Shown here piece by piece: positions 1 through 64,000 of a stretch of DNA of 64,000 nt (the stretch's first letter is position 1; the number at the start of each line of letters is the position of its first letter). The stretch is taken from positions 1-64,000 of the forward strand of contig DAIDJM010000022.1 in assembly GCA_027451405.1 (NCBI GenBank), in the 5' to 3' direction. The notes beneath the pieces are model-generated. The model did no database searches. It was not told where the DNA came from and worked only from the letters and a program-made list of their open reading frames with translations. This DNA is from Acetobacteraceae bacterium. GTDB lineage: Bacteria > Pseudomonadota > Alphaproteobacteria > Acetobacterales > Acetobacteraceae. Made by a program: the position numbers and the translations under genes.

Positions 1-605
1 GGCTTCTCAGGCTCTCTTGACTACCCTGTATCGCTCGACGGACCGCCTCCGTCGTGGTGGCGCTGCGGTGAAGAACCTGGCCCATAGTGCGTCCTTCCAT
101 GCCTCCGAGAAGACTGCACCACCAAACCCTGGGATCAAACACCGTCGTTCGCGCCCATCAGCAGGCTGCGAGCGGAAAAGGGGGCAAAAATCAGGCTTTG
201 GGGCATTCCCGAGGAGGATTGACCACCAAAATCCACACGGTCAGCGATGCAGAAGGTCGCCCGTTACGCTTCGCTCTCACCGGCGGCGAGGCCCATGACA
301 GTACCGCCGCGGCTGACTTGCTGGATGGGCTGACAGCCGCCGGCGTGATCGCTGATAAGGCCTATGACACGAACGACCTGCGCGAGATGATCGCGGATGC
401 CGAAGCAGAAGTAGTCATCCGGTCGAAACGTAACCGCAGAGTCATCGTCCCACATGACGCCCAGGCCTACCGGCTACGCAATCGCATCGAAAGGTTCTTC
501 AACAAACTTAAGCACTTCAGACGCGTCGCAACCCGCTACGATCGAAGAAGCAGCTACTTCCTCGCAGCCATCCACCTGGCAAGCAGCATGAGCTGGATGC
601 GATGA
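1..605 (+). mobile_element. IS5-family transposase remnant, 5' part eroded or cut off
   Basis: Positions 87-605 encode about 172 residues matching the C-terminal half of an IS5-family (IS427/IS1031-like) DDE transposase. Recognisable blocks are TVVRAHQQAA, the conserved GHSRGGLTTKIH block, ADKAYDTNDLRE with the second catalytic Asp, and RNRIERFFNKLKHFRR with the catalytic Glu. Where the first catalytic Asp is expected (usually D-S/T-T before VVRAH) the sequence reads GSNT, and a 2-base loss seems to change frame there. The preceding 86 bases give no recognisable OrfA protein in any frame. I infer an inactive relic whose left end is missing or eroded. No clear right inverted repeat could be fixed; the similarity stops with the TGA at 603-605. 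Confidence 0.8.
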
Positions 606-673
606 ATGTCGATTCGTCCTAGTAAGGTAGTGAGCGCTGCACCAAATAGACGGCCGTTCCTTCTACGCCTCGC

Positions 674-2461
674 CTACTCTTTCGAGCCCGGCAGAACCCC
701 GGCGAGAACCTCGCGCGCGGTGTTCTTGAGTACACTGCCGAGCTCTGGCTCGCTGATCGTCATGGTGACGAAGTTCTTGGCGTCCTTTAGCGTGATGTGC
801 GGTGGCAGCGGCGGGACGTTGGGGTCGGCGTGGATGTTCAGAATCACCGGCCGGTCGGCCGACAGCGCCTCGTCCCAGGCGCTGGCGATCCGGTCGGGTG
901 TGCGAACCTCGATGCCTTTGAGGCCCAGCAGTTCGGCATAGCGATGATACGGCATGTCGGGAATGCTCTGAGTCAGCGGCGTCTTGCCCATGCCAAGCTG
1001 CACCCGCTCCTCCCACGTCACCTGGTTCAGATCCTGGTTGTTCAGCACCATGATGATGAAGCGCGGGTCGGCCCATTCCTTCCAGTATTTCGACACGGTG
1101 ATCATCACGTTGAGACCGTTCATCTGCATCGCGCCGTCGCCGATGAAGCCGATCACCACGCGGTCGGGAAACGCCATCTTGGCCGAGAGCGCATAGGGGG
1201 TCGCGGCGCCGAGCGACGCGAGACTGCCCGAGAGCGAGCCCTTCATGCCGCGGCGCATCTTGATGTCGCGCGCATACCAGTTCGCTACCGATCCGGAATC
1301 CCCGGTCATGATGCAGCGCTCGGGCAAGCGCGGCGACAATTCCCAGAAGATGCGCTGCGGGTTGATCGGGTCGGCGGGCTGCATTGCCCGCTCCTCGAGC
1401 GTCTTCCACCAGCTCGCGACATCGCGCTCGATGGTGCGGCGCCAGTCGCCGGCCGGCTTCTGCTCCAGCATCGGCAGCAGCGCGCGCAGCGTGGTCGCGG
1501 AATCGCCGATCAGGCTCAGCTCCATCGGATATCGCAGGCTGGTCATGGTTGGATCGAGATCGATCTGCACGCCCCGCGCGGTGCCGGGCTTGGGCAGAAA
1601 TTCGCTGTACGGAAAGCACGACCCGACCATCAGGAACGTGTCGCAGCTCTTCATCATGTCCCAGCTCGGCTTGGTGCCGAGCAGACCGAGCGAGCCGGTG
1701 ACGAAGGGCAGATCGTCCGGCACCGCGGCCTTGCCGAGCAGCGCCTTGGCGATGCCGGCCTGCAGCTTTTCCGCGACCGCAATTACCTCGTCCGTCGCAT
1801 GCAGGGCCCCTGCCCCGACCAGCATCGCGACCTTGCTGCCGCTGTTGAGGATTTCGGCGGCATGCCGCAGCTGCGCCTCGACCGGCAGCAGTGCTGGGGC
1901 CGGATGGCCGACGCCGGTATGGGTCGTGCCGTGCTTGAGCGGCGGATCTTCGTAGGGCAGGCCTTGCAGATCGTTCGGCAGGATGACGCAGGTGACGGTG
2001 CGCCGCGTGGCCGCGATACGCACCGCGCGGTCGATCAATTGCCGGACCTGGCTTGGCACCGTGCCCATGGCGACGAATTCGGACGCGACATCCTTGAACA
2101 GCGAGACGAGATCGACTTCCTGCTGATAATGCGCGCCGATCGCGCTGCGCGCCTGCTGACCGACGATCGCGACGACGGGCACATGGTCCATCTTGGCGTC
2201 GTACAGACCGTTGAGCAGATGGATCGCACCCGGGCCGGACGTCGCATAGCAGAGCCCGACCTCGCCGGTGAATTTCGCGTGCGCCGAGGCCATGAAAGCG
2301 GCCATTTCCTCGTGCCGCACCTGCACGTAGCGGATTTTGTCCTGGGCGCGCTGGAGCGCCTCATCGAGGCCGCCGACGCCGTCGCCCGGATAGCCGTAAA
2401 CCCGCGAAAGCCCCCACTCGGCCAGTCGATTCCAAACGAAGTCGCTGACCGACTGCGCCAT
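674..2461 (-). CDS. Thiamine-diphosphate-dependent enzyme, pyruvate oxidase/acetolactate synthase family
   Basis: A 595-residue cytoplasmic ThDP enzyme. N-terminal PYR domain (about 1-180) has RHEEMAAFMASAHAK with the cofactor-activating Glu near residue 51 and the SGPGAIHLLNGLYDAK block; a central Rossmann domain (about 200-340) and a C-terminal PP domain (about 390-560) with the metal-binding GFIGDGAMQMNGLN motif follow. The layout fits pyruvate oxidase/PoxB-like 'thiamine pyrophosphate-requiring' enzymes that decarboxylate pyruvate or a related 2-oxo acid. No ilvN-type small subunit is adjacent, which argues against biosynthetic acetolactate synthase. The start is the ATG at 2461, preceded by GGAGGG; an upstream GTG at 2506 is less likely. 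It appears to be a single-gene unit. Exact substrate cannot be told from sequence. Confidence 0.85.
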   Translation of the reverse strand: MAQSVSDFVWNRLAEWGLSRVYGYPGDGVGGLDEALQRAQDKIRYVQVRHEEMAAFMASAHAKFTGEVGLCYATSGPGAIHLLNGLYDAKMDHVPVVAIVGQQARSAIGAHYQQEVDLVSLFKDVASEFVAMGTVPSQVRQLIDRAVRIAATRRTVTCVILPNDLQGLPYEDPPLKHGTTHTGVGHPAPALLPVEAQLRHAAEILNSGSKVAMLVGAGALHATDEVIAVAEKLQAGIAKALLGKAAVPDDLPFVTGSLGLLGTKPSWDMMKSCDTFLMVGSCFPYSEFLPKPGTARGVQIDLDPTMTSLRYPMELSLIGDSATTLRALLPMLEQKPAGDWRRTIERDVASWWKTLEERAMQPADPINPQRIFWELSPRLPERCIMTGDSGSVANWYARDIKMRRGMKGSLSGSLASLGAATPYALSAKMAFPDRVVIGFIGDGAMQMNGLNVMITVSKYWKEWADPRFIIMVLNNQDLNQVTWEERVQLGMGKTPLTQSIPDMPYHRYAELLGLKGIEVRTPDRIASAWDEALSADRPVILNIHADPNVPPLPPHITLKDAKNFVTMTISEPELGSVLKNTAREVLAGVLPGSKE

Positions 2462-2549
2462 CGTAGCACCCTCCAACTGACCGCGACGTGATGACGCGCG
2501 GTACACCCGGGTGGTGCGGAAGCGGGGATGTCACGCTTGCGCGACGCTT

Positions 2550-2717
2550 GCCTCCGGCGGGCAGAGGCGCCGCCTCTGCACTCCGCTGGGGCCGAAAAGG
2601 CCCCAGACCCCGCCCTTTTTTAAGCCACGGCGCTCGATCAAACGATTTTCAAAGTGATGGGGTCTGGGCCTTTCGGCCCCAGCGGGTGCAGGGCAGAGCC
2701 CTGCCCGCCCGAGGCGC
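2550..2717. repeat. GC-rich nested-palindrome intergenic element, copy 1
   Basis: A 168-base block between the ThDP-enzyme start and the aquaporin stop. It holds outer hairpins built on GCAGAGGCGCCGCCTCTGC at the left and GCAGGGCAGAGCCCTGC at the right, and inner hairpins GGGGCCgaaaaGGCCCC and GGGCCTttcGGCCCC that face each other across a less structured centre. The same architecture recurs at 32020 and 42867. Probably a REP/BIME-like or MITE-like element that also works as a transcript terminator; function is inferred. Confidence 0.75.
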
Positions 2718-2720
2718 GTC

Positions 2721-3464
2721 TCAAGCTGTTACGCGCCGCTCCTCGACCACCACGGTCTCCTCGATCTGCGTTTCCTCATACATCCAACGCGTGAGCGCAC
2801 CGGCGAGCATCGCGCCCGCGATCGGCGCCAGCCAGAATAGCCACAGCTGCCCGACATAAGGGCCGCCGGCGAACAAAGCGGGCCCGGTGCTGCGCGCCGG
2901 ATTGACCGACGTGTTGGTGACCGGGATCGAAACCAGATGAATGAGCGTGAGGCCGAGCCCGATCGGAATGCCGGCAAAGCCGCTCGCAGCACCCTTGCTG
3001 GTGCTGCCGATGATGATCATCAGAAAGAAGAAGGTGAGCAGGAACTCGGTGAGAAAGCAGGCGGCGACGCCGTATTTGCCGGGGCTGAGATCGCCGTAGC
3101 CGTTGGACGCGAAGCCGCCTGGCACCCAGCCGGCTTTTCCGGACGCAATGATCCAGAGCGTGGCGGCCGCGGCGATCGCGGCCACGGTCTGCGCCACGAT
3201 GTAGGGCAGCACATGTTTATTCGCGCAACGCCCGCCGGCCCAGAGCCCGAGCGTGACCGCGGGATTGAAATGGCCGCCCGATATATGTCCGACCGCGTAG
3301 GCCATGGTGAGAACCGTGAGGCCGAACGCGAAGGCAACGCCGGCGAAGCCAATGCCGAGTTGCGGATAGGCAGCGGACAGCACGGCGGCTCCACAGCCGC
3401 CGAAAACCAACCAGAATGTGCCGAAGAACTCGGCCACAACCCGGCGTATCATGTCGGATCGCAT
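2721..3464 (-). CDS. aqpZ: Aquaporin Z, water channel
   Basis: A 247-residue major intrinsic protein with six predicted membrane helices. Both pore half-helices are intact: HFNPAVTLG (NPA at 67-69) and [10 protein letters not shown] (NPA at 188-190, Arg191). His176 and Thr185 fall where E. coli AqpZ has the His and Thr/Arg filter residues that restrict passage to water, so this is a water channel rather than a glycerol facilitator. The charged C-terminal tail, rich in Glu and Arg, is longer than in E. coli. The start is the ATG at 3464 after GGAGGGAACC; an in-frame start at 3506 lacks a ribosome site. It lies in the inner membrane and probably moves water during osmotic change. It is transcribed away from repeat copy 1, which abuts its stop codon. 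Confidence 0.93.
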
Positions 3465-3525
3465 AACGGTTCCCTCCGATGTGACGGAGTGGCAACCATA
3501 GACCAACGCCAGCCGGTTGGAAATC

Positions 3526-3570
3526 GTCCCGCGCGCGGGACCGGCGCCAGGCGTGGTGCCGCCTGGCGCC
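3526..3570 (-). terminator. Candidate hairpin terminator downstream of the SYLF gene
   Basis: Two strong stems follow the SYLF stop codon on the minus strand: GGCGCCAGGC/GCCTGGCGCC (3543-3552 with 3561-3570) and the perfect palindrome GTCCCGCGCGCGGGAC (3526-3541), then GATTTCC. The T run is short, so efficiency is uncertain. Confidence 0.4.
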
Positions 3571-3578
3571 TGCTGCGA

Positions 3579-4259
3579 TCAGGCCATTTCGTCGAGCATA
3601 CGCACCAGCGAAGAGGCACCGCGGTTGCGCACCTCGTGATGCAGAACGACACCGGCGGTCGTCACGCTCCTACCATAATAGGCGGAATCCGTGCTGGGCT
3701 CAGGCTGGATCAGCGTGCCGTCCAGGCTGATTCCGGCATAGGCGCCGCTCGAGGACGCCCAGACGACGATGTCGGCGCCGACATTGGTGGTGGTCGCGCC
3801 TTCGACCGTCGAGCCCAGCGTCGCTACCGCGATGCCGGCATTTGCGCCGATTTTGAAACGATTCTGCATCACCGCGTTCAGGGCGCGGTCGGTCATGATG
3901 AACATGACCATCTCTGACACTTGCGCGCCGATCTGCAGCCCGAAACTGGCGGATGCGACGGTATAGAAGGCCGGGTCGCTCCACCCGTGGGCGCCGCGCA
4001 CCAACAGCACGGCCCGTCCACCCTCGCCGCCGAAAAAGAATCCGGCCTTGAAGATGCGCGGCGCGATGAGAACGGCGCGGGCCCGCGTCAGCAGCTCGCG
4101 CGCATTGCCGAACTCCTTGTCATGCCGGAGATCCTGCAACGTCACGATGGCGTGATCAATGGTGGACTGCGCCTCAACCGCGTGGGCGGACGGCGCGGTC
4201 ATGGCTGCCGCCGCGATCAGGGCTGTGCCGCAGAACAGGCCGCGTTGGACCGAATTCAT
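3579..4259 (-). CDS. Secreted SYLF (Ysc84-like) lipid-binding protein
   Basis: A 226-residue protein beginning with a typical Sec signal peptide (hydrophobic core about residues 8-21, AHA-type cleavage near 27). The rest is a single SYLF/Ysc84 domain, recognisable from KAGFFFGGEGGRAVLL, the FGLQIGAQVSEMVMFIM block and the SGAYAGISLDG ending. The family binds phospholipid membranes; in bacteria it is periplasmic and its role is mostly unknown. Start ATG at 4259 is preceded by GAGGAGAATGAGGC. It is separated from hutG by 58 bases on the same strand, so it could receive read-through from the hut operon, although nothing in the protein suggests a histidine link. Confidence 0.87.
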   Translation of the reverse strand: MNSVQRGLFCGTALIAAAAMTAPSAHAVEAQSTIDHAIVTLQDLRHDKEFGNARELLTRARAVLIAPRIFKAGFFFGGEGGRAVLLVRGAHGWSDPAFYTVASASFGLQIGAQVSEMVMFIMTDRALNAVMQNRFKIGANAGIAVATLGSTVEGATTTNVGADIVVWASSSGAYAGISLDGTLIQPEPSTDSAYYGRSVTTAGVVLHHEVRNRGASSLVRMLDEMA

Positions 4260-4317
4260 GCCTCATTCTCCTCAAAGTGGGGGTCGGCGGGTCACGAAAC
4301 CGTGCCCGGCAAGCCCG

Positions 4318-5145
4318 TCACAAACCCCCGGGAGCCGGTTTCGTTCCCGAATCCACGGTTGTCTCGCCGGCGAGTGCCGAGAGTATCCGGCGCAGGATGG
4401 GCTGCAAACGCGCAGCGCGTTCCGGGTTCCATGAAGAAGGCCGGCGCTCGTCCAGATAGGCGCGCTGGGCGATCTCGAGCTGGATCGCGTCGATGCCACG
4501 GGCCGGGTGTCCGTAATGGCGGGTGATGTAGCCGCCCTTGAAGCGCGCGTTCCGGGCAATACCGAAACTGTCGCCCGCGACCGCGATCGCAGCGTCCAGC
4601 CGCGCTGGAGCGGCGGCGGCACCGTCATGGGTCCCGAACGACAGTTCCGGGAGTGTCCCGGAGAAAAGGCGGGGAATTTCAGAGCGGATCGAGTGTGCAT
4701 CGAACAGGCAGATGCGGGGGTGGATCGACCGCAGCCGCGCCAGTTCCGCGCGAAGTGTGTCGTGATACGGCTGCCAGAAGGTGGCGATGCGAAGGGCGAT
4801 TTCGGCTGCGTCGGGCGGCGGCTCTTGCCAGAGCGGCTCGCCGGCGAACGTCTGGTTGGGAACGATCCCGGTTTCGGCCTGGCCCGGATAAAGCGGCGCG
4901 CCCTCCGGTCCGCGGTTGAGGTCGACGACGTAGCGCGAATGCGTCGCGATCAGGAGGGTCGCCTCGGTTTGTTCCAGAAAGCCGTAGAGACGATCCACGT
5001 GCCAGTCCGTATCGGGCAAAGGCTGGCCTGCCGGCGTCAGGCGCGCGGCGATGGCGGGCGGCACGAAGGTCCCGGCATGCGGAATGCTGACGATCAGCTT
5101 TCCGCTTCCCCGCCGCAGCCTGAATGGTTCCGGCGCCGCGGTCAT
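4318..5145 (-). CDS. hutG: N-formylglutamate deformylase
   Basis: A 275-residue N-formylglutamate amidohydrolase that splits N-formylglutamate into glutamate and formate, the last step of the five-step histidine route. Family marks are [11 protein letters not shown] near the N-terminus, [12 protein letters not shown], the [14 protein letters not shown] block and [12 protein letters not shown], which supply the His/Asp metal ligands. Its ATG overlaps the hutH TGA in an ATGA quartet, so translation is coupled. Its presence with HutF shows that the organism uses the formylglutamate branch instead of direct HutG-type formiminoglutamase hydrolysis. It is the last gene of the minus-strand hut operon. 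Confidence 0.95.
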
Positions 5146-6659
5146 GAGAGAATGTCTTCCGTGACGAGCGTGCGGAGAGCGCCTTCGCGGAGCTTGGCCA
5201 AAGCGGCGGCGATATCGGGCGCGAGATACCGATCCTCGACAAAGCTCGGCACGATCTCCCTGAGCCGGTCATGCGCTTCGCGCAGCGGCGGCGAGGTTTG
5301 GTGCGGCGCATGGAACTCGATCCCCTGTGCGGCGGCCAGCCATTCGATCGCCAGGATCGTTTCGGTGTTGTCGAGCATATCGTGCAGGCGGCGCGCGGCA
5401 TGGGTCGCCATGGAGACGTGATCTTCCTGATTGGCGGAGGTCGGCAGGCTGTCCACGCTCGCCGGATGCGCGAGCGATTTGTTTGCCGAGGCGAGGGCCG
5501 CCGCGGTGACGTGCGCGATCATGAACCCGGAATTGATGCCGGGATTGACGACCAGAAAAGCCGGCAGGCGGCTCAGCGCCGGATCGGTGAGCAGCGCGAT
5601 GCGCCGTTCCGAAAGCGCGCCGATTTCGGCGATGGCGAGCGCCAGATGATCGGCCGCGAAAGCGACCGGCTCGGCATGGAAATTACCGCCCGACAGCACC
5701 GCATCGCCTTCGAACACGAGTGGATTGTCGCTCGCCGCATTCGCTTCGATCACCAGGATCTCGGCGGCGTGGCGGATCGCATCGAGACAGGCTCCGATCA
5801 CCTGCGGCTGGCAGCGCAGACTGTAGGGATCCTGCACGCGGCCGCAATCGAGATGGCTTTCACGAATCCGGCTGCCTGCCAACAACCGTCTCTGGATGGC
5901 GGCGACCAGCGATTGGCCGCGATGGCCGCGCACGGCATGGATACGCGGGTCGAACGGCGTGTCGGAGCCCTTCGCCGCATCAACCGCGAGTGCCCCGGTG
6001 ACCAGCGCCGAGGCAAGCCCGTTCTCGGCACGGAACAGGGCCGCGAGCGCGATCGCGGTGGAAACCTGGGTGCCGTTGAGGAGGGCCAGCCCCTCTTTCG
6101 GCGCCAGCGCGAGCGGCGCCAATCCCGCTCGACGGAGCGCGTCCCCGGCCGGCATGCGCTCGCCCGCCAGACGGGCCTCTCCTTCGCCGATCAGCACCGC
6201 GGCGAGATGGGCGAGCGGCGCCAGGTCGCCGGAGGCCCCGACCGAACCTTTCTCGGGAATGCAGGGGAGCACGCCCCGCGCGAGAAGATCGTGCAGGGCC
6301 TGCACGACGGCGGGGCGCACGCCGGAAAACCCTTTCAGCAGACCGTTGATCTTGAGGCTCAGGATCAGCCGCACGATGGCAGGCGGCAGTTCCGCGCCGG
6401 TGCCGGCGCTGTGCGAGAGGACCAGCCGGCGCTGCAGCTCGGACAGTTGTTCGGCCGGAATGGTGGTGGTGGCGAGGGCACCGAAGCCGGTGTTCACGCC
6501 ATACACGACGCGGCCGCTGGCGACGATGCCGGCGATGGTCGCCGCGGAGGCCTCGAGTGCGCGCGGCCAATCCGGCGCCAGCACGATCCCCGCCCCTGCC
6601 GCCAGCGCGCGCAGCGCGGCGAGCGGAAGCGGCAAGCGGCCGAGTTCGACGTCGGTCAC
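5142..6659 (-). CDS. hutH: Histidine ammonia-lyase
   Basis: A 505-residue cytoplasmic lyase that removes ammonia from L-histidine to give urocanate, the committing step of histidine breakdown. The self-formed MIO cofactor comes from Ala142-Ser143-Gly144 inside [25 protein letters not shown] near residue 53 carries the conserved catalytic Tyr, and the Gln/Glu-rich C-terminal active-site segment [15 protein letters not shown] is present. Length is typical of the family. It overlaps hutU upstream and hutG downstream by 4 bases each (ATGA), the tightest coupling in the operon. Confidence 0.96.
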
Positions 6660-8329
6660 GGCGCGCCGGCCATCGGCAGGTCGAGACCCTGCGCGCGCGC
6701 GCAGTCGATCGCGTCCGGATAGCCGGCATCGGCGTGGCGCATCACGCCGGTGGCAGGATCGTTCCAGAGCACGCGCGCGAGCCGGCGATCGGCCTCCGGC
6801 GTGCCGTCGCAGACGATCACCATGCCGGCATGCTGCGAAAAACCCATGCCGACGCCGCCGCCATGGTGCAGCGACACCCAGGTGGCACCGCTCGCCACGT
6901 TCAGCATGGCGTTGAGAAGCGGCCAGTCGGACACCGCATCCGACCCGTCACGCATCGCCTCGGTCTCGCGGTTGGGGCTGGCGACCGATCCGCTATCGAG
7001 ATGGTCCCGCCCGATCACGATCGGCGCGCGCAGCCGTCCGTCGCGGACCGCCGCATTGAAGGCCAATCCCGCACGATGGCGGTCGCCGAGGCCGAGCCAG
7101 CAGATCCGGGCGGGGAGCCCCTGGAAGCGGATGCGGGTCGCGGCGTGCGCGAGCCATTGTTGCAGAGGCCGGTCATCGGGCATGAGCGCGGCCACGATCT
7201 CGTCGGTGACGGCGATGTCGTGCGGATCACCCGAGAGCGCCACCCAGCGGAACGGCCCCTTGCCGCGGCAGAAGAGCGGGCGGATGTAGGCCGGCACGAA
7301 GCCCGGAAAATCGAAGGCGTGATCGAGCCCCTCGTCCTTCGCGACCTGGCGGATATTGTTGCCGTAATCGACCGTCGGAATGCCGAGCCGGTGAAAGCCG
7401 AGCATCGCCTCGACATGCGCCCGGATCGAGCGGCGTGCCGCCTCCGCAACCCGCTTCGGATGGAGGGCGCGCTCATGCTCCCATTCGGCGATCGACCAGC
7501 CCGTCGGGAGGTAACCATTCACCGGATCGTGCGCGGACGTTTGATCCGTTACCGCATCGGGCCGGATGCCGCGCTCCAGCATCTCGGGAAACAGTTCGGC
7601 GGCGTTGCCGAGAAGCCCGATCGAGACCGCCCTGCCCTGCCCGCGCGCATGCTCGAGCATCGCGAGCGCCGCGTCGAGCGTGTCGGCGCGATGATCGAGA
7701 TAGCCGGTCTCCAGCCGCTTCTCGATGCGGCTCGCCTGCGCCTCCACGGCAAGAAGCGAGGCGCCGGCAAGCGTTGCCGCGAGCGGCTGCGCGCCCCCCA
7801 TGCCGCCCAGTCCCGCGGTCAGAATCCAGCGCCCGGCGAGCGATCCGCCGAAATGCTGCCGCCCCAGCTCGGCGAAGGTTTCGTAGGTGCCCTGAACAAT
7901 CCCCTGGCTGCCGATATAGATCCAGGAGCCCGCCGTCATCTGGCCGTACATCATGAGGCCGAGCCGGTCGAGCTCGGAAAAATGCTCCCAGGTCGCCCAA
8001 TGCGGCACGAGATTGCTGTTGGCCAACAAAACGCGCGGCGCATCCTCGTGGGTGCGGAAAATGCCGGCCGGCTTGCCGGATTGCACGAGCAGGGTCTGGT
8101 CGGATTCGAGGCGCTCGAGGCTCGCCACGATCGCGTCAAAACACGCCCAGTTGCGCGCGGCCCGGCCGATGCCGCCATAGACGACGAGGTCTTCGGGGCG
8201 TTCGGCGACGTCCGGATCGAGATTGTTCATCAGCATGCGCAAAGGCGCTTCCGTCTGCCAGGAGCGCGCCGTCAGCTTGGGCCCGCGCGGTGCCCGGACG
8301 ATCCGCGCATTGCCCAGCCTCTCAGCCAT
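6656..8329 (-). CDS. hutU: Urocanate hydratase
   Basis: A 557-residue urocanase that uses tightly bound NAD+ to hydrate urocanate to imidazolonepropionate. Recognisable segments are the N-terminal [25 protein letters not shown], the glycine-rich [17 protein letters not shown]-binding loop and [14 protein letters not shown]; the C-terminal [15 protein letters not shown] block is intact. The start is the ATG at 8329 ([14 protein letters not shown]); an open frame continues to 8521 but that part is hutC read in another frame. The start lies 8 bases inside the end of hutC. The second enzyme of the pathway, co-transcribed with hutF, hutC, hutH and hutG. Confidence 0.96.
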
Positions 8330-9050
8330 GATCGCGCTCCATCGGATGCGCGCCGAAGCGGCCGCCCAGGCGAAACCGGCTGCCGGGATAGGTGAGTTCG
8401 GCAACCGAGACGGGTTGGCCGCCTGAGAAGGTGCGGCGGGTGACGCGCAGGCAGGCCTCGCCGGCGCGAATGCGGAGATGCGCGGCGATGACGGGATCGG
8501 CGTTGATCGCCGAGACCACATGCTCGGCTTCGCTCAGAGGCGCCACCCGGCTCAGGAACTCGTTCGGCGTCGCCTTCAGGAAATCCTGTTCGAGATAGCC
8601 GGGCGCCTGGTCGGGACGGACGTAGCGATCCTCCACTTGCAGCGGCACGCCGTTCTCCTCATGCACCAGAATGGAGTGGTAGGCGGGCGCCCCGGGCGCG
8701 AGGCCGAGATCGCTCGCGACCGGGGCCGGGGGCTCGGCTTCCGCGAGGCGGAGCACGACCGCCCGGTGCACATGGCCGCGCGCCGCGATCTCGTCGGCGA
8801 TGTTGCGGATCTCCACCAGTCCCGATTGCGCGACCGGTTCGGCAACGAAAGTACCGACCCCTGGAACTCGGCGGATGTAGCGCTCGGCCGCGAGTTCGCG
8901 CATCGCGCGGTTAACCGTCATGCGGGAGACGCGGAAGGTCGCGGACAGGGCCGGCTCGCTGGGGAGCAGGGCACCGACGGGCCACTCGCCGCTCGCGATG
9001 CCCTCGCGGATGCTGCGTTTGATCACGCGGTAGGCCGTCTCCCGGCTCAC
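8322..9050 (-). CDS. hutC: Histidine utilisation repressor HutC (GntR family)
   Basis: A 242-residue GntR/HutC-type regulator. N-terminal winged helix (about 1-75) contains [23 protein letters not shown]; the C-terminal UTRA domain (about 95-235) senses a ligand, which in known HutC proteins is urocanate. The start is the GTG at 9050, sharing the quartet GTGA with the hutF stop and preceded by GGAGA; a start at 9128 would lie deep inside hutF. It sits inside the operon it is expected to control, so autoregulation is likely. The palindrome at 10411 between hutF and hutI matches known HutC operator sequences, and I infer that HutC represses both directions from there. Confidence 0.92.
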
Positions 9051-10408
9051 GACAATCTCCGCAAAGCGGCACGATAGTCGCGCAGGATCGCGTCGCGCCC
9101 GAGATGGGCGCCGTCGCGGACCCGCCATTCGCCGCCGGCCATGACGTGCCGTGCCGGCGCCTGGGTTGCCGCGAAAATGGCGGCATCGAGCCAGAAATCG
9201 GGGGCCTCCGCACCGCGCAGGGTTGCGGTCTCGAAGGTTGGCTCGATCACCACGAAATCAGCCCGGAATCCCGCCGCAATCGCGCCCGTGGCGCGGCCTC
9301 CCGCCTCGGCACCGCCCGAGCAGGCGGCCTGCCATAGCGCGCGGCCGGTATGGCCCGCCTGGTTCGCACCGACATTGCGCGTGCGGCGGGCGAGACGCTG
9401 GCCATATTCCAGGCAGCGCAACTCGGAGAAAACATCGAGCGAGACCTGATTGTCGCTGCCGATGCCGAAAGCGCCGCCGGCCTCGCGAAGCGCGGGCAGA
9501 TCGAAAATGCCGTCGCCCAGATTGGCCTCGGTCGTCGGGCAAAGACCGGTGACCGCGCCGCTGGCGGCCACCCGTTTTTTTTCCTCGCGCGTGGTGTGGG
9601 TCGCGTGCACCAGGCACCAGTTCCGGCCGACCGGCGCATGATCGAGCAGCCAGGTGACCGGAGGGGCGGCGCGATCGGCGATGCAGGCCAGATTTTCGGC
9701 TTCCTGTTCGGCGACATGGATGTGGATCGGGGCGTGCGGGTCGATGCGGGCGGCGCCCTCGACGGCACGGGCGAGCGAGGCTGCGGGCACCGCGCGCAGG
9801 CTGTGCGGCGCCAGGCCATAGCGCAAATCGGCGGAAACCGAGGGTTGCGCGTCCGCGAGCATGCGGAGCGCTTGGTCGGCGCTGTTTTGAAACCGCAACT
9901 GGGCGTCGGCCAGCTTCAAGCCGCCGAAGCCGCCCGTCTCGTAAATGCCGAACAGCAGCGTGAGCGGCATACCGGCGGCCGCCGCACCCTCGACCACGGC
10001 TTCTGCGAGCGCCTGCCGCGAGTCACCGGACAGGGGAAACAGGTAATGAAATTCGACCAGGCCCGTATAGCCGCCCTCAAGGAGCGCCATCGCGACGAAC
10101 GCGGCAATGGCCCGCATTTCCTCGGCGCCGATCCGTGCCGCCTGCGCATACATCGCGCGGCGCCAGGACCAGAAATCGTCGGGCTCGCGTGCATGTTCGG
10201 CCAGTCCCGCGAGGCTGCGCTGGAACATGTGGCTGTGCAGATCGGTGATCCCCGGGAGCAGCGCGCCGGCAATGCGGTCTCCCCCCTCCCCGCTCCGCGC
10301 ATCCTCGACGGCAACGATCGCGCCCTGCTCGACGACGATCCGGCGGCCCGCCGCGAAACCGTCCTCGAGCAACACCCAGTCCGGAAGCAGGCGATGCACG
10401 CTTGGCAC
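9047..10408 (-). CDS. hutF: Formimidoylglutamate deiminase
   Basis: A 453-residue amidohydrolase-superfamily enzyme converting N-formimino-L-glutamate to N-formylglutamate and ammonia, the step before HutG. It shows the beta-barrel metal motif DLHSHMFQR (about 56-64), a central HIHVAEQEAEN with a His ligand, LVHATHTTREE, and the late Asp in FGIGSDNQVS. HutF defines the five-enzyme version of the pathway. The start is a GTG at 10408, just left of the operator palindrome; no strong ribosome site is visible, which fits a transcript beginning very near the start. First gene of the minus-strand operon. Confidence 0.94.
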   Translation of the reverse strand: MPSVHRLLPDWVLLEDGFAAGRRIVVEQGAIVAVEDARSGEGGDRIAGALLPGITDLHSHMFQRSLAGLAEHAREPDDFWSWRRAMYAQAARIGAEEMRAIAAFVAMALLEGGYTGLVEFHYLFPLSGDSRQALAEAVVEGAAAAGMPLTLLFGIYETGGFGGLKLADAQLRFQNSADQALRMLADAQPSVSADLRYGLAPHSLRAVPAASLARAVEGAARIDPHAPIHIHVAEQEAENLACIADRAAPPVTWLLDHAPVGRNWCLVHATHTTREEKKRVAASGAVTGLCPTTEANLGDGIFDLPALREAGGAFGIGSDNQVSLDVFSELRCLEYGQRLARRTRNVGANQAGHTGRALWQAACSGGAEAGGRATGAIAAGFRADFVVIEPTFETATLRGAEAPDFWLDAAIFAATQAPARHVMAGGEWRVRDGAHLGRDAILRDYRAALRRLS

Positions 10409-10410
10409 CC

Positions 10411-10426
10411 AGCTGTCTATACAGCT
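10411..10426. promoter_or_regulatory. HutC operator palindrome between hutF and hutI
   Basis: AGCTGTCTATACAGCT has perfect 6-base arms (AGCTGT/ACAGCT) around CTAT. It agrees with the TGTCTATACA core known from HutC binding sites in other proteobacteria. It lies 2 bases upstream of the hutF GTG and 32 bases upstream of the hutI GTG, so one bound repressor could block both transcripts. The only gene-free DNA in the hut cluster is these 50 bases. Confidence 0.8.
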
Positions 10427-10458
10427 ACGGTAATGCGGGTGGCTGCGGAGGTAAAGCC

Positions 10459-11673
10459 GTGACCGGACCGGCGGAGGCCATCTGGCTGGGCCATCTCGCG
10501 ACCATGGCGGCAGGCGCCCCTTATGGGGCCGTGCGCGACGGGGCGCTCGCGGTGCGTGACGGGCGCATCCTCTGGGTCGGACCGCGCGCAGGATTGTCTC
10601 GCGACCTTGCCGGCCCCGCCACGCGCATCCACGAGATGGGGAAAGCCTGGATCACGCCGGGGCTGATCGATTGTCATACCCATCTGATCTTCGCCGGCGA
10701 GCGCAGCGCGGAATTCGAGGGTCGGCTGCTCGGGACCAGCTACGAGGCGGCGGCGCGGCAGGGCGGCGGCATCCTCTCGACGGTCGCGGCGACGCGAAAG
10801 GCGGCATCCGCCGATCTCGAGGCGGCGGCGCGCGGGCGGCTGCGAACCCTCATGAGCGAGGGCGTCACGACGATCGAAATAAAATCGGGCTACGGGCTCG
10901 ATCTGGAGACGGAACTGCGTCTGCTGCGGATCGCGCGCGAACTGGGTCGGACCGAGGCGGTCACGGTGCGGACCACCTTGCTCGCGGCACACGCGGTGCC
11001 GCCGGAATTCGTAGGAAGGAGCGAGGCGTTCGTCGACGAGATCGTGCAACGGATTCTGCCGGCGGCCAAGGCCGAGCGGCTTGCCGATGCGGTCGATGGT
11101 TTTCTCGAGCCGGTGGCTTTCTCGGCGCCGCAGATCGCCCGCGTGTTCGCCGCCGCAGGCGCGCACGGCCTGCCGGTGAAACTCCATGCCGACCAGTTGA
11201 GCGATGGCGGCGGCGCGGCGCTGGCCGCTTCGCATCGGGCGCTATCGGCGGACCACCTGGAATATACGAACGAGTCCGGCGTGCGGGCGATGGCCGAGCA
11301 GGGTGTCGTGGCGGTGCTGTTGCCGGGGGCTTACGCAACGGTCGGCGCGCGCCAGCCGCCACCCGTCCCGACATTCCGGGCGCGTCATGTGCGCATGGCA
11401 GTGGCGACCGATTGCAACCCCGGCTCCTCGCCGCTGACGTCGTTGCTGATGGCGGGCAATCTGGCCTGCGCCCTGTTTCGACTGACGCCGGAGGAAGTGC
11501 TGGCCGGCATGACCGCTCACGCCGCCGCCGCACTCGGTCTGGACGCGGAAGTGGGCCGGCTTCTGCCAGGCCTGCGCGCGGACTTCGTGGTCTGGCCGGT
11601 CGATCATCCCCGCGAACTGGCCTATTGGATGGGCGGGTTGCAGCCCATCACGCGGGTGCGCCACGGGCGCTGA
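10459..11673 (+). CDS. hutI: Imidazolonepropionase
   Basis: A 404-residue amidohydrolase that opens the imidazolone ring to give N-formimino-L-glutamate, the third step of histidine breakdown. Metal-binding DCHTHLIFAGERS (about 71-83), KSGYGLDLETELRLL, KLHADQLSDGGGA and the late VATDCNPGSSP with catalytic Asp are all present. The start is the GTG at 10459 with GGAGGT seven bases upstream; the frame is open further left into the operator but without a better start. It is transcribed divergently from the other hut genes and shares their operator. Its stop codon directly abuts the stop of the convergent DUF302 gene. Confidence 0.96.
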   Translation: MTGPAEAIWLGHLATMAAGAPYGAVRDGALAVRDGRILWVGPRAGLSRDLAGPATRIHEMGKAWITPGLIDCHTHLIFAGERSAEFEGRLLGTSYEAAARQGGGILSTVAATRKAASADLEAAARGRLRTLMSEGVTTIEIKSGYGLDLETELRLLRIARELGRTEAVTVRTTLLAAHAVPPEFVGRSEAFVDEIVQRILPAAKAERLADAVDGFLEPVAFSAPQIARVFAAAGAHGLPVKLHADQLSDGGGAALAASHRALSADHLEYTNESGVRAMAEQGVVAVLLPGAYATVGARQPPPVPTFRARHVRMAVATDCNPGSSPLTSLLMAGNLACALFRLTPEEVLAGMTAHAAAALGLDAEVGRLLPGLRADFVVWPVDHPRELAYWMGGLQPITRVRHGR

Positions 11674-12063
11674 TCAGCCTTCGGCAACCATTTTCTGCGC
11701 GGCTTCCAGCTTCGCGAGACGTGCCGCATCGACGCCGAGCGCCGACAGCGTCGCGCCGATGGGCCGATAGGCGATGGCGGTTTCCTTCTCGCCGGTTTCC
11801 CGGATCAGCAGCCGCAGCGGCAGATCGAGGGCGGTCAGTGGCGCGGTGAGCATCACGGGTGTGCCGGCGGCCGCGTTGCCGAATATCAGCAGTTGAGTCG
11901 GCTTCATCGCGAAACCGGCCCGTTCCGCGCCCGCCGCGTGGTCGATGCGGGCGAACAAGGTCATGCCGCGATCCGCGTTCCGCTGTTCGACGGCCTGGCG
12001 CACGGATTCGAAAGGCGCGGACACCAGGATTTCGACGATGCCGGTCGCGTGAAGAGAGCGCAT
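11674..12063 (-). CDS. DUF302 domain protein
   Basis: A 129-residue cytoplasmic protein made of one DUF302 domain, seen in SAPFESVRQAVEQRNADRG, the FARIDHAAGAERAG block and PTQLLIFGNAAAGTPVM. The family forms small alpha/beta dimers of unknown function; no signal peptide or membrane segment precedes it here. Start ATG at 12063. It lies 6 bases downstream of the large glycosyltransferase gene on the same strand and converges with hutI without any spacer, so it is probably the last gene of the glycosyltransferase transcript. No function can be assigned from context. Confidence 0.85.
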   Translation of the reverse strand: MRSLHATGIVEILVSAPFESVRQAVEQRNADRGMTLFARIDHAAGAERAGFAMKPTQLLIFGNAAAGTPVMLTAPLTALDLPLRLLIRETGEKETAIAYRPIGATLSALGVDAARLAKLEAAQKMVAEG

Positions 12064-12069
12064 TGCCGA

Positions 12070-15000
12070 TCAGGCGGGCTGTTTGCGGCGCGGCGATTTC
12101 GCAGGACGGGCCGGCCGGGCGGCTGGCCCGCCGTCGCCCGGGGTCGCCTGGCCGGCCGGTGCGCCGCGCATGCCGAGCAGGCGAAGGCACGCCGCGAAGG
12201 CATCCCGCGGGCGAATGCCGGTGAGACAGGCCATCGCGCGGGGGCAATCGCTCGCGAATTCGAGATAGCAGGGCGCGCAGACCATCTCGCGGCGGAGCGC
12301 GAAGGCCGCCGCGCCGAGCGGGCCCCACTCGGTCGCGTCGACCACGGCGGAATGGATGCCGAGCGTGGGCACGCCGAGCGAGGCGGCCAGGTGCTTGGGA
12401 CCGCTGTTATTGCCGACGAACAAAACACAGGCCCGCATGATGTCGCGCAATTCGGCGAGCTTCGTGCGGCCGGCGAGCGAGATCACGGCATCCTTGGCCG
12501 TGACGCGAGACAGCACGTCTTCGGCGATCGCCTGCTCGTCCGGCCCGCCGACGAGGATGGCATGCACACCGACTCGGGCCACCAGGAGGTCGACGAGATC
12601 GGCGAAATGCTGCGGCGGCCACTGCCGGACCGGGTTGCCGACGCCGGGATGCACGCAGACGAGCGGCCGGGTGCGAAACGATGGCGGGAGCAGCTTGGCC
12701 AGAGCTGGCACGGACGCAGGGTCGGCGAGCGGCGCCAAGGGGGAGGCGGCCAGCGGCTCGCAGGCGGCTTCGGCGGCGGCCACGAGCTGCAGTAGGCGCT
12801 CGGATACGTGCTGGCGTTTGGCCACCAGCCGCGTGTCGCCCTCCCATTCGAGTGCCACGGTGAGCCACGGAAATTTGCCGCCGTGATCGTAACCGACCAG
12901 GAACGGGGCGCCGGTGTAGCGCAGAATGTCCCGCGTTTCGGGTTGCATGCGCAGGTCGATCGCCATGTCGAACCGCGCCGGCGCGAGCCTTGCGGCGAGG
13001 GCTTCGAGATGGCCCTCGGTGAGGCCGACCGCGCCCTCGCTCGAGCGGGCATGGAAAAAGGAGAATTCCTCGATCTCGTCGATGGCAGGCTCCGCCCTGG
13101 CGAGCGATGCGGTCGCGGGAGGGGCCAGCAGCGTGAGTTGGGCCGACGGGAAACGGCGCTTGAGGCTGCGCAGTGCCGGCACGGCTGTCAGGTAATCGCC
13201 GATGTGGTCGAGCTTCACCGCCAGGATCCGGCGAACCGCGCTGGCGGATGGCCCTTCCGGTCCCGCGAAGACCGGCAGCGCCGGTTCCGGGTCGGCAGCG
13301 AAATGGTCCGTGTCCGACAGAAGGCGGCTGCCGTGGTAGGGGTCGCCTTCGAGGAAGCGCAGGCGCCATCGTCCGTGGAAACGCGCTTCGTCGTAATGAT
13401 CCTCGATGCCGGCACGGCTCGCGAGTTCGTGGTGCCGAAGCACGGCGTGGGGGGTGTAGATCACCGCGAGTCCGGCTTCGCGCGCGCGCAGGCAGAAATC
13501 GAGATCGTTGTTCACCACGCTATGGCTTTCGTCGAAGCCCCCGAGCCGGTCGAAGATTTCGCGCCGCATGGCCATGCACGCACCTGTCACGGCGCTGACC
13601 TCGCGCGCGGGCAGGGCGAGGCCGAACGGGCCCGGATCGTTTTCATCGGCAAAGCGGAAGGCGTGTCGCGCGTGGCCCTCCGCCAGAAACTGCCCGGCAT
13701 GCTGCACCCGCCCGCCCGGATAGAGGAGCTTGGCGCCGACGATGCCGACCTCCGGACACAGCGCCTGCTCCAGCAAGGCCGCAAGCCAGGCATCATCGAG
13801 CGCTTCGACGTCGTCGTTGAGGAACAGCAGCACGTCGCCCGACGCCGCCTTGGCGCCGACATTGTTGAAGCGCGACCAGTTGAAGGCGTCGGGCATCGGA
13901 ACGACGATGTCGGCATTGCGGCGCAGCCAGGTCTTCAGCTTGCGCAGCGCCGGCGGCGCGTTATCGAGAATGACGATTTCGACATCGTGACCGGCGCTGG
14001 TCCGGCGGATGGACGGGATCGCGCGACGCACATGGTCTCCGCCTCCGCAGGTCGGCATCACGATCGAGATCCGGGGGGCGGCGACCCGGCGCGCGACGCG
14101 CCAGAAATGCGGCTTCGCGAGCGGCCGGAGATCGCCCTCGATGCCGCGCCGGCGCAGCGCGCGCGCGAGTGCCTGGCGCTCACTTTCCGCACGGTCGCTC
14201 TCGCGGCCACGCGCCATGAGGATTTTCGGCACGTGCACGACTTTGCCCGCCGCCTCCGAGACCCGCAGCACGGCATCGAGGTCGCCGGCCTTCGCGAGCG
14301 CGGCGAGACCGAGCCCGGCGCGGGAAAGCGCGTCCGCGGTCGCCGACCAGGCCCGGCCCAGATAATTATGACCAAGCAACAGTTCGGGCGACCAGTCCGG
14401 CTTGAAGAACGGCGCCGGTTTTTCCGTGGCTAAGTCCTCGCAGGCTTCGTCGGCATAGACGAGCCCGGCCTCCTGGTGCAGCCCGTGGGCGGTCGCGAAT
14501 TCAAGCAGCGCGTCGCAGCCCAGCGCGTCACCGGACCGCAGCCGGATCACGCGTTCATGGGAGTCCAGTTCCAGGTGTGGCGCCAGCCGCTCCGCCAATC
14601 CCATCTCCCGCGCCATCTCTTCGACGCGGACGACATCCGTTGCGGGAAGCGACAGCCGCCATTCCGGGTAGGTCTGACCGGCGAGCGACTGCAAGCTGGC
14701 CTTCAGCGCTGCGTCGTCGGCGCCGTCCGTGTTCAGCAGCACGCGGAACGGCCGGACCCCGTCCAGTTTCTGCAGCAAATTCAGGCCGAAGGCGATTTCG
14801 GCCCGGCGCATGACCTGGCGGACGGTGCTGCCCGGGAAAACCATCTCGGACGGCTCGATCCAGACCCGGAAGCCGCGCTCCATTTCGGTACCGTTGCGGT
14901 CCTTGGCAACGATGCGGATCTCGCGCTCGCCCTCGGCAAGGGTGCCGGGACGCAGCACCCAGGACCAGCCGGCGAGCAAGGCGCCTTCGTGATCGGGGAA

Positions 15001-16518
15001 GATCCGCGCCACGTCCTCGCGGCGGGTGCCGAGATGGGCGGCACCAAGCCTCTCCCCGTCGCAGAACAGTTCGACCGATTCCATGCCGGGCCGCGCCACG
15101 GCCCAGCCACAGATCGTGAACGCACCCCGGATCGGTTCGACCGCGCTGCCATCCTCGAGCGCGGGGGCATCGATCTCCAGCCGCATATCCGAGGCAGGGG
15201 GCGGCGGGACCACCGGCGCGGGTTCGGCGTGCGTCATGCCGTCCTCGAGCAGGCCGATCACCGCATCGAGCGCCGGCCCTGCCGCCGCGGAGACGGCAAC
15301 GGGCGCGAGCGTCACGGGCACCAGCACCTGGCGCGAACGCCCCTCAACATCCACCGCGCGCACGCGCAGCGAGATGGGAGCGGACGCCGCTTCGCCGAGC
15401 TCTGCCGCGAAGACGAAGCCGGCCTCGGCCGCTCCCGGATAGGCGGCATGAAGTCTGGCGATGTCGGGACGGGCGAGACCCAGTTTCGCGTCGCCAAGCT
15501 TGCGGCTGCCGACATGGATTTCGATGCCGGCGAGCCTTGCCTGAGCCACCGCCCAGCCGCTGAGACGCAGGCCGCCGGAGGCATCGGCGTCGCACTGTTC
15601 CACATTCAGACGTATCGGCGTATCGGGAGCCCTCTCCCCGAGACCGGGCGCGAGGGCGATGGCCACCCACTGCTCGACGATCTCGCCCGCCACGGTTTCC
15701 ACCCGGACCGAGATCTCGCCGGGTTCTCCCGACCAATCCTCGGGTATGGAAGCGGCGAAGGCGAAGCCGGCCGAATCCACGTTCGGGTAGTGGGGAAAGT
15801 TCCGTGCCACGTCGGGACGCGGGAGCCCGTGCTTCGCATGCGCCAATCGCCGGTCGCCGAGCCGGACCTCGATGGTGGCAATCTCGTCCGGTGCGATGGC
15901 CCATCCGCCGCCCTGCAGGGTGGCGCCGGGGCGCAACTTTTGGTTCGGCTTCGGCTGGTCGATATGGATGATCGCGAACCCGGGTTCGGCCGGCGCCGCC
16001 TCGACGCTGTCAGCCGGCTTGGCCGCGGCTGGCTCCGTGCCACGTAAGTCGAGCCGCGGAAAATCGGGCAGTTCGGCGAGCACCCGCCAGAGCTCGCGCC
16101 AGCCGGCGGCCGCCCCGAGCGCCGCGTCGTGCGCCTCGTCCAGTTCCAGCACCTCACGCAGCCAGGCGAGCTGGGCGGGCGAGGGATTCCCCCCGGTCTG
16201 CTCGTGCCGCAGCGTGCCGCGCCCGGCGAGCGGCCGGGCAACCGCCTCGAGAAGCTCTGTCGATTGCAACATACCCGTCAGCACGTCGCACAGGCGGCTG
16301 GTCCGCGCTGTTGCGATGACGAACGAGTTTTCCGGATTGCGGCCTAGGAAAATCTGATACGCGAAAAGAACATCACGGTCGGTGGCGGCTCTGGACGAGG
16401 CGGTCGCGAACCCGATCCCCGGGGCCGGCGGAGTAGCGGCCTCGGCAGGGCCTTCGATAGAGCTTCGGAACGGCCGGCGCGGACCCGACCTTTGGAGATC
16501 GCGTGGCATCGGCGGCAT
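12070..16518 (-). CDS. Multidomain glycosyltransferase: three beta-sandwich repeats, GT2 and GT9 modules
   Basis: A 1482-residue chimera. Residues about 45-100 have LFAYQIFLGRNPEN, like the DUF4214 domain. Three related repeats of about 110 residues (185-290, 305-405, 447-556) share a GWA strand, then LG...R-x-D-V/I-A-R and a G-F/W strand; they look like beta-sandwich modules. Residues 590-800 resemble a degraded GT-A domain. Residues 815-1060 form a GT2 domain with SIVMPTCGGGDHVRRAI, FLNDDVEAL (DxD-like) and a GGFDE block. Residues 1096-1460 form a GT9 heptosyltransferase-like domain (ILAVKLDHIGDYLTAVPAL, VCVHPGVGNPVRQWP, FVGNNSGPKHLAASLGVP). It probably assembles a surface polysaccharide or glycosylates a surface protein. 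No ribosome site is clear; ATG 16518 or 16509 are possible starts. Domain edges are approximate. Confidence 0.85.
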   Translation of the reverse strand: MPPMPRDLQRSGPRRPFRSSIEGPAEAATPPAPGIGFATASSRAATDRDVLFAYQIFLGRNPENSFVIATARTSRLCDVLTGMLQSTELLEAVARPLAGRGTLRHEQTGGNPSPAQLAWLREVLELDEAHDAALGAAAGWRELWRVLAELPDFPRLDLRGTEPAAAKPADSVEAAPAEPGFAIIHIDQPKPNQKLRPGATLQGGGWAIAPDEIATIEVRLGDRRLAHAKHGLPRPDVARNFPHYPNVDSAGFAFAASIPEDWSGEPGEISVRVETVAGEIVEQWVAIALAPGLGERAPDTPIRLNVEQCDADASGGLRLSGWAVAQARLAGIEIHVGSRKLGDAKLGLARPDIARLHAAYPGAAEAGFVFAAELGEAASAPISLRVRAVDVEGRSRQVLVPVTLAPVAVSAAAGPALDAVIGLLEDGMTHAEPAPVVPPPPASDMRLEIDAPALEDGSAVEPIRGAFTICGWAVARPGMESVELFCDGERLGAAHLGTRREDVARIFPDHEGALLAGWSWVLRPGTLAEGEREIRIVAKDRNGTEMERGFRVWIEPSEMVFPGSTVRQVMRRAEIAFGLNLLQKLDGVRPFRVLLNTDGADDAALKASLQSLAGQTYPEWRLSLPATDVVRVEEMAREMGLAERLAPHLELDSHERVIRLRSGDALGCDALLEFATAHGLHQEAGLVYADEACEDLATEKPAPFFKPDWSPELLLGHNYLGRAWSATADALSRAGLGLAALAKAGDLDAVLRVSEAAGKVVHVPKILMARGRESDRAESERQALARALRRRGIEGDLRPLAKPHFWRVARRVAAPRISIVMPTCGGGDHVRRAIPSIRRTSAGHDVEIVILDNAPPALRKLKTWLRRNADIVVPMPDAFNWSRFNNVGAKAASGDVLLFLNDDVEALDDAWLAALLEQALCPEVGIVGAKLLYPGGRVQHAGQFLAEGHARHAFRFADENDPGPFGLALPAREVSAVTGACMAMRREIFDRLGGFDESHSVVNNDLDFCLRAREAGLAVIYTPHAVLRHHELASRAGIEDHYDEARFHGRWRLRFLEGDPYHGSRLLSDTDHFAADPEPALPVFAGPEGPSASAVRRILAVKLDHIGDYLTAVPALRSLKRRFPSAQLTLLAPPATASLARAEPAIDEIEEFSFFHARSSEGAVGLTEGHLEALAARLAPARFDMAIDLRMQPETRDILRYTGAPFLVGYDHGGKFPWLTVALEWEGDTRLVAKRQHVSERLLQLVAAAEAACEPLAASPLAPLADPASVPALAKLLPPSFRTRPLVCVHPGVGNPVRQWPPQHFADLVDLLVARVGVHAILVGGPDEQAIAEDVLSRVTAKDAVISLAGRTKLAELRDIMRACVLFVGNNSGPKHLAASLGVPTLGIHSAVVDATEWGPLGAAAFALRREMVCAPCYLEFASDCPRAMACLTGIRPRDAFAACLRLLGMRGAPAGQATPGDGGPAARPARPAKSPRRKQPA

Positions 16519-16620
16519 CGCCCCTGTGCAGATTGCGGGCCCGTCGTGCGGCGCCGCGCGGTTTTCACCGCTCCCCAGCGCCCATGTCCAGAGGAATCCG
16601 CTCTGCGAATAAAATTTCCC

Positions 16621-16989
16621 TCAAGCGCCGGCGCGTCGCGCCAGCAATTCGCGGGCGGCGTTCGCGAGCGCGGATGGCTCGTAGGGCTTGACGATGACCC
16701 GCTCGTTCGGACCCGCGACATCGTCGGGGTCCGGGAGGCCGGTCATGAAAATGATCGGCAGATCCGGCTGCAGCCCGCGCGCCGCCGCGGCCAGCGTACG
16801 CCCGTTCATGCCGGCACCGAGCTGCAGGTCGGTCATCAGGAGCGCGATCCCGGGGCCCGCGCGCAGCACCTCCAGCGCCTGCTCTCCCGTCTCGGCCGCC
16901 TCGACCTCGAAACCGTCATCGGTGAGGCTCTCGGTCAGCGTCGCACGGATCAGGAAATCGTCCTCCACGATCAGGATGCGTTCGTGCAC
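16621..16989 (-). CDS. Single-domain response regulator (CheY-like receiver)
   Basis: A 122-residue stand-alone receiver domain. Acidic pocket Asp10 and Asp11, phospho-acceptor Asp54 in LLMTDLQLG, Thr83 in IIFMTG and Lys101 in VIVKPYEP are all present, so it should accept phosphate. There is no output domain, so it must act through protein contact with another regulator or kinase; no kinase gene is nearby. It is transcribed in the same direction as the large glycosyltransferase, 102 bases upstream of it, and could share its transcript. Alphaproteobacterial genomes hold many such orphan receivers, and the partner cannot be predicted. Confidence 0.9.
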   Translation of the reverse strand: MHERILIVEDDFLIRATLTESLTDDGFEVEAAETGEQALEVLRAGPGIALLMTDLQLGAGMNGRTLAAAARGLQPDLPIIFMTGLPDPDDVAGPNERVIVKPYEPSALANAARELLARRAGA

Positions 16990-17066
16990 GCGCCACTCCT
17001 CTCGTGCTCAGCGCCCGATCACGCGCCTGTTGCGGCGGCAGCGCCGCCGCGTGATAGAACAACGCC

Positions 17067-18026
17067 GTGTTTCAGGACCCGTTCGCCCTGGCCGCCGGCT
17101 GGCTCCACGAGCATTACCTGGTGCCGTTGCTTTGGCAGACCGACATGATGCAGTGGGAGGATCTGGCGTATGGCTGGCTCCTCTTCGCGCTCTACGGTGT
17201 CGCGCAGGTGGCGGCAACGCTCGCCATCTGCTGGCCGCTCGAGCGTTGGCGTCCGGTCGAGCGCTGGCCGGACCGGCGCGGCATCGCGGTGGATGTCCTC
17301 TACACGCTCCTGGCCCGTATCGGGCTGATGCCATTGCTGAATTTCGTGGTCTTCTATCAGGCGCAGGTCTGGCTTTCGGGCTTCCTGACCGACCATGGCT
17401 ATGTGCCGCCCACCATCGAACGCTGGCTGCCGTTCCTGATGGGGCGCCCGCTGGTCACGTTCGGGCTCTACGTGCTGATGCTCGACTGCGCCGATTACTG
17501 GCGCCACCGGCTGAGCCACCGGTTCCGCTGGTGGTACTCGCTGCATGCGGTCCACCATGCCCAGACCCGCATGACCTTCTGGTCCGACGACCGCAACCAT
17601 CTGCTCGACGATGCGATCGCCTATCTCTGGTTCATCACGGTGGGGTTGCTGATCGGCATCCCGCCCATGCAGTTCCCGCTCGCGATCCTGTTGCTGCGGC
17701 TGCTCGAAAGTCTCAGTCACGCGAACGCGCGGCTGCATTTCGGGCTGGTCGGCGAGCGGTTGCTGGTTTCGCCGCGTTTTCATCGCGCGCATCACGGGGT
17801 GCTGGCGGCGGGGCGGCGCAGCGTCAATTACGGCGCGATCTTCCCCTTCTGGGACATGATGTTCGGCACCGCCGATTTCGCTCGCACTTTCCCCGTGACG
17901 GGGGATCCGGAGGCCGAGCCCGCCATGGCGGAGGGCGGCTGGATCGCGCAGCAATGGGCGGGGCTGCGACGGCTCTTCCGGCGCACCGCACCTTCCTCGA
18001 GCCTCATTCCACGAGCCTTCCCATGA
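17067..18026 (+). CDS. Sterol desaturase/fatty acid hydroxylase family membrane protein
   Basis: A 319-residue integral membrane di-iron hydroxylase. It has four to six hydrophobic segments and the family histidine clusters HRLSH (147-151), HAVHH (160-164) and FHRAHHG near residue 248, which hold the di-iron centre. Substrates of relatives are sterols, hopanoids, carotenoids or fatty-acid chains; which one applies here is not visible. The start is a GTG at 17067. The last four bases (ATGA) overlap the start of a small secreted protein, so the two are translated together. It is divergent from the receiver gene across a 77-base gap that probably holds both promoters. Confidence 0.85.
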   Translation: MFQDPFALAAGWLHEHYLVPLLWQTDMMQWEDLAYGWLLFALYGVAQVAATLAICWPLERWRPVERWPDRRGIAVDVLYTLLARIGLMPLLNFVVFYQAQVWLSGFLTDHGYVPPTIERWLPFLMGRPLVTFGLYVLMLDCADYWRHRLSHRFRWWYSLHAVHHAQTRMTFWSDDRNHLLDDAIAYLWFITVGLLIGIPPMQFPLAILLLRLLESLSHANARLHFGLVGERLLVSPRFHRAHHGVLAAGRRSVNYGAIFPFWDMMFGTADFARTFPVTGDPEAEPAMAEGGWIAQQWAGLRRLFRRTAPSSSLIPRAFP

Positions 18027-18433
18027 GATTGTTCTTCCTGCTCCTCTCGCTTGCGCCGGCCGCCGCCTTCGCGGCGCCGCTCAACCTCATGCCCCCGCAG
18101 GGCAATGACGGGACCGGGTTCAGCTCGACCACCGTGCCCGGCACGACCTGCGGCACCTCGCTCAACGCGCCTTGCCAGGGTTCGGCCGGACAGGCGTCGC
18201 TCTCCTTCGCGCCGCCGCCGAACGGCGGCTTCACTTTCGGCGGCAGCATCGGGGCCGGGGTCGGCGCCGTGAGCGGTGCCAAGGGTCCGGTGACGACGCA
18301 GGAGGGTTCGCTGTGGGTCCGCTCGCCCGACGGCAACTGGACCGTCTCGGTCGGGGTCAGCCATTTTTCCGGGCCAGGCTATGCGTATGGCACGCCGTAT
18401 CCCTATGGCGGCCCCGTGTTCGGGCATCATTGA
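18023..18433 (+). CDS. Small secreted protein of unknown function
   Basis: A 136-residue protein whose ATG overlaps the TGA of the hydroxylase gene (ATGA). It opens with a clear Sec signal peptide (MRLFFLLLSLAPAAAFA, cleavage probably near residue 17). The mature part is Gly/Pro/Ser rich, has two Cys (in TTCGTSLNAPCQG) that could pair, and ends in a Tyr/Gly/Pro-rich tail with two terminal His. No known family was recognised. Its reading frame runs open far upstream through the hydroxylase gene, so automated calling may extend it wrongly. Coupling to the hydroxylase suggests a partner or accessory role in the envelope. Confidence 0.72.
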   Translation: MRLFFLLLSLAPAAAFAAPLNLMPPQGNDGTGFSSTTVPGTTCGTSLNAPCQGSAGQASLSFAPPPNGGFTFGGSIGAGVGAVSGAKGPVTTQEGSLWVRSPDGNWTVSVGVSHFSGPGYAYGTPYPYGGPVFGHH

Positions 18434-18511
18434 CCGCCCTTTCGGCCCCCGACCCCACGACTTCGACTGAGCGGGGTTGCCTCAGTCGTTCTGAACGCAA
18501 CTCGCTCTGCT

Positions 18512-19393
18512 CTAAGCGCCCAGCGTCGTCTCGGTCCGCCGCACCACCCCATCCGCCACCATTGCCGATACGATCATCGCGGCTCCCGCCATCTGCAGCG
18601 CGGTCATGCGTTCGCCCGCGGCGGCGCCGAGCCATCCCGCCCAGACCGGCTCGATCGCATAGATCAGCGCCGCGCGCGGGGCGCTGACCGTGCGCAACGC
18701 CCAGTTCGCCGCCAGTTGCAGACCGGCGCTGGCGAGCCCGAGCCCGAGCGATGCCGCGAACCAGGGAGCCGGCCGTGCCGGCCAGGGCTCGCCGGCGAGC
18801 CAGGCCAGGCAGGCCGCAGAGAGCGCGACCGTGGCGCATTGGGCGATTGCGAGCCGCCGCGGATCCGCACCCGGCGCGATCGCGCCGACCAGGACGATTT
18901 CGGCGGATGTCGAGGCCGCGGCCCCCAGCGCCAGCAGCGTGGCGGGCCCGAAACCGCCGCTGCCGGGCGCACCCGCGATGGCCATCATGCCGGCACAGGC
19001 CAGCCCCGCCGCGATGAGCGCCCGCCGCTCGGGCCAGCGCCGCCGCACCAGCGCCTGCAACATCGGCACACCCGGCACATAGAGCGCCGCGAGGAAGGCG
19101 ATGCGGCCGCTATCGGCGCGCCCCAGGCTCGCCGCCAGCAACCCGTAGCCGCAAAGCATCGCCAGCCCGATCCAGATGCCGCCGCGCACCTCGTGCCGGG
19201 TCATGTCGGCGAGCCCTGGGCGCGTCAGCAGCCCGATAAGAAGGCCCGCCGTCGCGAAGCGAAGCGCCACGAAGGCCAGCGGCGGACCGGATTCCATCGC
19301 CACGCGCGTGACCAGGAAGGTCGCTCCCCACACGAAAGTGGCGGCGACCAGCACCAGTTCCGCCCGGATGACCGATGGGCCAGATCGGGTCAA
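18512..19393 (-). CDS. EamA/DMT-family permease
   Basis: A 293-residue inner-membrane protein with about ten hydrophobic helices arranged as two EamA repeats (about 10-140 and 150-285); LVLVAATFVWGATFLVTRVA and the LIYAIEPVWAGWLG block are typical of the drug/metabolite transporter superfamily. Such proteins export amino acids or other metabolites; the substrate is unknown here. Start choice: a TTG at 19393 shares TTGA with the anmK stop and gives MTRSGPSVIRAEL; the next candidate is GTG at 19354. Open frame further upstream is anmK read in another frame. The pair anmK-EamA is probably one transcript, raising the possibility of a cell-wall metabolite substrate, which is only a guess. Confidence 0.82.
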   Translation of the reverse strand: MTRSGPSVIRAELVLVAATFVWGATFLVTRVAMESGPPLAFVALRFATAGLLIGLLTRPGLADMTRHEVRGGIWIGLAMLCGYGLLAASLGRADSGRIAFLAALYVPGVPMLQALVRRRWPERRALIAAGLACAGMMAIAGAPGSGGFGPATLLALGAAASTSAEIVLVGAIAPGADPRRLAIAQCATVALSAACLAWLAGEPWPARPAPWFAASLGLGLASAGLQLAANWALRTVSAPRAALIYAIEPVWAGWLGAAAGERMTALQMAGAAMIVSAMVADGVVRRTETTLGA

Positions 19394-20439
19394 ACGATGC
19401 GGCCACCCGGCGTGGGGCGCGGCACACCCGTGGTGCCCGGAAAGCTCAGCGGCAGGCCGCGCCGGACGCGCGCGGCCAGGAATGCGAAACATTCGGCTTC
19501 GAGCGCGTCGCCGTCCCAGCCCACCCGTTCCACCGGCTCGACCGGGCATGCGAACGCGGCCGCCAGCGCCGCCATGAGGCTGGGATTGCGCCGCCCGCCG
19601 CCGGTGACGAGCACGCGTCCCGGCCGCGTGGGCAGAGGCGTGGCCGCCGCGGCCCGCGCCGTGAAAGCCGTCAGGGTCGCGGCTGCATCGGCCGGCGTGA
19701 GCGGCGCCACGAACTTCAGGGCCTCCGCGAAATCCTGCCGGTCGAGCGATTTGGGCGGCGGGCGGCGGAAGAAATCGGGTGCCAGCAGCTGCGCCAGCAC
19801 GCCCTCGTCGGGGCGTCCGGCCGCGGCCAGCCTTCCGTCGCGGTCGAGCGGCTCGCCGGTCGCGGCCGCGCAGAAATCGTCGAGCAGGGCGCAGCCCGGC
19901 CCCGTGTCGCCGGCGAGCAGATCGCTCTCGCCGATCCACGTGATATTGGCCACGCCGCCGAGATTGAGCACCGCGAGCGGCCGGGGCAGGTCTGCCGCGA
20001 GCGCCGCATGATAAACCGGCGCGAAGGGCGCCCCCTCTCCGCCTGCCGCGACATCGGCCAGCCGGAAATCGCAGGCCACCGGCAGCCCCGTCTCGCGGGC
20101 GAGCGCCGCCGCGTCGCCGATCTGCCAGGTCCGGCGCTCGGCTGGGCGGTGCAGGATGGTCTGGCCGTGAAAGCCAATCAGCTCGGCTGGCTCGCCGAGC
20201 GCCCGCACCGCCTCGGCATGCCGCGCGGTCAGCGCGCGCTCGGCGGCCTGGAGGTCCGCATCGTCCGCCGGAAGCGTGGGCGCCCGGTCGATCAGCGCGC
20301 GCAGCGCCGCCCGCAGGCCCGGATCATAGGGCAATGTGAGCCGGCGCCCCTGGCCCAGCACGCGCTCGCCATCGGTCTCGATCCGCGCCGCATCCACCCC
20401 GTCGAGCGAGGTGCCGCTCATCAGCCCGATCACCCGCAC
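19390..20439 (-). CDS. anmK: Anhydro-N-acetylmuramic acid kinase
   Basis: A 349-residue sugar kinase of the hexokinase/actin fold that phosphorylates and opens 1,6-anhydro-MurNAc to MurNAc-6-phosphate during cell-wall recycling. GLMSGTSLDGVDAARI at the N-terminus, IGFHGQTILHRP, the LNLGGVANITWIG phosphate loop and the VTGGGRRNPSLM block near the C-terminus are all family signatures. The start is the GTG at 20439 after GGGGAGAAGCGC; the frame is open to 20565 only because it crosses the tandem repeat. It is divergent from tyrS, an arrangement common in alphaproteobacteria. Confidence 0.95.
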   Translation of the reverse strand: MRVIGLMSGTSLDGVDAARIETDGERVLGQGRRLTLPYDPGLRAALRALIDRAPTLPADDADLQAAERALTARHAEAVRALGEPAELIGFHGQTILHRPAERRTWQIGDAAALARETGLPVACDFRLADVAAGGEGAPFAPVYHAALAADLPRPLAVLNLGGVANITWIGESDLLAGDTGPGCALLDDFCAAATGEPLDRDGRLAAAGRPDEGVLAQLLAPDFFRRPPPKSLDRQDFAEALKFVAPLTPADAAATLTAFTARAAAATPLPTRPGRVLVTGGGRRNPSLMAALAAAFACPVEPVERVGWDGDALEAECFAFLAARVRRGLPLSFPGTTGVPRPTPGGRIV

Positions 20440-20460
20440 GCGCTTCTCCCCGGCCCGCGC

Positions 20461-20580
20461 TCGATCCTGTTCGTCGAGCGGATTCACGCTTCCGGGTGGT
20501 TCCACCCTGCAGCGATCCGCTCGATCCTGCCGGCCGAGCGGATTCACACTTCCGGGTGGTTCCACCCCGCAGCGATCCGC
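20461..20580. repeat. Two tandem 60-base copies between anmK and tyrS
   Basis: 20461-20520 and 20521-20580 are head-to-tail copies with six differences. Each contains the hairpin GGGTGG-TT-CCACCC, and GAGCGGAT near its left end pairs with ATCCGCTC at its right boundary. The array ends in ATCCGCTCTAG, a terminus related to TAGAGCGA/TCGCTCTA of the element at 59839. It lies in the shared upstream region of anmK and tyrS. A two-unit REP-like array is the likely identity. Confidence 0.8.
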
Positions 20581-20630
20581 TCTAGCAGGCTCTCAGCGAT
20601 TTCGAACAACGACCAGCCCGCCGAGCCCCC

Positions 20631-21887
20631 ATGTCCTCCGACGAATTCCTCCGCGAAGCCCACGCCCGCGGCTTCGTCCACCAATGCACCGACCTCGAGG
20701 CGCTCGCCGCCGCGATGCGCGAGGCGCCGGTCGCTGCCTATATCGGCTTCGACTGCACCGCCGACAGCCTGCATGTCGGCAGCCTCGTCTCGATCATGCT
20801 GCTGCGCCTGCTGCAGCGGCACGGCCACAAGCCGGTCGTGCTACTCGGCGGCGGCACGACGCGGATCGGCGATCCCTCGGGCCGCGACGAGAGCCGGCAA
20901 TTGCTCGACGACGCGACGATCGCGGCGAACATGCAGGGCATCGCGCGTGCCTTCACCCCGTATCTGCGGTTCGGTGAACGGCGGGGCGACGCGATCTTCG
21001 TTAATAACGCGGAATGGCTAGATCCGCTCGGCTATATTCCCCTGCTGCGGGAAGTGGGCACCCATTTCACGATCAACCGCATGCTGACCATGGACAGCGT
21101 GCGGCTGCGGCTGGAGCGCGAACAGCCTCTTACCTTTCTCGAATTCAACTACATGATCCTGCAGAGCTACGATTTCCGCGAGCTCTATCGCCGGTACGGG
21201 GTGCGGTTGCAGATGGGCGGGTCGGATCAGTGGGGCAACATCGTCGCCGGCGCCGATCTCGTGCGCCGCACCGAGGGAGCGCAGGTGTTCGGCCTGACGA
21301 CGCCGCTGATCACCACGGCCTCGGGCGCCAAGATGGGCAAGACCGCCAAGGGCGCCGTCTGGCTCAATGCGGACCGGCTTGCGCCCTACGATTACTGGCA
21401 GTTCTGGCGCAATGCCGAGGATGCCGACACCGGCCACTTCCTGCGGCTCTTCACCGATCTGCCGCTCGACGAGATCGCCCGGCTCGAGGCGCTCGAAGGC
21501 GCGGACATCAACGAGGCCAAGAAAGTTCTCGCGACCGAGGCGACGGCCCTGCTGCATGGGCGTGACGCTGCCGATCAGGCCGCCGAAACCGCGCGGCGTA
21601 CTTTCGAGGCGGGCGCGGTGGCCGAAACTCTACCGGCGCATGATGTCCCGCGGGCGGCGCTAGAGGCGGGCATTCCGGTCGTGCAATTGCTGGCCGAATC
21701 GGGCCTCTCCGCCAGCCGCAGCGAGGCGCGCCGGCTGATCCGGGGCGGCGGCGCGCGGCTCAATGACATACCGGTCGCGGATGAGGCGGCGATCCTCCGC
21801 CTGGCCGATCTGCGCGACGGTGCCGCCAAACTCTCCGCCGGGCGCAAGCAGCACCGGCTGATCCGGCCGGCGCCGGATACGAACTGA
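20631..21887 (+). CDS. tyrS: Tyrosyl-tRNA synthetase
   Basis: A 418-residue class I synthetase that charges tRNA-Tyr. It has the HIGH-like HVGS (48-51), the tyrosine-binding [11 protein letters not shown] block, a KMGKT version of KMSKS ([14 protein letters not shown]) and a C-terminal S4 RNA-binding domain (about 350-415, [20 protein letters not shown]). Length is normal for the bacterial enzyme. The ATG at 20631 follows the tandem-repeat array by 50 bases; no strong ribosome site is seen. The TGA shares its last base with the ATG of the DUF2269 gene. Confidence 0.96.
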
Positions 21888-22354
21888 TGTTTCTTCAATA
21901 CGAAATCTTCAAGGTGTTGCACCTGATCGGCGTCGTCATGCTGATCGGCAACGTGACGGTCACCGCGTTCTGGAAGACGGTCGCCGACCGCACCGGCGAT
22001 CCGCTGCTGGTGGCTTTCGCGCAGCGCATCGTGATTTATGCTGACTGGTTCTTCACGCTGAGCGGCATCGTGCTGATCATCGTCGGCGGCTATGGTGCCA
22101 CCTGGACGATGGGTCTGAACCCGTTCCGCGTGCCCTGGATCGTGAACGCCGAGATTTTGTTTCTGATCTCGGGGCTCGTGTGGCTCGGCCTGCTCGTTCC
22201 GGTGCAAATCCGGCAATCGCGCCAGGCCCGCAAATTCGCGCTCGATGGCGAGGTGCCGCGCAGCTACTGGATCGCCGGCCGATGGTGGCTGGTCTGGGGC
22301 ATCGGCGCGACGGTGCCGCTGGTGGCCGCGGTTTACGTCATGATCGTGAAATAG
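21887..22354 (+). CDS. DUF2269-type integral membrane protein
   Basis: A 155-residue inner-membrane protein with four hydrophobic helices (about 8-28, 48-70, 88-110 and 132-153) and a short basic loop QIRQSRQARKFAL. The helix KVLHLIGVVMLIGNVTVTAFWK with a membrane-buried His is typical of the DUF2269 family, sometimes linked to haem or redox membrane proteins, but function is unknown. Its ATG overlaps the tyrS TGA by one base (TGATG), so it is translationally coupled to tyrS. It converges with the P450 gene across a 91-base gap holding a worn GC-rich repeat fragment. Confidence 0.8.
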   Translation: MFLQYEIFKVLHLIGVVMLIGNVTVTAFWKTVADRTGDPLLVAFAQRIVIYADWFFTLSGIVLIIVGGYGATWTMGLNPFRVPWIVNAEILFLISGLVWLGLLVPVQIRQSRQARKFALDGEVPRSYWIAGRWWLVWGIGATVPLVAAVYVMIVK

Positions 22355-22445
22355 GTGTCGTTGCTTCCGTTTCGGGGGTTGGGGCTGCAGGGCAACGTCA
22401 GGCGGACCCCGCTCTCGGGGCGAAGCCTGCCCCGCCGGTGGCGGC

Positions 22446-25400
22446 CTACCCGCCGAATACGTCCTGCTTGAAGTCTCCGGTTTCGATCTTCGCTTCGAGC
22501 CACCGTGATGCCGCCGCGTGCGACATTCCCGTCCTGTCCTGGCACATCCCAATCAGCGCCGCGCGCACGGACGGCGCCATGAAGCGCCCGTCGCCGCACA
22601 CATAAATGGCAGCGCCCGCCTCGATTGCCGGCCATACCTCGTCGGCGGCACCGCGCAGCGCGTCCTGCACGAAGCGGTGCGGATGCCCGTCGAGGCTGGA
22701 AAAGGCCGTGACCAGCCGCACGATGCCTCGCGCCTGCCAGGATTCCAGCTCGTCGCGATAGAAGAAATCATGTTCCGGATGCCGGCAGCCGTAGAACAGC
22801 CAGGCTGGACCGATGGATTTCCCTGCCTGCTTCAGGTGAGCGCGCTCCTGCAGGAATCCGCGGAAGGGCGCGATGCCGGTGCCGGGGCCGATCAGAATGA
22901 TCGGGCGCGTGGCATCCTCCGGCGGCGCGAAGGGCGGGTTTGGCCGCCGGATGTAGCCGAGCACAGTCTCGCCCGGCTCGACGCCGAGCAGATAGCTCGA
23001 TGCGACCCCGCGATAATGTCCCGCGCCCGACCAGGCCGGCGCCGAGAGCGCGCCCACCGTCAGGGTCGCCTCGCGCGGATCGGCGAGCGGCGAGGAAGAG
23101 ATGGAATAGAAGCGCGGCCGGATCGCCGGGCAGGCGGCGACGAAAGCCTCGAGCGGCATCTCCAAGGCCGGGAAGCGCCGCAGCAGATCGAGCAGCGTCA
23201 CACGCTTGCCGGCGATCTCAGCCGGATAGGTCTCGTCCGCGGCGAGTGCCGCCAGCTGCGCCCGCGTATCGGGACAGGCTGTGTACTGGGCCAGCGCCCG
23301 CACGTCGCCGCGGGTCGCGGGATCCTGCAATTCCACGAATTCCGCCAGCAGGTCGCCGACCGTGATCGGCTTGCCGATCGGCAGATGGCGGAACCCACGC
23401 CCCTGCCCTTCGAGCACCACGAGCTGCGCCGGATCGAGCCCCAGCCGCTCGGCCGCCGCGCGCACGATCGGCGGGCGGTTGCGCGCAAAGATCGCGATAT
23501 GATCGCCGTTCGCGTAGGCAACGCCGTCGGGCAGGCGGAGCGCGATATGGCGCACCGATTCGCGCGGCGCCTCGCGCGCAGGGTCCCAGAGTCCCGCAGC
23601 ATCGCGCACCAGTTCGCGATTGGCGAGAACCTCGAAGGCGACCGAATTCTCGGGCAACATCGCGCCGCGCATCGCACGCGCGTCGATCAAGCGCGCGGCG
23701 AGCTTCGGAGCCGCCGCCGGCGCTTCGGTCTCGCCGAGTGTCGCGAACAGGGCGGCAAGCCAGCCGGACAGCGCGCCATCGAAATCGCCGTTCGCATCCG
23801 CCGCGCCGCGTTCGACGATCGCGCTCGCGCCGCTTGCGCCGAGCATGGCCTCGATGCGCTGCGGAAACGCCTGATAGGTGTCGCGCCATTGCGTATTGCC
23901 GCAGCCCATCACGGCGACCCGCAAATCCGGTCGCGCCGGCAGCGCGAAACCGGCATCGAGCGCGGCTTCGAGCTTTGCCGCGCTGTCCGGCGCGCGGCCG
24001 TTATAGGTCGCGGTCACGGCCACGAGCACGCCGTGCTCCGGCACCGCGTCGAGCAGCGAGTCGAGCGGCGCCACGCTCGTCTCGAAACCGCCATCGCCGG
24101 CGCGCTCGGCGAGCGCCTCCGCGATCTCCCGGCAGGAGCCGAGGCTGCTGCCATAGAACACCGCGAGCGCGCCGCTGCCCGAAGCGGGCCGCGCCCGCCG
24201 GCGGAACGCGGCCGGCGAGGCCTCTGCGGCGGCGCTGCCGGCGGCCCGGCTGCGCTCGTGCGGCCGCCGCGGCCGCGCGCGGATCCGCAGCCCTTCCGGC
24301 TTCAGCGTCAGCGTTTCCTTGATGTCGAGCCGGTAGTCGTAAGGGTCGCTCAGGGCGAATTGTTGCAGAATCATCGCAAGCGCGAGCTTCGCCTCGGCCA
24401 GCGCGAATTGCCGTCCGATGCAGGCGCGCACGCCGCTGCCGAACGGCTTGTAGGCGTGCGGATGCAGCGCCGCCTCCCGCTCCGGCAGGAATCGGTCGAT
24501 GTCGAAAATGTCGGGATCGTCCCACATCTGCGGGTCGCGGTGCAGCGCCGTGATGAGCAGCGCGGTCGGATAATCCTTGCGGATCGGGTAGCGCCCGCCG
24601 ATTACCGTATCCTCGTAGGCGCCGAGCGTGATCGCGGGCGCCGTCGGCCACAGCCGCTGCGTCTCCTTGAGCACGCGCGAAATCACGTCGAGCTGCGCCA
24701 GGTCGACATATTCGGGCGTGCGGCCCTCCGGCAGCACGCGATCGACCTCCGCATAGGCCTGCGCCAATACCGCCGGATGGCGCAGCAGCAGATAGATCGC
24801 GAATGTCAGGAGCCCGCTCGTGGTCTCGTGACCGGCGATCATAAATGTAATGATCTGATAGCGGATGTTGATGTCGTCGAGCGTCGTCCCGGTCGCCGGA
24901 TCGACCGCCTGCAACATCAGGTTCATCAGGTCGGGACTGTCCTTCGGGTGGCGCCGGCGCTCGCGGATCACATCGTCCACGAGGTCGAACATCGCCTTGA
25001 TGTCGGCCGCGTACCGCCTCTGCCGCCAGGGATTGGGGATCTTCTTCACGACCGGGAGGCGCGTGAGCCCCGCCATCGCCTCCCCGAGGCCGCGATTCAT
25101 CGCGATCAGGAACGGATGTAGGGTTTCACTCTCGAAGCAATCGAACCGGTAGTCGAAGCCGGCGAGCGAAATGGTATCGAGCGTGAGCCGCGTCATGTCG
25201 TCGGCGACCGCGATGTCGCGGCCCTCGAGGCGCCGCCATTTGGCGATCAGCCGCTCGGCGACTTCGAGCATCACCGGGAAATAGCCGCGCATCGCCCGCA
25301 CGCCGAAGGCCGGCATCAGCACGCGATGCGCGCGGACCCAGTTGGGCTCGTCGCTGAACGCCGTGAACAGCCCGTCTCCCGCGAAATCGCGCACCTTCAG

Positions 25401-25661
25401 CAGCCCGGCGCCGAGCACCTTGCGAAACCGCCGCTCGTCGCAGAGCTCGGCGGCCAGATCCGCCGAGGCGACCAGCACGCCTTTGCGGCCGCCGAAATCG
25501 AGCTCGACGATTCCGCCATGTGCCAGCACCAGGGCCGTCATGGCCTGCATCACACGATCGCGCGGCAGAAGGTGCAGATGCCCGATCAGCGGCAGCCGCG
25601 GCGGCGAGGGGATCGCGGCGACCGGCGTCGGCGCCCTATCGCCCTGGCCTTCCGGGCTCAT
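22446..25661 (-). CDS. Self-sufficient cytochrome P450/NADPH-P450 reductase fusion (CYP102 type)
   Basis: A 1071-residue cytosolic fusion like P450 BM3, which hydroxylates medium- and long-chain fatty acids with NADPH. Haem domain (about 1-460): oxygen-binding AGHETTSG (276-283), ETQR (333-336) and haem-ligand Cys414 in FGSGVRACIGRQF; Phe99 in DGLFTAF sits where BM3 has Phe87. A linker rich in Ala/Arg leads to an FMN flavodoxin domain (about 497-645, FYGSSLGSCREIAEALAER), then FAD/NADPH domains with RFYSISSSP (850-858) and GPGTGIAPFRGFLQER (925-940). All cofactor motifs are intact. ATG at 25661 overlaps the TGA of the wax synthase gene (ATGA), so the two proteins are made together. Open frame continues upstream to 26582 but is not coding. 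Confidence 0.95.
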   Translation of the reverse strand: MSPEGQGDRAPTPVAAIPSPPRLPLIGHLHLLPRDRVMQAMTALVLAHGGIVELDFGGRKGVLVASADLAAELCDERRFRKVLGAGLLKVRDFAGDGLFTAFSDEPNWVRAHRVLMPAFGVRAMRGYFPVMLEVAERLIAKWRRLEGRDIAVADDMTRLTLDTISLAGFDYRFDCFESETLHPFLIAMNRGLGEAMAGLTRLPVVKKIPNPWRQRRYAADIKAMFDLVDDVIRERRRHPKDSPDLMNLMLQAVDPATGTTLDDINIRYQIITFMIAGHETTSGLLTFAIYLLLRHPAVLAQAYAEVDRVLPEGRTPEYVDLAQLDVISRVLKETQRLWPTAPAITLGAYEDTVIGGRYPIRKDYPTALLITALHRDPQMWDDPDIFDIDRFLPEREAALHPHAYKPFGSGVRACIGRQFALAEAKLALAMILQQFALSDPYDYRLDIKETLTLKPEGLRIRARPRRPHERSRAAGSAAAEASPAAFRRRARPASGSGALAVFYGSSLGSCREIAEALAERAGDGGFETSVAPLDSLLDAVPEHGVLVAVTATYNGRAPDSAAKLEAALDAGFALPARPDLRVAVMGCGNTQWRDTYQAFPQRIEAMLGASGASAIVERGAADANGDFDGALSGWLAALFATLGETEAPAAAPKLAARLIDARAMRGAMLPENSVAFEVLANRELVRDAAGLWDPAREAPRESVRHIALRLPDGVAYANGDHIAIFARNRPPIVRAAAERLGLDPAQLVVLEGQGRGFRHLPIGKPITVGDLLAEFVELQDPATRGDVRALAQYTACPDTRAQLAALAADETYPAEIAGKRVTLLDLLRRFPALEMPLEAFVAACPAIRPRFYSISSSPLADPREATLTVGALSAPAWSGAGHYRGVASSYLLGVEPGETVLGYIRRPNPPFAPPEDATRPIILIGPGTGIAPFRGFLQERAHLKQAGKSIGPAWLFYGCRHPEHDFFYRDELESWQARGIVRLVTAFSSLDGHPHRFVQDALRGAADEVWPAIEAGAAIYVCGDGRFMAPSVRAALIGMCQDRTGMSHAAASRWLEAKIETGDFKQDVFGG

Positions 25662-27187
25662 GCCGTGGCGCTCTCGTGGCGGGGCTGACTTTGCTGCGGA
25701 ATCGGAACGCTCTGCGCGTCGGACGGCGCGCCCTCGGGCGGCGGCAGCCCGGCGGCGGTGGTCAATGCTTCGAGTGATGGCGCCAGAGCGTCCGCGAGCT
25801 TCACGAGATCCGGCACCGCGCGCCGGTCGGCAGTCAGTCCGAAATCGAGTTCGCCGCAATAGCTCTGCACGGTGAGGTTCAGCGCGCAGCCATGGGCGGG
25901 GATCGATATCGGATAGAGCCCCGAGACCCGGGCCTCCCCGCAGAACAGCGGAACCGGCGGCCCCTGCACGTTGGAAATGACGACATTGACCGGGGACCCG
26001 ACCCAGTTCGCCGCGCCCGAGCTGCCATAGAGCCGGGCGAGTGCACTCAGCAGCAGCGGCGCGCCGGGGAATGCGTAATCCTGCGGCATCGCATCTTTGA
26101 TATCGGCGGTCAGCGACTTGGCATCGGTCGCTCCCCGCGCGATCTCGCGAAGCCGGTCGAGCGGATCGGCGATCTGGGTCGCCAGTCCGCACAGCATCCC
26201 GGCGACCTGGTTGTTCATGTCGGTATTGCCGAGTTCCCTCAGCGACACCGGCACGAAGGCGACGAGCGCGCGTTTCGGCAGCGCATCCCTGTCCTGCAGA
26301 TAGGTCCGCAGGGCACCGGCGCAGATCGCCATCACCACGTCGTTGAGCTTCGTGCCGGTGGCTTTGGCGAGGCGCTTCGCTGCCGCGAGCGGCAGCGCCC
26401 GCGCGGCATAGGCGCGCTCGCCACTGATCTGCACGTTGAACGGGGTGCGCGGCGCCATGGCGCGCGGCAGGCGCGCGAGCGACCGGGTCGGCATCAGGTC
26501 GGCGAGCCGCGCGCCCTCCTCGGGCAGTTTCGGCAACAACACGTTGTTCGCGGCCTTGAGCAGATCCGGCAAGCGCCGCCATGTGTCGATCTGTTGCCGC
26601 AGCGAGTTGATCGCGAGGTCACGGACCGCGCCCATGAGGTCGGTCGCGGAGGCGGCATCCGGGGCCGGCGGGGGACGCAGCAGCTCGCCGAGCGAGGCGG
26701 CGCTGCGCGGCTGCGGCGTCACGTCGTACATCGCCTTGGTGAGCACCATGCCCGCCGCGCCGTCGAGCGCCGCGTGATGCACCTTCGAGTAGAGCGCGGC
26801 CCGGCCGTCCGCGAGGCCCTCGATGATGGTGAACTGCCAGAGCGGGCGCGAGCGATCGAGCAGCTCGCCATGGAGCCGGGCGATCGTCTCCTCCATCTGC
26901 ACCATCGTGCCGGGGGCGGGCAGCACCAGGCCGCGGAGATGGAAGTCGAGATCGAAGGCATCGTCCTCGATCCAGCTCGGATGGTCGAGATGGAAAGGCG
27001 CCGGTCTCAGCTTGCGCGTGAAGAGCGGTGCGGCCCCGATGCGCTGCGACAGGAACGCCCGGTAGGCCTCGTAGAAGCGGCCGCGCTGGGCCTCCGGCAC
27101 GTCGAAGAGCGTGAAGCCCGCGACATGCATCGGCGTCTCCGGCGTCTCCGCGTAGAGAAAGCTGGCATCGATGCCGCGAAGCCTCAC
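25658..27187 (-). CDS. Wax ester synthase/diacylglycerol acyltransferase (WS/DGAT)
   Basis: A 509-residue bifunctional acyltransferase that joins acyl-CoA to a fatty alcohol or diacylglycerol, making storage wax esters or triacylglycerol. The catalytic HHxxxDG motif is intact (HHAALDG, 137-143, in YSKVHHAALDGAAGMVL), as is the C-terminal NVVISNVQGPPVPLF block with the conserved N-x-x-G-P-type segment. Start ATG at 27187. It is the first gene of a two-gene unit with the CYP102-type P450; their overlap implies joint use. It could esterify hydroxylated fatty-acid products or buffer free fatty acids; that is inference. Confidence 0.93.
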   Translation of the reverse strand: MRLRGIDASFLYAETPETPMHVAGFTLFDVPEAQRGRFYEAYRAFLSQRIGAAPLFTRKLRPAPFHLDHPSWIEDDAFDLDFHLRGLVLPAPGTMVQMEETIARLHGELLDRSRPLWQFTIIEGLADGRAALYSKVHHAALDGAAGMVLTKAMYDVTPQPRSAASLGELLRPPPAPDAASATDLMGAVRDLAINSLRQQIDTWRRLPDLLKAANNVLLPKLPEEGARLADLMPTRSLARLPRAMAPRTPFNVQISGERAYAARALPLAAAKRLAKATGTKLNDVVMAICAGALRTYLQDRDALPKRALVAFVPVSLRELGNTDMNNQVAGMLCGLATQIADPLDRLREIARGATDAKSLTADIKDAMPQDYAFPGAPLLLSALARLYGSSGAANWVGSPVNVVISNVQGPPVPLFCGEARVSGLYPISIPAHGCALNLTVQSYCGELDFGLTADRRAVPDLVKLADALAPSLEALTTAAGLPPPEGAPSDAQSVPIPQQSQPRHESATA

Positions 27188-27493
27188 CTGGTGCTCCCTC
27201 GCCTCCGGCGGCCAGGGAGGCGCTGTCGCCCTCGACCCGCCGCTTGGGTCTCAACGCCCCGGCCCTGTTCGTTATCCGATCCGCTGAAGCAGCGACGCTC
27301 GAAAGTAAAGGCCGGGCCAGCCGGGCGGAGCTTGCCCATCCGCAGGCGGAGGACAAAAAAATGGCGGCCTCGCGGCCGCCAAGTTTAGGGAGGAAACGTC
27401 CAAGAAGACGGCGGCCGAAGCCGCCGTCGCCGCTTAGCTAGGCGATCCTGCCTTCGAGCGCAAGGTTTTTTGCTGCGCCGCACCATAAATTCG
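27188..27493. other. 306-base gap holding the WS/DGAT upstream region and the nnrU terminator
   Basis: No gene was seen. The left half should hold the promoter of the WS/DGAT-P450 unit, but no sigma-70-like boxes stand out. The right half holds two hairpins: the terminator at 27354-27380 and GACGGCGGCcgaaGCCGCCGTC at 27408-27429, which on the minus strand has a stable TTCG loop. Confidence 0.5.
27354..27380 (-). terminator. Rho-independent terminator of the nnrU transcript
   Basis: Read on the minus strand, GGCGGCCgcgaGGCCGCC is followed at once by ATTTTTTT, a textbook intrinsic terminator. It lies about 114 bases beyond the nnrU stop and before the WS/DGAT promoter region, so it insulates the two units. 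Confidence 0.8.
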
Positions 27494-28171
27494 TCAGTGG
27501 GGCCAAACCGAAACGCCGATCACGATGCGATGGGCGATGATCAGCAACGCCCAGAGTCCGGCGCCGAACGCGATGACCTGGTTCGGGATTTCCTCGGGCA
27601 CGAAGCGATTGCGGCCTTCGAGGATCGCGAGACCCGGCACGATCGAGGTCGTGGCCGACAGCCGGCGCCAGTTCTCCGGATCGCGTTCGGCGAGTTTGCG
27701 GTCGATCGAGGGCATGCCGGCCATCGCGGTCGCGGCGAAGGCGCCGAAGAAGATGAGCGATGCCCAGTCCCCGTTCATCAGCAGATGCACGCTCGCCCAG
27801 ATCGCGAAGGCGCAGAGCATCGGGTGCCGCGTGATGCGCTGGATCCCCCGCGCCGGCTGACCGAGCGCGCCCTGCTGGTTCACTGCGGTCGGGTTGGGCC
27901 CCATGACCGCCGCCACGAGCAGAATCGAAGCCGGCAGCATGGCCAGGATCGCCAGATATTGCAGCCAGTGGGGCGGCACCCAGAGCGGCAACACCGGCGC
28001 GTGCTGATAGGCCGCGACCAGCAGCACCATCGAGACCAGCGAAACCGCGGAGTAGCCGCCGCGGAACTCGTTCTCCCCGAACCGCCCCACCAGTTTGCGG
28101 CGAGCAGCGGTGCCGGCGAGCCCGATATGAATGTCGAGCCAGATCAACGCGGCGAGTGCCAGCAGCTCCAT
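27494..28171 (-). CDS. NnrU family membrane protein
   Basis: A 225-residue inner-membrane protein with about six hydrophobic segments. GPNPTAVNQQ, GIQRITRHPMLCAFAIWA and the MNGDWASLIFFG block are NnrU-family marks; the same fold appears in isoprenylcysteine methyltransferase-like proteins. NnrU was named for nitrite/nitric-oxide reduction clusters, but most members, including this one, are not near denitrification genes, so that role should not be assumed. Start ATG at 28171. It is followed by a strong terminator and preceded by an alpha/beta hydrolase on the same strand 42 bases away, possibly co-transcribed. Confidence 0.87.
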   Translation of the reverse strand: MELLALAALIWLDIHIGLAGTAARRKLVGRFGENEFRGGYSAVSLVSMVLLVAAYQHAPVLPLWVPPHWLQYLAILAMLPASILLVAAVMGPNPTAVNQQGALGQPARGIQRITRHPMLCAFAIWASVHLLMNGDWASLIFFGAFAATAMAGMPSIDRKLAERDPENWRRLSATTSIVPGLAILEGRNRFVPEEIPNQVIAFGAGLWALLIIAHRIVIGVSVWPH

Positions 28172-28213
28172 GCTTTCGTAACCTCCCGTAAGGATGTTTC
28201 TGAGAGCGCCCGT

Positions 28214-29095
28214 CTAGCGGCAATGAGCCGCGATCGCATCCATAATTTTCGGCCAGAATTCCATGGGGATCGCGTGCCCCATCCGGTCGATTTCGAGCAG
28301 CCTGGCGCCCGGGATGGCGGCGGCGGTCGCCCGGCCCGCCTCGATGCGCACGAGCGGATCGGCCAGGCCATGGACCACGAGGGTCGGCGTGCGGACTTGC
28401 CCCAGGGACGGCGTGCGGTCGCCCGATCGGAAGATCGCGAGCAGCTGCCGGGCGGTGCCTGGCGGGTTGATGCCACGATCCCACATGCGCGCGGCCCGTT
28501 CGGGATCGCGCGCCTCGTCCTCGGGGAAGCGCCCGCCGCGCAACACGCGCCAGTTGGCGGCGAAGCTCGCGATATAGAGGTCGCGGTTGGGAGGAGGCGG
28601 GGTCATCAGCACGGCGCCGGCTTCGGGGGTCGGGCCCGGCAGGCCTGGCCGGCCGGTCGTGGACATGATCGAGACGAGGCTCCGCAGCCGGTGCGGATGA
28701 TGAATCGCCATTTCCTGCGCGATCATGCCGCCCATCGAAGCGCCGACCACATGCGCCGCGTCGAGACCGAGCGCGTCGAGCAGTCCGGCGGTGTCGCGGG
28801 CCATGTCGCGCAGCGTGTAAGGACCGGGGATCGGGCGCCGCTGCATCGCCGCCATCATAAGCGCTGGGAGGTCGATGCTGGGGGCCGGGGCGTCGAGCCA
28901 GGTGGAGCGGCCGATATCGCGGTTGTCGAAGCGGATGACGCGATAGCCGCGGGCGGCAAGTCCTTCGCAGAAATCGTCGTCCCATAGGGTCATCTGGGCC
29001 CCGAGACCCATGATCAGCAGAAGCGGCGGCGCGGCGGGATCGCCGAAGGTTTCGTAGCAGAGGGTGAGGCCGTTGGCCGGGGCGTGCTGCTCCAT
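28214..29095 (-). CDS. Alpha/beta-fold hydrolase
   Basis: A 293-residue hydrolase. The oxyanion-loop region LLLIMGLGAQMTLW, the nucleophile elbow GASMGG with Ser near residue 120, a late Asp in HGLADPLVRIEAG and the final His in MGHAIP give a complete Ser-Asp-His triad. Similar proteins are annotated as carboxylesterases or 3-oxoadipate enol-lactonase-like enzymes; substrate is unknown. No signal peptide, so it is cytoplasmic. It sits between nnrU and the ScfR-like regulator, all on the minus strand with short gaps. A link to acyl metabolism is possible from context only. Confidence 0.86.
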   Translation of the reverse strand: MEQHAPANGLTLCYETFGDPAAPPLLLIMGLGAQMTLWDDDFCEGLAARGYRVIRFDNRDIGRSTWLDAPAPSIDLPALMMAAMQRRPIPGPYTLRDMARDTAGLLDALGLDAAHVVGASMGGMIAQEMAIHHPHRLRSLVSIMSTTGRPGLPGPTPEAGAVLMTPPPPNRDLYIASFAANWRVLRGGRFPEDEARDPERAARMWDRGINPPGTARQLLAIFRSGDRTPSLGQVRTPTLVVHGLADPLVRIEAGRATAAAIPGARLLEIDRMGHAIPMEFWPKIMDAIAAHCR

Positions 29096-29136
29096 GCGGC
29101 TTTATGGGGGCAAGGCGCCTCGCGCGGCCAGGGCCC

Positions 29137-30534
29137 CTACCCGCTCCGCTTCGGCTCGAACCGGTACGGGCTATCCCCCGCCAGGTTCGGATCGACCGCC
29201 AGCCGATGCTCCAGCGGCGGAAAGGCCCGGCTGCGGCAATTGGGCCGGTCGCACAGGCGGCAGGAGAGCCCGATCCCGACCGCGGCGTGTTCGATATCGA
29301 GCCCGTCCGCGTAAACGAGTTCCTGGGCGTGCGCGACGTCGCACCCCATGGCGATCACATGGGTGGCGGGCGGCTCGCCCCAGGACGCGGCGGGGCCTTC
29401 GATGCAGCGGGCGAAACAGAGGAAGGTCGCGCCGTCCGGCAATTGGGCAACCTGCACGCGCACGCGTCCCGGGGTCGCGAAGGCCCGGTGGACGATCCAG
29501 CGCGAACAGCTGCCGCCGTAGCGTGCGAAGGGAAAGCCGGCGGCCGAGAACCGCTTGCTGACGTTGCCGGCCGGATCGACCTTCAGGAAGAAGAACGGCA
29601 CCCCGCGCGCGCCGGTACGCTGCAGGCTGCAGAGACGCTGGGCCGCCTGCTCGAAGCTGACTCCGAAACGGGCAGCCAGCGCATCGACGTCGTGACGCAG
29701 GGCGCGCGTGGCATCGAGATAGGGCTGGTACGGCATCAGCAGGCAGGCGGCGCCGTAATTCAGAAGGCCGATGCGGATCAGTGCGCCGGCTTCGGCAGAA
29801 CTCGGCGCGATGGTGGTCAGCAAGGCCTCCACGGTCTCGCGTGCTTCGAGCAGCATGACCTGGAAGGCCATGTGGAAGCCGCGACTTTCGCGGGGCAATT
29901 GTTCCGAGAGCGTTAGGACACGGGTTTCCGGATCGTATCGCCGCAGCGCATCCTCGAGCGGCGCCACGCGCACCGCGACCTGATGGCGGTGCCGCAGGCG
30001 CTCGGCGAGCGCATGGTTCATCTCGGCGGGCGAGGCGCGGAACTCCGCGCCGATCGCGTCGGCCGCCGCTTCGAGTTCGGGGAAATGGTTGGCGCGCTCA
30101 TGGAAGATGTCGCGCGCTTCCTCGTTGGGCAGCAGGATGCGGCGCCCGGTCGGTAGCGCGATGCCGGCCGCGTCCTCCCGCGCGACGCGCCAGGCGCGGT
30201 AGAGCGCGAGCACGCCACGCGCCGCGTTCGGATTGGCCGCGGCGGCCTCGATCTCGCCGTCCGGCACCGGCTCGATGCCGAGCAGCGGGTCGGTGAACAC
30301 CTCGCGCAGCCCGATCTCCAGCTCGCGCTCCTGCGCGCCGGACAGCGTCGTCAGATCGACGCGCAGCATCTCGGCGAGCTTGATCAGGAGGCTCGCCGTG
30401 ACATTGCGCTGATCGTGCTCGATCAAGTTCAGATAGCTCGCGGAAATCCCGAGCCGCTGCGCGAGCGACTGCTGCGAAAGCCCCTGCTCCGTGCGCAACC
30501 GCCGCACGGTGCGGCCGATCAGCGGCCGTGCCAC
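29137..30534 (-). CDS. XRE-family regulator with short-chain fatty acyl-CoA domain (ScfR/RamB type)
   Basis: A 465-residue transcription factor. An N-terminal Cro/XRE helix-turn-helix (about 8-62, GLSQQSLAQRLGISASYLN) is followed by an ImmA/IrrE-like segment (about 150-240) and the C-terminal short-chain acyl-CoA regulator domain with the Cys-rich SCRLCDRPNCRSRAFPP ending. Relatives include ScfR of Rhodobacter and RamB of Corynebacterium, which control propionate, acetate or glyoxylate genes through acyl-CoA sensing. It is divergent from isocitrate lyase across 166 bases that contain a tandem octamer, so aceA is the most likely target. Start ATG at 30534. Confidence 0.9.
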   Translation of the reverse strand: MARPLIGRTVRRLRTEQGLSQQSLAQRLGISASYLNLIEHDQRNVTASLLIKLAEMLRVDLTTLSGAQERELEIGLREVFTDPLLGIEPVPDGEIEAAAANPNAARGVLALYRAWRVAREDAAGIALPTGRRILLPNEEARDIFHERANHFPELEAAADAIGAEFRASPAEMNHALAERLRHRHQVAVRVAPLEDALRRYDPETRVLTLSEQLPRESRGFHMAFQVMLLEARETVEALLTTIAPSSAEAGALIRIGLLNYGAACLLMPYQPYLDATRALRHDVDALAARFGVSFEQAAQRLCSLQRTGARGVPFFFLKVDPAGNVSKRFSAAGFPFARYGGSCSRWIVHRAFATPGRVRVQVAQLPDGATFLCFARCIEGPAASWGEPPATHVIAMGCDVAHAQELVYADGLDIEHAAVGIGLSCRLCDRPNCRSRAFPPLEHRLAVDPNLAGDSPYRFEPKRSG

Positions 30535-30569
30535 GTCCGATCCGTATCCCGCTCAACCGTCTGTCTAGT

Positions 30570-30585
30570 CTTTACAGCTTTACAG
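30570..30585. promoter_or_regulatory. Tandem octamer, candidate ScfR-type operator
   Basis: CTTTACAG occurs twice head to tail (30570-30577 and 30578-30585) in the 166-base region between the regulator and aceA. Half-sites spaced 8 bases apart fit a regulator dimer on one DNA face only loosely, but a perfect repeat of AT-containing sequence stands out here. RamB and ScfR sites also contain TTTGCAAA-like words, so the match is suggestive. Confidence 0.5.
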
Positions 30586-30700
30586 TGGCCCGTGTCAGGA
30601 CCTGCACAGGATAATGGGCCGCTCCGCCCTGGCGGCCTATCTTCCGCACCTGCGAAGGCCGATATCGGATCGTGTGCGACCCAAGAGGATTCCCGCGACC

Positions 30701-32017
<1,317 letters not shown>

Positions 32018-32019
32018 GG

Positions 32020-32223
32020 CTTGCCTCCGGGGTGCAGGGGCTCTGCCCCTGCACCCCGGAGGGGCCGACAGGCCCCAGCCCCCATTACTTTGGTGCGCGC
32101 GGAAAGGGCGGTTCTCATGCGAGAATCGCCCTTTCCACGCGCACCAGGATGACGGGGCCTGGGGCCTTTCGGCCCCAGTGGGGGTGCAGGGGGCGACGCC
32201 CCCTGCCCGCCGGAGGCGCTGCC
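32020..32223. repeat. GC-rich nested-palindrome intergenic element, copy 2
   Basis: Fills the whole gap between the convergent stops of aceA and the S46 peptidase gene. Two stems dominate: a perfect 18-base stem with 3-base loop (32024-32041 with 32045-32062) and a roughly 26-base stem with two mismatches (32091-32116 with 32121-32146). Facing GGGGCC/GGCCCC hairpins and a right GCAGGGGGCGACGCCCCCTGC hairpin complete the pattern shared with copies 1 and 3. It probably terminates both transcripts. Confidence 0.8.
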
Positions 32224-34302
32224 TCAGTCCGACGCGTTCGTGCCGATCTGCAGCTCCTTCACCAGCCGGTCCGCGTGATAGATCTTCTGGAGCGCCGCCT
32301 TGATCGCGCTCACATCGACCGCGACCGCCCGGTTCTGGGTGCCATCATACCCGAAATCGCCCCCGAGCGACTGGATGTTCCCGTCGAAGATCAATCCGGC
32401 TGCCTCGCCGGCCTGGTTGATCAGCGGCGAGCCTGAATTGCCGCCGATGATGTCGTTGGTGGTCGCGACATCGAGATGGGTCTGCAGATCGAGACTATCC
32501 TTCGCCTTATGCCAGCTCTCCGGCAGATTAAACGGATAAGCACCCGTCTCCCGCGCGAAAGCGCCGGCAAAATCGGTGAAGGGCGGGATGAATTTGCCGT
32601 TCTGCTCGTAGCCTTTCACGGTGCCGTAGGAGAGGCGCAGCGTGAAGGTGGCGTCCGGGTAGCTCGAGGTTCCCTGGAGCGCGAATTTCGCTTCCGCGAT
32701 CTTCGCCGCATTCTGCGTGATGACGGCTTTGACGTTGTTCTCGTAATCGGCGCGGACCGTGCGCGCGGGCCCGTCGAGCCGGCGCGCGAAGACCAGCATC
32801 GGGTCCTGCGACGCGTCGATGGCCGCTTTGCCGCCGGCGAGGAGAGCCTCGCGCACTTTCGGGTCCGCAAGCTTGGTGCCATCCACCGTTTGCTGCGCGA
32901 TTTCCTCGGGCGATTGCTTACCGAGGATCGCGTGCACGTCGGCATCGTCGGCGCCGAGATACTCGCGCATCTTGGTCAGCCACCAGCCCATTTGCGTCCG
33001 GTCGAGCTCGGGATAGACCGGCTCGGCCGAGAGCAGGTCGAGCTTCAAGGCCGGGAAATTGCTGTCCTGATATTCGTCGAGCCGCTGTCCGTTCGGCTTG
33101 CCCTGCTCGGCGGCGTAGCGGTTGAGTTCAATAGCCCAGCGCAACGTATTGGCGGCCAGCCGCCGCGAAAGCCCTTCGAGCAGCGCGTAGCGTTCGAAGA
33201 TCTGCGTCTCATGAGCCTCAGCACCGGCGATTGCCTTCCAGGCCCCGGCATCGGCCGCGAGCTTGGGATCGGCTTTCACCTTGAGTTCGAGCGCGCGGTC
33301 GGCGGCCTGATGCTGGGGAATGATCTGGCTCTCGACCAGCGCCTGCTGCCTGCCCTTGAAGGCCTTCAGCGAGTTCTCGATGAAAAACAGGTCAGTCTTC
33401 GAGAAGCGCTGCTCCTCCGGCCCTTTCGTGCCGAGTTCGTGCAGAATGCCCCGATCTTCCGAGAGCAGATCGATCAGGAAGGGCTGCGCATAATCGCGCT
33501 CGAAGATCAGCTGCGCGGCCGTGTCTTCGCGGTCGGTACGGCCCGGATTGCCGGAGGTGAAGGTAATGTCGCCGGCCTTCAGATCCTGCTTGGCGAAGCG
33601 AAGATAATTGTCGGTGTGGAGCGGCTTGCCGTGATCATAAATGCGCACGAAGGCCGCGTCGATTGCGTAGCGCGGGAAATTGAAATTGTCCGGATCGCCG
33701 CCGAAATTGGCCGCCTGGTCCTCAACCGCCCACACCAGCCGGAGATCTTGGTAGCGCCGGTATTTGTAGAGATCGTAGACGCCGCCATGGTAGAGCGTCA
33801 CCACCTGGCAGCGGATATCGGCAGCCGTGCCGCATTGCTTCTGCACGTCGGCGATCGCCGCGCGCTCGGCATCGGCGAAGGCGCGGCCTGATTTGTCCGC
33901 CGTCGACTGCTTGATCGTCTTCGTCACGTCGCTGATCGAAATCAGTTGGTTCGCCTCGAGCTCCGGACATGCCTTTTCGTCGGCCAGCGTAGGCGCATAG
34001 AACCCGTTCGCCACGTAATCATGCGCTTTGTCCGACAGCGCGCCGATACATTCGCGCGCGCAATGATGATTCGTCATCACGAGCCCGTCCGGCGAAATCA
34101 GGCTCGCCGAGCAGCCCTGCGCGAGCCGGATCGAGGACAGCCGCACATGGTCGAGCCAGGCCTGATCCGGCGCCCAATGATATGCCTCCAGCATGCGCTT
34201 GGCCGGGAAATGATCGAACGTCCACATGCCCTCGTCGGCAGCGGCGGGCAGAGCGAAACCGGCGCCGGCGAGCAAGAGCGCGGCGCGAGACAGAGCGTGC
34301 AT
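32224..34302 (-). CDS. Secreted S46-family dipeptidyl-peptidase (DPP7/DPP11 type)
   Basis: A 692-residue serine exopeptidase with a signal peptide (about 1-22, ending AAA). It has a chymotrypsin-like split fold: catalytic His in VMTNHHC (79-80) and nucleophile Ser623 in GGNSGSPLIN. The residue 18 positions after the Ser is Gly641; in P. gingivalis DPP11 the equivalent place holds the Arg that selects acidic P1 residues, so this protein is more like DPP7, which prefers bulky hydrophobic residues. It releases dipeptides from peptides outside the inner membrane. The ATG at 34302 follows GAGGAAGCG; an earlier start at 34341 is weak. A peptide ABC importer lies 20 kb away and could take up its products. 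Confidence 0.92.
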   Translation of the reverse strand: MHALSRAALLLAGAGFALPAAADEGMWTFDHFPAKRMLEAYHWAPDQAWLDHVRLSSIRLAQGCSASLISPDGLVMTNHHCARECIGALSDKAHDYVANGFYAPTLADEKACPELEANQLISISDVTKTIKQSTADKSGRAFADAERAAIADVQKQCGTAADIRCQVVTLYHGGVYDLYKYRRYQDLRLVWAVEDQAANFGGDPDNFNFPRYAIDAAFVRIYDHGKPLHTDNYLRFAKQDLKAGDITFTSGNPGRTDREDTAAQLIFERDYAQPFLIDLLSEDRGILHELGTKGPEEQRFSKTDLFFIENSLKAFKGRQQALVESQIIPQHQAADRALELKVKADPKLAADAGAWKAIAGAEAHETQIFERYALLEGLSRRLAANTLRWAIELNRYAAEQGKPNGQRLDEYQDSNFPALKLDLLSAEPVYPELDRTQMGWWLTKMREYLGADDADVHAILGKQSPEEIAQQTVDGTKLADPKVREALLAGGKAAIDASQDPMLVFARRLDGPARTVRADYENNVKAVITQNAAKIAEAKFALQGTSSYPDATFTLRLSYGTVKGYEQNGKFIPPFTDFAGAFARETGAYPFNLPESWHKAKDSLDLQTHLDVATTNDIIGGNSGSPLINQAGEAAGLIFDGNIQSLGGDFGYDGTQNRAVAVDVSAIKAALQKIYHADRLVKELQIGTNASD

Positions 34303-34373
34303 CGCTTCCTCGTGAAAAACTCGGGTGCGCGTGAGAAGCACGCCTGTCCGATACCGGCAAGGTGCGATGCCGC

Positions 34374-35789
34374 TTATCCGCCCCCGGCGAGGCGAAGCGC
34401 CGCCTGCAGATCCTCAACGAACGCCGCGTATTCCCGCGCCTTGGCGCTCTCGTCGGGCAGCCGCAGCAGATAGGATGGATGAACCGTAATGATTCCCCGC
34501 CCACCGGCGAGCGGCAGCGGGCGCCCGCGCTCACGCGAAATCGTGACCGCCCGGCCGAGCACCGCCCGCGCCGCGCTGGCCCCCAGCAGCACGGTGACGG
34601 CCGGCTGCACCAGCGCACGCTCGCGATCGAGCCAAGTGCGGCAGACCTCGATCTCCGCGCGATCGGGCGTGGCATGGATACGCCGCTTCCCGCGTGGCTC
34701 GAATTTGAAATGCTTGACCGCGTTCGTTACGTAGACGTGATTTCGGTCGATTCCCGCCTCGGTCAGGGCGCGGTCCAGCACCTGTCCGGCAGGACCGACG
34801 AAGGGCCGGCCGGCAAGATCCTCCTGATCTCCGGGCTGTTCACCCACCAGCATGAGACGCGCATCGCCGGGGCCCTCGCCGAACACGGTCTGCGTGGCTC
34901 GGGTCCAGAGCGGACAAAGCCGGCAGGAAGCGGCCTCGCGCGCCAGCGCGCCGAGTGCCCCCGGCACCGTTGGCGGCATCGGCGGCGCGGTGCGCCGGGT
35001 CGGACGGGGCGGAGAGAGCACCGGGGCCTCTATCATGCGGTCGGTTCTCGCCCGCGCGGCGCGGACGAGATCCGGAATCGCCTCGGCCTCCGGTAAGTTG
35101 CGCCAATATTTCTTCGGCATCTCGGAAAGCATGGCCGAGAGTTTCAGCCGCGCCGGGTTGAAGATCGCGCTGAAATAGGTGCGCCAGTATTCCGCCAACC
35201 GGTCGTCGTCCGGCACCTCGGCAGGCGATGCGCCTGGGCCAAGACGCAATGTCTCGCCATCCCAATGCGCGCTGCGGTACGGCGTCAGGATCGACCAGCG
35301 CATGGTCGCGAAACGCCGGACGAAAAAAGGGGCATTGGCCTCGACAATGAAATATTCGGGCTCGAACCACGCGACATGGCGCGTGCCCTCCGGTTCTTCT
35401 ACTTCGCGAAACCGCAGGAAAGCGCGCATCTTGTGGATGTCACGCCGGACATTGGCGGCCAAAAGCTGCACGCGCCGAACAAGAGGGTCGGCTGCGTCTT
35501 CCAGGATATGTTTCTCCCCACGAAAGGCTCGCCAGATCAGCGTGTAGAGCAGCGCGAAGCGCTCGGGGTCACGATGCAGGATCGCGGTCTCGGCCAGCGC
35601 CACCAGGCTGCGCGGCACGGAGAACGCTCCGGCCGGCATGTCGGGTTCGGCCGGTTCCGCAAACAGGTCCGTCGTCTCGCGCACTGACCAGACGGTCTGC
35701 TCCGGTGGCACGCTCCGCAGCGCCAGCGACCGGGCAGCCCGCCGCCAGCCCTCGAAATCGGCTTCGTGCGCGAGCGCAACCGCAATCAG
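34374..35789 (-). CDS. DUF4130-UdgX fusion: uracil-DNA-binding/glycosylase-like protein
   Basis: A 471-residue fusion. N-terminal about 250 residues match the DUF4130 'putative DNA metabolism' domain (DFEGWRRAARSLA start, PEYFIVEANAPFFVRRF). The C-terminal 205 residues are UdgX: CRLCPLW iron-sulfur Cys, GEQPGDQED, RPFVGPAGQVLDRAL, the diagnostic KRRIH loop (His372) and TVHPSYLLR. UdgX enzymes excise uracil and stay covalently bound to the abasic site through that His. Start choice matters: the conserved N-terminus requires reading from a CTG at 35789, which shares CTGA with the radical SAM stop; the first ATG/GTG/TTG is a GTG at 35711 and would cut off the conserved DFEGWRRA. Last gene of the six-gene run. 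Confidence 0.88.
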   Translation of the reverse strand: MIAVALAHEADFEGWRRAARSLALRSVPPEQTVWSVRETTDLFAEPAEPDMPAGAFSVPRSLVALAETAILHRDPERFALLYTLIWRAFRGEKHILEDAADPLVRRVQLLAANVRRDIHKMRAFLRFREVEEPEGTRHVAWFEPEYFIVEANAPFFVRRFATMRWSILTPYRSAHWDGETLRLGPGASPAEVPDDDRLAEYWRTYFSAIFNPARLKLSAMLSEMPKKYWRNLPEAEAIPDLVRAARARTDRMIEAPVLSPPRPTRRTAPPMPPTVPGALGALAREAASCRLCPLWTRATQTVFGEGPGDARLMLVGEQPGDQEDLAGRPFVGPAGQVLDRALTEAGIDRNHVYVTNAVKHFKFEPRGKRRIHATPDRAEIEVCRTWLDRERALVQPAVTVLLGASAARAVLGRAVTISRERGRPLPLAGGRGIITVHPSYLLRLPDESAKAREYAAFVEDLQAALRLAGGG

Positions 35790-36991
35790 AGTAAGGCCAG
35801 TTGTTCGGGTTCGAGCACGGGGGCACGGACACGGTCGAGCCCCGATCCCGGATGATGGTCTGCGGCGCAGACGAACGGCGCCAGTTTGGCGACTGGCAGG
35901 CGAAATCGCGCGAGATCATCGATCCGCAGCCGCCGGTGACGCCGGGCCGCGATCAACCGCGTCACGCTGCGCACGCCGAGTCCGGGCACGCGCAACAGCC
36001 GTTCGCGCGGTGCCGTGTTCAGGTCGACGGGAAACAGCCCGCGATTGGCCAGGGCCCAAGCGAGTTTCGGATCGTGCGTCAACGGCAGATTGCCGGAAGC
36101 CTCGAGCGGCAACTCGTCGAGGTCGAAGCCGTAGAAGCGCAACAGCCAATCGGCCTGGTAGAGCCGGTGCTCGCGTATGAGCGGCGCTGGCACTGGCGGC
36201 AGATGAGAAGCGGCGTCCGGTATGGGACTGAACGCGGAATAATAGACCCGTCGCAGCCCGTAGGCGCCGTAGAGGTTCGTGCTGAGGGAGAGGATCGTCT
36301 GGTCGGTGCTGGAATCGGCGCCGACGATCATTTGCGTGCTCTGGCCGGCGGGCGCGAAACGCGGCGCCCGGCGCTCGGCGCGCGCCTCGTCGATACGCAG
36401 CCGCATACGGCCCATGCTGCGACGGATGCCGCCAGCATCCTTTTCGGGCGCGAGAGCGGCAAGGCTGCGCTCGGTTGGAAGCTCGACATTGATGCTGAGC
36501 CGGTCCGCATATTTTCCGGCTTCGGCGAGCAGATCGGACGATGCATCCGGGATTGTCTTCAGATGGATATAACCGCGGAAGCCGTGTGTCTCACGCAACG
36601 AGCGGGCCACCGCGATCACCTGCTCCATGGTGTAATCGGGATTGCGGATGATCCCGGAACTCAGGAACAGCCCCTCGATGCAGTTCCGCCGGTAGAAGCC
36701 GAGCGTCAGGCTGACGATTTCCTCGACGCTGAAACGGGCGCGCGGCACGTTCGAGGAGCGTCGGTTGATGCAATAGGCGCAATCGTAGATGCAGGCATTG
36801 GTCAGCAGAATTTTCAGCAGCGATATGCAGCGTCCGTCCGGCGCATAGGCGTGGCAGATGCCCATGCCTTCGGTGCTGCCGACACCGCTCCCCGCACCCA
36901 GGGAATGCCGCCTCTCGGTCCCCGACGAGGCACAGGACGCGTCATATTTCGCCGCATCGGCCAGTATCTCGAGCTTGCGCAGGACATCCAT
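35786..36991 (-). CDS. Radical SAM protein of the putative DNA modification/repair family
   Basis: A 401-residue radical SAM protein. The cluster ligands are Cys67, Cys71 and Cys74 in CIYDCAYC, with LKILLTNA before and NRRSSNVPRARFSVEEIV after; the N-terminal KLEILADAAKYDASCASSG block is a hallmark of the family paired with DUF4130 proteins. A helix-hairpin-helix segment (about 328-370, TAPRERLLRVPGLGVRSVT) suggests DNA binding. Chemistry and substrate are unknown; repair or modification of a DNA lesion is the general expectation. ATG at 36991 is only 3 bases from the HAD stop, without a visible ribosome site, and its stop overlaps the UdgX CTG, so all three are probably coupled. Confidence 0.9.
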   Translation of the reverse strand: MDVLRKLEILADAAKYDASCASSGTERRHSLGAGSGVGSTEGMGICHAYAPDGRCISLLKILLTNACIYDCAYCINRRSSNVPRARFSVEEIVSLTLGFYRRNCIEGLFLSSGIIRNPDYTMEQVIAVARSLRETHGFRGYIHLKTIPDASSDLLAEAGKYADRLSINVELPTERSLAALAPEKDAGGIRRSMGRMRLRIDEARAERRAPRFAPAGQSTQMIVGADSSTDQTILSLSTNLYGAYGLRRVYYSAFSPIPDAASHLPPVPAPLIREHRLYQADWLLRFYGFDLDELPLEASGNLPLTHDPKLAWALANRGLFPVDLNTAPRERLLRVPGLGVRSVTRLIAARRHRRLRIDDLARFRLPVAKLAPFVCAADHHPGSGLDRVRAPVLEPEQLALL

Positions 36992-36994
36992 GGT

Positions 36995-38080
36995 TCATGC
37001 TATGTTCGCGAGCGGCGGCGTTTTGGCAAGTCCTGACTCGAGCAGAATCGGGGTGAGGAAGGACAAGAGGTTGCCTCCCGAGAAGAGGTGGCAGCGCATG
37101 CCGGCCGCCGCGGCCGCCGCCGCGTCACTCGCGCGGTCGCCCACCATGACGCAATGGCTCGGGTCGAGGCCCCAGCCCCGGATCAGATGCAGCAACATGC
37201 CCGGCCGCGGCTTCCGCCAGTCGCTATCACAGGCGTAAGCCGCAACCGGCGCGTCGGGCAGGTAGGGACACATGCGGATATCGTCGATCGTGCCGCCTGC
37301 GCGGCGGATTTCGTCGACCACCCATGCGTGCAACGCAGCTGCGTCCTGTTCGGTGTAGAAGCCCCGGGCGATGCCGGACTGATTGGTCACGATGAAAACA
37401 TGCCAGCCATGGTCGGTCGCGAACCGCACGGCCTCGCGCGCACCATCGACCCAGTCCCAGCGGTCGCGATGACCCACATAGGCATGATCGTGATTGAGCA
37501 CGCCATCGCGATCGAGAAAAAGCGCAGGGCGGCGCGCGATCGCCGCGCAATCGTGCGCGGCGGCCGATGCACCTGCGGGTTCGCGCAGATCCGCGAACCA
37601 GCCCGGCAGCACAGTGCCGGGCAGGTCGGGGCTGTCGAGCAACGCCGCCAGCGAGGCGGCATCCATGGCCCGTGAAAGGGCACGGGCATCGCAAGCGGCC
37701 AAGCCAGCGGAAGCCTCCGGAGCACCAGGCCGCAGGGCGCGGCGGCCAAGCTGGGCCGGCGGGTCGGCGGCGAACGCCGCGAGCAAGCGCGCCACATTCG
37801 CATCGAAAACCTGGCGTCCATCGACCAGGAGAAATCCGCCGCTCTCGGGCGGACCCGCGATTTCGGCAGAGGCCAGCTCGACCGCGGTGGGCAGTTCGTC
37901 CGCCTGATGCAACAACGCTTCCCAAATCTCCGGGTCGGGCTTGGGCCCGACCAGCGTGGCGCGGCGCACGCCGAATCGAATGAGTTCGCGAAGAATGAGA
38001 ATCGCGGGAAAAGCGGCGCCGATGGTGGGCACGGTGCCCCCAAGAATGAGCGCCTCCGGCAGGGTAGCCTGGCCGCGCAT
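36995..38080 (-). CDS. GmhB-like HAD phosphatase with degenerate nucleotidyltransferase-like N-terminus
   Basis: A 361-residue two-part protein. Residues about 185-340 are a HAD-IIIA phosphatase related to D,D-heptose 1,7-bisphosphate phosphatase: nucleophile and acid Asp190/Asp192 in FLDRDGVLN, VTNQSGIARGFYTE, CPYLPDAP and KPRPGMLLH. Residues 1-165 align by pattern with NDP-sugar pyrophosphorylases (PEALILGG), but the G-x-G-T-R-L loop is lost (reads GGTVPTIGAAFP) and the PKP motif is absent, so that half should be inactive. Fusions of these domains are known in heptose activation. ATG at 38080 overlaps the mccA TGA by one base. A heptose function does not fit a leucine operon, so a housekeeping phosphatase or repair-linked role is also possible. 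Confidence 0.8.
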   Translation of the reverse strand: MRGQATLPEALILGGTVPTIGAAFPAILILRELIRFGVRRATLVGPKPDPEIWEALLHQADELPTAVELASAEIAGPPESGGFLLVDGRQVFDANVARLLAAFAADPPAQLGRRALRPGAPEASAGLAACDARALSRAMDAASLAALLDSPDLPGTVLPGWFADLREPAGASAAAHDCAAIARRPALFLDRDGVLNHDHAYVGHRDRWDWVDGAREAVRFATDHGWHVFIVTNQSGIARGFYTEQDAAALHAWVVDEIRRAGGTIDDIRMCPYLPDAPVAAYACDSDWRKPRPGMLLHLIRGWGLDPSHCVMVGDRASDAAAAAAAGMRCHLFSGGNLLSFLTPILLESGLAKTPPLANIA

Positions 38081-40059
38081 CAATCCGCCTCGGCGAAACG
38101 GACCAGATCGGTGCCTTCCTCGACCATATCGCCGAGCCTGGGCCGGATTTCCGCAACGATACCGTCAAGCGGCGCCGTGAGGGTGAGCTCCATTTTCATG
38201 GCCTCCAGAATGAGCAGCGGCGCGCCTTTCTCTACCTTCTCGCCCGCGACCGCCAGGATGCGGGTAACGCGCGCGGGGATGGGCGCGGTCACACGTAAGG
38301 CGGCGGCCGTCTCCGCCGCTTGTGGGGCCAGCGGATCGTGATGGCGGAACAGGTGATTGGCGCCGTCGAGAACGACAACGATTTCCTCGCCGGCACGCAC
38401 CAGCGTGACGGGCCGCGATACGCCATCGAGTTGGATCCGCCGCCGGCCATCCTGTTCCGGCGCGAGAATGGCCAGCCCCGCCCCGTCCGGAAGTTCGAGA
38501 CGGGTGGCTGGCTCTCCATGCCATGCGCGGATCGCGACCGGATCGCCCTCTTTTGGTGCCAGCCAGACATCCTGATGGCCGGAACCGTTCAACCGCCACG
38601 AATCGCGCATCGTCCAGGGCGAAAAGGGATCGCCCGGATGGGCCGGCGCCGGATCGTCCAGGCAAAGCAAGACAGCGGCGGCCCAGGCCTCGCGCGGCGG
38701 CGGTGCGGCCGGCGCCTGCAACGCCGTGCCATGACGAGAAATGAAACCGGTATCGACCGATCCTGCTGAAAAATCCGGATGGTCGGCAATCGCCCTCAGC
38801 AGCGGCAGATTCGTCTCGATTCCGACCAGTTCCGTCTCCGACAAAGCCGACCGTAACCGACCCAGCGCGATCTCGCGATTGTCTCCATGCACGATCAGCT
38901 TCGCCAGCATCGGATCATAGAAGGGCGTGACTTGCGAGCCGCTACGCACGCCGGCATCGATCCGCACCCGGCCGGCCTGCTGCGGGGGAAAGCGCAAATG
39001 GCGTATCTCTCCTGTGGCCGGCAGGAAATCGCGCGACGGATCTTCCGCGTAAAGCCGCACTTCGATGGCGTGTCCCGTGGGCGCGCGCGGTGCGGGCGGC
39101 AGCTTTTCCCCGGCCGCAACGCGCAATTGCCACTCGACCAGATCGAGCCCGGTCACCATTTCGGTCACCGGGTGCTCCACCTGCAAACGAGTGTTCATTT
39201 CCATGAAATAAAATTTGTCGTCCTCGGCGATGAACTCCACCGTTCCGGCGCCAACATAGCCGGCGGCGCGCGCCGCAGCGATCGCAGCCTCGCCCATAGC
39301 CTGCCGCCGTGCCTCGGAAAGCCCCGGTGCCGGCGCCTCCTCGACGACCTTCTGATGCCGGCGCTGGATCGAACAATCCCGCTCGAACAGGGAAACCGTG
39401 TTGCCGTGCGTGTCCGCGAATATCTGGATTTCGATATGCCGTGGCCGAGTCAAGTATTTCTCGATCAGCAGGCGCGCATCGCCGAACGAGGCGGCGGCCT
39501 CCCGGGCTGCGCTCTCGAGCGCGGGACCGAGTGCGGCTTCGCGCTCGACGATCCGCATCCCCTTCCCGCCCCCACCCGCGCTGGCCTTGATCAGCACCGG
39601 ATAGCCGACCTCCGCGGCCGCCTTCGTCAGCGTGGCGAGATCCTGGTCGCTGCCGTAAAAACCCGGAACGACCGGGACGCCCGCGCGCGCCATCAGAGCC
39701 TTCGCGGCGGCTTTCGAGCCCATGGCCCGGATCGCCTCGGGCGGGGGCCCCACGAATACGAGCCCGGCCTCGAGACAGGCTTCCGCGAAATCGGCGTTTT
39801 CTGAGAGGAACCCGTAACCGGGATGGATCGCGTGCGCGCCGGCACGGCGTGCCGCCTCGAGGATGGCGTCGATATCGAGATAGCTCTGTCGTGCCGGCGG
39901 CGGCCCGATCCGGAGCGCCATATCGGCCTGCGCGACATGCGGCGCCTCCGCGTCGGCATCGGAATAGACCGTGATCGTGCGAATGCCGAGCCGGCGCCCC
40001 GTGCGCACAATGCGGCAGGCAATCTCGCCCCGATTGGCGATCAGGAGTGAGGCGAACAT
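38080..40059 (-). CDS. mccA: Methylcrotonyl-CoA carboxylase biotin-carrying alpha subunit
   Basis: A 659-residue biotin carboxylase plus carrier. Biotin carboxylase domain (about 1-445): LLIANRGEIACRI, the ATP-grasp KASAGGGGKGMR, ERDCSIQRRHQKV and MEMNTRLQVEHPVTE. A middle domain follows, then the biotinyl domain (about 590-657) with the biotin acceptor Lys622 in LEAMKMELT. Similar subunits serve acetyl-, propionyl- and methylcrotonyl-CoA carboxylases; position next to mccB and ivd decides for methylcrotonyl-CoA, the fourth leucine-breakdown step. It begins 7 bases after the mccB stop and overlaps the HAD gene. Confidence 0.94.
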   Translation of the reverse strand: MFASLLIANRGEIACRIVRTGRRLGIRTITVYSDADAEAPHVAQADMALRIGPPPARQSYLDIDAILEAARRAGAHAIHPGYGFLSENADFAEACLEAGLVFVGPPPEAIRAMGSKAAAKALMARAGVPVVPGFYGSDQDLATLTKAAAEVGYPVLIKASAGGGGKGMRIVEREAALGPALESAAREAAASFGDARLLIEKYLTRPRHIEIQIFADTHGNTVSLFERDCSIQRRHQKVVEEAPAPGLSEARRQAMGEAAIAAARAAGYVGAGTVEFIAEDDKFYFMEMNTRLQVEHPVTEMVTGLDLVEWQLRVAAGEKLPPAPRAPTGHAIEVRLYAEDPSRDFLPATGEIRHLRFPPQQAGRVRIDAGVRSGSQVTPFYDPMLAKLIVHGDNREIALGRLRSALSETELVGIETNLPLLRAIADHPDFSAGSVDTGFISRHGTALQAPAAPPPREAWAAAVLLCLDDPAPAHPGDPFSPWTMRDSWRLNGSGHQDVWLAPKEGDPVAIRAWHGEPATRLELPDGAGLAILAPEQDGRRRIQLDGVSRPVTLVRAGEEIVVVLDGANHLFRHHDPLAPQAAETAAALRVTAPIPARVTRILAVAGEKVEKGAPLLILEAMKMELTLTAPLDGIVAEIRPRLGDMVEEGTDLVRFAEAD

Positions 40060-40066
40060 GGCCGCA

Positions 40067-41674
40067 TTACATCCGGAACACGCCGAAGCGGGTCTCGGCC
40101 ATCGGCGCGTTGCGCGCTGCCGACAATGCGAGCGCGAGCACGCGCCGTGTATCGGCCGGGTCGATCACGCCATCATCCCATAATCTTGCGCTCGAATAAT
40201 AAGGATTGCCCTGGCTTTCATATTGCGCGCGGATCGGCGCCTTGAATGCCTCTTCCTCCTCGCCGGACCAGGTGCCGCCGCGGGACTCGATCCCGTCGCG
40301 CCGAACGGTCGCCAGCACCGACGCGGCCTGCTCGCCGCCCATGACGCCGATCCGCGCATTCGGCCACATCCAGAGAAACCGGGGCGAGTAGGCGCGCCCG
40401 CACATCCCGTAATTGCCCGCGCCGAAACTGCCGCCGATGATGACCGTGAATTTCGGCACCGCGGCGGTCGCGACGGCGGTGACCATCTTCGCCCCGTCCT
40501 TGGCGATTCCGCCCGCCTCGTATTTGCGGCCGACCATGAAACCGGTGACGTTCTGCAGGAAGACGAGCGGAATGCCCCGCTGCGCGCAAAGCTCGATGAA
40601 ATGCGCGCCCTTCTGGGCACTTTCGCTGAACAGGACGCCGTTGTTGGCGACGATGCCGACCTCGTAGCCCCAGATCCGCGCGAAGCCGCACACCAGGGTC
40701 GCGCCATAAAGCCGCTTGAACTCGTCCAGCTCGCTGCCATCCACAATTCGCGCGATGATTTCCCGCACTTCGACCGGATGGCGGCGATCGATGGGTGTGA
40801 CGGCATAGAGCTCGGCCGGATCGTAGCGGGGCGGAGCGGGTGGATGCGGCGCGGGCGCGACCGGTGCGGGACCTTTCAGGCTCGCCACGATGCGCCGGGC
40901 GATCCCCAACGCATGATGATCATTCTCCGCGTAATGATCGGTCACGCCGGAAATGCGGCTATGGACATCGGCCCCGCCGAGCTCTTCGGCGGTGACAATC
41001 TCGCCCGTCGCGGCCTTCACGAGCGGCGGTCCGGCGAGAAAGATGGTGCCCTGATTCCGCACGATGACGCACTCGTCCGACATGGCCGGCACATAGGCGC
41101 CGCCCGCGGTGCAGCTCCCCATCACCACGGCGATCTGCGCGATGCCCTGCGCCGACATCTGCGCCTGGTTGTAGAAAATCCTTCCGAAATGGTCGCGATC
41201 CGGAAAAACTTCGTCCTGATTGGGAAGATTGGCCCCGCCGCTATCTACGAGGTAAAGACAGGGGAGCCGGTTCGCCTGAGCGATCTCCTGGGCGCGCAGA
41301 TGCTTCTTGACGGTGATCGGATAGTAGGTGCCACCTTTCACCGTCGCGTCGTTCGCGACGATCATGCATTCGCGGCCCGAGACGCGGCCGATCCCGGCGA
41401 TGATCCCGGCCGATGGCACCTCGCCGCCATACATGTCCCAGGCGGCGAACTGACCGAGTTCGAGAAAGGGCGAGCCGGGGTCGATCAGGGCACGGATCCG
41501 GTCGCGCGGGAGCAGCTTGCCGCGCGCCAGATGCTTCTCGCGGGCCGGGAGCCCGCCGCCCTCGCGCACCCGATCCGCCCGCTCGCGCAGTTCGCCCACC
41601 AAGGCCCGCATCGCGGCCGCGTTGGAGGCTGCCGCGTCGCTGCGCAGATCGAGCGTGGAATCGATGACCGGCAC
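40067..41674 (-). CDS. mccB: Methylcrotonyl-CoA carboxylase carboxyltransferase (beta) subunit
   Basis: A 535-residue carboxyltransferase with two crotonase-like halves. It has [19 protein letters not shown] near the N-terminus, [10 protein letters not shown], the [16 protein letters not shown] oxyanion block and, in the second half, [16 protein letters not shown] and the [16 protein letters not shown] biotin-site region. The [16 protein letters not shown] stretch is characteristic of MCC beta rather than propionyl-CoA carboxylase beta. It transfers CO2 from carboxybiotin on MccA to 3-methylcrotonyl-CoA, giving 3-methylglutaconyl-CoA. Start ATG at 41674, 4 bases after ivd. Confidence 0.95.
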
Positions 41675-41678
41675 GGCG

Positions 41679-42848
41679 TCAGGCCGTCTCGGCGAACAAT
41701 TCGCGCCCGATCAGCATGCGCCGGATTTCGCTCGTGCCGGCACCGATTTCATAGAGCTTCGCATCGCGCAGCAGGCGTCCCGTCGGATAGTCGTTGATAT
41801 AGCCGTTGCCTCCCAGGATCTGAATCGCCTCGAGCGCCGCCCAGGTAGCCTTCTCGGCCGCGAAAAGGATCGCGCCCGCCGCATCCTTGCGCGTCGTGCG
41901 GCCTTTGTCACAGGCACGCGCCACGGCGTAAACGTAAGCCCGCACCGCGTTCGCGGTCGTGTAGAGATCGGCGAGCTTGCCCTGGATCAGCTGGAACTCT
42001 CCGATCGGCTGTCCGAACTGCTTGCGCTCATGCACATAGGGAATCACCACATCGAGACAGGCCTGCAGGATGCCGAGCGGCCCCGCCGCGAGCACGGCGC
42101 GCTCGTAGTCCAGCCCGCTCATCAACACGTTTACGCCGCGCCCAACCGCGCCGAGTACGTTCTCCTCGGGCACCTCGCAATCGGCGAACACCAGTTCGCC
42201 CGTGTTGGAACCGCGCATGCCGAGCTTGTCGAGCTTCTGCGCCACCGAAAAGCCGGGGAAATCCTTTTGCACCAGGAACGCGGTGATGCCGCGGGAACCC
42301 GCCGCGGGGTCGGTCTTCGCGTAGACCACGATGACATCGGCGTCGGGGCCGTTGGTGATCCACATCTTCGTGCCGTTCAGCAGATACCGGTCGCCTCGCC
42401 TCTCGGCCCGCAGACGCATGGAGACTACGTCCGATCCCGCCTCGGGCTCGCTCATGGCCAGCGCGCCGACTGCGGTTCCGGCGATCAGGCCGGGCAAATA
42501 GCGACGCTTCTGTTCGTCGGTGCCATTGCGGCGGATCTGGTTGACGCACAGATTGGAATGGGCGCCATAGGAAAGCCCGACGCTCGCAGAGGCGCGGCTG
42601 ATTTCCTCCATGGCCACACAGTGTTCGAGATAGCCCATCCCGGCACCGCCCCATTCTTCTTCGACGGTGATCCCGAGCAGACCGAGATTACCGAATTTTT
42701 CCCACAAATCCTGTGGAAAATCATTCTCGCGGTCGATGGCGGCGGCACGCGGCGCGATCTCGGCAGCCGCGAAATCGGCAATTTCCGTGCGCAACATGTC
42801 GGCGGTTTCGCCTAGGTCGAAGTCGAGGGTTTGCGCGCTGTTCTGCAT
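41679..42848 (-). CDS. ivd: Isovaleryl-CoA dehydrogenase
   Basis: A 389-residue acyl-CoA dehydrogenase that oxidises isovaleryl-CoA to 3-methylcrotonyl-CoA, passing electrons to [53 protein letters not shown] and [20 protein letters not shown] are close to known IVD proteins. The catalytic base is probably Glu249 in [10 protein letters not shown], the internal position typical of IVD and unlike the C-terminal Glu of other family members. First gene of the leucine operon ivd-mccB-mccA; repeat copy 3 lies just upstream, so the promoter must be inside or right beside it. MGCoA hydratase and HMG-CoA lyase are not in the window. Confidence 0.95.
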
Positions 42849-42866
42849 GATTACCCGAGATAGTTT

Positions 42867-43039
42867 TGCCTCGGCGGACAGGGGCTTTGCTCCTGGTCGC
42901 CACTGGGGCCGGAAGGCCCCAGACCCCGCTACTTAGGGGGCCTTCATAGGGCGTTCAGATACGGACCCCAAGTGATGCGGTGTGGAGCCGCCGGCCTCAT
43001 CGGGGGTGCAAGGGGCAAAGCCTCTGTCCGCCGGGCGCC
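42867..43039. repeat. GC-rich nested-palindrome intergenic element, copy 3
   Basis: Fills the gap between ivd and mmcB. It shows the outer CAGGGGCTTTGCTCCTG hairpin, the GGGGCCggaaGGCCCCAGACCCC inner unit, a central less conserved part and a right half ending in GGGGTGCAAGGGGCAAAGCC...GTCCGCCGGGCG. The right inner hairpin is more worn than in copies 1 and 2. The element starts 19 bases upstream of the ivd ATG. Confidence 0.7.
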
Positions 43040-43043
43040 AATA

Positions 43044-43499
43044 TTACTCACAACTCAGCGCAAACGCATCCACCGGATCGGCCGCCTGCTCCAACCGGCA
43101 TGCCGCCAGCATCGCGAAACGATGCAGCAAGGCGCGCCGGCGCGCGGGAGCCATGCGGTGCGCGGGGGCCTCCCGCAGCAATTCCGCGTCAAGCCCGGCC
43201 GTCGCGATCAGCCCGGCCTCCGCCGGGATCAACCCGAGCGGGAAATCCTCATCCACCGCGAAGTAGAACGCGTCCGAAAACTCGCGGTATTCCGGCCATT
43301 TCGTATCGGCCATGAAATCCGGCACGCCGGATTTCACCTCGATGCAGACGAAGCCGCCGTCCGGTGCCAGGGCGAGGATATCGGCGCGCCGCCCGTTCGG
43401 CAGCGCCACCTCGTGCAGCGGCGCCCAGGCGAGCGCCCGGCAAAGCCGGGAGGCGGCCTGGCGCACGCGGGCGGAGCGTTGCGGGGCGGAGAGCAGCAT
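43044..43499 (-). CDS. mmcB: MmcB family DNA repair protein
   Basis: A 151-residue protein of the MmcB (formerly DUF2081) family, which has a restriction-endonuclease-like fold. Core motif DILALAPDGGFVCIEVKSG gives the D...E-x-K catalytic pattern, and DFMADTKWPEYREFSDAFYFAV follows. Caulobacter MmcB belongs to the SOS/DNA-damage regulon and takes part in mutagenesis-related repair. The start is the ATG at 43499 with GAGG nine bases upstream; an earlier TTG at 43511 is possible. It follows topoisomerase IB by 21 bases on the same strand, so the two probably share a transcript. Confidence 0.9.
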   Translation of the reverse strand: MLLSAPQRSARVRQAASRLCRALAWAPLHEVALPNGRRADILALAPDGGFVCIEVKSGVPDFMADTKWPEYREFSDAFYFAVDEDFPLGLIPAEAGLIATAGLDAELLREAPAHRMAPARRRALLHRFAMLAACRLEQAADPVDAFALSCE

Positions 43500-43520
43500 G
43501 GCGAACCTCAAGCCCGCGTT

Positions 43521-44609
43521 CTACGCCGCCGACCCCCCGTTGCCCATCGCCAGCCGCCGGTTGAGATAGGCGGTGATCGCCTGCTCCTGCGCGGTGAGCG
43601 ACGCGACGCCCGCCTCCAGCGCCGCGTCCGCCCGCGCCTTGACGCCCTCGGCGAGGGACCCGTCGAGATATCCGTCGAAGATCGCCGGATGAATGTAGCA
43701 TTTGCGGCAGATGCTGGGCGTATTCCCCAGCATCTTCGCCACTGCCTCGACCGCGCGCCGCACGTTCCTGCGGGCTTTCGACGGTGTCTCCGAGGGCTCG
43801 AACTCGCCGAGCGCGATCGCCGCCAGGTTGGTCGCCGCCCAGGTGCGGAAATCCTTCGCGGTGATGTCCTCACCCGTGATCTCGCGGAGATAGGCATTCA
43901 CGTCATCCGAACTCACCGAATGGCGTGCGTCCTCGTCGTCGAGATACTGGAACAATTCCTGGCCGCTCAGATCCTGAAGCCGCCTCAGGATTTTCGATAG
44001 CCGCCGGTCCTGCAGCTCGACATGCCAGTCGATCCCGTGTTTCGCCCGAAAATCGAACGTCACCGCGCTGCCACGTACCCGCACATGCCGGTTCCGCAGC
44101 GTGGTCAGCCCGAAGCTGTTGTTGGTTTTGGCATATTCCTCGTTGCCTACCCGCATCAAGGTGCGCTCGAGCAGCCGCACGATCGCCGCCAGCACCTTGT
44201 CCCGAGGCAGCCCGGGAAGCGAGAGATCGGCCTCGACGCGCGTGCGGATCCGTGGCAGCGCCTGGCCGAAAATCAGCATCTTCGCGTATTTCGCCTCGTC
44301 GCGCACTTCGCGCCAGCGCGCATGGTAGCGATATTGTTTCCGCCCGCGCGCATCCCGCCCTGAGGCTTGCAGATGCCCGTTCGGATCGCGACAGATCCAG
44401 ACATCGCGCCAGGCCGGCGGCACCGCGAGCTTGCGAATGCGCTCGAGCGTGCGCGCGTCGGTGATCGCCTTCCCGTCCAGCCCGCGAAAGATGAAACCTT
44501 CGTTACCCGGCTCGCGCACGATCCCCGGCTTCGTGTCGGAGACGTAGTGGAGCCTCGCTGCGCGGGCGGCAGTCTCCGGGTCGAGGGCGGCATCGGGCGC
44601 GATCGTCAT
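43521..44609 (-). CDS. DNA topoisomerase IB
   Basis: A 362-residue poxvirus/eukaryote-type topoisomerase that relaxes supercoils without ATP through a 3'-phosphotyrosine bond. The nucleophile is Tyr305 in CRKCYIHP; RYHARWREVRDEAKYAKM, the KTNNSFGLTTLRNRHV catalytic-Arg/Lys region and ITAKDFRTWAATNLAA with the second Arg and Lys are intact. Length fits the small bacterial members. Start ATG at 44609. It is divergent from the parvulin gene across 124 bases and upstream of mmcB, which suggests a shared DNA-maintenance transcript. Confidence 0.94.
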   Translation of the reverse strand: MTIAPDAALDPETAARAARLHYVSDTKPGIVREPGNEGFIFRGLDGKAITDARTLERIRKLAVPPAWRDVWICRDPNGHLQASGRDARGRKQYRYHARWREVRDEAKYAKMLIFGQALPRIRTRVEADLSLPGLPRDKVLAAIVRLLERTLMRVGNEEYAKTNNSFGLTTLRNRHVRVRGSAVTFDFRAKHGIDWHVELQDRRLSKILRRLQDLSGQELFQYLDDEDARHSVSSDDVNAYLREITGEDITAKDFRTWAATNLAAIALGEFEPSETPSKARRNVRRAVEAVAKMLGNTPSICRKCYIHPAIFDGYLDGSLAEGVKARADAALEAGVASLTAQEQAITAYLNRRLAMGNGGSAA

Positions 44610-44733
44610 GACGTTCTTGAAACCGCGGCCCGGTTCGCCGGTTGCGATCCCTTCGCGCCGCCTTGTTCAGCCCCCCGGCTTCCGCCATAAGGCGCCGGTC
44701 TTTCCGTCGCTCGTCTTTCCGTCGAGGAACCCC

Positions 44734-45651
44734 ATGCGTCTTGTCCCTCTCGCCGCCGCGCTCGGCGTGGCGGTCGCTGGTCCCACGCTGGCCCAGGCCG
44801 CCAAACCGGCCGCCAAGCCCGGCGCGGCGGCGCCGAATCCGGTCGTTGCCACCGTGAACAACGAGGTGATCCGCCTCTCCGACGTGGGCGCCGCCGCCGG
44901 CGCGGTGCCGGCTGAAGTCCGGCAGCAGATCCCGCCCGAGGTGCTTTACCAGAAGCTGCTCGACCAGCTTATCAGCCGTAAGGCGCTGCTGATCGAAGCC
45001 CGCAAGGAAGGCCTGGACCGCGATCCGGCGGTGCAGAAGCAGATGCAGAACGCGGCCGATCAGGTGCTGCAGACGACTGCATTGCAGCGCGCCGTGCTGC
45101 CGAAGCTCAACGAGGAAGCGATCAAGGCGGAATACGACAAGGAATATGCCGGCAAGCCCGGCGAGGAAGAGGTGCATGCGCGCCACATCCTCGTCGACAG
45201 CGAGGCCCAGGCGAAGGACATCATCAAGCAGCTCGAAGCCGGCGCGAAGTTCGGGGATCTCGCCAAGAAATACTCGAAGGACCCGGGCGCCGCGAACGGC
45301 GGCGATCTCGGCTTCTTCAAGAAGGGCGACATGCTGCCGGAATTCTCGGCGGCCGCCTTCGCGCTGAAGCCCAACCAGTTCACCCATACGCCGGTACACA
45401 CGCGCTACGGCTGGCATGTGATCCAGGTGCTCGAGACGCGCGTCGCTCAGCCCCCGACCTACGACCAGGTCCGCGGCGAGATTCAGCAGCAGCTGATGCA
45501 GAAGGACGTGCAGGCCGCGGTCGCCGCCGCAAAGTCGCAGGTCCGGATCACTATGTACAATGCGGACGGCACGCCGGTGAAACCCGGCGCCGCTCCCGCC
45601 CTGCCCACCGGGCGCGCCGCGGCTCCCGCCGCGCCGTCCAAGTCCAAGTAG
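44734..45651 (+). CDS. Periplasmic peptidyl-prolyl isomerase (parvulin/PpiC type)
   Basis: A 305-residue foldase with a signal peptide (about 1-22, AQA cleavage). A helical N-terminal SurA-like region (about 35-140) precedes a parvulin domain (about 143-245): VHARHILVDSEAQAKDIIKQ, FGDLAKKYSKDPGAANGGDLGFF and RYGWHVIQVLE. A Pro/Ala-rich tail closes the protein. It speeds proline cis-trans isomerisation during folding of exported proteins. The start is the ATG at 44734 after GAGGAACCCC. argJ starts 3 bases after its stop, so the two are co-transcribed. Confidence 0.93.
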   Translation: MRLVPLAAALGVAVAGPTLAQAAKPAAKPGAAAPNPVVATVNNEVIRLSDVGAAAGAVPAEVRQQIPPEVLYQKLLDQLISRKALLIEARKEGLDRDPAVQKQMQNAADQVLQTTALQRAVLPKLNEEAIKAEYDKEYAGKPGEEEVHARHILVDSEAQAKDIIKQLEAGAKFGDLAKKYSKDPGAANGGDLGFFKKGDMLPEFSAAAFALKPNQFTHTPVHTRYGWHVIQVLETRVAQPPTYDQVRGEIQQQLMQKDVQAAVAAAKSQVRITMYNADGTPVKPGAAPALPTGRAAAPAAPSKSK

Positions 45652-45654
45652 CCG

Positions 45655-46875
45655 ATGGCGGGCGCCCCTGCGCGCTCGCCCTTGGCACTCGCGCTGCCCG
45701 CGCTGCCGCCGATTGCCGGCGTGCAGCTCGGTGCGGCCGCCGCCGGGCTGCGCTACCGCGACCGGCCCGACCTGATGATGGCGGCGCTCGCGCCCGGCAG
45801 CACGGCCGCGGGCGTCTTCACGCGAAACCGCTGCCCGGGCGCCCCCGTCGATTGGTGTCGCGCTGCGCTCGCCGGCGGGCAGGCCCGCGGCCTCGTGGTG
45901 AACGCCGGCAACGCCAATGTTTTCACCGGTGAGGCCGGCCGCCGCGCCGCCGCCGCCACCGCGACAGCCGCTGCCCAGCTGCTCGATTGCGCGCCGGAAG
46001 AGATCTTCCTGGCTTCCACCGGCGTGATCGGTCAGGTGCTGCCGCACGAAAAGCTGGTGGCCGCCCTGCCCGCGCTCCATGCCTCGCTCGGTGCCGACGG
46101 TTTCGCGCTGGCCGCCGGCGCGATCATGACCACCGACACGTTCCCGAAGGCCTCTACTCGCGAAGCCGCGCTCGGCGGCCGGACCGTGCGCCTCACCGGC
46201 ATCGCCAAAGGCAGCGGCATGATCGCCCCCGACATGGCGACCATGCTCGCGTTCCTTTTCACCGACGCGGCCCTCCCCGCCCCGGTCCTGCAGCGCCTGC
46301 TCGCCGCCGGCGTCGATCGCAGCTTCAACCGCACCACGGTCGATTCCGACACTTCCACCAGCGACACCGTGCTGCTCTTCGCGACCGGCGCCGCCGGCAA
46401 CGACCCCGCCGCCGATACGACCGCCTTCGCCGCCGCGCTCGACGAAGTGCTGCTCGACCTGGCGCTGGCCGTGGTGCGCGACGGCGAAGGTGCCACCAAG
46501 CTCATCCGGATCGATGTCCGCGGCGCCGTCAGCAACCCTTCCGCCCGCCGCATCGGCCTCGCCATCGCCAATTCGCCGCTGGTGAAGACGGCCATCGCCG
46601 GCGAAGACGCGAACTGGGGCCGGATCGTCATGGCCGTCGGCAAAGCCGGCGAACCCGCCGACCGGGACAAGCTGGCGATCGCGATCGGCGGCACCTGGAT
46701 CGCGCGCGACGGCACCGTTGTTCCGGGCTACGACGAGGCGCCGGTCGCCGCGCATATGCGCGGCCGGGAAATCGTGATCGAGGTGGCGCTCGGACTCGGA
46801 GACGGCGGTGATACGGTTTGGACGTGCGATCTGACGCACGGATATATCGACATCAATGGGAGCTACAGAAGCTAA
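45655..46875 (+). CDS. argJ: Bifunctional ornithine acetyltransferase/N-acetylglutamate synthase
   Basis: A 406-residue arginine-biosynthesis enzyme that recycles the acetyl group from N-acetylornithine to glutamate and can also use acetyl-CoA. It is made as one chain that cuts itself between Ala195 and Thr196 inside KGSGMIAPDMATMLAF; Thr196 becomes the nucleophile. VVNAGNANVFTGEAG and the C-terminal ANSPLVKTAIAGEDANWGR are family marks. It belongs to the parvulin-argJ transcript; an AT-rich bipalindromic element starts 5 bases after its stop and may act as terminator. Confidence 0.96.
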   Translation: MAGAPARSPLALALPALPPIAGVQLGAAAAGLRYRDRPDLMMAALAPGSTAAGVFTRNRCPGAPVDWCRAALAGGQARGLVVNAGNANVFTGEAGRRAAAATATAAAQLLDCAPEEIFLASTGVIGQVLPHEKLVAALPALHASLGADGFALAAGAIMTTDTFPKASTREAALGGRTVRLTGIAKGSGMIAPDMATMLAFLFTDAALPAPVLQRLLAAGVDRSFNRTTVDSDTSTSDTVLLFATGAAGNDPAADTTAFAAALDEVLLDLALAVVRDGEGATKLIRIDVRGAVSNPSARRIGLAIANSPLVKTAIAGEDANWGRIVMAVGKAGEPADRDKLAIAIGGTWIARDGTVVPGYDEAPVAAHMRGREIVIEVALGLGDGGDTVWTCDLTHGYIDINGSYRS

Positions 46876-46879
46876 AGGA

Positions 46880-46996
46880 TTCTTCTTTTTCTGAAGAAAA
46901 AGAAGCAAAAAGACTTTATCCGTAAAAGGCCAGACCTGGCTGGGTCCCGTCGAATACGAAGAAGTTTTTTTGGTTCTTTTTTTTCAAAAAAAGAAC
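46880..46996. repeat. AT-rich bipalindromic element, copy A
   Basis: A 117-base block. Left hairpin TTCTTTTTCTGAAGAAAAAGAA is followed by GCAAAAAGACTTT; the right end is AAGTTTTTTTGGTTC then a TTCTTTTTTTTCAAAAAAAGAA hairpin. The left and right ends are also inverted copies of each other, so palindromes are nested inside terminal inverted repeats, as in a small MITE or BIME. A near-identical pair of ends occurs at 48430-48572. The right hairpin reaches to 10 bases before the GNAT-Nudix GTG. Confidence 0.85.
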
Positions 46997-47005
46997 GTCT
47001 CTCTC

Positions 47006-47971
47006 GTGACCACACTCCGCACCGAACGCCTGACCCTGCGCCCTCCCGAACCCGCCGACGCCGAGGCGATATTCCGCCTCGTCAACGACTGGGAGGTGGT
47101 GCGCAACCTCAGCCGCGTTCCCTTCCCTTACGCGCGCGAAACCGCCGATGCCTGGATCGAGGCCGTGCGGCAGGAGCTCGAGACCGGCAAGGCATTCACG
47201 CTGCTGATCACCGGCCAGGAGGACGGACACGAAACCGTCGTCGGCTGCGTCAGCGTGCGCCCGACGGGAAAGATCGCCGAGCTCGGCTACTGGGTCGGGC
47301 GGCGCTTCTGGGGCCATGGGGTAGCGACGGAAGCCGTGAAGCGGATGGCCAGCTGGGCGCTGGCGAACCTGCCGATCGGGTCGCTGCGCGCTCAGGTCGC
47401 CCACGGCAACGTCGCCTCCGCCGCGGTGCTGCGGCGCATCGGTTTCCGCGAGACCGGCACTGGCATGCAGGAATTCCGGGCGCTCGGCGGCCAGCATCCG
47501 GTGCTGATCTTCGAGGCAGATCGCCGCGACATCTATGGCGATGTCGAAGCGGCGCCAGCCGAGGCGGGCGGCAAGCCGCTGCTGCTGGTGGCTGCCTGCG
47601 CGCTGATCGATATCGATGGGCGCGTTCTGCTGGCGCGGCGGCCCGAGGGGAAGAAGCTGGCGGGACTGTGGGAGTTCCCCGGCGGCAAGGTTCAGCCCGG
47701 CGAGACGCCCGAGACGGCCCTGATCCGCGAGCTTGCCGAGGAGCTCGGCATCGATGTCGCCGAAGCCTGCCTCGCACCCTTCGCCTTCGCGAGCCACGGC
47801 TATGACAGTTTTCACCTGCTGATGCCGCTCTATCTCTGCCGCCGTTGGGAAGGGATCGTGCGTCCGCTCGAAGGTCAGACGCTCGCCTGGGTGCGTCCGG
47901 CCAAGCTCACGGAATACGAGATGCCGCCGGCGGACCGCCCGCTGGTGCCGCTGCTGCGGGATTTTCTCTGA
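47006..47971 (+). CDS. GNAT acetyltransferase-Nudix hydrolase fusion
   Basis: A 321-residue fusion. Residues about 5-170 are a RimJ/RimL-type GNAT acetyltransferase (LRTERLTLRPPEPADAEAIF, ELGYWVGRRFWGHGVATEAV). Residues about 188-320 are a MutT-like Nudix domain with an intact Nudix box GGKVQPGETPETALIRELAEELGI-type spacing (G-x5-E-x7-R-E-x2-E-E), expected to clear oxidised or non-standard (d)NTPs. The start is taken as the GTG at 47006; a TTG at 46970 would add 12 residues encoded by the repeat element. No ribosome site is clear. Its last 65 bases overlap the 3' end of sufE on the other strand. Confidence 0.9.
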   Translation: MTTLRTERLTLRPPEPADAEAIFRLVNDWEVVRNLSRVPFPYARETADAWIEAVRQELETGKAFTLLITGQEDGHETVVGCVSVRPTGKIAELGYWVGRRFWGHGVATEAVKRMASWALANLPIGSLRAQVAHGNVASAAVLRRIGFRETGTGMQEFRALGGQHPVLIFEADRRDIYGDVEAAPAEAGGKPLLLVAACALIDIDGRVLLARRPEGKKLAGLWEFPGGKVQPGETPETALIRELAEELGIDVAEACLAPFAFASHGYDSFHLLMPLYLCRRWEGIVRPLEGQTLAWVRPAKLTEYEMPPADRPLVPLLRDFL

Positions 47972-48407
47972 CCGGCGCCGCCGCCACCTTCCGGATCGCC
48001 CGCACCATGCTTTCGATGCCGCTGCCGCGATTGGTCGACAGCGCCCCGATCAGCCCGAGATCGCGCAGAAATCCCGGCGGCGTCGCCAGAATCTCCTCCG
48101 CGCTGCGTCCGGAATAAACCCGCAACAGCAGCGCCACCAGCCCGGACACGATCGGCGCATCGGACGCGCCGGCAAACCGCAGCACCCCGTCCCGCGCCTC
48201 CCACTCCATCCACACCTGGCTCAAACAGCCCGGCACGCGGTGGGCATCGTCGCGCCAAGCGTCGGGGAATTCGGGCAGCTTTTTCCCCATATCGATAATG
48301 AGGCCGTAACGGTCGAACCAATCGTCGAACAGCGCGAGCTCTTCCTCGATCGCGGCGATCGCATCCTGAGAGCTGGGTTCTTCGGGGTTCACGAAGGGGT
48401 CGGGCAT
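47907..48407 (-). CDS. sufE: SufE-type cysteine desulfuration protein
   Basis: A 166-residue sulfur-transfer protein that takes persulfide from a SufS-type cysteine desulfurase for iron-sulfur cluster assembly. The acceptor is Cys61 in HRVPGCLSQVW. LALFDDWFDRYGLIIDMGKKLP and IVSGLVALLLRVYSGRS complete the fold. The C-terminal Ala/Pro-rich tail of about 20 residues is extra and is encoded in the part that overlaps the GNAT-Nudix gene. No sufS or suf operon is nearby. ATG at 48407; the AT-rich copy B begins 23 bases upstream, so the promoter lies in or just beyond it. Confidence 0.93.
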   Translation of the reverse strand: MPDPFVNPEEPSSQDAIAAIEEELALFDDWFDRYGLIIDMGKKLPEFPDAWRDDAHRVPGCLSQVWMEWEARDGVLRFAGASDAPIVSGLVALLLRVYSGRSAEEILATPPGFLRDLGLIGALSTNRGSGIESMVRAIRKVAAAPVRENPAAAAPAGGPPAASRIP

Positions 48408-48429
48408 GGTACCTGCAAAGATAGGAGCA

Positions 48430-48572
48430 TCTTCTTTTTCTGAAGAAAAAGAAGCAAAAAGACTTTTGCCATGATACCGGACCCCGCAGCGCCTCGGCTC
48501 ATACGAAAATCGGCGCGGCGATCGCGGCGGTAAAAGACAAAAGTTTTTTGGTTCTTTTTTTCAAAAAAGAAC
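48430..48572. repeat. AT-rich bipalindromic element, copy B
   Basis: Has the same two ends as copy A in the same orientation: CTTCTTTTTCTGAAGAAAAAG then AAGCAAAAAGACTTTT at the left, AAAAGTTTTTTGGTTC then TTCTTTTTTTCAAAAAAGAA at the right. Only the ends are conserved; the inner sequence (about 48475-48535) is unrelated and GC-rich. The right end supplies the stop codon and last codons of the AGE-family gene. Confidence 0.85.
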
Positions 48573-49685
48573 ATCCTTTCGTTCCGCCAGAACGATCGCA
48601 CTGCTCACATGATAAAGTGAACTCGCCGGCGCCGGTTCCGCCACCGGCGCGCCGCTCTCGGTGAGGCGCTCGTCCCACGTGCCGTCCGCCCGGAGCCGCC
48701 GCCGCAATTGCTGCGCCGCCTCGATTTGCCGCGCCGGATCGGGATCGGCGCGCAGCAACTCGGCCTTCAGCCGCTCGGCCTGCTGCCAGAGCCGGCTGCC
48801 GCCATCGACGATCGTGCCGTCGCTGCCGACCAGGTTGGCCAGCCCGCCGCCGGGTGAGCGTGCGGCGCGGTCGACGAAGACCATGAGTCGCGCCGAGGCC
48901 GCGGCGAGCCGCAGGTCGTCGAGCCCGAGGACCGCCTGTTCGTGCATGAGCCAGACCCATTCGCAAGGATGGCCCGGCTCGACCACGAACCGGCCCTCCT
49001 CGCGAACCGGTATCCAGCCCGGGTGGAAATATTCCGGCAAAGCCCCGGTCTCGGGATCGATCATGCGTTCCAGGCAGAGCGTCATCAGCATGCGCGCGCG
49101 ATCGCGGAACAGCTCGTCGCCGAACGCAGCGGCGGCGGCTTGCAATGCCTCGAGCAGATGCATGTGTGGGTTCTGCCGGCGCGGCAACGTGTCCGGCAGG
49201 CCTTCGCGATAGCCGCCCTCGGGATGGGCGAGTGCCTGATCCATCCAGCCGAGCAGTGCCCGGGCCCTCGCCCGCATCGCCTCGCGCGGCAGGCAGGCGG
49301 TGGCGCTCGCGAAAGCGAGCAGCACGAAAGCCTGGTCGTAGGTGTCGATCGGGGCGGCAAGACGCCGGTGATCGAGCGAGAGGCGCGAGGCATAACCGCC
49401 CTCCGGCAGAGCGGCGTAGCGCTCGATATAGTCGATGCCGAGCGCGACCGCCTCGGCGGCACCGGGAACACCGGCGCGGTGCGCGTCGCTGAAGGCGATC
49501 GTCTGGCGCGCGGCGACGCGCAGCCGGCGATAGGCGGCGCCGCACGCGCCTTCGTGCAGCCATTCATGGAAGCCGCCCGCCTCGTGGTCCGTGCCGAGGC
49601 GGAGCCAGGTGGGCCAGGCTGCCTCGCGGAGCCAGGCACCGAGGGCAGCGATCTCGCCCCGCAGGGTCTCAGAAGCGGAACGCAT
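48561..49685 (-). CDS. AGE-family sugar epimerase/isomerase
   Basis: A 374-residue (alpha/alpha)6-barrel enzyme of the N-acylglucosamine 2-epimerase/mannose isomerase family. Family blocks are GGFHEWLHEG, DTYDQAFVLLAFA, NPHMHLLEAL with an active-site His, and EPGHPCEWVWLM with the catalytic His region. It probably interconverts mannose and a ketose or epimerises a related sugar; exact substrate unknown. The ATG at 49685 (MRSASETLRGEI) lies 17 bases inside the end of the beta-propeller gene; an ATG at 49709 is an alternative. Its final residues KDVLF and stop are encoded by repeat copy B, so the native C-terminus was probably changed by that insertion. Confidence 0.85.
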   Translation of the reverse strand: MRSASETLRGEIAALGAWLREAAWPTWLRLGTDHEAGGFHEWLHEGACGAAYRRLRVAARQTIAFSDAHRAGVPGAAEAVALGIDYIERYAALPEGGYASRLSLDHRRLAAPIDTYDQAFVLLAFASATACLPREAMRARARALLGWMDQALAHPEGGYREGLPDTLPRRQNPHMHLLEALQAAAAAFGDELFRDRARMLMTLCLERMIDPETGALPEYFHPGWIPVREEGRFVVEPGHPCEWVWLMHEQAVLGLDDLRLAAASARLMVFVDRAARSPGGGLANLVGSDGTIVDGGSRLWQQAERLKAELLRADPDPARQIEAAQQLRRRLRADGTWDERLTESGAPVAEPAPASSLYHVSSAIVLAERKDVLF

Positions 49686-51114
49686 AAATCCGTCCGGCCG
49701 CACCGACATAGAGCCGCCCTGCGGCGGCAAGGATGGTGGTCGTATAGTGCAGCCCGCTCATATGTTCGGCCTCGCCGCCCCCGGCGAACACGATCTCCCC
49801 GGTGGCCGCGTCGAACCCGTGCAGACGGTCATCGCCATCGGCGCCGATCACCCACAACACACGCTCGGCGTGCCCGTCCGTGGTGGTGGTGATCGGGCTG
49901 CCCGATCCCCGCAGCGCCGCGCACCAGGCGGTTTCGATCGAGGCAGGCGACGGACGCAAGCGCAGCGTGGTGACGCCCAGCCGGTCGCGCGGGCAATCGC
50001 TGCCACGCCGGGCGATCGCGACGTAGCCGGCAGCGCCCGAGGTCCAGGCGGCAGCGGCGTTGCGCATCTGATCGAGGGATACGGTGCGCACCGCGAGCGC
50101 GCCGCCGATGCCGCCGAGCCGGTCGCGGTCGAGCAGATAGGCCCGGGAGTCCTTGCCGAGCGCCACGAGCAGCCGCCTTCCCGCGACATCGAGCGCCACC
50201 GGGTTGCTGCCGCCGAGATCGAGGTCGGTCGCGTCGAGCGCGCGCCAATTGGCGGCCACGAACCCGTCCGCGGGCCGGGCGAGATGATCGGGGTCCAGCC
50301 GCAGCACGGCCTCGCCGCCCGCCCAGTCGCGAGCGCCGAACGTGTTGCCGGTGCTGACGAAGAGCGCCCCTCCGGCCTGCACCACGCCGCCGACCGACCA
50401 GATCCCGCCGCCCACCCCCGGGGTCTCGAAGGCCCCGGCGATCCGGGGCGCGGCGACATCGATGCCGATCACCCAGCCACGGTAGGGGGTGCAATCGCCC
50501 GAGCGGCCGCCGAACGGCACATAGAGCGTGGTGCCGCGCAGCGCGAGCGCCCCGCGCTGGCCCTGGTGCAGCACATCGAAAGGCCGACCCGCCGCGGCCA
50601 GCCCGGCCGCGATGTCGAGCGGCCACCCCGGCCGCAACTGGCCGTCATCGAGCCCGACCGCGAAGGCAAGGATTGAGGGACCCGCCGCCTGCTCGATCTG
50701 CGCGGCCAGGTAGACCGTGCCACTCGCGGGATCGATCACGGGTCCGCCGGTGACGCCGGTCGGAAAGATGTTGCCGCAGGGCAGCGCGGTCTGCGGCACC
50801 GGCTCGCCCAGGACCCGGTCCCAGACCGGTTCGCCCGAGGCAGGATCGAGCGCGGTGAGATGGTTCTGCTCGGTCGCGACGATCACGAGACCTTTGGGAT
50901 GCGCCGCCGACTGCCAGAAGAGTGGCTGAGCGAGAACATTGCCGTCGACGATGCCGTGGAAATCGGGGTCGCGGCGAAGGCGTGCCGCGTGAGCGCGGTC
51001 CAGGCCCGGCATCACGTAGGCGGCGGTGCGGCCGGGATCGGCATGGAAATCGGCGACGATGGGGCTGGCGGCACCGACCAGGAGGGAGGCCGCGACAATC
51101 GCAAGGCGAAACAT
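49669..51114 (-). CDS. Exported PQQ-like beta-propeller protein
   Basis: A 481-residue protein with a signal peptide (about 1-21) and repeated propeller blades such as GLVIVATEQNHLTALDPASG and RVLWVIGADGDDRLHGFDAATG. These are PQQ-type WD-like repeats. The catalytic Asp and Cys-Cys of quinoprotein alcohol dehydrogenases are not evident, so I call it a non-catalytic or unassigned propeller in the periplasm. Conserved LDPASGEPVWDR and IDPASGTVYLAAQ appear in the first half. It overlaps the AGE-family gene by 17 bases, so the two are translated together. An ordinary ATG start at 51114 follows a modest purine run. Confidence 0.85.
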   Translation of the reverse strand: MFRLAIVAASLLVGAASPIVADFHADPGRTAAYVMPGLDRAHAARLRRDPDFHGIVDGNVLAQPLFWQSAAHPKGLVIVATEQNHLTALDPASGEPVWDRVLGEPVPQTALPCGNIFPTGVTGGPVIDPASGTVYLAAQIEQAAGPSILAFAVGLDDGQLRPGWPLDIAAGLAAAGRPFDVLHQGQRGALALRGTTLYVPFGGRSGDCTPYRGWVIGIDVAAPRIAGAFETPGVGGGIWSVGGVVQAGGALFVSTGNTFGARDWAGGEAVLRLDPDHLARPADGFVAANWRALDATDLDLGGSNPVALDVAGRRLLVALGKDSRAYLLDRDRLGGIGGALAVRTVSLDQMRNAAAAWTSGAAGYVAIARRGSDCPRDRLGVTTLRLRPSPASIETAWCAALRGSGSPITTTTDGHAERVLWVIGADGDDRLHGFDAATGEIVFAGGGEAEHMSGLHYTTTILAAAGRLYVGAAGRIYAFRF

Positions 51115-51269
51115 GACGTCCCTTCTTTAGAACGACCTCAACCTGACCGGAATCCGTCGGCCGACAACGTTGCTCGCTGAAACAAGGAGCTGGCGGGGAC
51201 AAGGGATGGAAAGCCCTGAGGTCCCGGGCCTGTCGGCCTCGGCTCGTCCCAAGCGGAGCCGGGGGGGGC

Positions 51270-53366
51270 TCAACCCAATCGCGCTCCGCTCGAACCGCTT
51301 TCCCTGGGCGGGACATCGGCCCCTGCCGTGGCGCGGCGGGCCAGCCCGGTCCGCGGCAAGGTCGCCGCAAGCAGTCCGACCTGCCGCACCAGCCGGTCGA
51401 GCGGGTCGGTGCCGCTCGGGCGTGGCGCCGGCGGCGGCAGCTCGCCGCCGGCCAGGGCCTCGAGCGCATGCACGACCCAGTGCGCCGTCTCACGCGGCAC
51501 GGTGGAAGGCGGCTCGATCTGGAGAGCCGCGAGACGGCCGCCGATGCGGCGGAGCGCGCCATCCGCGACCAGCACGGCCTGGAATCGGTTGCGCTGGCCG
51601 CGCCGCGGCTCCTGCATGGCGCGCGCCAGCGAGGCTTCCAAATTGTTCGAAGCAAGACCGGCCGCGCGCCGCTCCTTCTCTGACGGAGCGCTGGCGGTCT
51701 CCATCAGCACGGCCTCGGCATAGATCGCGTGCGCGGCGATGGCGGCGCGCAGATCCCGAGGCACGCCATCCGGATCCCAGGCCGGCCAGAGCAGCCGGTT
51801 GGCGGCGACGGCGATGAGGCCGCCCAAGATCGTGTAGCCGGCGCGCAATTCCGCCGCATGCAACTGGCTCGTGCCGGGCCGCAGGCTTTCCACGAGCAGA
51901 ATGACGGTCGGCGTGTAGACGGCCACATAGACGGCGTAGCTCACCTGCCGCACCGCCAGCGCGAGAGCACCGAGCACGGGCAGCAGGCCGGCCACGTGCA
52001 GCGAGGACTGGGCGAATGTGGATAGCGCGGCCGCCAGCGCGCCGCCGAGCAGCGTGCCGCCGATCCGCTCCAGCGTGCGCTGCCAGGTCAGCGCGTAGAA
52101 AGGCTGCAGCACCAGAACGAGCGTGATGGTCAGCCAGTGCGCGTAGGGACCGTGCCAGATCAGCGTTGCGATCAGGCAAACCCCGACCACGAGCGTGCTG
52201 CGCACCGCATGCCGAAAGGTGGCGCTCTGCCAGGAGAGATTGGCAAGCAGCGGTCCCGTCAGACGGGCGCGCCAGCCCAGGCCGGCGTCGCCCTGGGGAC
52301 CGCTGCCGGGCAGGAATTGAGCCGGCTCGACATAGCGCATCGCCAGTCGCAGCCGCTCCGCGAGCGCGTGCGCGAGGCCCTCCAGGGACGGGTCGCCCGC
52401 AACCCCCGCCTCCATCGCCGCCAGCGCCCGGACGGTGCGAGGCTCGCGATCCAGCGCCTCGCGCTCCGTGGCGCGCGACAGCACCCCAAACAGGCCGCGC
52501 GACCGCCGCAGCAGAGGCAGAGCGCGCGCCCGGGTATCGGGACCGGCCTGCTCGAGCGCGTCGGAAATCGCGATCAGCACGGCGAAGACCTGGTCGGCCG
52601 CCTCGAGCCGCAGCAGGTTTTGCGCGGCTGGGCCACTGCCCGGCCCGCTCCGGTCGATCGTGTCCGTGAGAATCTCGCGGGCCCGTTCGATCGCTGCGCG
52701 AACCGAACCGCGGCTCGCGCGCGCCTGGGCTTCCCAGGCGCGCAGTTGGACGTCCGGCAAAGCCGCCAACGCCAGCAAGCGCCGGACAAACCGCGCCTGT
52801 TCCGCCCAGACATCGGCCACAGCCCGCCGCGCGGGTCCGAAAGGATGGATGCGCCAGATCACCACGGTGAGCAGGAGCGCCCAGAATGAGCCCGCGGCGA
52901 AGGAGATCGCCGCGTCGCCGGCCTCCCGCCAGCCGAGCGCCCGGTCGGTGCCGAACAGCATGACGACCGCGAGCAGGTTGCCGAGCGCCTGGGTCGGCTG
53001 CCCCCAGACACGAAGGAAACTGGCCGTGGCGAGCGTTGGGAGGGCGACTGCCGTCGTCGCGGCGATCCCGGCGCCACGCAGGAGACCGAACCCGCCGAGC
53101 AGCAACGCGCCCACGAGACCGAAACCGAGCAGGATCGGCAAACGGCGCCGGATCGGTCCCGCTGGGTCGCAGACGCAGGTGAGCAGCGCACCTAGGGCGG
53201 CGAGCGCGAGCCCGGGCCTATCAAACCACCCGGCAGCGACGATCGGCAAAGCTGCCGCGAGACCGGCGCGGATGCCCTCGACGATGCTGATCGCGCGCAG
53301 ATCGAGACCGATCGGCAACCGGGTCGGATCGGCGCCGGGCGCGCGCGCGGAGCCGAGCGGAAACAT
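51270..53366 (-). CDS. FUSC-family membrane exporter (aromatic acid efflux type)
   Basis: A 698-residue inner-membrane protein with two bundles of about six helices (roughly 25-175 and 375-520) separated and followed by soluble helical parts, the layout of the FUSC/AaeB/YccS family. LSWQSATFRHAVRSTLVV and YALTWQRTLERIGGTLLGG are the typical second FUSC module. Members export aromatic carboxylates or act with a HlyD-type partner, but no partner gene is adjacent. Start ATG 53366 chosen because MFPLGSARAPG begins the protein well; an in-frame TTG at 53402 is possible and no ribosome site is strong. Confidence 0.85.
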   Translation of the reverse strand: MFPLGSARAPGADPTRLPIGLDLRAISIVEGIRAGLAAALPIVAAGWFDRPGLALAALGALLTCVCDPAGPIRRRLPILLGFGLVGALLLGGFGLLRGAGIAATTAVALPTLATASFLRVWGQPTQALGNLLAVVMLFGTDRALGWREAGDAAISFAAGSFWALLLTVVIWRIHPFGPARRAVADVWAEQARFVRRLLALAALPDVQLRAWEAQARASRGSVRAAIERAREILTDTIDRSGPGSGPAAQNLLRLEAADQVFAVLIAISDALEQAGPDTRARALPLLRRSRGLFGVLSRATEREALDREPRTVRALAAMEAGVAGDPSLEGLAHALAERLRLAMRYVEPAQFLPGSGPQGDAGLGWRARLTGPLLANLSWQSATFRHAVRSTLVVGVCLIATLIWHGPYAHWLTITLVLVLQPFYALTWQRTLERIGGTLLGGALAAALSTFAQSSLHVAGLLPVLGALALAVRQVSYAVYVAVYTPTVILLVESLRPGTSQLHAAELRAGYTILGGLIAVAANRLLWPAWDPDGVPRDLRAAIAAHAIYAEAVLMETASAPSEKERRAAGLASNNLEASLARAMQEPRRGQRNRFQAVLVADGALRRIGGRLAALQIEPPSTVPRETAHWVVHALEALAGGELPPPAPRPSGTDPLDRLVRQVGLLAATLPRTGLARRATAGADVPPRESGSSGARLG

Positions 53367-53470
53367 ATGCCGGCAGAAACAGAAGAACGCACAAACGCGC
53401 AAGTCCGCGTGAGCCCGGCAATCCGGCCGGTGACTGAGACATTAGGCCGCGACACTCTGGGGACGGATTC

Positions 53471-53623
53471 ATGGGAAATCATCACATCCTGGCTGAGCTG
53501 GCTTTTGCCACGTTGTTTCTGGTTATTGTTTTCGGTCTTTGGAGCTATCTGTCGGTGAAACGGAATCAGCAGACGGGCGGAAAGACCTCCGGTATCGGTG
53601 GCCCGAACGACCCGCTCGCGTAA
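53471..53623 (+). CDS. 50-residue single-pass membrane peptide
   Basis: A short frame too small for usual gene cut-offs. MGNHHILAELAFATLF starts a 50-residue peptide with one transmembrane helix (about residues 7-27), then a basic stretch SVKRNQQTGGK and a polar tail ending GGPNDPLA. GGGGA lies about 7 bases upstream of the ATG at 53471. Its codon use keeps GC-rich third positions only partly, and the helix is rich in Phe and Leu. It lies between the divergent FUSC gene and the ABC operon stop, with its own strand to itself. No family recognised. A small regulatory or assembly peptide is possible. Confidence 0.6.
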   Translation: MGNHHILAELAFATLFLVIVFGLWSYLSVKRNQQTGGKTSGIGGPNDPLA

Positions 53624-53652
53624 CCGATGCGTGCGCATCGGCGGCATGGGGC

Positions 53653-55311
53653 TTACTGGGTGCCGCCGATGTGTATTTCGTGATCGCAAAGAAAGCCGAT
53701 CACCCCGGAATCGTGGGAGACGAGGAGGATCGCGAGCCCGTCGCGATCCCGCAGCTCCACCAGCAGATTGAGGATCGCGGCCTGCACCGATAAGTCGAGC
53801 GCCGTGGTCGGTTCGTCGCAGAGCAGCACGCGGGGCCCGGAGGCCAGTGCATGGGCGATCGCGACGCGCTGGCGCTGGCCGCCCGACAGCGAGCGCGGGT
53901 GCCGATCGAGCAGCGCCGGATCGAGGCGAACCTGGTCCAGGATCGGTCTGAGGCGCCGCGCGGCTTCCGCCCGGGATAGGCCCGCGAGCCGTCGCAGCGG
54001 CCGCAGCAGAATGGCGCGCACCGTCAACGCCCGGTTCAGCGCCTCGTCGGGATTCTGAAAGACCGGCTGGATGGCGGCCAGCTCGGCGCGCCGGCGCTGG
54101 CGCCAATCGGGCGCGAGCGGACTGCCGGCCAGGTTCAGCGTGCCCGCCGCCGGCGGGAGCAGCCCGAGCAGCGATCGCAGCAGGCTGCTTTTTCCCGATC
54201 CGGAACGGCCGGACACCCCCAGCGTCTCGCCGGCGCGAAGCCGGAGCGAGAGCGGACCCGCGATGACGCGACCCTGTCGCCGCACCGACAGTTTCTCGGC
54301 CGAAAGCACGACGTCCTCCCGCGGCGCTGACGCGGGCAGCCCGCCGGGCGGATCGGGCCAGGCCTGGTCCGGGTGGTTGCAGAGCACGACATGATCCAGG
54401 CGGGTTGCGGCCGGGAGCGCGCCGGCGCGGCAGTCGCGCTTGGCGAAAGGGCAACGCGGGGTGAAGCGGCAGCCGGGCGGCGGCTCGGCGGGATCGGGCA
54501 GGCCGCCTTCGATGGTGGGCAGCGGCCCGCGCCGGCGCGCCGAGCCGCGCGGCGCGCAGCGCGCGAGCGCGGAAGTGTAAGGATGTCTGGGCCGCGCGAG
54601 CAGGGCGGAGGCTGGCCCCTCCTCGACCAGCGTGCCGGCATAGAGCACGCCGATACGGTCGCAGCTCCGGCCGACCGCAGCGAGATCGTGGCTGATCAGC
54701 AACAAAGCGGTGCCCCGTTCGGACCGTAACCCGGCAACGAGGTCGAGCATGGAAGCGGTCGCGTCCGGGTCCAATCCGGTGGTCGGCTCGTCGAGCACGA
54801 GCAGCGCGGGACGTTTGGCGAAAGCCATGGCCAGCCCGACGCGCTGCGCCTGGCCGCCCGAGATCTCGTGCGGATAGGCACGCAACAATCGTTCGGGTTC
54901 GGCAATGCGCAGCCGCGCGAGAAGCGCGAGGCTCTCCCGCCGCCCCTCCTGCGCGGTCTGGCCGAGCAGCCGGAAACTCTCGGCCAGCTGCCGGCCGATG
55001 CGCAGGGCCGGGTTCAAGGCGCGCACCGGGTCCTGAAAGACGAAGGCGATCTGCCGTGCGCGCAGGCGGCGCAGTGCGGCGCGATCGAGCGGATCGAGCC
55101 TCTGCCCCGCCACCGAAATCCGCCCCGCGATCTCGGCCTGCGGCGGCAGGCCACGCAGCACCGCCAGCGCGAGCGTCGTCTTGCCGCAACCGGACTCGCC
55201 CACCAGGCCGGTGGCCCCCCCGGCCGCGACCGAGAGGGACACGTCGTGCAATATGCTGCGGCGGCCGAAACGAACCGAAAGACCGGCGATCTCGAGCGCC
55301 GGACCGCTCAC
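53653..55311 (-). CDS. Peptide ABC importer: fused dual ATPase (DppD-DppF type)
   Basis: A 552-residue fusion of two ABC ATPases. First half: Walker A GESGCGKTTL, signature ISGGQAQR, Walker B LLVLDEPTTGLD, then the oligopeptide-type Cys segment CRFTPRCPFAKRDC. Second half: Walker A SGRSGSGKSSLL, signature LSGGQRQR, Walker B VLLCDEPTTALD, without a Cys tail. Both sites look active. It powers import through the two permeases just upstream. The start is the GTG at 55311, sharing GTGA with the DppC-type stop; open frame upstream to 55452 is another gene's shadow. Fusing the pair is common in alphaproteobacterial peptide and nickel importers. Confidence 0.92.
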   Translation of the reverse strand: MSGPALEIAGLSVRFGRRSILHDVSLSVAAGGATGLVGESGCGKTTLALAVLRGLPPQAEIAGRISVAGQRLDPLDRAALRRLRARQIAFVFQDPVRALNPALRIGRQLAESFRLLGQTAQEGRRESLALLARLRIAEPERLLRAYPHEISGGQAQRVGLAMAFAKRPALLVLDEPTTGLDPDATASMLDLVAGLRSERGTALLLISHDLAAVGRSCDRIGVLYAGTLVEEGPASALLARPRHPYTSALARCAPRGSARRRGPLPTIEGGLPDPAEPPPGCRFTPRCPFAKRDCRAGALPAATRLDHVVLCNHPDQAWPDPPGGLPASAPREDVVLSAEKLSVRRQGRVIAGPLSLRLRAGETLGVSGRSGSGKSSLLRSLLGLLPPAAGTLNLAGSPLAPDWRQRRRAELAAIQPVFQNPDEALNRALTVRAILLRPLRRLAGLSRAEAARRLRPILDQVRLDPALLDRHPRSLSGGQRQRVAIAHALASGPRVLLCDEPTTALDLSVQAAILNLLVELRDRDGLAILLVSHDSGVIGFLCDHEIHIGGTQ

Positions 55312-56096
55312 GGCCGACCCTGCGCGCGCCAGCGCTCGGCCGCCAGATGCACGCCGATCACGAGCGATGCGGTCGCAAGCGCCGGAAAGGTGGCGGGCCA
55401 CCAGGCACCACCCGCCATGAGACCGTAGGTCTCGCTGATGGTCAGCCCCCAATCCGGCGAGGGGGGCGACAGGCCGAAACCGAGAAAGCCGAGCGACGCC
55501 GCCGTGAAGACCGCATAGCCGAGGCGCACGGTCGCCTCCACGAGAATGGCCGGGGCGATGTTGGGCAGAATCTCGCGGGCTAGGATGTAGAGCGAGCCCT
55601 CGCCGCGCAATTGCGCCAGCGTCACATAATCCAGCCGCCGTTCGGCGAGCACGGCGGCGCGCACCGTGCGCGCAATCAGCGGCGCGAAGGCGAGTCCGAT
55701 CACCGCCACCAGCGCCGGTTGCGACGGTCCGAGCGCGGTCAGCGCGAACAGGGCCAGGACGATGAGCGGCAGCGCGAGCAGCGCATCGATCAGCCGTCCG
55801 ATCGCGGCATCCGCCATGCCGCCGCGATAGCCGGCGATCGTCCCGGCGCTGCCCCCGAGCAACAGGGCGATCAGCGTCGCGGCCGGCGCGGTCTCGAAAA
55901 TCGGGCGGGCCCCCGCCAGAGTGCGTGCGAGCACGTCACGGCCGAGCTGATCGGTTCCGCACCAATGCGCGAGGGAGGGGGGGGCCAGCACGCGGTGCAG
56001 ATCGAGCCGCGTCCAGGGGAGAAAAGCCGGGGCCAGCAGGGCGGCCGCGAGCCAGAACAGCACGAGGCCAAGCCCGGGACCGGGGCGCCACCGCAT
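55308..56096 (-). CDS. Peptide ABC importer permease (DppC type)
   Basis: A 262-residue inner-membrane permease with about six helices. WCGTDQLGRDVLARTLAGAR and the EAA loop region LRGEGSLYILAREILPNIAP are DppC/OppC marks; the helices around 75-120 and 190-240 are clear. The ATG at 56096 shares one base with the DppB stop (TGATG). A longer open frame to 57017 exists, but only the part from 56096 has permease sequence. It pairs with the DppB-type permease to form the channel. Confidence 0.91.
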   Translation of the reverse strand: MRWRPGPGLGLVLFWLAAALLAPAFLPWTRLDLHRVLAPPSLAHWCGTDQLGRDVLARTLAGARPIFETAPAATLIALLLGGSAGTIAGYRGGMADAAIGRLIDALLALPLIVLALFALTALGPSQPALVAVIGLAFAPLIARTVRAAVLAERRLDYVTLAQLRGEGSLYILAREILPNIAPAILVEATVRLGYAVFTAASLGFLGFGLSPPSPDWGLTISETYGLMAGGAWWPATFPALATASLVIGVHLAAERWRAQGRP

Positions 56097-57040
56097 CAGG
56101 CGGCGCGCGGGGTCAGCCACCGCACGGCCAGATCGGCGGCGAGCGAGGCCGCGACCACGAACGCGCCGAGCACCAGCACGGAGGCTTGCAGCAGCGGAAA
56201 ATCGTGCGCGCGGCCGGCCGAGAGGATCAGCAGGCCGATGCCGGGATAGCGGAACAGCGTCTCCACCACCACGAGGCCGCCGAGCAGGTAGCTCAATTGC
56301 GCGGCCAGAACGGTCAGCAGCAGCGGCAGCACGTTCGGCAGCAGATGGCGGACGAGGATCGCCGGCCAGGCGAGGCCCTTGAGGATCGCGGCGCGCAGGT
56401 AATCGCTTTGCAGGGCGGCGAGTGAAGCCTCGCGCAGCGTGCGTGCGAGATAGCCGAACAGTGCGACCGCGCCCGGCAGCGCGGGCAGGATGAGATGCCG
56501 CAGCCAGGTGCCGGCACCCGCGCCGGGCGGCGGCTCCGCCGAGATTGGCAGCCAGCGCAGCGCGATACCGAAGACCAGCATCGCCAGGATCGCGGTCACG
56601 AATTCCGGCACCACGGTCAGCGCCAGTCCGCCGAGCGTGAGCAGACGGTCGATGCGGCCGCCCGCGAAATGCGCGGCGGTCAGCCCGGCCGCCAGCGCCG
56701 GCGGGACGGCGACGGCAAGGATAAGGCAGGCGAGCCGCAACGATCGCCCGAGGGCAACGGCCACGAGCGGCGCGACCGGCGTGCGATAGGCATAGGAGAC
56801 GCCGAAATCGCCCTGCAGCAACCCGCGCGACCACTCGATGTAAGAGGCCAGCGCGCCGCGATCGGCGCCGAGCGCATGATCGAGCGCCGCGACCGCCCGC
56901 GCATCGGCGAGCGGGCCCAGGATGGCGCGTCCCACATCCCCCGGCAGCACCCGCGCCGCTGCGAACACGATGACGCTGAGCAGCCAAAGCGTGATCAGCC
57001 CGAGGACCACGCGCCATGCCGCGAAGCGCAGCCCGCTCAA
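56096..57040 (-). CDS. Peptide ABC importer permease (DppB type)
   Basis: A 314-residue inner-membrane permease with about six helices. The EAA loop reads TLREASLAALQSDYLRAAILKG, and VVVETLFRYPGIGLLIL near the C-terminus is typical of DppB/OppB. The N-terminal helix WRVVLGLITLWLLSVIVFAA is followed by VLPGDVGRAILGP, also conserved. The start is a TTG at 57040 sharing TTGA with the stop of the binding-protein gene; no ATG or GTG gives a sensible start. The preceding open frame is the binding protein in another frame. Confidence 0.9.
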   Translation of the reverse strand: MSGLRFAAWRVVLGLITLWLLSVIVFAAARVLPGDVGRAILGPLADARAVAALDHALGADRGALASYIEWSRGLLQGDFGVSYAYRTPVAPLVAVALGRSLRLACLILAVAVPPALAAGLTAAHFAGGRIDRLLTLGGLALTVVPEFVTAILAMLVFGIALRWLPISAEPPPGAGAGTWLRHLILPALPGAVALFGYLARTLREASLAALQSDYLRAAILKGLAWPAILVRHLLPNVLPLLLTVLAAQLSYLLGGLVVVETLFRYPGIGLLILSAGRAHDFPLLQASVLVLGAFVVAASLAADLAVRWLTPRAA

Positions 57041-58548
57041 GCGGCGCTGCGCCCCGCGCCGGCGAGAAAGAGCTGGCCGATCGCGCTCGCGCTCACCCCC
57101 GTCACATCGCGTCGGGTCGCGACAAGGAAATCGAAGAAATAAGGGATGATCACCGGCGTCTGCGCGAGCAGCAATTCCTGAATGGCGCGGCTGGCGGCGC
57201 GGCGCGCGGCGGCTGTCCGCGCCGCGCGATAGGCCGCGATCAGCGAATCGCATCGTGGATCGCGGAAATGCGCGGCGTTCCAGGCACCGTTGCTCGCGAA
57301 CCCCGCCTGCAGCAGCACATCCGGCACTGCGCGGTGGCCGTAATCGGTGATGCCGAAATCGCTGTCCAGCCAATCAGAACTGCCCCTTTGCGCGGTTCCG
57401 TAATAAAGTGCCGGATCCTCCACTCGGATCTCGAGTGCGATGCCGATGGCCGCGCAGGCCTGCTGCACGATCACCGCGAGATCGGGGATTTCCTGCAGCC
57501 GCTCGGTCACGAGCGTCGCCGCGATCCCTCCCGCCTGCCCCGCTTCGGCCAACAGCCGCCGTGCCGCGCCGGGATTCGCCGCGCGCTGCGGGACCGCGAG
57601 GTCCGTCTCCGGATAGATCGGCGCGCAGGGCGAGTCGTTGCCCAGCACGCCCTGCCCGTACAGCAACCCGCTCAGGATCGCCGGGCGATCGAGCGACAGC
57701 GCGACCGCCCGGCGCACGCGCGCATCGGCGAAAGGGGGACGATCGGTGCGCATGTGAATTTGCCGGTGCGCCGCGGAGGGTAGCCGGATCACATGGCAGG
57801 CGGGATCGTCGAGCAGGCCGCGCGCTCCGGACACCACGAACTGCGCGACGATATCCGCCTCGTCCCCGAGCAGCGCCAGAATCTGCGGCTGCTGGTCAGC
57901 AAAAAACAGAAACTCCGTGGCGGCCGGACGCACCGCGCCGCCCCACCAATCGGGGTTGCGCTCGAAGCGCGCGCCGAGCGTCGGCGTATAGTGGGCGAGC
58001 CGAAACGGTCCGGTGCCGATGAAATCAGCCTCCCAGTCGCCGGCGCGCCCGGCAGGGAGAATGATCGCATTGTAGTTGTCGGAGGACACCGCGTAGGGGA
58101 AATGACCGTCCGGCGCATCGAGCCGGAACTCGACCGCGAGCGGGCCCGCGGCGCGGGTGCCGCCCGGGGAAAGTACCGAACGGAACACCGAGAGCGCATT
58201 CGAGGCCTGCGCCGGATCGCTCAGCCGGTCCATGGTCGCGACCACGTCGCCGGCGTTCAGAACCGTCCCATCGTGGAAACGCACGCCCGGCCGGAGCCTG
58301 AAGCGCCAGAGCGTCGCGTCTTCGTTGCTTTCCCAATGCACGGCCAGCATCGGCCGCAGGCTGCCGTCCGGTGCGACCCGAAGCAGGAATTCCCCGGTCT
58401 GGGCGAGCATCAGCAGCCCGCTGGTCTGTGAGACCGTGAGCGGATCGATGCGGCCGACCGGCATGTCGCACGCGATCCGCAGCGGCCGCTCCGGCGCCGC
58501 CGCCAGCGGCAACGCGGCCGCGCCCCGCAGCATTGTGCGGCGAGTCAA
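57037..58548 (-). CDS. Peptide ABC importer solute-binding protein (SBP family 5)
   Basis: A 503-residue exported binding protein of the DppA/OppA class. The leader TRRTMLRGAAALPLAAA has a twin-arginine-like RR and a short hydrophobic stretch, so Tat export is plausible. Family blocks are TLWRFRLRPGVRFHDGTVLN, GTGPFRLAHYTP and ADARVRRAVALSLDRPAIL. It captures peptides or a similar oligomer in the periplasm for the two permeases. Start: TTG at 58548 shares TTGA with the GT87 stop; TTG 58554 would add two residues. It heads the transport operon. Confidence 0.9.
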   Translation of the reverse strand: MTRRTMLRGAAALPLAAAPERPLRIACDMPVGRIDPLTVSQTSGLLMLAQTGEFLLRVAPDGSLRPMLAVHWESNEDATLWRFRLRPGVRFHDGTVLNAGDVVATMDRLSDPAQASNALSVFRSVLSPGGTRAAGPLAVEFRLDAPDGHFPYAVSSDNYNAIILPAGRAGDWEADFIGTGPFRLAHYTPTLGARFERNPDWWGGAVRPAATEFLFFADQQPQILALLGDEADIVAQFVVSGARGLLDDPACHVIRLPSAAHRQIHMRTDRPPFADARVRRAVALSLDRPAILSGLLYGQGVLGNDSPCAPIYPETDLAVPQRAANPGAARRLLAEAGQAGGIAATLVTERLQEIPDLAVIVQQACAAIGIALEIRVEDPALYYGTAQRGSSDWLDSDFGITDYGHRAVPDVLLQAGFASNGAWNAAHFRDPRCDSLIAAYRAARTAAARRAASRAIQELLLAQTPVIIPYFFDFLVATRRDVTGVSASAIGQLFLAGAGRSAA

Positions 58549-59822
58549 CCGCAAGGCAGCGCCGCCGTGGCGATGGCCGATGAGCCCTCCGCGGTCTCCC
58601 GGCGGCTGCGCCGCCAGGCAAGCGCCAGCAGCGCCGGCGCCACCAGCGCGCCTCCCTGAAGGTGCGTCTCGATCGCCAGCGGATAGGCCACCAGCGCAAT
58701 CCCGAACGCGATACCCAGCACCGCCCGTTCGCCGGGCAGGAAACCACGCTCTCGCCCGGCACGGATGAGCCAGGCGGCGGCCACGGTCGCCAGCATGAGG
58801 TCATAGAACAGCGCGAAGGGCGCGCAGGCGAGAGCCCCGGCGGCGAGCGCCGCCTCCGGCATGAACCGGCCACCGCGGCGCCAAACATCGAGGGTCGCCG
58901 CAAGCGCCAGGAGAGCCACCAGGGCGCTCGCGGCCCAAGCCAGGCCTTCGGGGGCCCCGGCCAGCATCGCCGCGCCGCGCGGCTCGACATGCGCCGAGAG
59001 ATGAACCGGGCCGTGATAGAGCACGGCGCCGGCGCCGAGTTCGTGCCGCAGGAAGGCGCGCCAGCACCCGAGCCCGAACAGGGCCGCCGACAGCCCGACG
59101 AGCGCGATGACGGTCGCCGCGGCGGCACTGAACGCACGCCAGGCGCGCCGGCTTGCGAGCGCGAGCGGGATGAGCAGACCGAAATGCGGCTTGAAACACA
59201 TCGCGCCGAAGCAAACGCCGGCGAGGCCCGGCCGGCGCCTCAGGGCGAGCGTGCCGGCCGCGAGCAGACCTGCCGAGAGGAACCCGTTTTGCCCCAGCCC
59301 CAGCGTCCACCAGACTGGTCCGCAGGCCAGCAGACCCCAGAAAGCGGTGCGCCCGCCGCCCGTGATGCGGTGCGCGCCCGCGAGCCAGAGGGTGCACGTC
59401 GTGGCCTCGAAGAGAAGAAACGCCGCAAGATAGGGAAGTCGGGCGAGCGGCGCGCAGATCAGGAGAAAGGTCGGGGGATAGAAGAAATATTCATAAGGCG
59501 CGCCCGCCACGGTGGCCTTCGCCTCGGCGGCGCGATGCGCGGCCTCGTCGTAGGCGAGCGCGGGACTGCCCTGCACCGCAAGCTTACCGGCGGCGTAAAA
59601 ACTCACGAAATCGGTCGTGCTGGGATTGACCCGGAAGAACAGCCCGTGACTCCCGGCCACCACGATCGCCAGAAGCACAGCTTGCGACAGCGCGAGCGAG
59701 CGCAGCGTGCGCAACAAATTGTAAGCGGTGAACCAACGATCGATGAAGCGCTGCCGGCCCGTCATGGTGGCGATTGGACCACCGCTTTGGGGATCGGGAA
59801 AGCGCTGCGGCGGCGTTGCCAC
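58545..59822 (-). CDS. GT87-family (DUF2029) membrane glycosyltransferase
   Basis: A 425-residue integral membrane protein with about ten helices. STTDFVSFYAAGKLAVQG near residue 68 holds the Asp typical of polyprenyl-phosphate-sugar-dependent GT-C enzymes, and YFFYPPTFLLICAPLARLPY and GQNGFLSAGLLAAG are GT87/DUF2029 blocks. Relatives are mannosyltransferases that work outside the cytoplasm. The start may be the GTG at 59822 or the ATG at 59765 (MTGRQRFIDRWF); neither has a strong ribosome site. Its stop overlaps the binding-protein start, so it could be co-transcribed with the ABC operon although function differs. Confidence 0.82.
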   Translation of the reverse strand: MATPPQRFPDPQSGGPIATMTGRQRFIDRWFTAYNLLRTLRSLALSQAVLLAIVVAGSHGLFFRVNPSTTDFVSFYAAGKLAVQGSPALAYDEAAHRAAEAKATVAGAPYEYFFYPPTFLLICAPLARLPYLAAFLLFEATTCTLWLAGAHRITGGGRTAFWGLLACGPVWWTLGLGQNGFLSAGLLAAGTLALRRRPGLAGVCFGAMCFKPHFGLLIPLALASRRAWRAFSAAAATVIALVGLSAALFGLGCWRAFLRHELGAGAVLYHGPVHLSAHVEPRGAAMLAGAPEGLAWAASALVALLALAATLDVWRRGGRFMPEAALAAGALACAPFALFYDLMLATVAAAWLIRAGRERGFLPGERAVLGIAFGIALVAYPLAIETHLQGGALVAPALLALAWRRSRRETAEGSSAIATAALPCG

Positions 59823-59838
59823 CGGGTCGCCACGCGGT

Positions 59839-59942
59839 TAGAGCGAATTGGCGGCTTCTGTTGGGCTGATCCGCTCCAGTTGTTGTTTCAGCGAGCCACT
59901 CTGTCAGCCTGAACGATCCCGGTCAGGCTGACGTCGCTCTAG
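59839..59942. repeat. 104-base palindromic element between divergent glycosyltransferase genes
   Basis: Bounded by an 8-base inverted repeat TAGAGCGA/TCGCTCTA. Inside is a perfect 10-base stem GTCAGCCTGA/TCAGGCTGAC (59904-59913 and 59924-59933) with a 10-base loop, plus a GATCCGCTC fragment near 59870 that also ends the tandem copies at 20461. It occupies the shared promoter region of the GT87 gene and the next glycosyltransferase. Confidence 0.65.
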
Positions 59943-59967
59943 TCCCGGCGTCTGAGGGAGGAGGCGG

Positions 59968-62100
59968 ATGGACCGCGTCGAACCGGACATCAAGACCGGC
60001 ACAACGACCGAGCCCGGACTCCTGGTCGCCGTCCCATTCTACCGGCGGCCCGATCTCGTCGCACCCTGCATCGAGGCGCTCGCCCGTTCAGCCAACGATT
60101 TCACCGCCCTCGGCGCGGAAATCCTGCTCTATAATGATTCCCCGGACGATCCTGCGCTGGCCGCGGAGCTCGAGGCGCGGAGCGCACGGCTCCGCTCTCT
60201 GGTTCCGTTCCGTATCGAAACCAATCCGGCCAATCTCGGTTTCGTGCGCACGATGAACCAGGCGATCCGCCGCGCTGTCGAACGCCGATCCGATTTGCTC
60301 ATGATCAATTCCGATGCGTTGCTGGAGCCTGGGGCCGTGGCGGAAATGCACCGCGTCTCGCGCCTCGATCCGATGATCGGTTTCGTCAATCCCCGTTCGG
60401 ACAACGCGACGCTGGCGACGCTGCCGGTCTTCGCTCGTCTTGTGGAAGGCGAGCGTGAGGAGAGGCTTGCCGCGGCGGCAGCCTTCGCGGTGCGGTTGCC
60501 GGAGCTGCGTTTCGTTCCGACGGCGGTCGGTTTCTGCATGCTCGTGCGCTGGCACATCCTCGCGGAATTCGGCGGCTTCGACGAGATTTATGGCCAGGGC
60601 TACAACGAGGAAAACGACCTTGTGATGCGCGCGGGGCGGTGCGGGTATCGCGCCGTGCTGGCCAATCGTGCCTTCGCGTCGCACGCCGCCGAAGCCTCCT
60701 TTGGCGTTGCCTCGATCTCCCGCGCAAAGTGGGAAAAGCGCAACCGCGCGCTGCTCGATGCGCGCTACCCTGAATACGCGCCCTATGTTGCGTCCTGGTC
60801 GGATGCGCCCGAAACGCTCGCAGAGCGCTTGCTTGCCGCCCTGGTGCCCGATGCGCACGGCAAGCGTGCCGTCGCGTTTGATTTCTCCAGCTTCCGGGCC
60901 GATCACAACGGCACCTTTCGTGCCGGTGCGCAGTTGCTGGCGGCCGCGATGCGGCGCTGGGGAGCGCGCTACGACGTCTCGGTGATCACCAATGAGGACG
61001 TCTATCGCTTCCATGACTACGCGGCGCTCGGCGTGCCGCGGGTCGATCCGCACGAGGATCGCGTATTTGCCGCAATTTTCCGTGTGGGCCAGCCTTACGA
61101 TTGGCCGGCGATACAGCGCCTGATTGCGCGGGGCGCGGTGATCGGCATGTCGATGCTCGACACGATTTCAGTCGATTGTCCGCAGCTGTTTTCACCCCGC
61201 CTGTACAATATGTGGCAGTTCGCCATCGACCATCTCGATCTGCTCGTCACTCAAAGCCGTCAGACCGACGCTGCCTTTCGCGCGCGATTCCGCGTACCGC
61301 CGGCCGCCCGGACGATCATCTCACCCCATTCACGCGATCTTGCGGATTACGCGCCGCCCGCCAGTGCCGCCGAAGCCGATGGCTCCATCCTCGTGATCGG
61401 CAATCATTTCTCCCACAAATATCTGCGGCCGACGGCAGAGTCCTTGGCGGCGGCCTTCCCAGACCGCACCGTCGTCGCCTTCGGTGCGAGCGCGCCCGGC
61501 TCGTCGTATCCCCGTCTGCGCTGGATCGAGGGGGGACAATGCAGCGAAGCGGCCATCGCCGACCTCTATGCGGCCGCTGCCGTCGTGATATTCCCAAGCC
61601 ACGCCGAGGGATTCGGCTTTCCCGTACTGCACGCCCTCGCAGCCCGCAAACCGGTTTTCGCTCGCGACCTGCCTGCTTTTGAGGAGTTGCGCGGATCGCT
61701 CGGGGACAATCCCAATCTGCATTTTTTTTCAACGACGGTGGAACTTGTCGGGCGGTTGCGAGACCTGCCCAGCTGGATCCCTTTCCCATCCCGCGATACC
61801 GGAAGCGACGCGCTCAGGGCGGCGGACGATATCCTGAGGGGCCTCGAAGCGAGCTTCGAGCACGTCGAGTACGAACGGATCGTGGCCCGGATCCGGGCGA
61901 TGCAATTTGCCTCAGATATCTCCGCGCCCGCTCCCGCGGTTCCCGCTGGTTCGCCGCCCGCGGCGGAAGCGGCTCACTTCCTGGCGGAGTCGGTGGAGCG
62001 CGCCGCCCGGCGCATTCTTTCCTGGCCAGCCGCCTATCAGGTGACGCGCTTCGGCTTCCGAACGATACGGCGGATCACCGGAAGCCGGCGGCCATCTTGA
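59968..62100 (+). CDS. Two-domain glycosyltransferase (GT2 plus GT4-like)
   Basis: A 710-residue cytoplasmic or membrane-associated transferase. Residues about 17-280 are a GT2 domain: LLVAVPFYRRPDLVAPCIEA, NLGFVRTMNQAIR, LLMINSDALLEPGAV (DxD-like) and EFGGFDEIYGQGYNEENDLV. Residues about 295-640 are GT-B/GT4-like, with IISPHSRDLADY, a middle Rossmann part and the donor-site signature FPSHAEGFGFPVLHALAARKPV (E-x7-E type). The C-terminal 70 residues are Pro/Ala-rich then basic. It probably adds two sugars in succession to a surface glycan. GGGAGGAGG precedes the ATG at 59968 by 5 bases, the strongest ribosome site in this part of the window. Confidence 0.88.
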   Translation: MDRVEPDIKTGTTTEPGLLVAVPFYRRPDLVAPCIEALARSANDFTALGAEILLYNDSPDDPALAAELEARSARLRSLVPFRIETNPANLGFVRTMNQAIRRAVERRSDLLMINSDALLEPGAVAEMHRVSRLDPMIGFVNPRSDNATLATLPVFARLVEGEREERLAAAAAFAVRLPELRFVPTAVGFCMLVRWHILAEFGGFDEIYGQGYNEENDLVMRAGRCGYRAVLANRAFASHAAEASFGVASISRAKWEKRNRALLDARYPEYAPYVASWSDAPETLAERLLAALVPDAHGKRAVAFDFSSFRADHNGTFRAGAQLLAAAMRRWGARYDVSVITNEDVYRFHDYAALGVPRVDPHEDRVFAAIFRVGQPYDWPAIQRLIARGAVIGMSMLDTISVDCPQLFSPRLYNMWQFAIDHLDLLVTQSRQTDAAFRARFRVPPAARTIISPHSRDLADYAPPASAAEADGSILVIGNHFSHKYLRPTAESLAAAFPDRTVVAFGASAPGSSYPRLRWIEGGQCSEAAIADLYAAAAVVIFPSHAEGFGFPVLHALAARKPVFARDLPAFEELRGSLGDNPNLHFFSTTVELVGRLRDLPSWIPFPSRDTGSDALRAADDILRGLEASFEHVEYERIVARIRAMQFASDISAPAPAVPAGSPPAAEAAHFLAESVERAARRILSWPAAYQVTRFGFRTIRRITGSRRPS

Positions 62101-62106
62101 TGGGCC

Positions 62107-64000
62107 TCAGACGGCCGCCCAGGTGAGCGCCTTCTGGTAGCGGTGCGAGACCTTGCCCGTCTCCCCCATTGCCCAGAGATGAAGCCAGCCATTGTCGAGG
62201 AGCTTACGCACCGTGTCGTGCCGCGCGATGATGTCGTTCATGGCGTCCCGCGGCGCTTCGATGATGACGTTCAGGCGCACTGGTTCGTGGATGAACCGCT
62301 TGCCGTCATGGAGCGACTGCAACGGCAGGCCGACCCGAAGATCGCCGGCATTGCCCTCCAACACGCCGATCGTTCCGCTCACATTGTGCAGGACCTTGTT
62401 GCCGCACCCGAACGCCGCATTGTTCACGGTCGAGCCGTAATATTGTAGGTTGATCCAGTTTCCGACGACCATCGGGGCCGTCATGATCAGCTCCAGTGTC
62501 TTGAAGCCTGGATCCCGCTGCCAATCGTATTCATGCAGGAAGGCGCGCCCGCCGAGATCGATGCCTCGCGTGCGCTCGCGGGGCGCCACGATGAACGCCC
62601 CGTTCCCGGCCAGGGCCCATTCCGGACGAACCTGCGCCCAGTCGCGGCTGCGATACTTCACCGCTTCATCGACGTTGCCGGATTTGGAAATGCCCAGCAA
62701 CGAAGACCGCTCAAGCCGGGTCAGCGAACTCGCTCGCGCGATCCACGCTTTGAGCTGATCGAGGTCGGCGGCGTGACTGGCCGGCACATCTTTTTCGCCG
62801 AAAATCCGGATATCGTCGGTGCAGGTGTCGTGCAAACAGCCGAGGAACCAGGTGTCGTCGGGGATCGTAATTCCGCGCGACGGCAGACCCGCCCGCACAC
62901 CCGGATCGTTGAGGATCAGCGCCGCTGTCCGCGCATTGGCCTCGCCCGTGTAACCGCCGCACGCTCCGCAATCGAGACCCGCGGCATGCGGATTGTTCAC
63001 GGTCGTGCTGCCATGGCCGACCAGCATGACGAGGCGCGCGAACGGACCCGTCATGGACATTGCCCGTAGCACGGCTTCGGCCATATCCAGCCGTTGCGTC
63101 TTATCGAAGCCGGTCGCGCGGCCGTTGATTTCGCGCGGTTCGATGCGGGGTCCGAGCCGATCAATCACGCTTTCGCTCATGCCGTCCACGTTCGGATCGT
63201 GGACGGTGCGGGTCAGGCCAAGACTGTCACTCAGCAGCTTCAGCCCGTAGAGAAGTCCCACCGACTCGACGAAAATGAAAGACGATACGGCCATTACCTT
63301 GAAGGACTTCCACGCCTTCATCACGCGGCGGCGGAGCAGCCGCAGGCCCATGATTTCGGTTTCTTCGTCCTGCGTCGCATCCTCCACCGCCTCGCAGACG
63401 ATGAAGGCGGGGTTGAGCAACACCGGACAATGATTGCGGCCGTGCGCCTCTCCGATCCGGAGGAACTTGATCGGAAAGCCGAAAAATCCTGCAAAGCCGA
63501 AGGTCTGGATACGGTCGGATAAGCTCTCGAAGGCGCGCCGATATACCTCGGACCGCACGTCGATGCAGAAGGCCGCTTGAGCCAACGGCCGATCGGAGGA
63601 TAGTTTCTGTGGCTCACCTGCGAGCTTCGCCAACAATTTCCGCTGGAAGGCTGCCTCGTAAGCCTCCTGCAAAACCATATCGACGCAGAGGTCGGGATCG
63701 TCGCCGAGCTTCTCGTCCTGGGGCGGAAGAGCGGCGTGTGCCATCGCCTCCCGCCAGGCATTCCGGAACTTATCGTCTGTCCGCTGTGCGAACAGCGTGT
63801 ATCCCCAAACCACGCGGATCGCCAGCAATTCCTCGATCGTGTCGTCCGTGTCGCCGATCATCTCGGCTTTCCATTGCAGATATCGGGCGTAGGCTGCCCA
63901 TCCGCTAATATCCAGCAATGCCTGATGCAGGTAATCCTGCACGGCCCGGTCAGGAACGCCCTGCCTCTCGATCACGGCGCCGATCGCGGCGATCGGATCG
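62107..64000 (-). CDS. dabA: Probable inorganic carbon transporter subunit DabA (DUF2309), 5' end outside window
   Basis: The last 630 residues of a DabA/DUF2309 protein. The carbonic-anhydrase-like zinc site is represented by FCIDVRSE (Cys and Asp ligands) and GHGSTTVNNPHAAGLDCGACGG (His and Cys ligands); DWAQVRPEWALAGN and GVLEGNAGDLRVGLPLQS are strong family blocks. DabA joins the membrane protein DabB to gather bicarbonate/CO2 into the cell. The frame is open to the right edge; about 150-200 N-terminal residues are missing from view. dabB is expected upstream, beyond the edge, but cannot be seen. It converges with the preceding glycosyltransferase gene across 6 bases. Confidence 0.92.
   Translation of the reverse strand, partial: DPIAAIGAVIERQGVPDRAVQDYLHQALLDISGWAAYARYLQWKAEMIGDTDDTIEELLAIRVVWGYTLFAQRTDDKFRNAWREAMAHAALPPQDEKLGDDPDLCVDMVLQEAYEAAFQRKLLAKLAGEPQKLSSDRPLAQAAFCIDVRSEVYRRAFESLSDRIQTFGFAGFFGFPIKFLRIGEAHGRNHCPVLLNPAFIVCEAVEDATQDEETEIMGLRLLRRRVMKAWKSFKVMAVSSFIFVESVGLLYGLKLLSDSLGLTRTVHDPNVDGMSESVIDRLGPRIEPREINGRATGFDKTQRLDMAEAVLRAMSMTGPFARLVMLVGHGSTTVNNPHAAGLDCGACGGYTGEANARTAALILNDPGVRAGLPSRGITIPDDTWFLGCLHDTCTDDIRIFGEKDVPASHAADLDQLKAWIARASSLTRLERSSLLGISKSGNVDEAVKYRSRDWAQVRPEWALAGNGAFIVAPRERTRGIDLGGRAFLHEYDWQRDPGFKTLELIMTAPMVVGNWINLQYYGSTVNNAAFGCGNKVLHNVSGTIGVLEGNAGDLRVGLPLQSLHDGKRFIHEPVRLNVIIEAPRDAMNDIIARHDTVRKLLDNGWLHLWAMGETGKVSHRYQKALTWAAV

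Follow-up and report, generated by a model that had tools for sequence, protein, structure and literature searches.

What the two proteins encoded at positions 34374-36991 on the reverse strand of a 64,000-nucleotide stretch of Acetobacteraceae DNA (the window) do together, and from which codon the second of them is translated, are the questions raised by this locus. The first gene (35786-36991, reverse strand; ATG start, TGA stop at 35788-35786) encodes a radical SAM protein of 401 aa that belongs to TIGR03916 (rSAM_link_UDG; 538.9 bits, curated cut-off 343.5). The second frame runs to 34374 and, if counted from CTG 35789, as are all residue numbers of this protein below, encodes a fusion of 471 aa (34374-35789, reverse strand) whose CTG overlaps the radical SAM stop as CTGA. 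Its two parts, TIGR03915/DUF4130 (214.7 bits, cut-off 112.25) and UdgX (TIGR03914; 317.9 bits, cut-off 189.95), both exceed the curated cut-offs, and Pfam recognizes DUF4130 (PF13566; residues 75-234, 132 bits, cut-off 27) and a UDG domain (residues 303-462, 115 bits, above the Pfam cut-off). The coordinates and frames given in a preliminary description of this DNA are thus correct, and these scores bear out its domains and their coupling to a radical SAM protein. Its statement that the unit has no settled biochemical function holds for the literature searched, which contained no biochemistry for these proteins, no assigned reaction and no experiment on radical chemistry on DNA; the pair itself, however, is of a known kind, being named in three NCBIfam models, linked in print in the available text of PMC3765255 and, as the COG4277-COG1573 pair of Bacteroidetes, described as an SOS repair operon of two genes in the accessible part of PMC8565304. 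The locus has no match in an anti-phage library, matches phage families weakly at most, and gave no Rfam match at 34000-38500. New in the present analysis are a LexA-type box, the co-occurrence of the radical SAM and DUF4130 genes, a partner-linked DUF4130 tail, three extra invariant cysteines and a DUF4130 model that weakly resembles the DHH fold. We read the pair, with a probability of roughly 45%, as an SOS-inducible DNA-damage unit with the radical SAM protein and DUF4130 as its core and UdgX as its anchor.

The first in-frame ATG, GTG or TTG of the second gene is GTG 35711, residue 27. The segment DFEGWRRA begins earlier, at residue 11. A start at GTG 35711 was rejected because it would delete strand 1 (residues 2-6) together with R16, A19, and R20, each shared by 90% or more of 64 sequences, and there is good support for initiation at the radical SAM stop or next to it. 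CTG (35787-35789, reverse strand) fits best, as it aligns with GTG in the near relative L003 and TTG in L004 at the same overlap, where L005 reads ATGA. ATT (35784-35786, reverse strand) appears less likely, but it occupies a position at which relatives often have ATG, so that the proposed CTG start stands as to its place and is less firm as to the codon. The preliminary description had also argued from the geometry of the CTGA overlap, which resembles ATGA, GTGA, and TTGA junctions nearby. This argument was dropped, because a mechanical count of NTGA junctions where long open frames of the window overlap gave CTGA in 17 of 44, so that CTGA is by itself not above chance, and because it also occurs at 38 of 96 homologous junctions (window included), 21 of them being CTGATG with a normal ATG two bases on. 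It is homology, not geometry, that speaks for CTG. CUG accounts for 0.024% of bacterial starts and yields less than 1% of the output of AUG, according to the portion of PMC11497404 at hand; therefore, either little protein would be expected or the sequence may contain an error. Accordingly, the apparent CTG could be a draft-genome error or a lesion of a single strain, the true gene having ATG, GTG, or TTG or being poorly expressed. The assembly is a draft of 67 contigs (97.66% complete), and of the 96 homologous junctions, 27 show ATG, GTG, or TTG in the -1 overlap and a further 23 show ATG at +2, but on either side of the start the frame stays open and is conserved, and we consider this explanation unlikely, if well worth keeping in mind. 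The 60 genomes searched included no second genome of the genus, and a literature search on CTG start codons in bacteria gave no return. If genuine, this start codon would offer a clean case for natural CTG initiation by termination-reinitiation.

The UdgX domain (residues 237-463; 34401-35081, reverse strand) scores 191 bits to PDB 6ajo. Judged by the motif definitions found in the accessible text of PMC10359453, from which the covalent mechanism of MsmUdgX is also taken, the alignment to 6ajo contains motif A (GEQPG) and the R-loop with the equivalents of R107 and H109. The KRRIH loop (34674-34688, reverse strand), singled out in the preliminary description, is aligned to KRRIH of the solved UdgX, and its histidine, residue 372, is the putative cross-linking residue. 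Motif B reads HPSYLLR and matches the published HPS(S/A)(L/V)(L/V)R except for the fourth position, which is Tyr instead of Ser or Ala (PMC10359453, same portion). Covalent capture as such is published for UdgX of other species (MsmUdgX; PMC10359453, as far as available).

Among 120 Pseudomonadota genomes, the radical SAM protein and DUF4130 both score above cut-off in exactly the same 19 (the window's own included), always on one contig and one strand within about 0.7 kb, yet no reaction is assigned to the pair in the literature searched. UdgX exceeds its cut-off in 14 of these 19 genomes and falls below it in five, and of 13 genomes whose DUF4130 is unfused, 10 lack a UdgX above cut-off. Co-occurrence with this radical SAM family applies to DUF4130 in full and to UdgX in part: the core of the unit is the radical SAM protein plus DUF4130, UdgX is detachable, and a UdgX step is not general. 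This distribution bears on two further explanations. In the first, the core would yield uracil, or a precursor of an abasic site, from a damaged or modified pyrimidine, for UdgX to remove and capture. The tight linkage and fusion of the genes agree with such a division of labor, and a figure legend in PMC3765255, in the part available, raises thymine modification as a possible role of the DUF4130/SplB-like/UDG set. We nevertheless regard it as doubtful: besides the five core genomes without UdgX above cut-off, three of the 120 genomes, as well as the tail-less fusions described below, contain UdgX but no radical SAM gene, and hence neither step depends on the other. Alternatively, UdgX would cap abasic sites and the core would later remove or process the His-C1' cross-link between protein and DNA. 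A suicide cross-link requires an exit route, and a single unit would encode every part of it; however, UdgX of Mycobacterium smegmatis works alone in vitro (PMC10359453, in its available text) and its solved chains comprise 205-229 residues, and together with the 10 of 13 unfused-DUF4130 genomes this makes a release function improbable.

The radical SAM protein possesses the expected CxxxCxxC motif of cluster ligands (C67, C71, C74; 36770-36793, reverse strand), which is invariant in all 50 aligned sequences, window included. The same 50 sequences share the additional invariant C20, C46, and C55 (and H47; 36827-36934, reverse strand), which by their conservation are candidate ligands of an auxiliary Fe-S cluster in the N-terminal part. 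The preliminary description mentions neither these three cysteines nor the LexA-type box nor the partner-linked DUF4130 tail. Its helix-hairpin-helix (HhH) DNA-binding segment (residues 322-351; 35939-36028, reverse strand) corresponds to a Pfam match of 17.4 bits, below the cut-off of 27, but many residues of the segment are conserved, and a DNA contact remains putative here.

The Pfam model of DUF4130 spans residues 75-234, whereas the conserved unit in this protein extends from residue 1 to about 245. Its core (residues 1-195; 35205-35789, reverse strand) is confidently modeled (pLDDT 93.1), and the predicted fold may be DHH/DHHA1-like. The model weakly resembles the two-domain DHH fold of RecJ and Cdc45: residues 1-195 align to a PAP phosphatase (8a8k; VIA-align Z 8.2, 177 residues, rmsd 4.7) and to RecJ (5f56; Z 7.6, 176 residues, rmsd 4.0), values at background level, with a best Foldseek E-value of 0.07. 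Most of the 50 fold matches listed, going by their entry titles, are what we take to be members of the DHH/DHHA1 superfamily, Cdc45 also being named. The DHH catalytic motif is absent from residues 1-245. By sequence, no DHH match was obtained in a Pfam scan of 64 DUF4130 members up to an E-value of 10, in a profile-profile comparison with 15 RecJ-type sequences or in a profile search of the PDB; the DUF4130 and radical SAM profiles did not match each other either.

The core is followed by a tail (residues 196-245; 35055-35204, reverse strand) of the pattern NPARLK..AM..EMP..YW.NLPEA. It was present in all 18 copies adjoining a radical SAM gene in a first set; as another set, of 71 DUF4130 sequences, had been selected for reaching residue 225 and hence was unfit for testing the tail, all 81 loci were re-run unselected, and 76 of 78 adjoining copies retained it. 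One exception, L072, adjoins a radical SAM gene and ends at profile position 221. In all eight DUF4130 copies away from a radical SAM gene the tail is absent or cut short. Tail and partner require three changes on the tree (bootstrap range 2-4), a single change sufficing in 0% of the bootstraps; copies next to the radical SAM gene keep the tail, and copies elsewhere have lost it on two or more occasions. This association makes the tail a candidate docking site for the radical SAM protein. The tail-less DUF4130-UdgX copies have no common DNA-repair partner among 10 neighbors at seven of the eight loci scanned, which comprise a sugar transferase, GST, glutamate synthase, MurJ, FUSC (at two loci), a TPP enzyme, a cation efflux protein, and two unmatched proteins.

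An exact LexA-type direct repeat, GTTC-N7-GTTC (GAAC-N7-GAAC on the reverse strand), lies at 36993-37007, one base before the radical SAM ATG, and equals the alphaproteobacterial LexA operator given in the available text of PMC8565304. Of 98 loci, the window's among them, 65 carry an exact box close to the radical SAM start, as against none of the 98 when the pattern is reversed and 7 out of 1960 shuffles. At 33 of the 98 loci the exact box is missing (eight have one mismatch), and the near relatives L003, L004, and L005 are among them. Elsewhere in the same genome, two one-mismatch boxes lie just upstream of lexA, one upstream of recA, and an exact one is found ahead of an ImuA-like gene (55 bits, under the model cut-off of 150). 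Among 10 ORFs picked from a longer list of those adjoining boxes in this genome, this sub-cut-off ImuA-like ORF and a Peptidase_S24 are SOS-like; one encodes an HTH regulator, one a secretin, and six have no family in either library. During desiccation of Acinetobacter, a gene annotated as radical SAM family TIGR03916 rises together with recA (PMC13130816, in the part available). The gene pair is probably switched on by DNA damage. That UdgX is a passive glycosylase fossil here and the box due to chance is very hard to believe: chance GTTCN7GTTC matches average 1.4 in 64 kb, and the genome-wide excess (82 boxes vs. 43 for the reversed pattern) stems partly from a repeated gene family carrying the box, but an exact box is conserved just upstream at 65 of the 98 loci, and the UdgX signature residues are intact.

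The reading of the pair as an SOS-inducible unit builds on the observed families, their conservation and co-occurrence, the conserved box and the association of tail and partner. LexA bound to the box ahead of the radical SAM gene would, upon its release, permit synthesis of one mRNA; ribosomes terminating at the radical SAM stop would then reinitiate to make the DUF4130-UdgX protein, presumably from CTG 35789 and less likely from ATT 35786. In the working core of radical SAM protein and DUF4130, the conserved tail would dock the radical SAM enzyme, the HhH end of which may hold DNA, and a 5'-deoxyadenosyl radical, perhaps with the help of a second, N-terminal Fe-S cluster, would attack a damaged base or sugar. 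The fused UdgX could then excise uracil and cap the abasic site covalently via His372, thereby anchoring the complex at the damaged strand and shielding the site. A more specific and rather speculative version, which we consider unlikely as a whole, takes DUF4130 for a reduced DHH/DHHA1-type scaffold that has lost its nuclease motif and holds damaged single-stranded DNA, with the tail docking a two-cluster radical SAM enzyme and UdgX as covalent anchor; the SOS-induced machine would be tied to the abasic site and its second subunit throttled by the CTG start. Direct tests of the function of the pair could start from the rule linking tail and partner, from the additional cysteines or from the LexA-type box.

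Compared to known systems, the locus agrees with the NCBIfam set TIGR03916/TIGR03915/TIGR03914 in that all three models match and gene order and strand are as in the relatives, and differs from it and from the COG4277-COG1573 operon in that the second gene lacks ATG, GTG, or TTG at the junction. UdgX of M. smegmatis (PDB 6ail, 8iie, and others) is similar over the domain at about 190 bits, with GEQPG, KRRIH, and HPS...R aligned, but its solved chains are UdgX alone, whereas UdgX here sits behind DUF4130. The radical SAM protein, labeled SplB-like in the available text of PMC3765255, has no match in PDB sequence searches. Its predicted structure (pLDDT 84.9) resembles the lipoyl synthase/HydE/biotin synthase folds, lipoyl synthase and HydE being the best among 50 VIA-align matches listed (4u0o, Z 18.0, 229 residues, rmsd 3.3; 7o1o, Z 17.3, 216 residues, rmsd 2.6), although identities among these 50 are just 6-17% and most of the alignments end near residue 286, ahead of the HhH part. 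Spore photoproduct lyase is absent from these 50 matches, too few to speak against an SplB-like kinship. Should the core prove to act on DNA, it would represent a DNA-repair radical enzyme alongside spore photoproduct lyase, to our knowledge the sole such case.

The repair unit is real and sharply bounded, has been named before, and is of a known and ordinary kind. It consists of a 401-residue radical SAM protein (36991–35786, reverse strand), recognized as an open reading frame matching TIGR03916, and a reverse-strand frame ending at 34374 in which a DUF4130 domain precedes a UdgX domain. This fusion and its radical SAM neighbor, proposed in a preliminary description, were borne out by NCBIfam matches that each exceed the curated cut-off (TIGR03916, 538.9 bits; TIGR03915 for the DUF4130 protein, 214.7 bits; TIGR03914 for UdgX, 317.9 bits) and by Pfam matches of the fusion to DUF4130 (132 bits) and UDG (115 bits). 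The unit is unusual in its start codon; new functional handles are a LexA-type box, a DUF4130 tail and extra cysteines in the radical SAM protein, and there is one, speculative, structural lead. COG1573–COG4277 is described in passages of PMC8565304 as a two-gene operon in the SOS network of Bacteroidetes, alongside cited reports for Verrucomicrobia and Alphaproteobacteria, and excerpts of PMC13130816 report that a gene annotated as a TIGR03916-type radical SAM family member was upregulated in Acinetobacter under severe desiccation, as was recA. In the few papers returned by full-text search under these names, neither the radical SAM protein nor DUF4130 is assigned, in the portions available, a reaction that has been tested. 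Upstream of the operon lies a gene judged by eye to encode a HAD-type phosphatase (36995–38083, reverse strand), whose first start codon is TTG, in a TTGA overlap with the preceding gene (38080–38083). A search of 72,556 plasmid records with the fusion protein gave matches in 394 (E 1e-30 or better), and in 144 of these the match covers 80% or more of its length; Rhizobium, Sinorhizobium, and Phaeobacter are the leading entries.

Profile matches over the cut-off were counted in 120 Pseudomonadota genomes, the source genome included. Co-occurrence, suggested earlier as a check on the unit, held fully for the radical SAM and DUF4130 genes: TIGR03916 and TIGR03915 were found in the same 19 genomes, on the same contig and strand and within about 0.7 kb of each other. 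For UdgX it held in part, since 5 of these 19 genomes had no UdgX over the cut-off; the 17 genomes with UdgX comprised the other 14 and three, all of one genus, that lack the radical SAM gene. From these counts we conclude that radical SAM and DUF4130 form the core, to which UdgX is an add-on. One genome of the UdgX-only genus (G141) carries, beside a UdgX of full score, a below-cut-off remnant of the DUF4130 tail that is interrupted by a TGA, and this is a decayed DUF4130-UdgX fusion. DUF4130 follows on the same strand at 96 of 99 radical SAM loci, the other three having just 114–771 bases downstream. UdgX lies outside the DUF4130 frame at 15 loci; 13 genomes were searched (L064 and L107, which end inside the gene, were left out), and three had UdgX over the cut-off, although absence is weak evidence here, as genome completeness is not given. 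Distant DUF4130 matches (22–26% identity) occur in records labeled by their depositors as Bacteroides and Acinetobacter phages (PQ571268.1, CAKLQH020000003.1, CAKLQF020000004.1).

The earliest in-frame ATG, GTG, or TTG of the fusion gene is GTG 35711, residue 27 when counted from CTG 35789. Because at least 90% of 64 homologous sequences retain R16, A19, and R20 and the confident predicted model opens with a strand at residues 2–6, the protein should start upstream of this codon. The starts of the closest relatives agree with the proposed position near the radical SAM stop: GTGA at homologous locus L003 and TTGA at L004 align exactly with the CTG of the window, ATGA at L005 lies one codon earlier, and L006 and L007 have an aligned ATG, but past the radical SAM stop. 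Among the 96 junctions with downstream DUF4130 (the window counted as L002; at least two pairs, L004/L062 and L019/L063, are the same records), ATG, GTG, or TTG overlaps the stop as NTGA in 27, ATG follows two bases on in 23, 42 start elsewhere, and four (the window, L106, L079, and L107) have no such start in the range tried. The CTGA geometry, offered as support for a CTG start, is weak alone, because CTGA occurs at 38 of the 96 junctions, 21 of these with ATG at +2, and accounts for 17 of 44 mechanical overlaps within the window. The ATT at 35786 occupies the position of that ATG. Figures cited in passages of PMC11497404 put CUG at 0.024% of bacterial starts and its output at 0.86% of that from AUG. 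Initiation at CTG is more likely than at ATT, and a sequence error behind the apparent CTG is a serious rival to it.

Aligned with solved UdgX over the full domain, the UdgX half retains GEQPG, TNAVKHFKF, and the KRRIH loop noted earlier, while motif B reads HPSYLLR. Parts of PMC10359453 describe the UdgX motifs and the covalent histidine mechanism; His372 would be likely to cross-link. In one set of loci, the match to the DUF4130 profile runs through to the last position, residue 245, in all 18 copies that have a radical SAM gene close by (at L018 the partner is about 1.1 kb off); in the eight copies that do not adjoin one, it breaks off somewhere from residue 114 to residue 222. Four of these eight come from genomes lacking this radical SAM family (completeness 86–99%), while the genomes of the other four encode it at a different site, next to a second copy of DUF4130. 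Tail-less DUF4130-UdgX fusions without an adjoining radical SAM gene (L020, L021, L023, L024, L025, L173, L174, and L175) have varied metabolic neighbors. In a larger set of 81 loci, DUF4130 was matched at 78, and at 76 of them the match extends to profile position 240 or beyond; the contig end truncates L064, and L072 stops at 221. The DUF4130 of the latter locus, which has no UdgX, adjoins a radical SAM gene; it either departs from the tail rule or reflects a broken frame in a metagenome assembly. On the UdgX-domain tree of 34 copies the tail label requires three changes (2–4 in bootstrap trees, none with 1), so there were two or more switches between tailed and tail-less states. Most simply, residues 196–245 would dock the radical SAM protein.

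An exact LexA-type box, GTTC-N7-GTTC (36993–37007), lies just upstream of the radical SAM gene, a single base ahead of its ATG. Since about one chance match is expected in the window (mean 1.4, shuffles), placement and conservation carry the weight. In the interval running from 120 bp upstream of the radical SAM gene to 12 bp into it, 65 of 98 loci, the window included, have an exact box and eight more have one with a single mismatch, compared with 0 exact and 20 one-mismatch hits for the reversed pattern and 7/1960 in shuffles. Within this range no exact box was found at L003, L004, and L005, nor at loci titled as beta- or gammaproteobacteria, e.g., Xanthomonas, Rhodanobacter, Variovorax, and Comamonas. 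The source genome has an exact box ahead of an ImuA-like gene (scoring below the model's cut-off); immediately upstream of lexA are two boxes with one mismatch each, and a single box of this kind lies about 140 bp upstream of recA. The genome total of 82 boxes versus 43 for the control is not counted as evidence, because the excess stems partly from a repeated gene family: related ORFs of about 200 residues (L183–L186, L188, L191, L194, and L200), about 73–95% identical in longer stretches, with the exact box at or near the 5′ end. L185, the sole member scanned on that strand, had no Pfam or NCBIfam match; the family may represent a repeated element that brings along a LexA-type box of its own. 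The radical SAM gene is also found, preceded by an exact box that begins 26 bp upstream of it, on a viral-collection contig (L142, IMGVR_UViG_3300006947_003566), which may be a mis-sorted bacterial contig.

For the DUF4130 model (residues 1–245; pLDDT 93.1, pTM 0.88), Foldseek gave no match better than E 0.07, the best being PAP phosphatase. VIA-align ranked PAP phosphatase (Z 8.2, 177 residues, rmsd 4.7) and RecJ (Z 7.6, 176 residues, rmsd 4.0), values typical even without a true relative and from rows that are not independent, and also Cdc45 and family II pyrophosphatases, spanning all or part of residues 1–195. We take these proteins to form one DHH superfamily; sequence methods found no DUF4130–DHH link, and the modeled resemblance may serve as a lead. 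In the radical SAM protein, C67, C71, and C74 are invariant (50/50), and so are C20, C46, C55, and H47, from which we infer an N-terminal auxiliary cluster. Residues 20–45 of the model (overall pLDDT 84.9) fall below pLDDT 50, which could be consistent with a missing cluster that orders them. The nearest known structure to this model is lipoyl synthase (Z 18.0, 229 residues, rmsd 3.3), followed by HydE.
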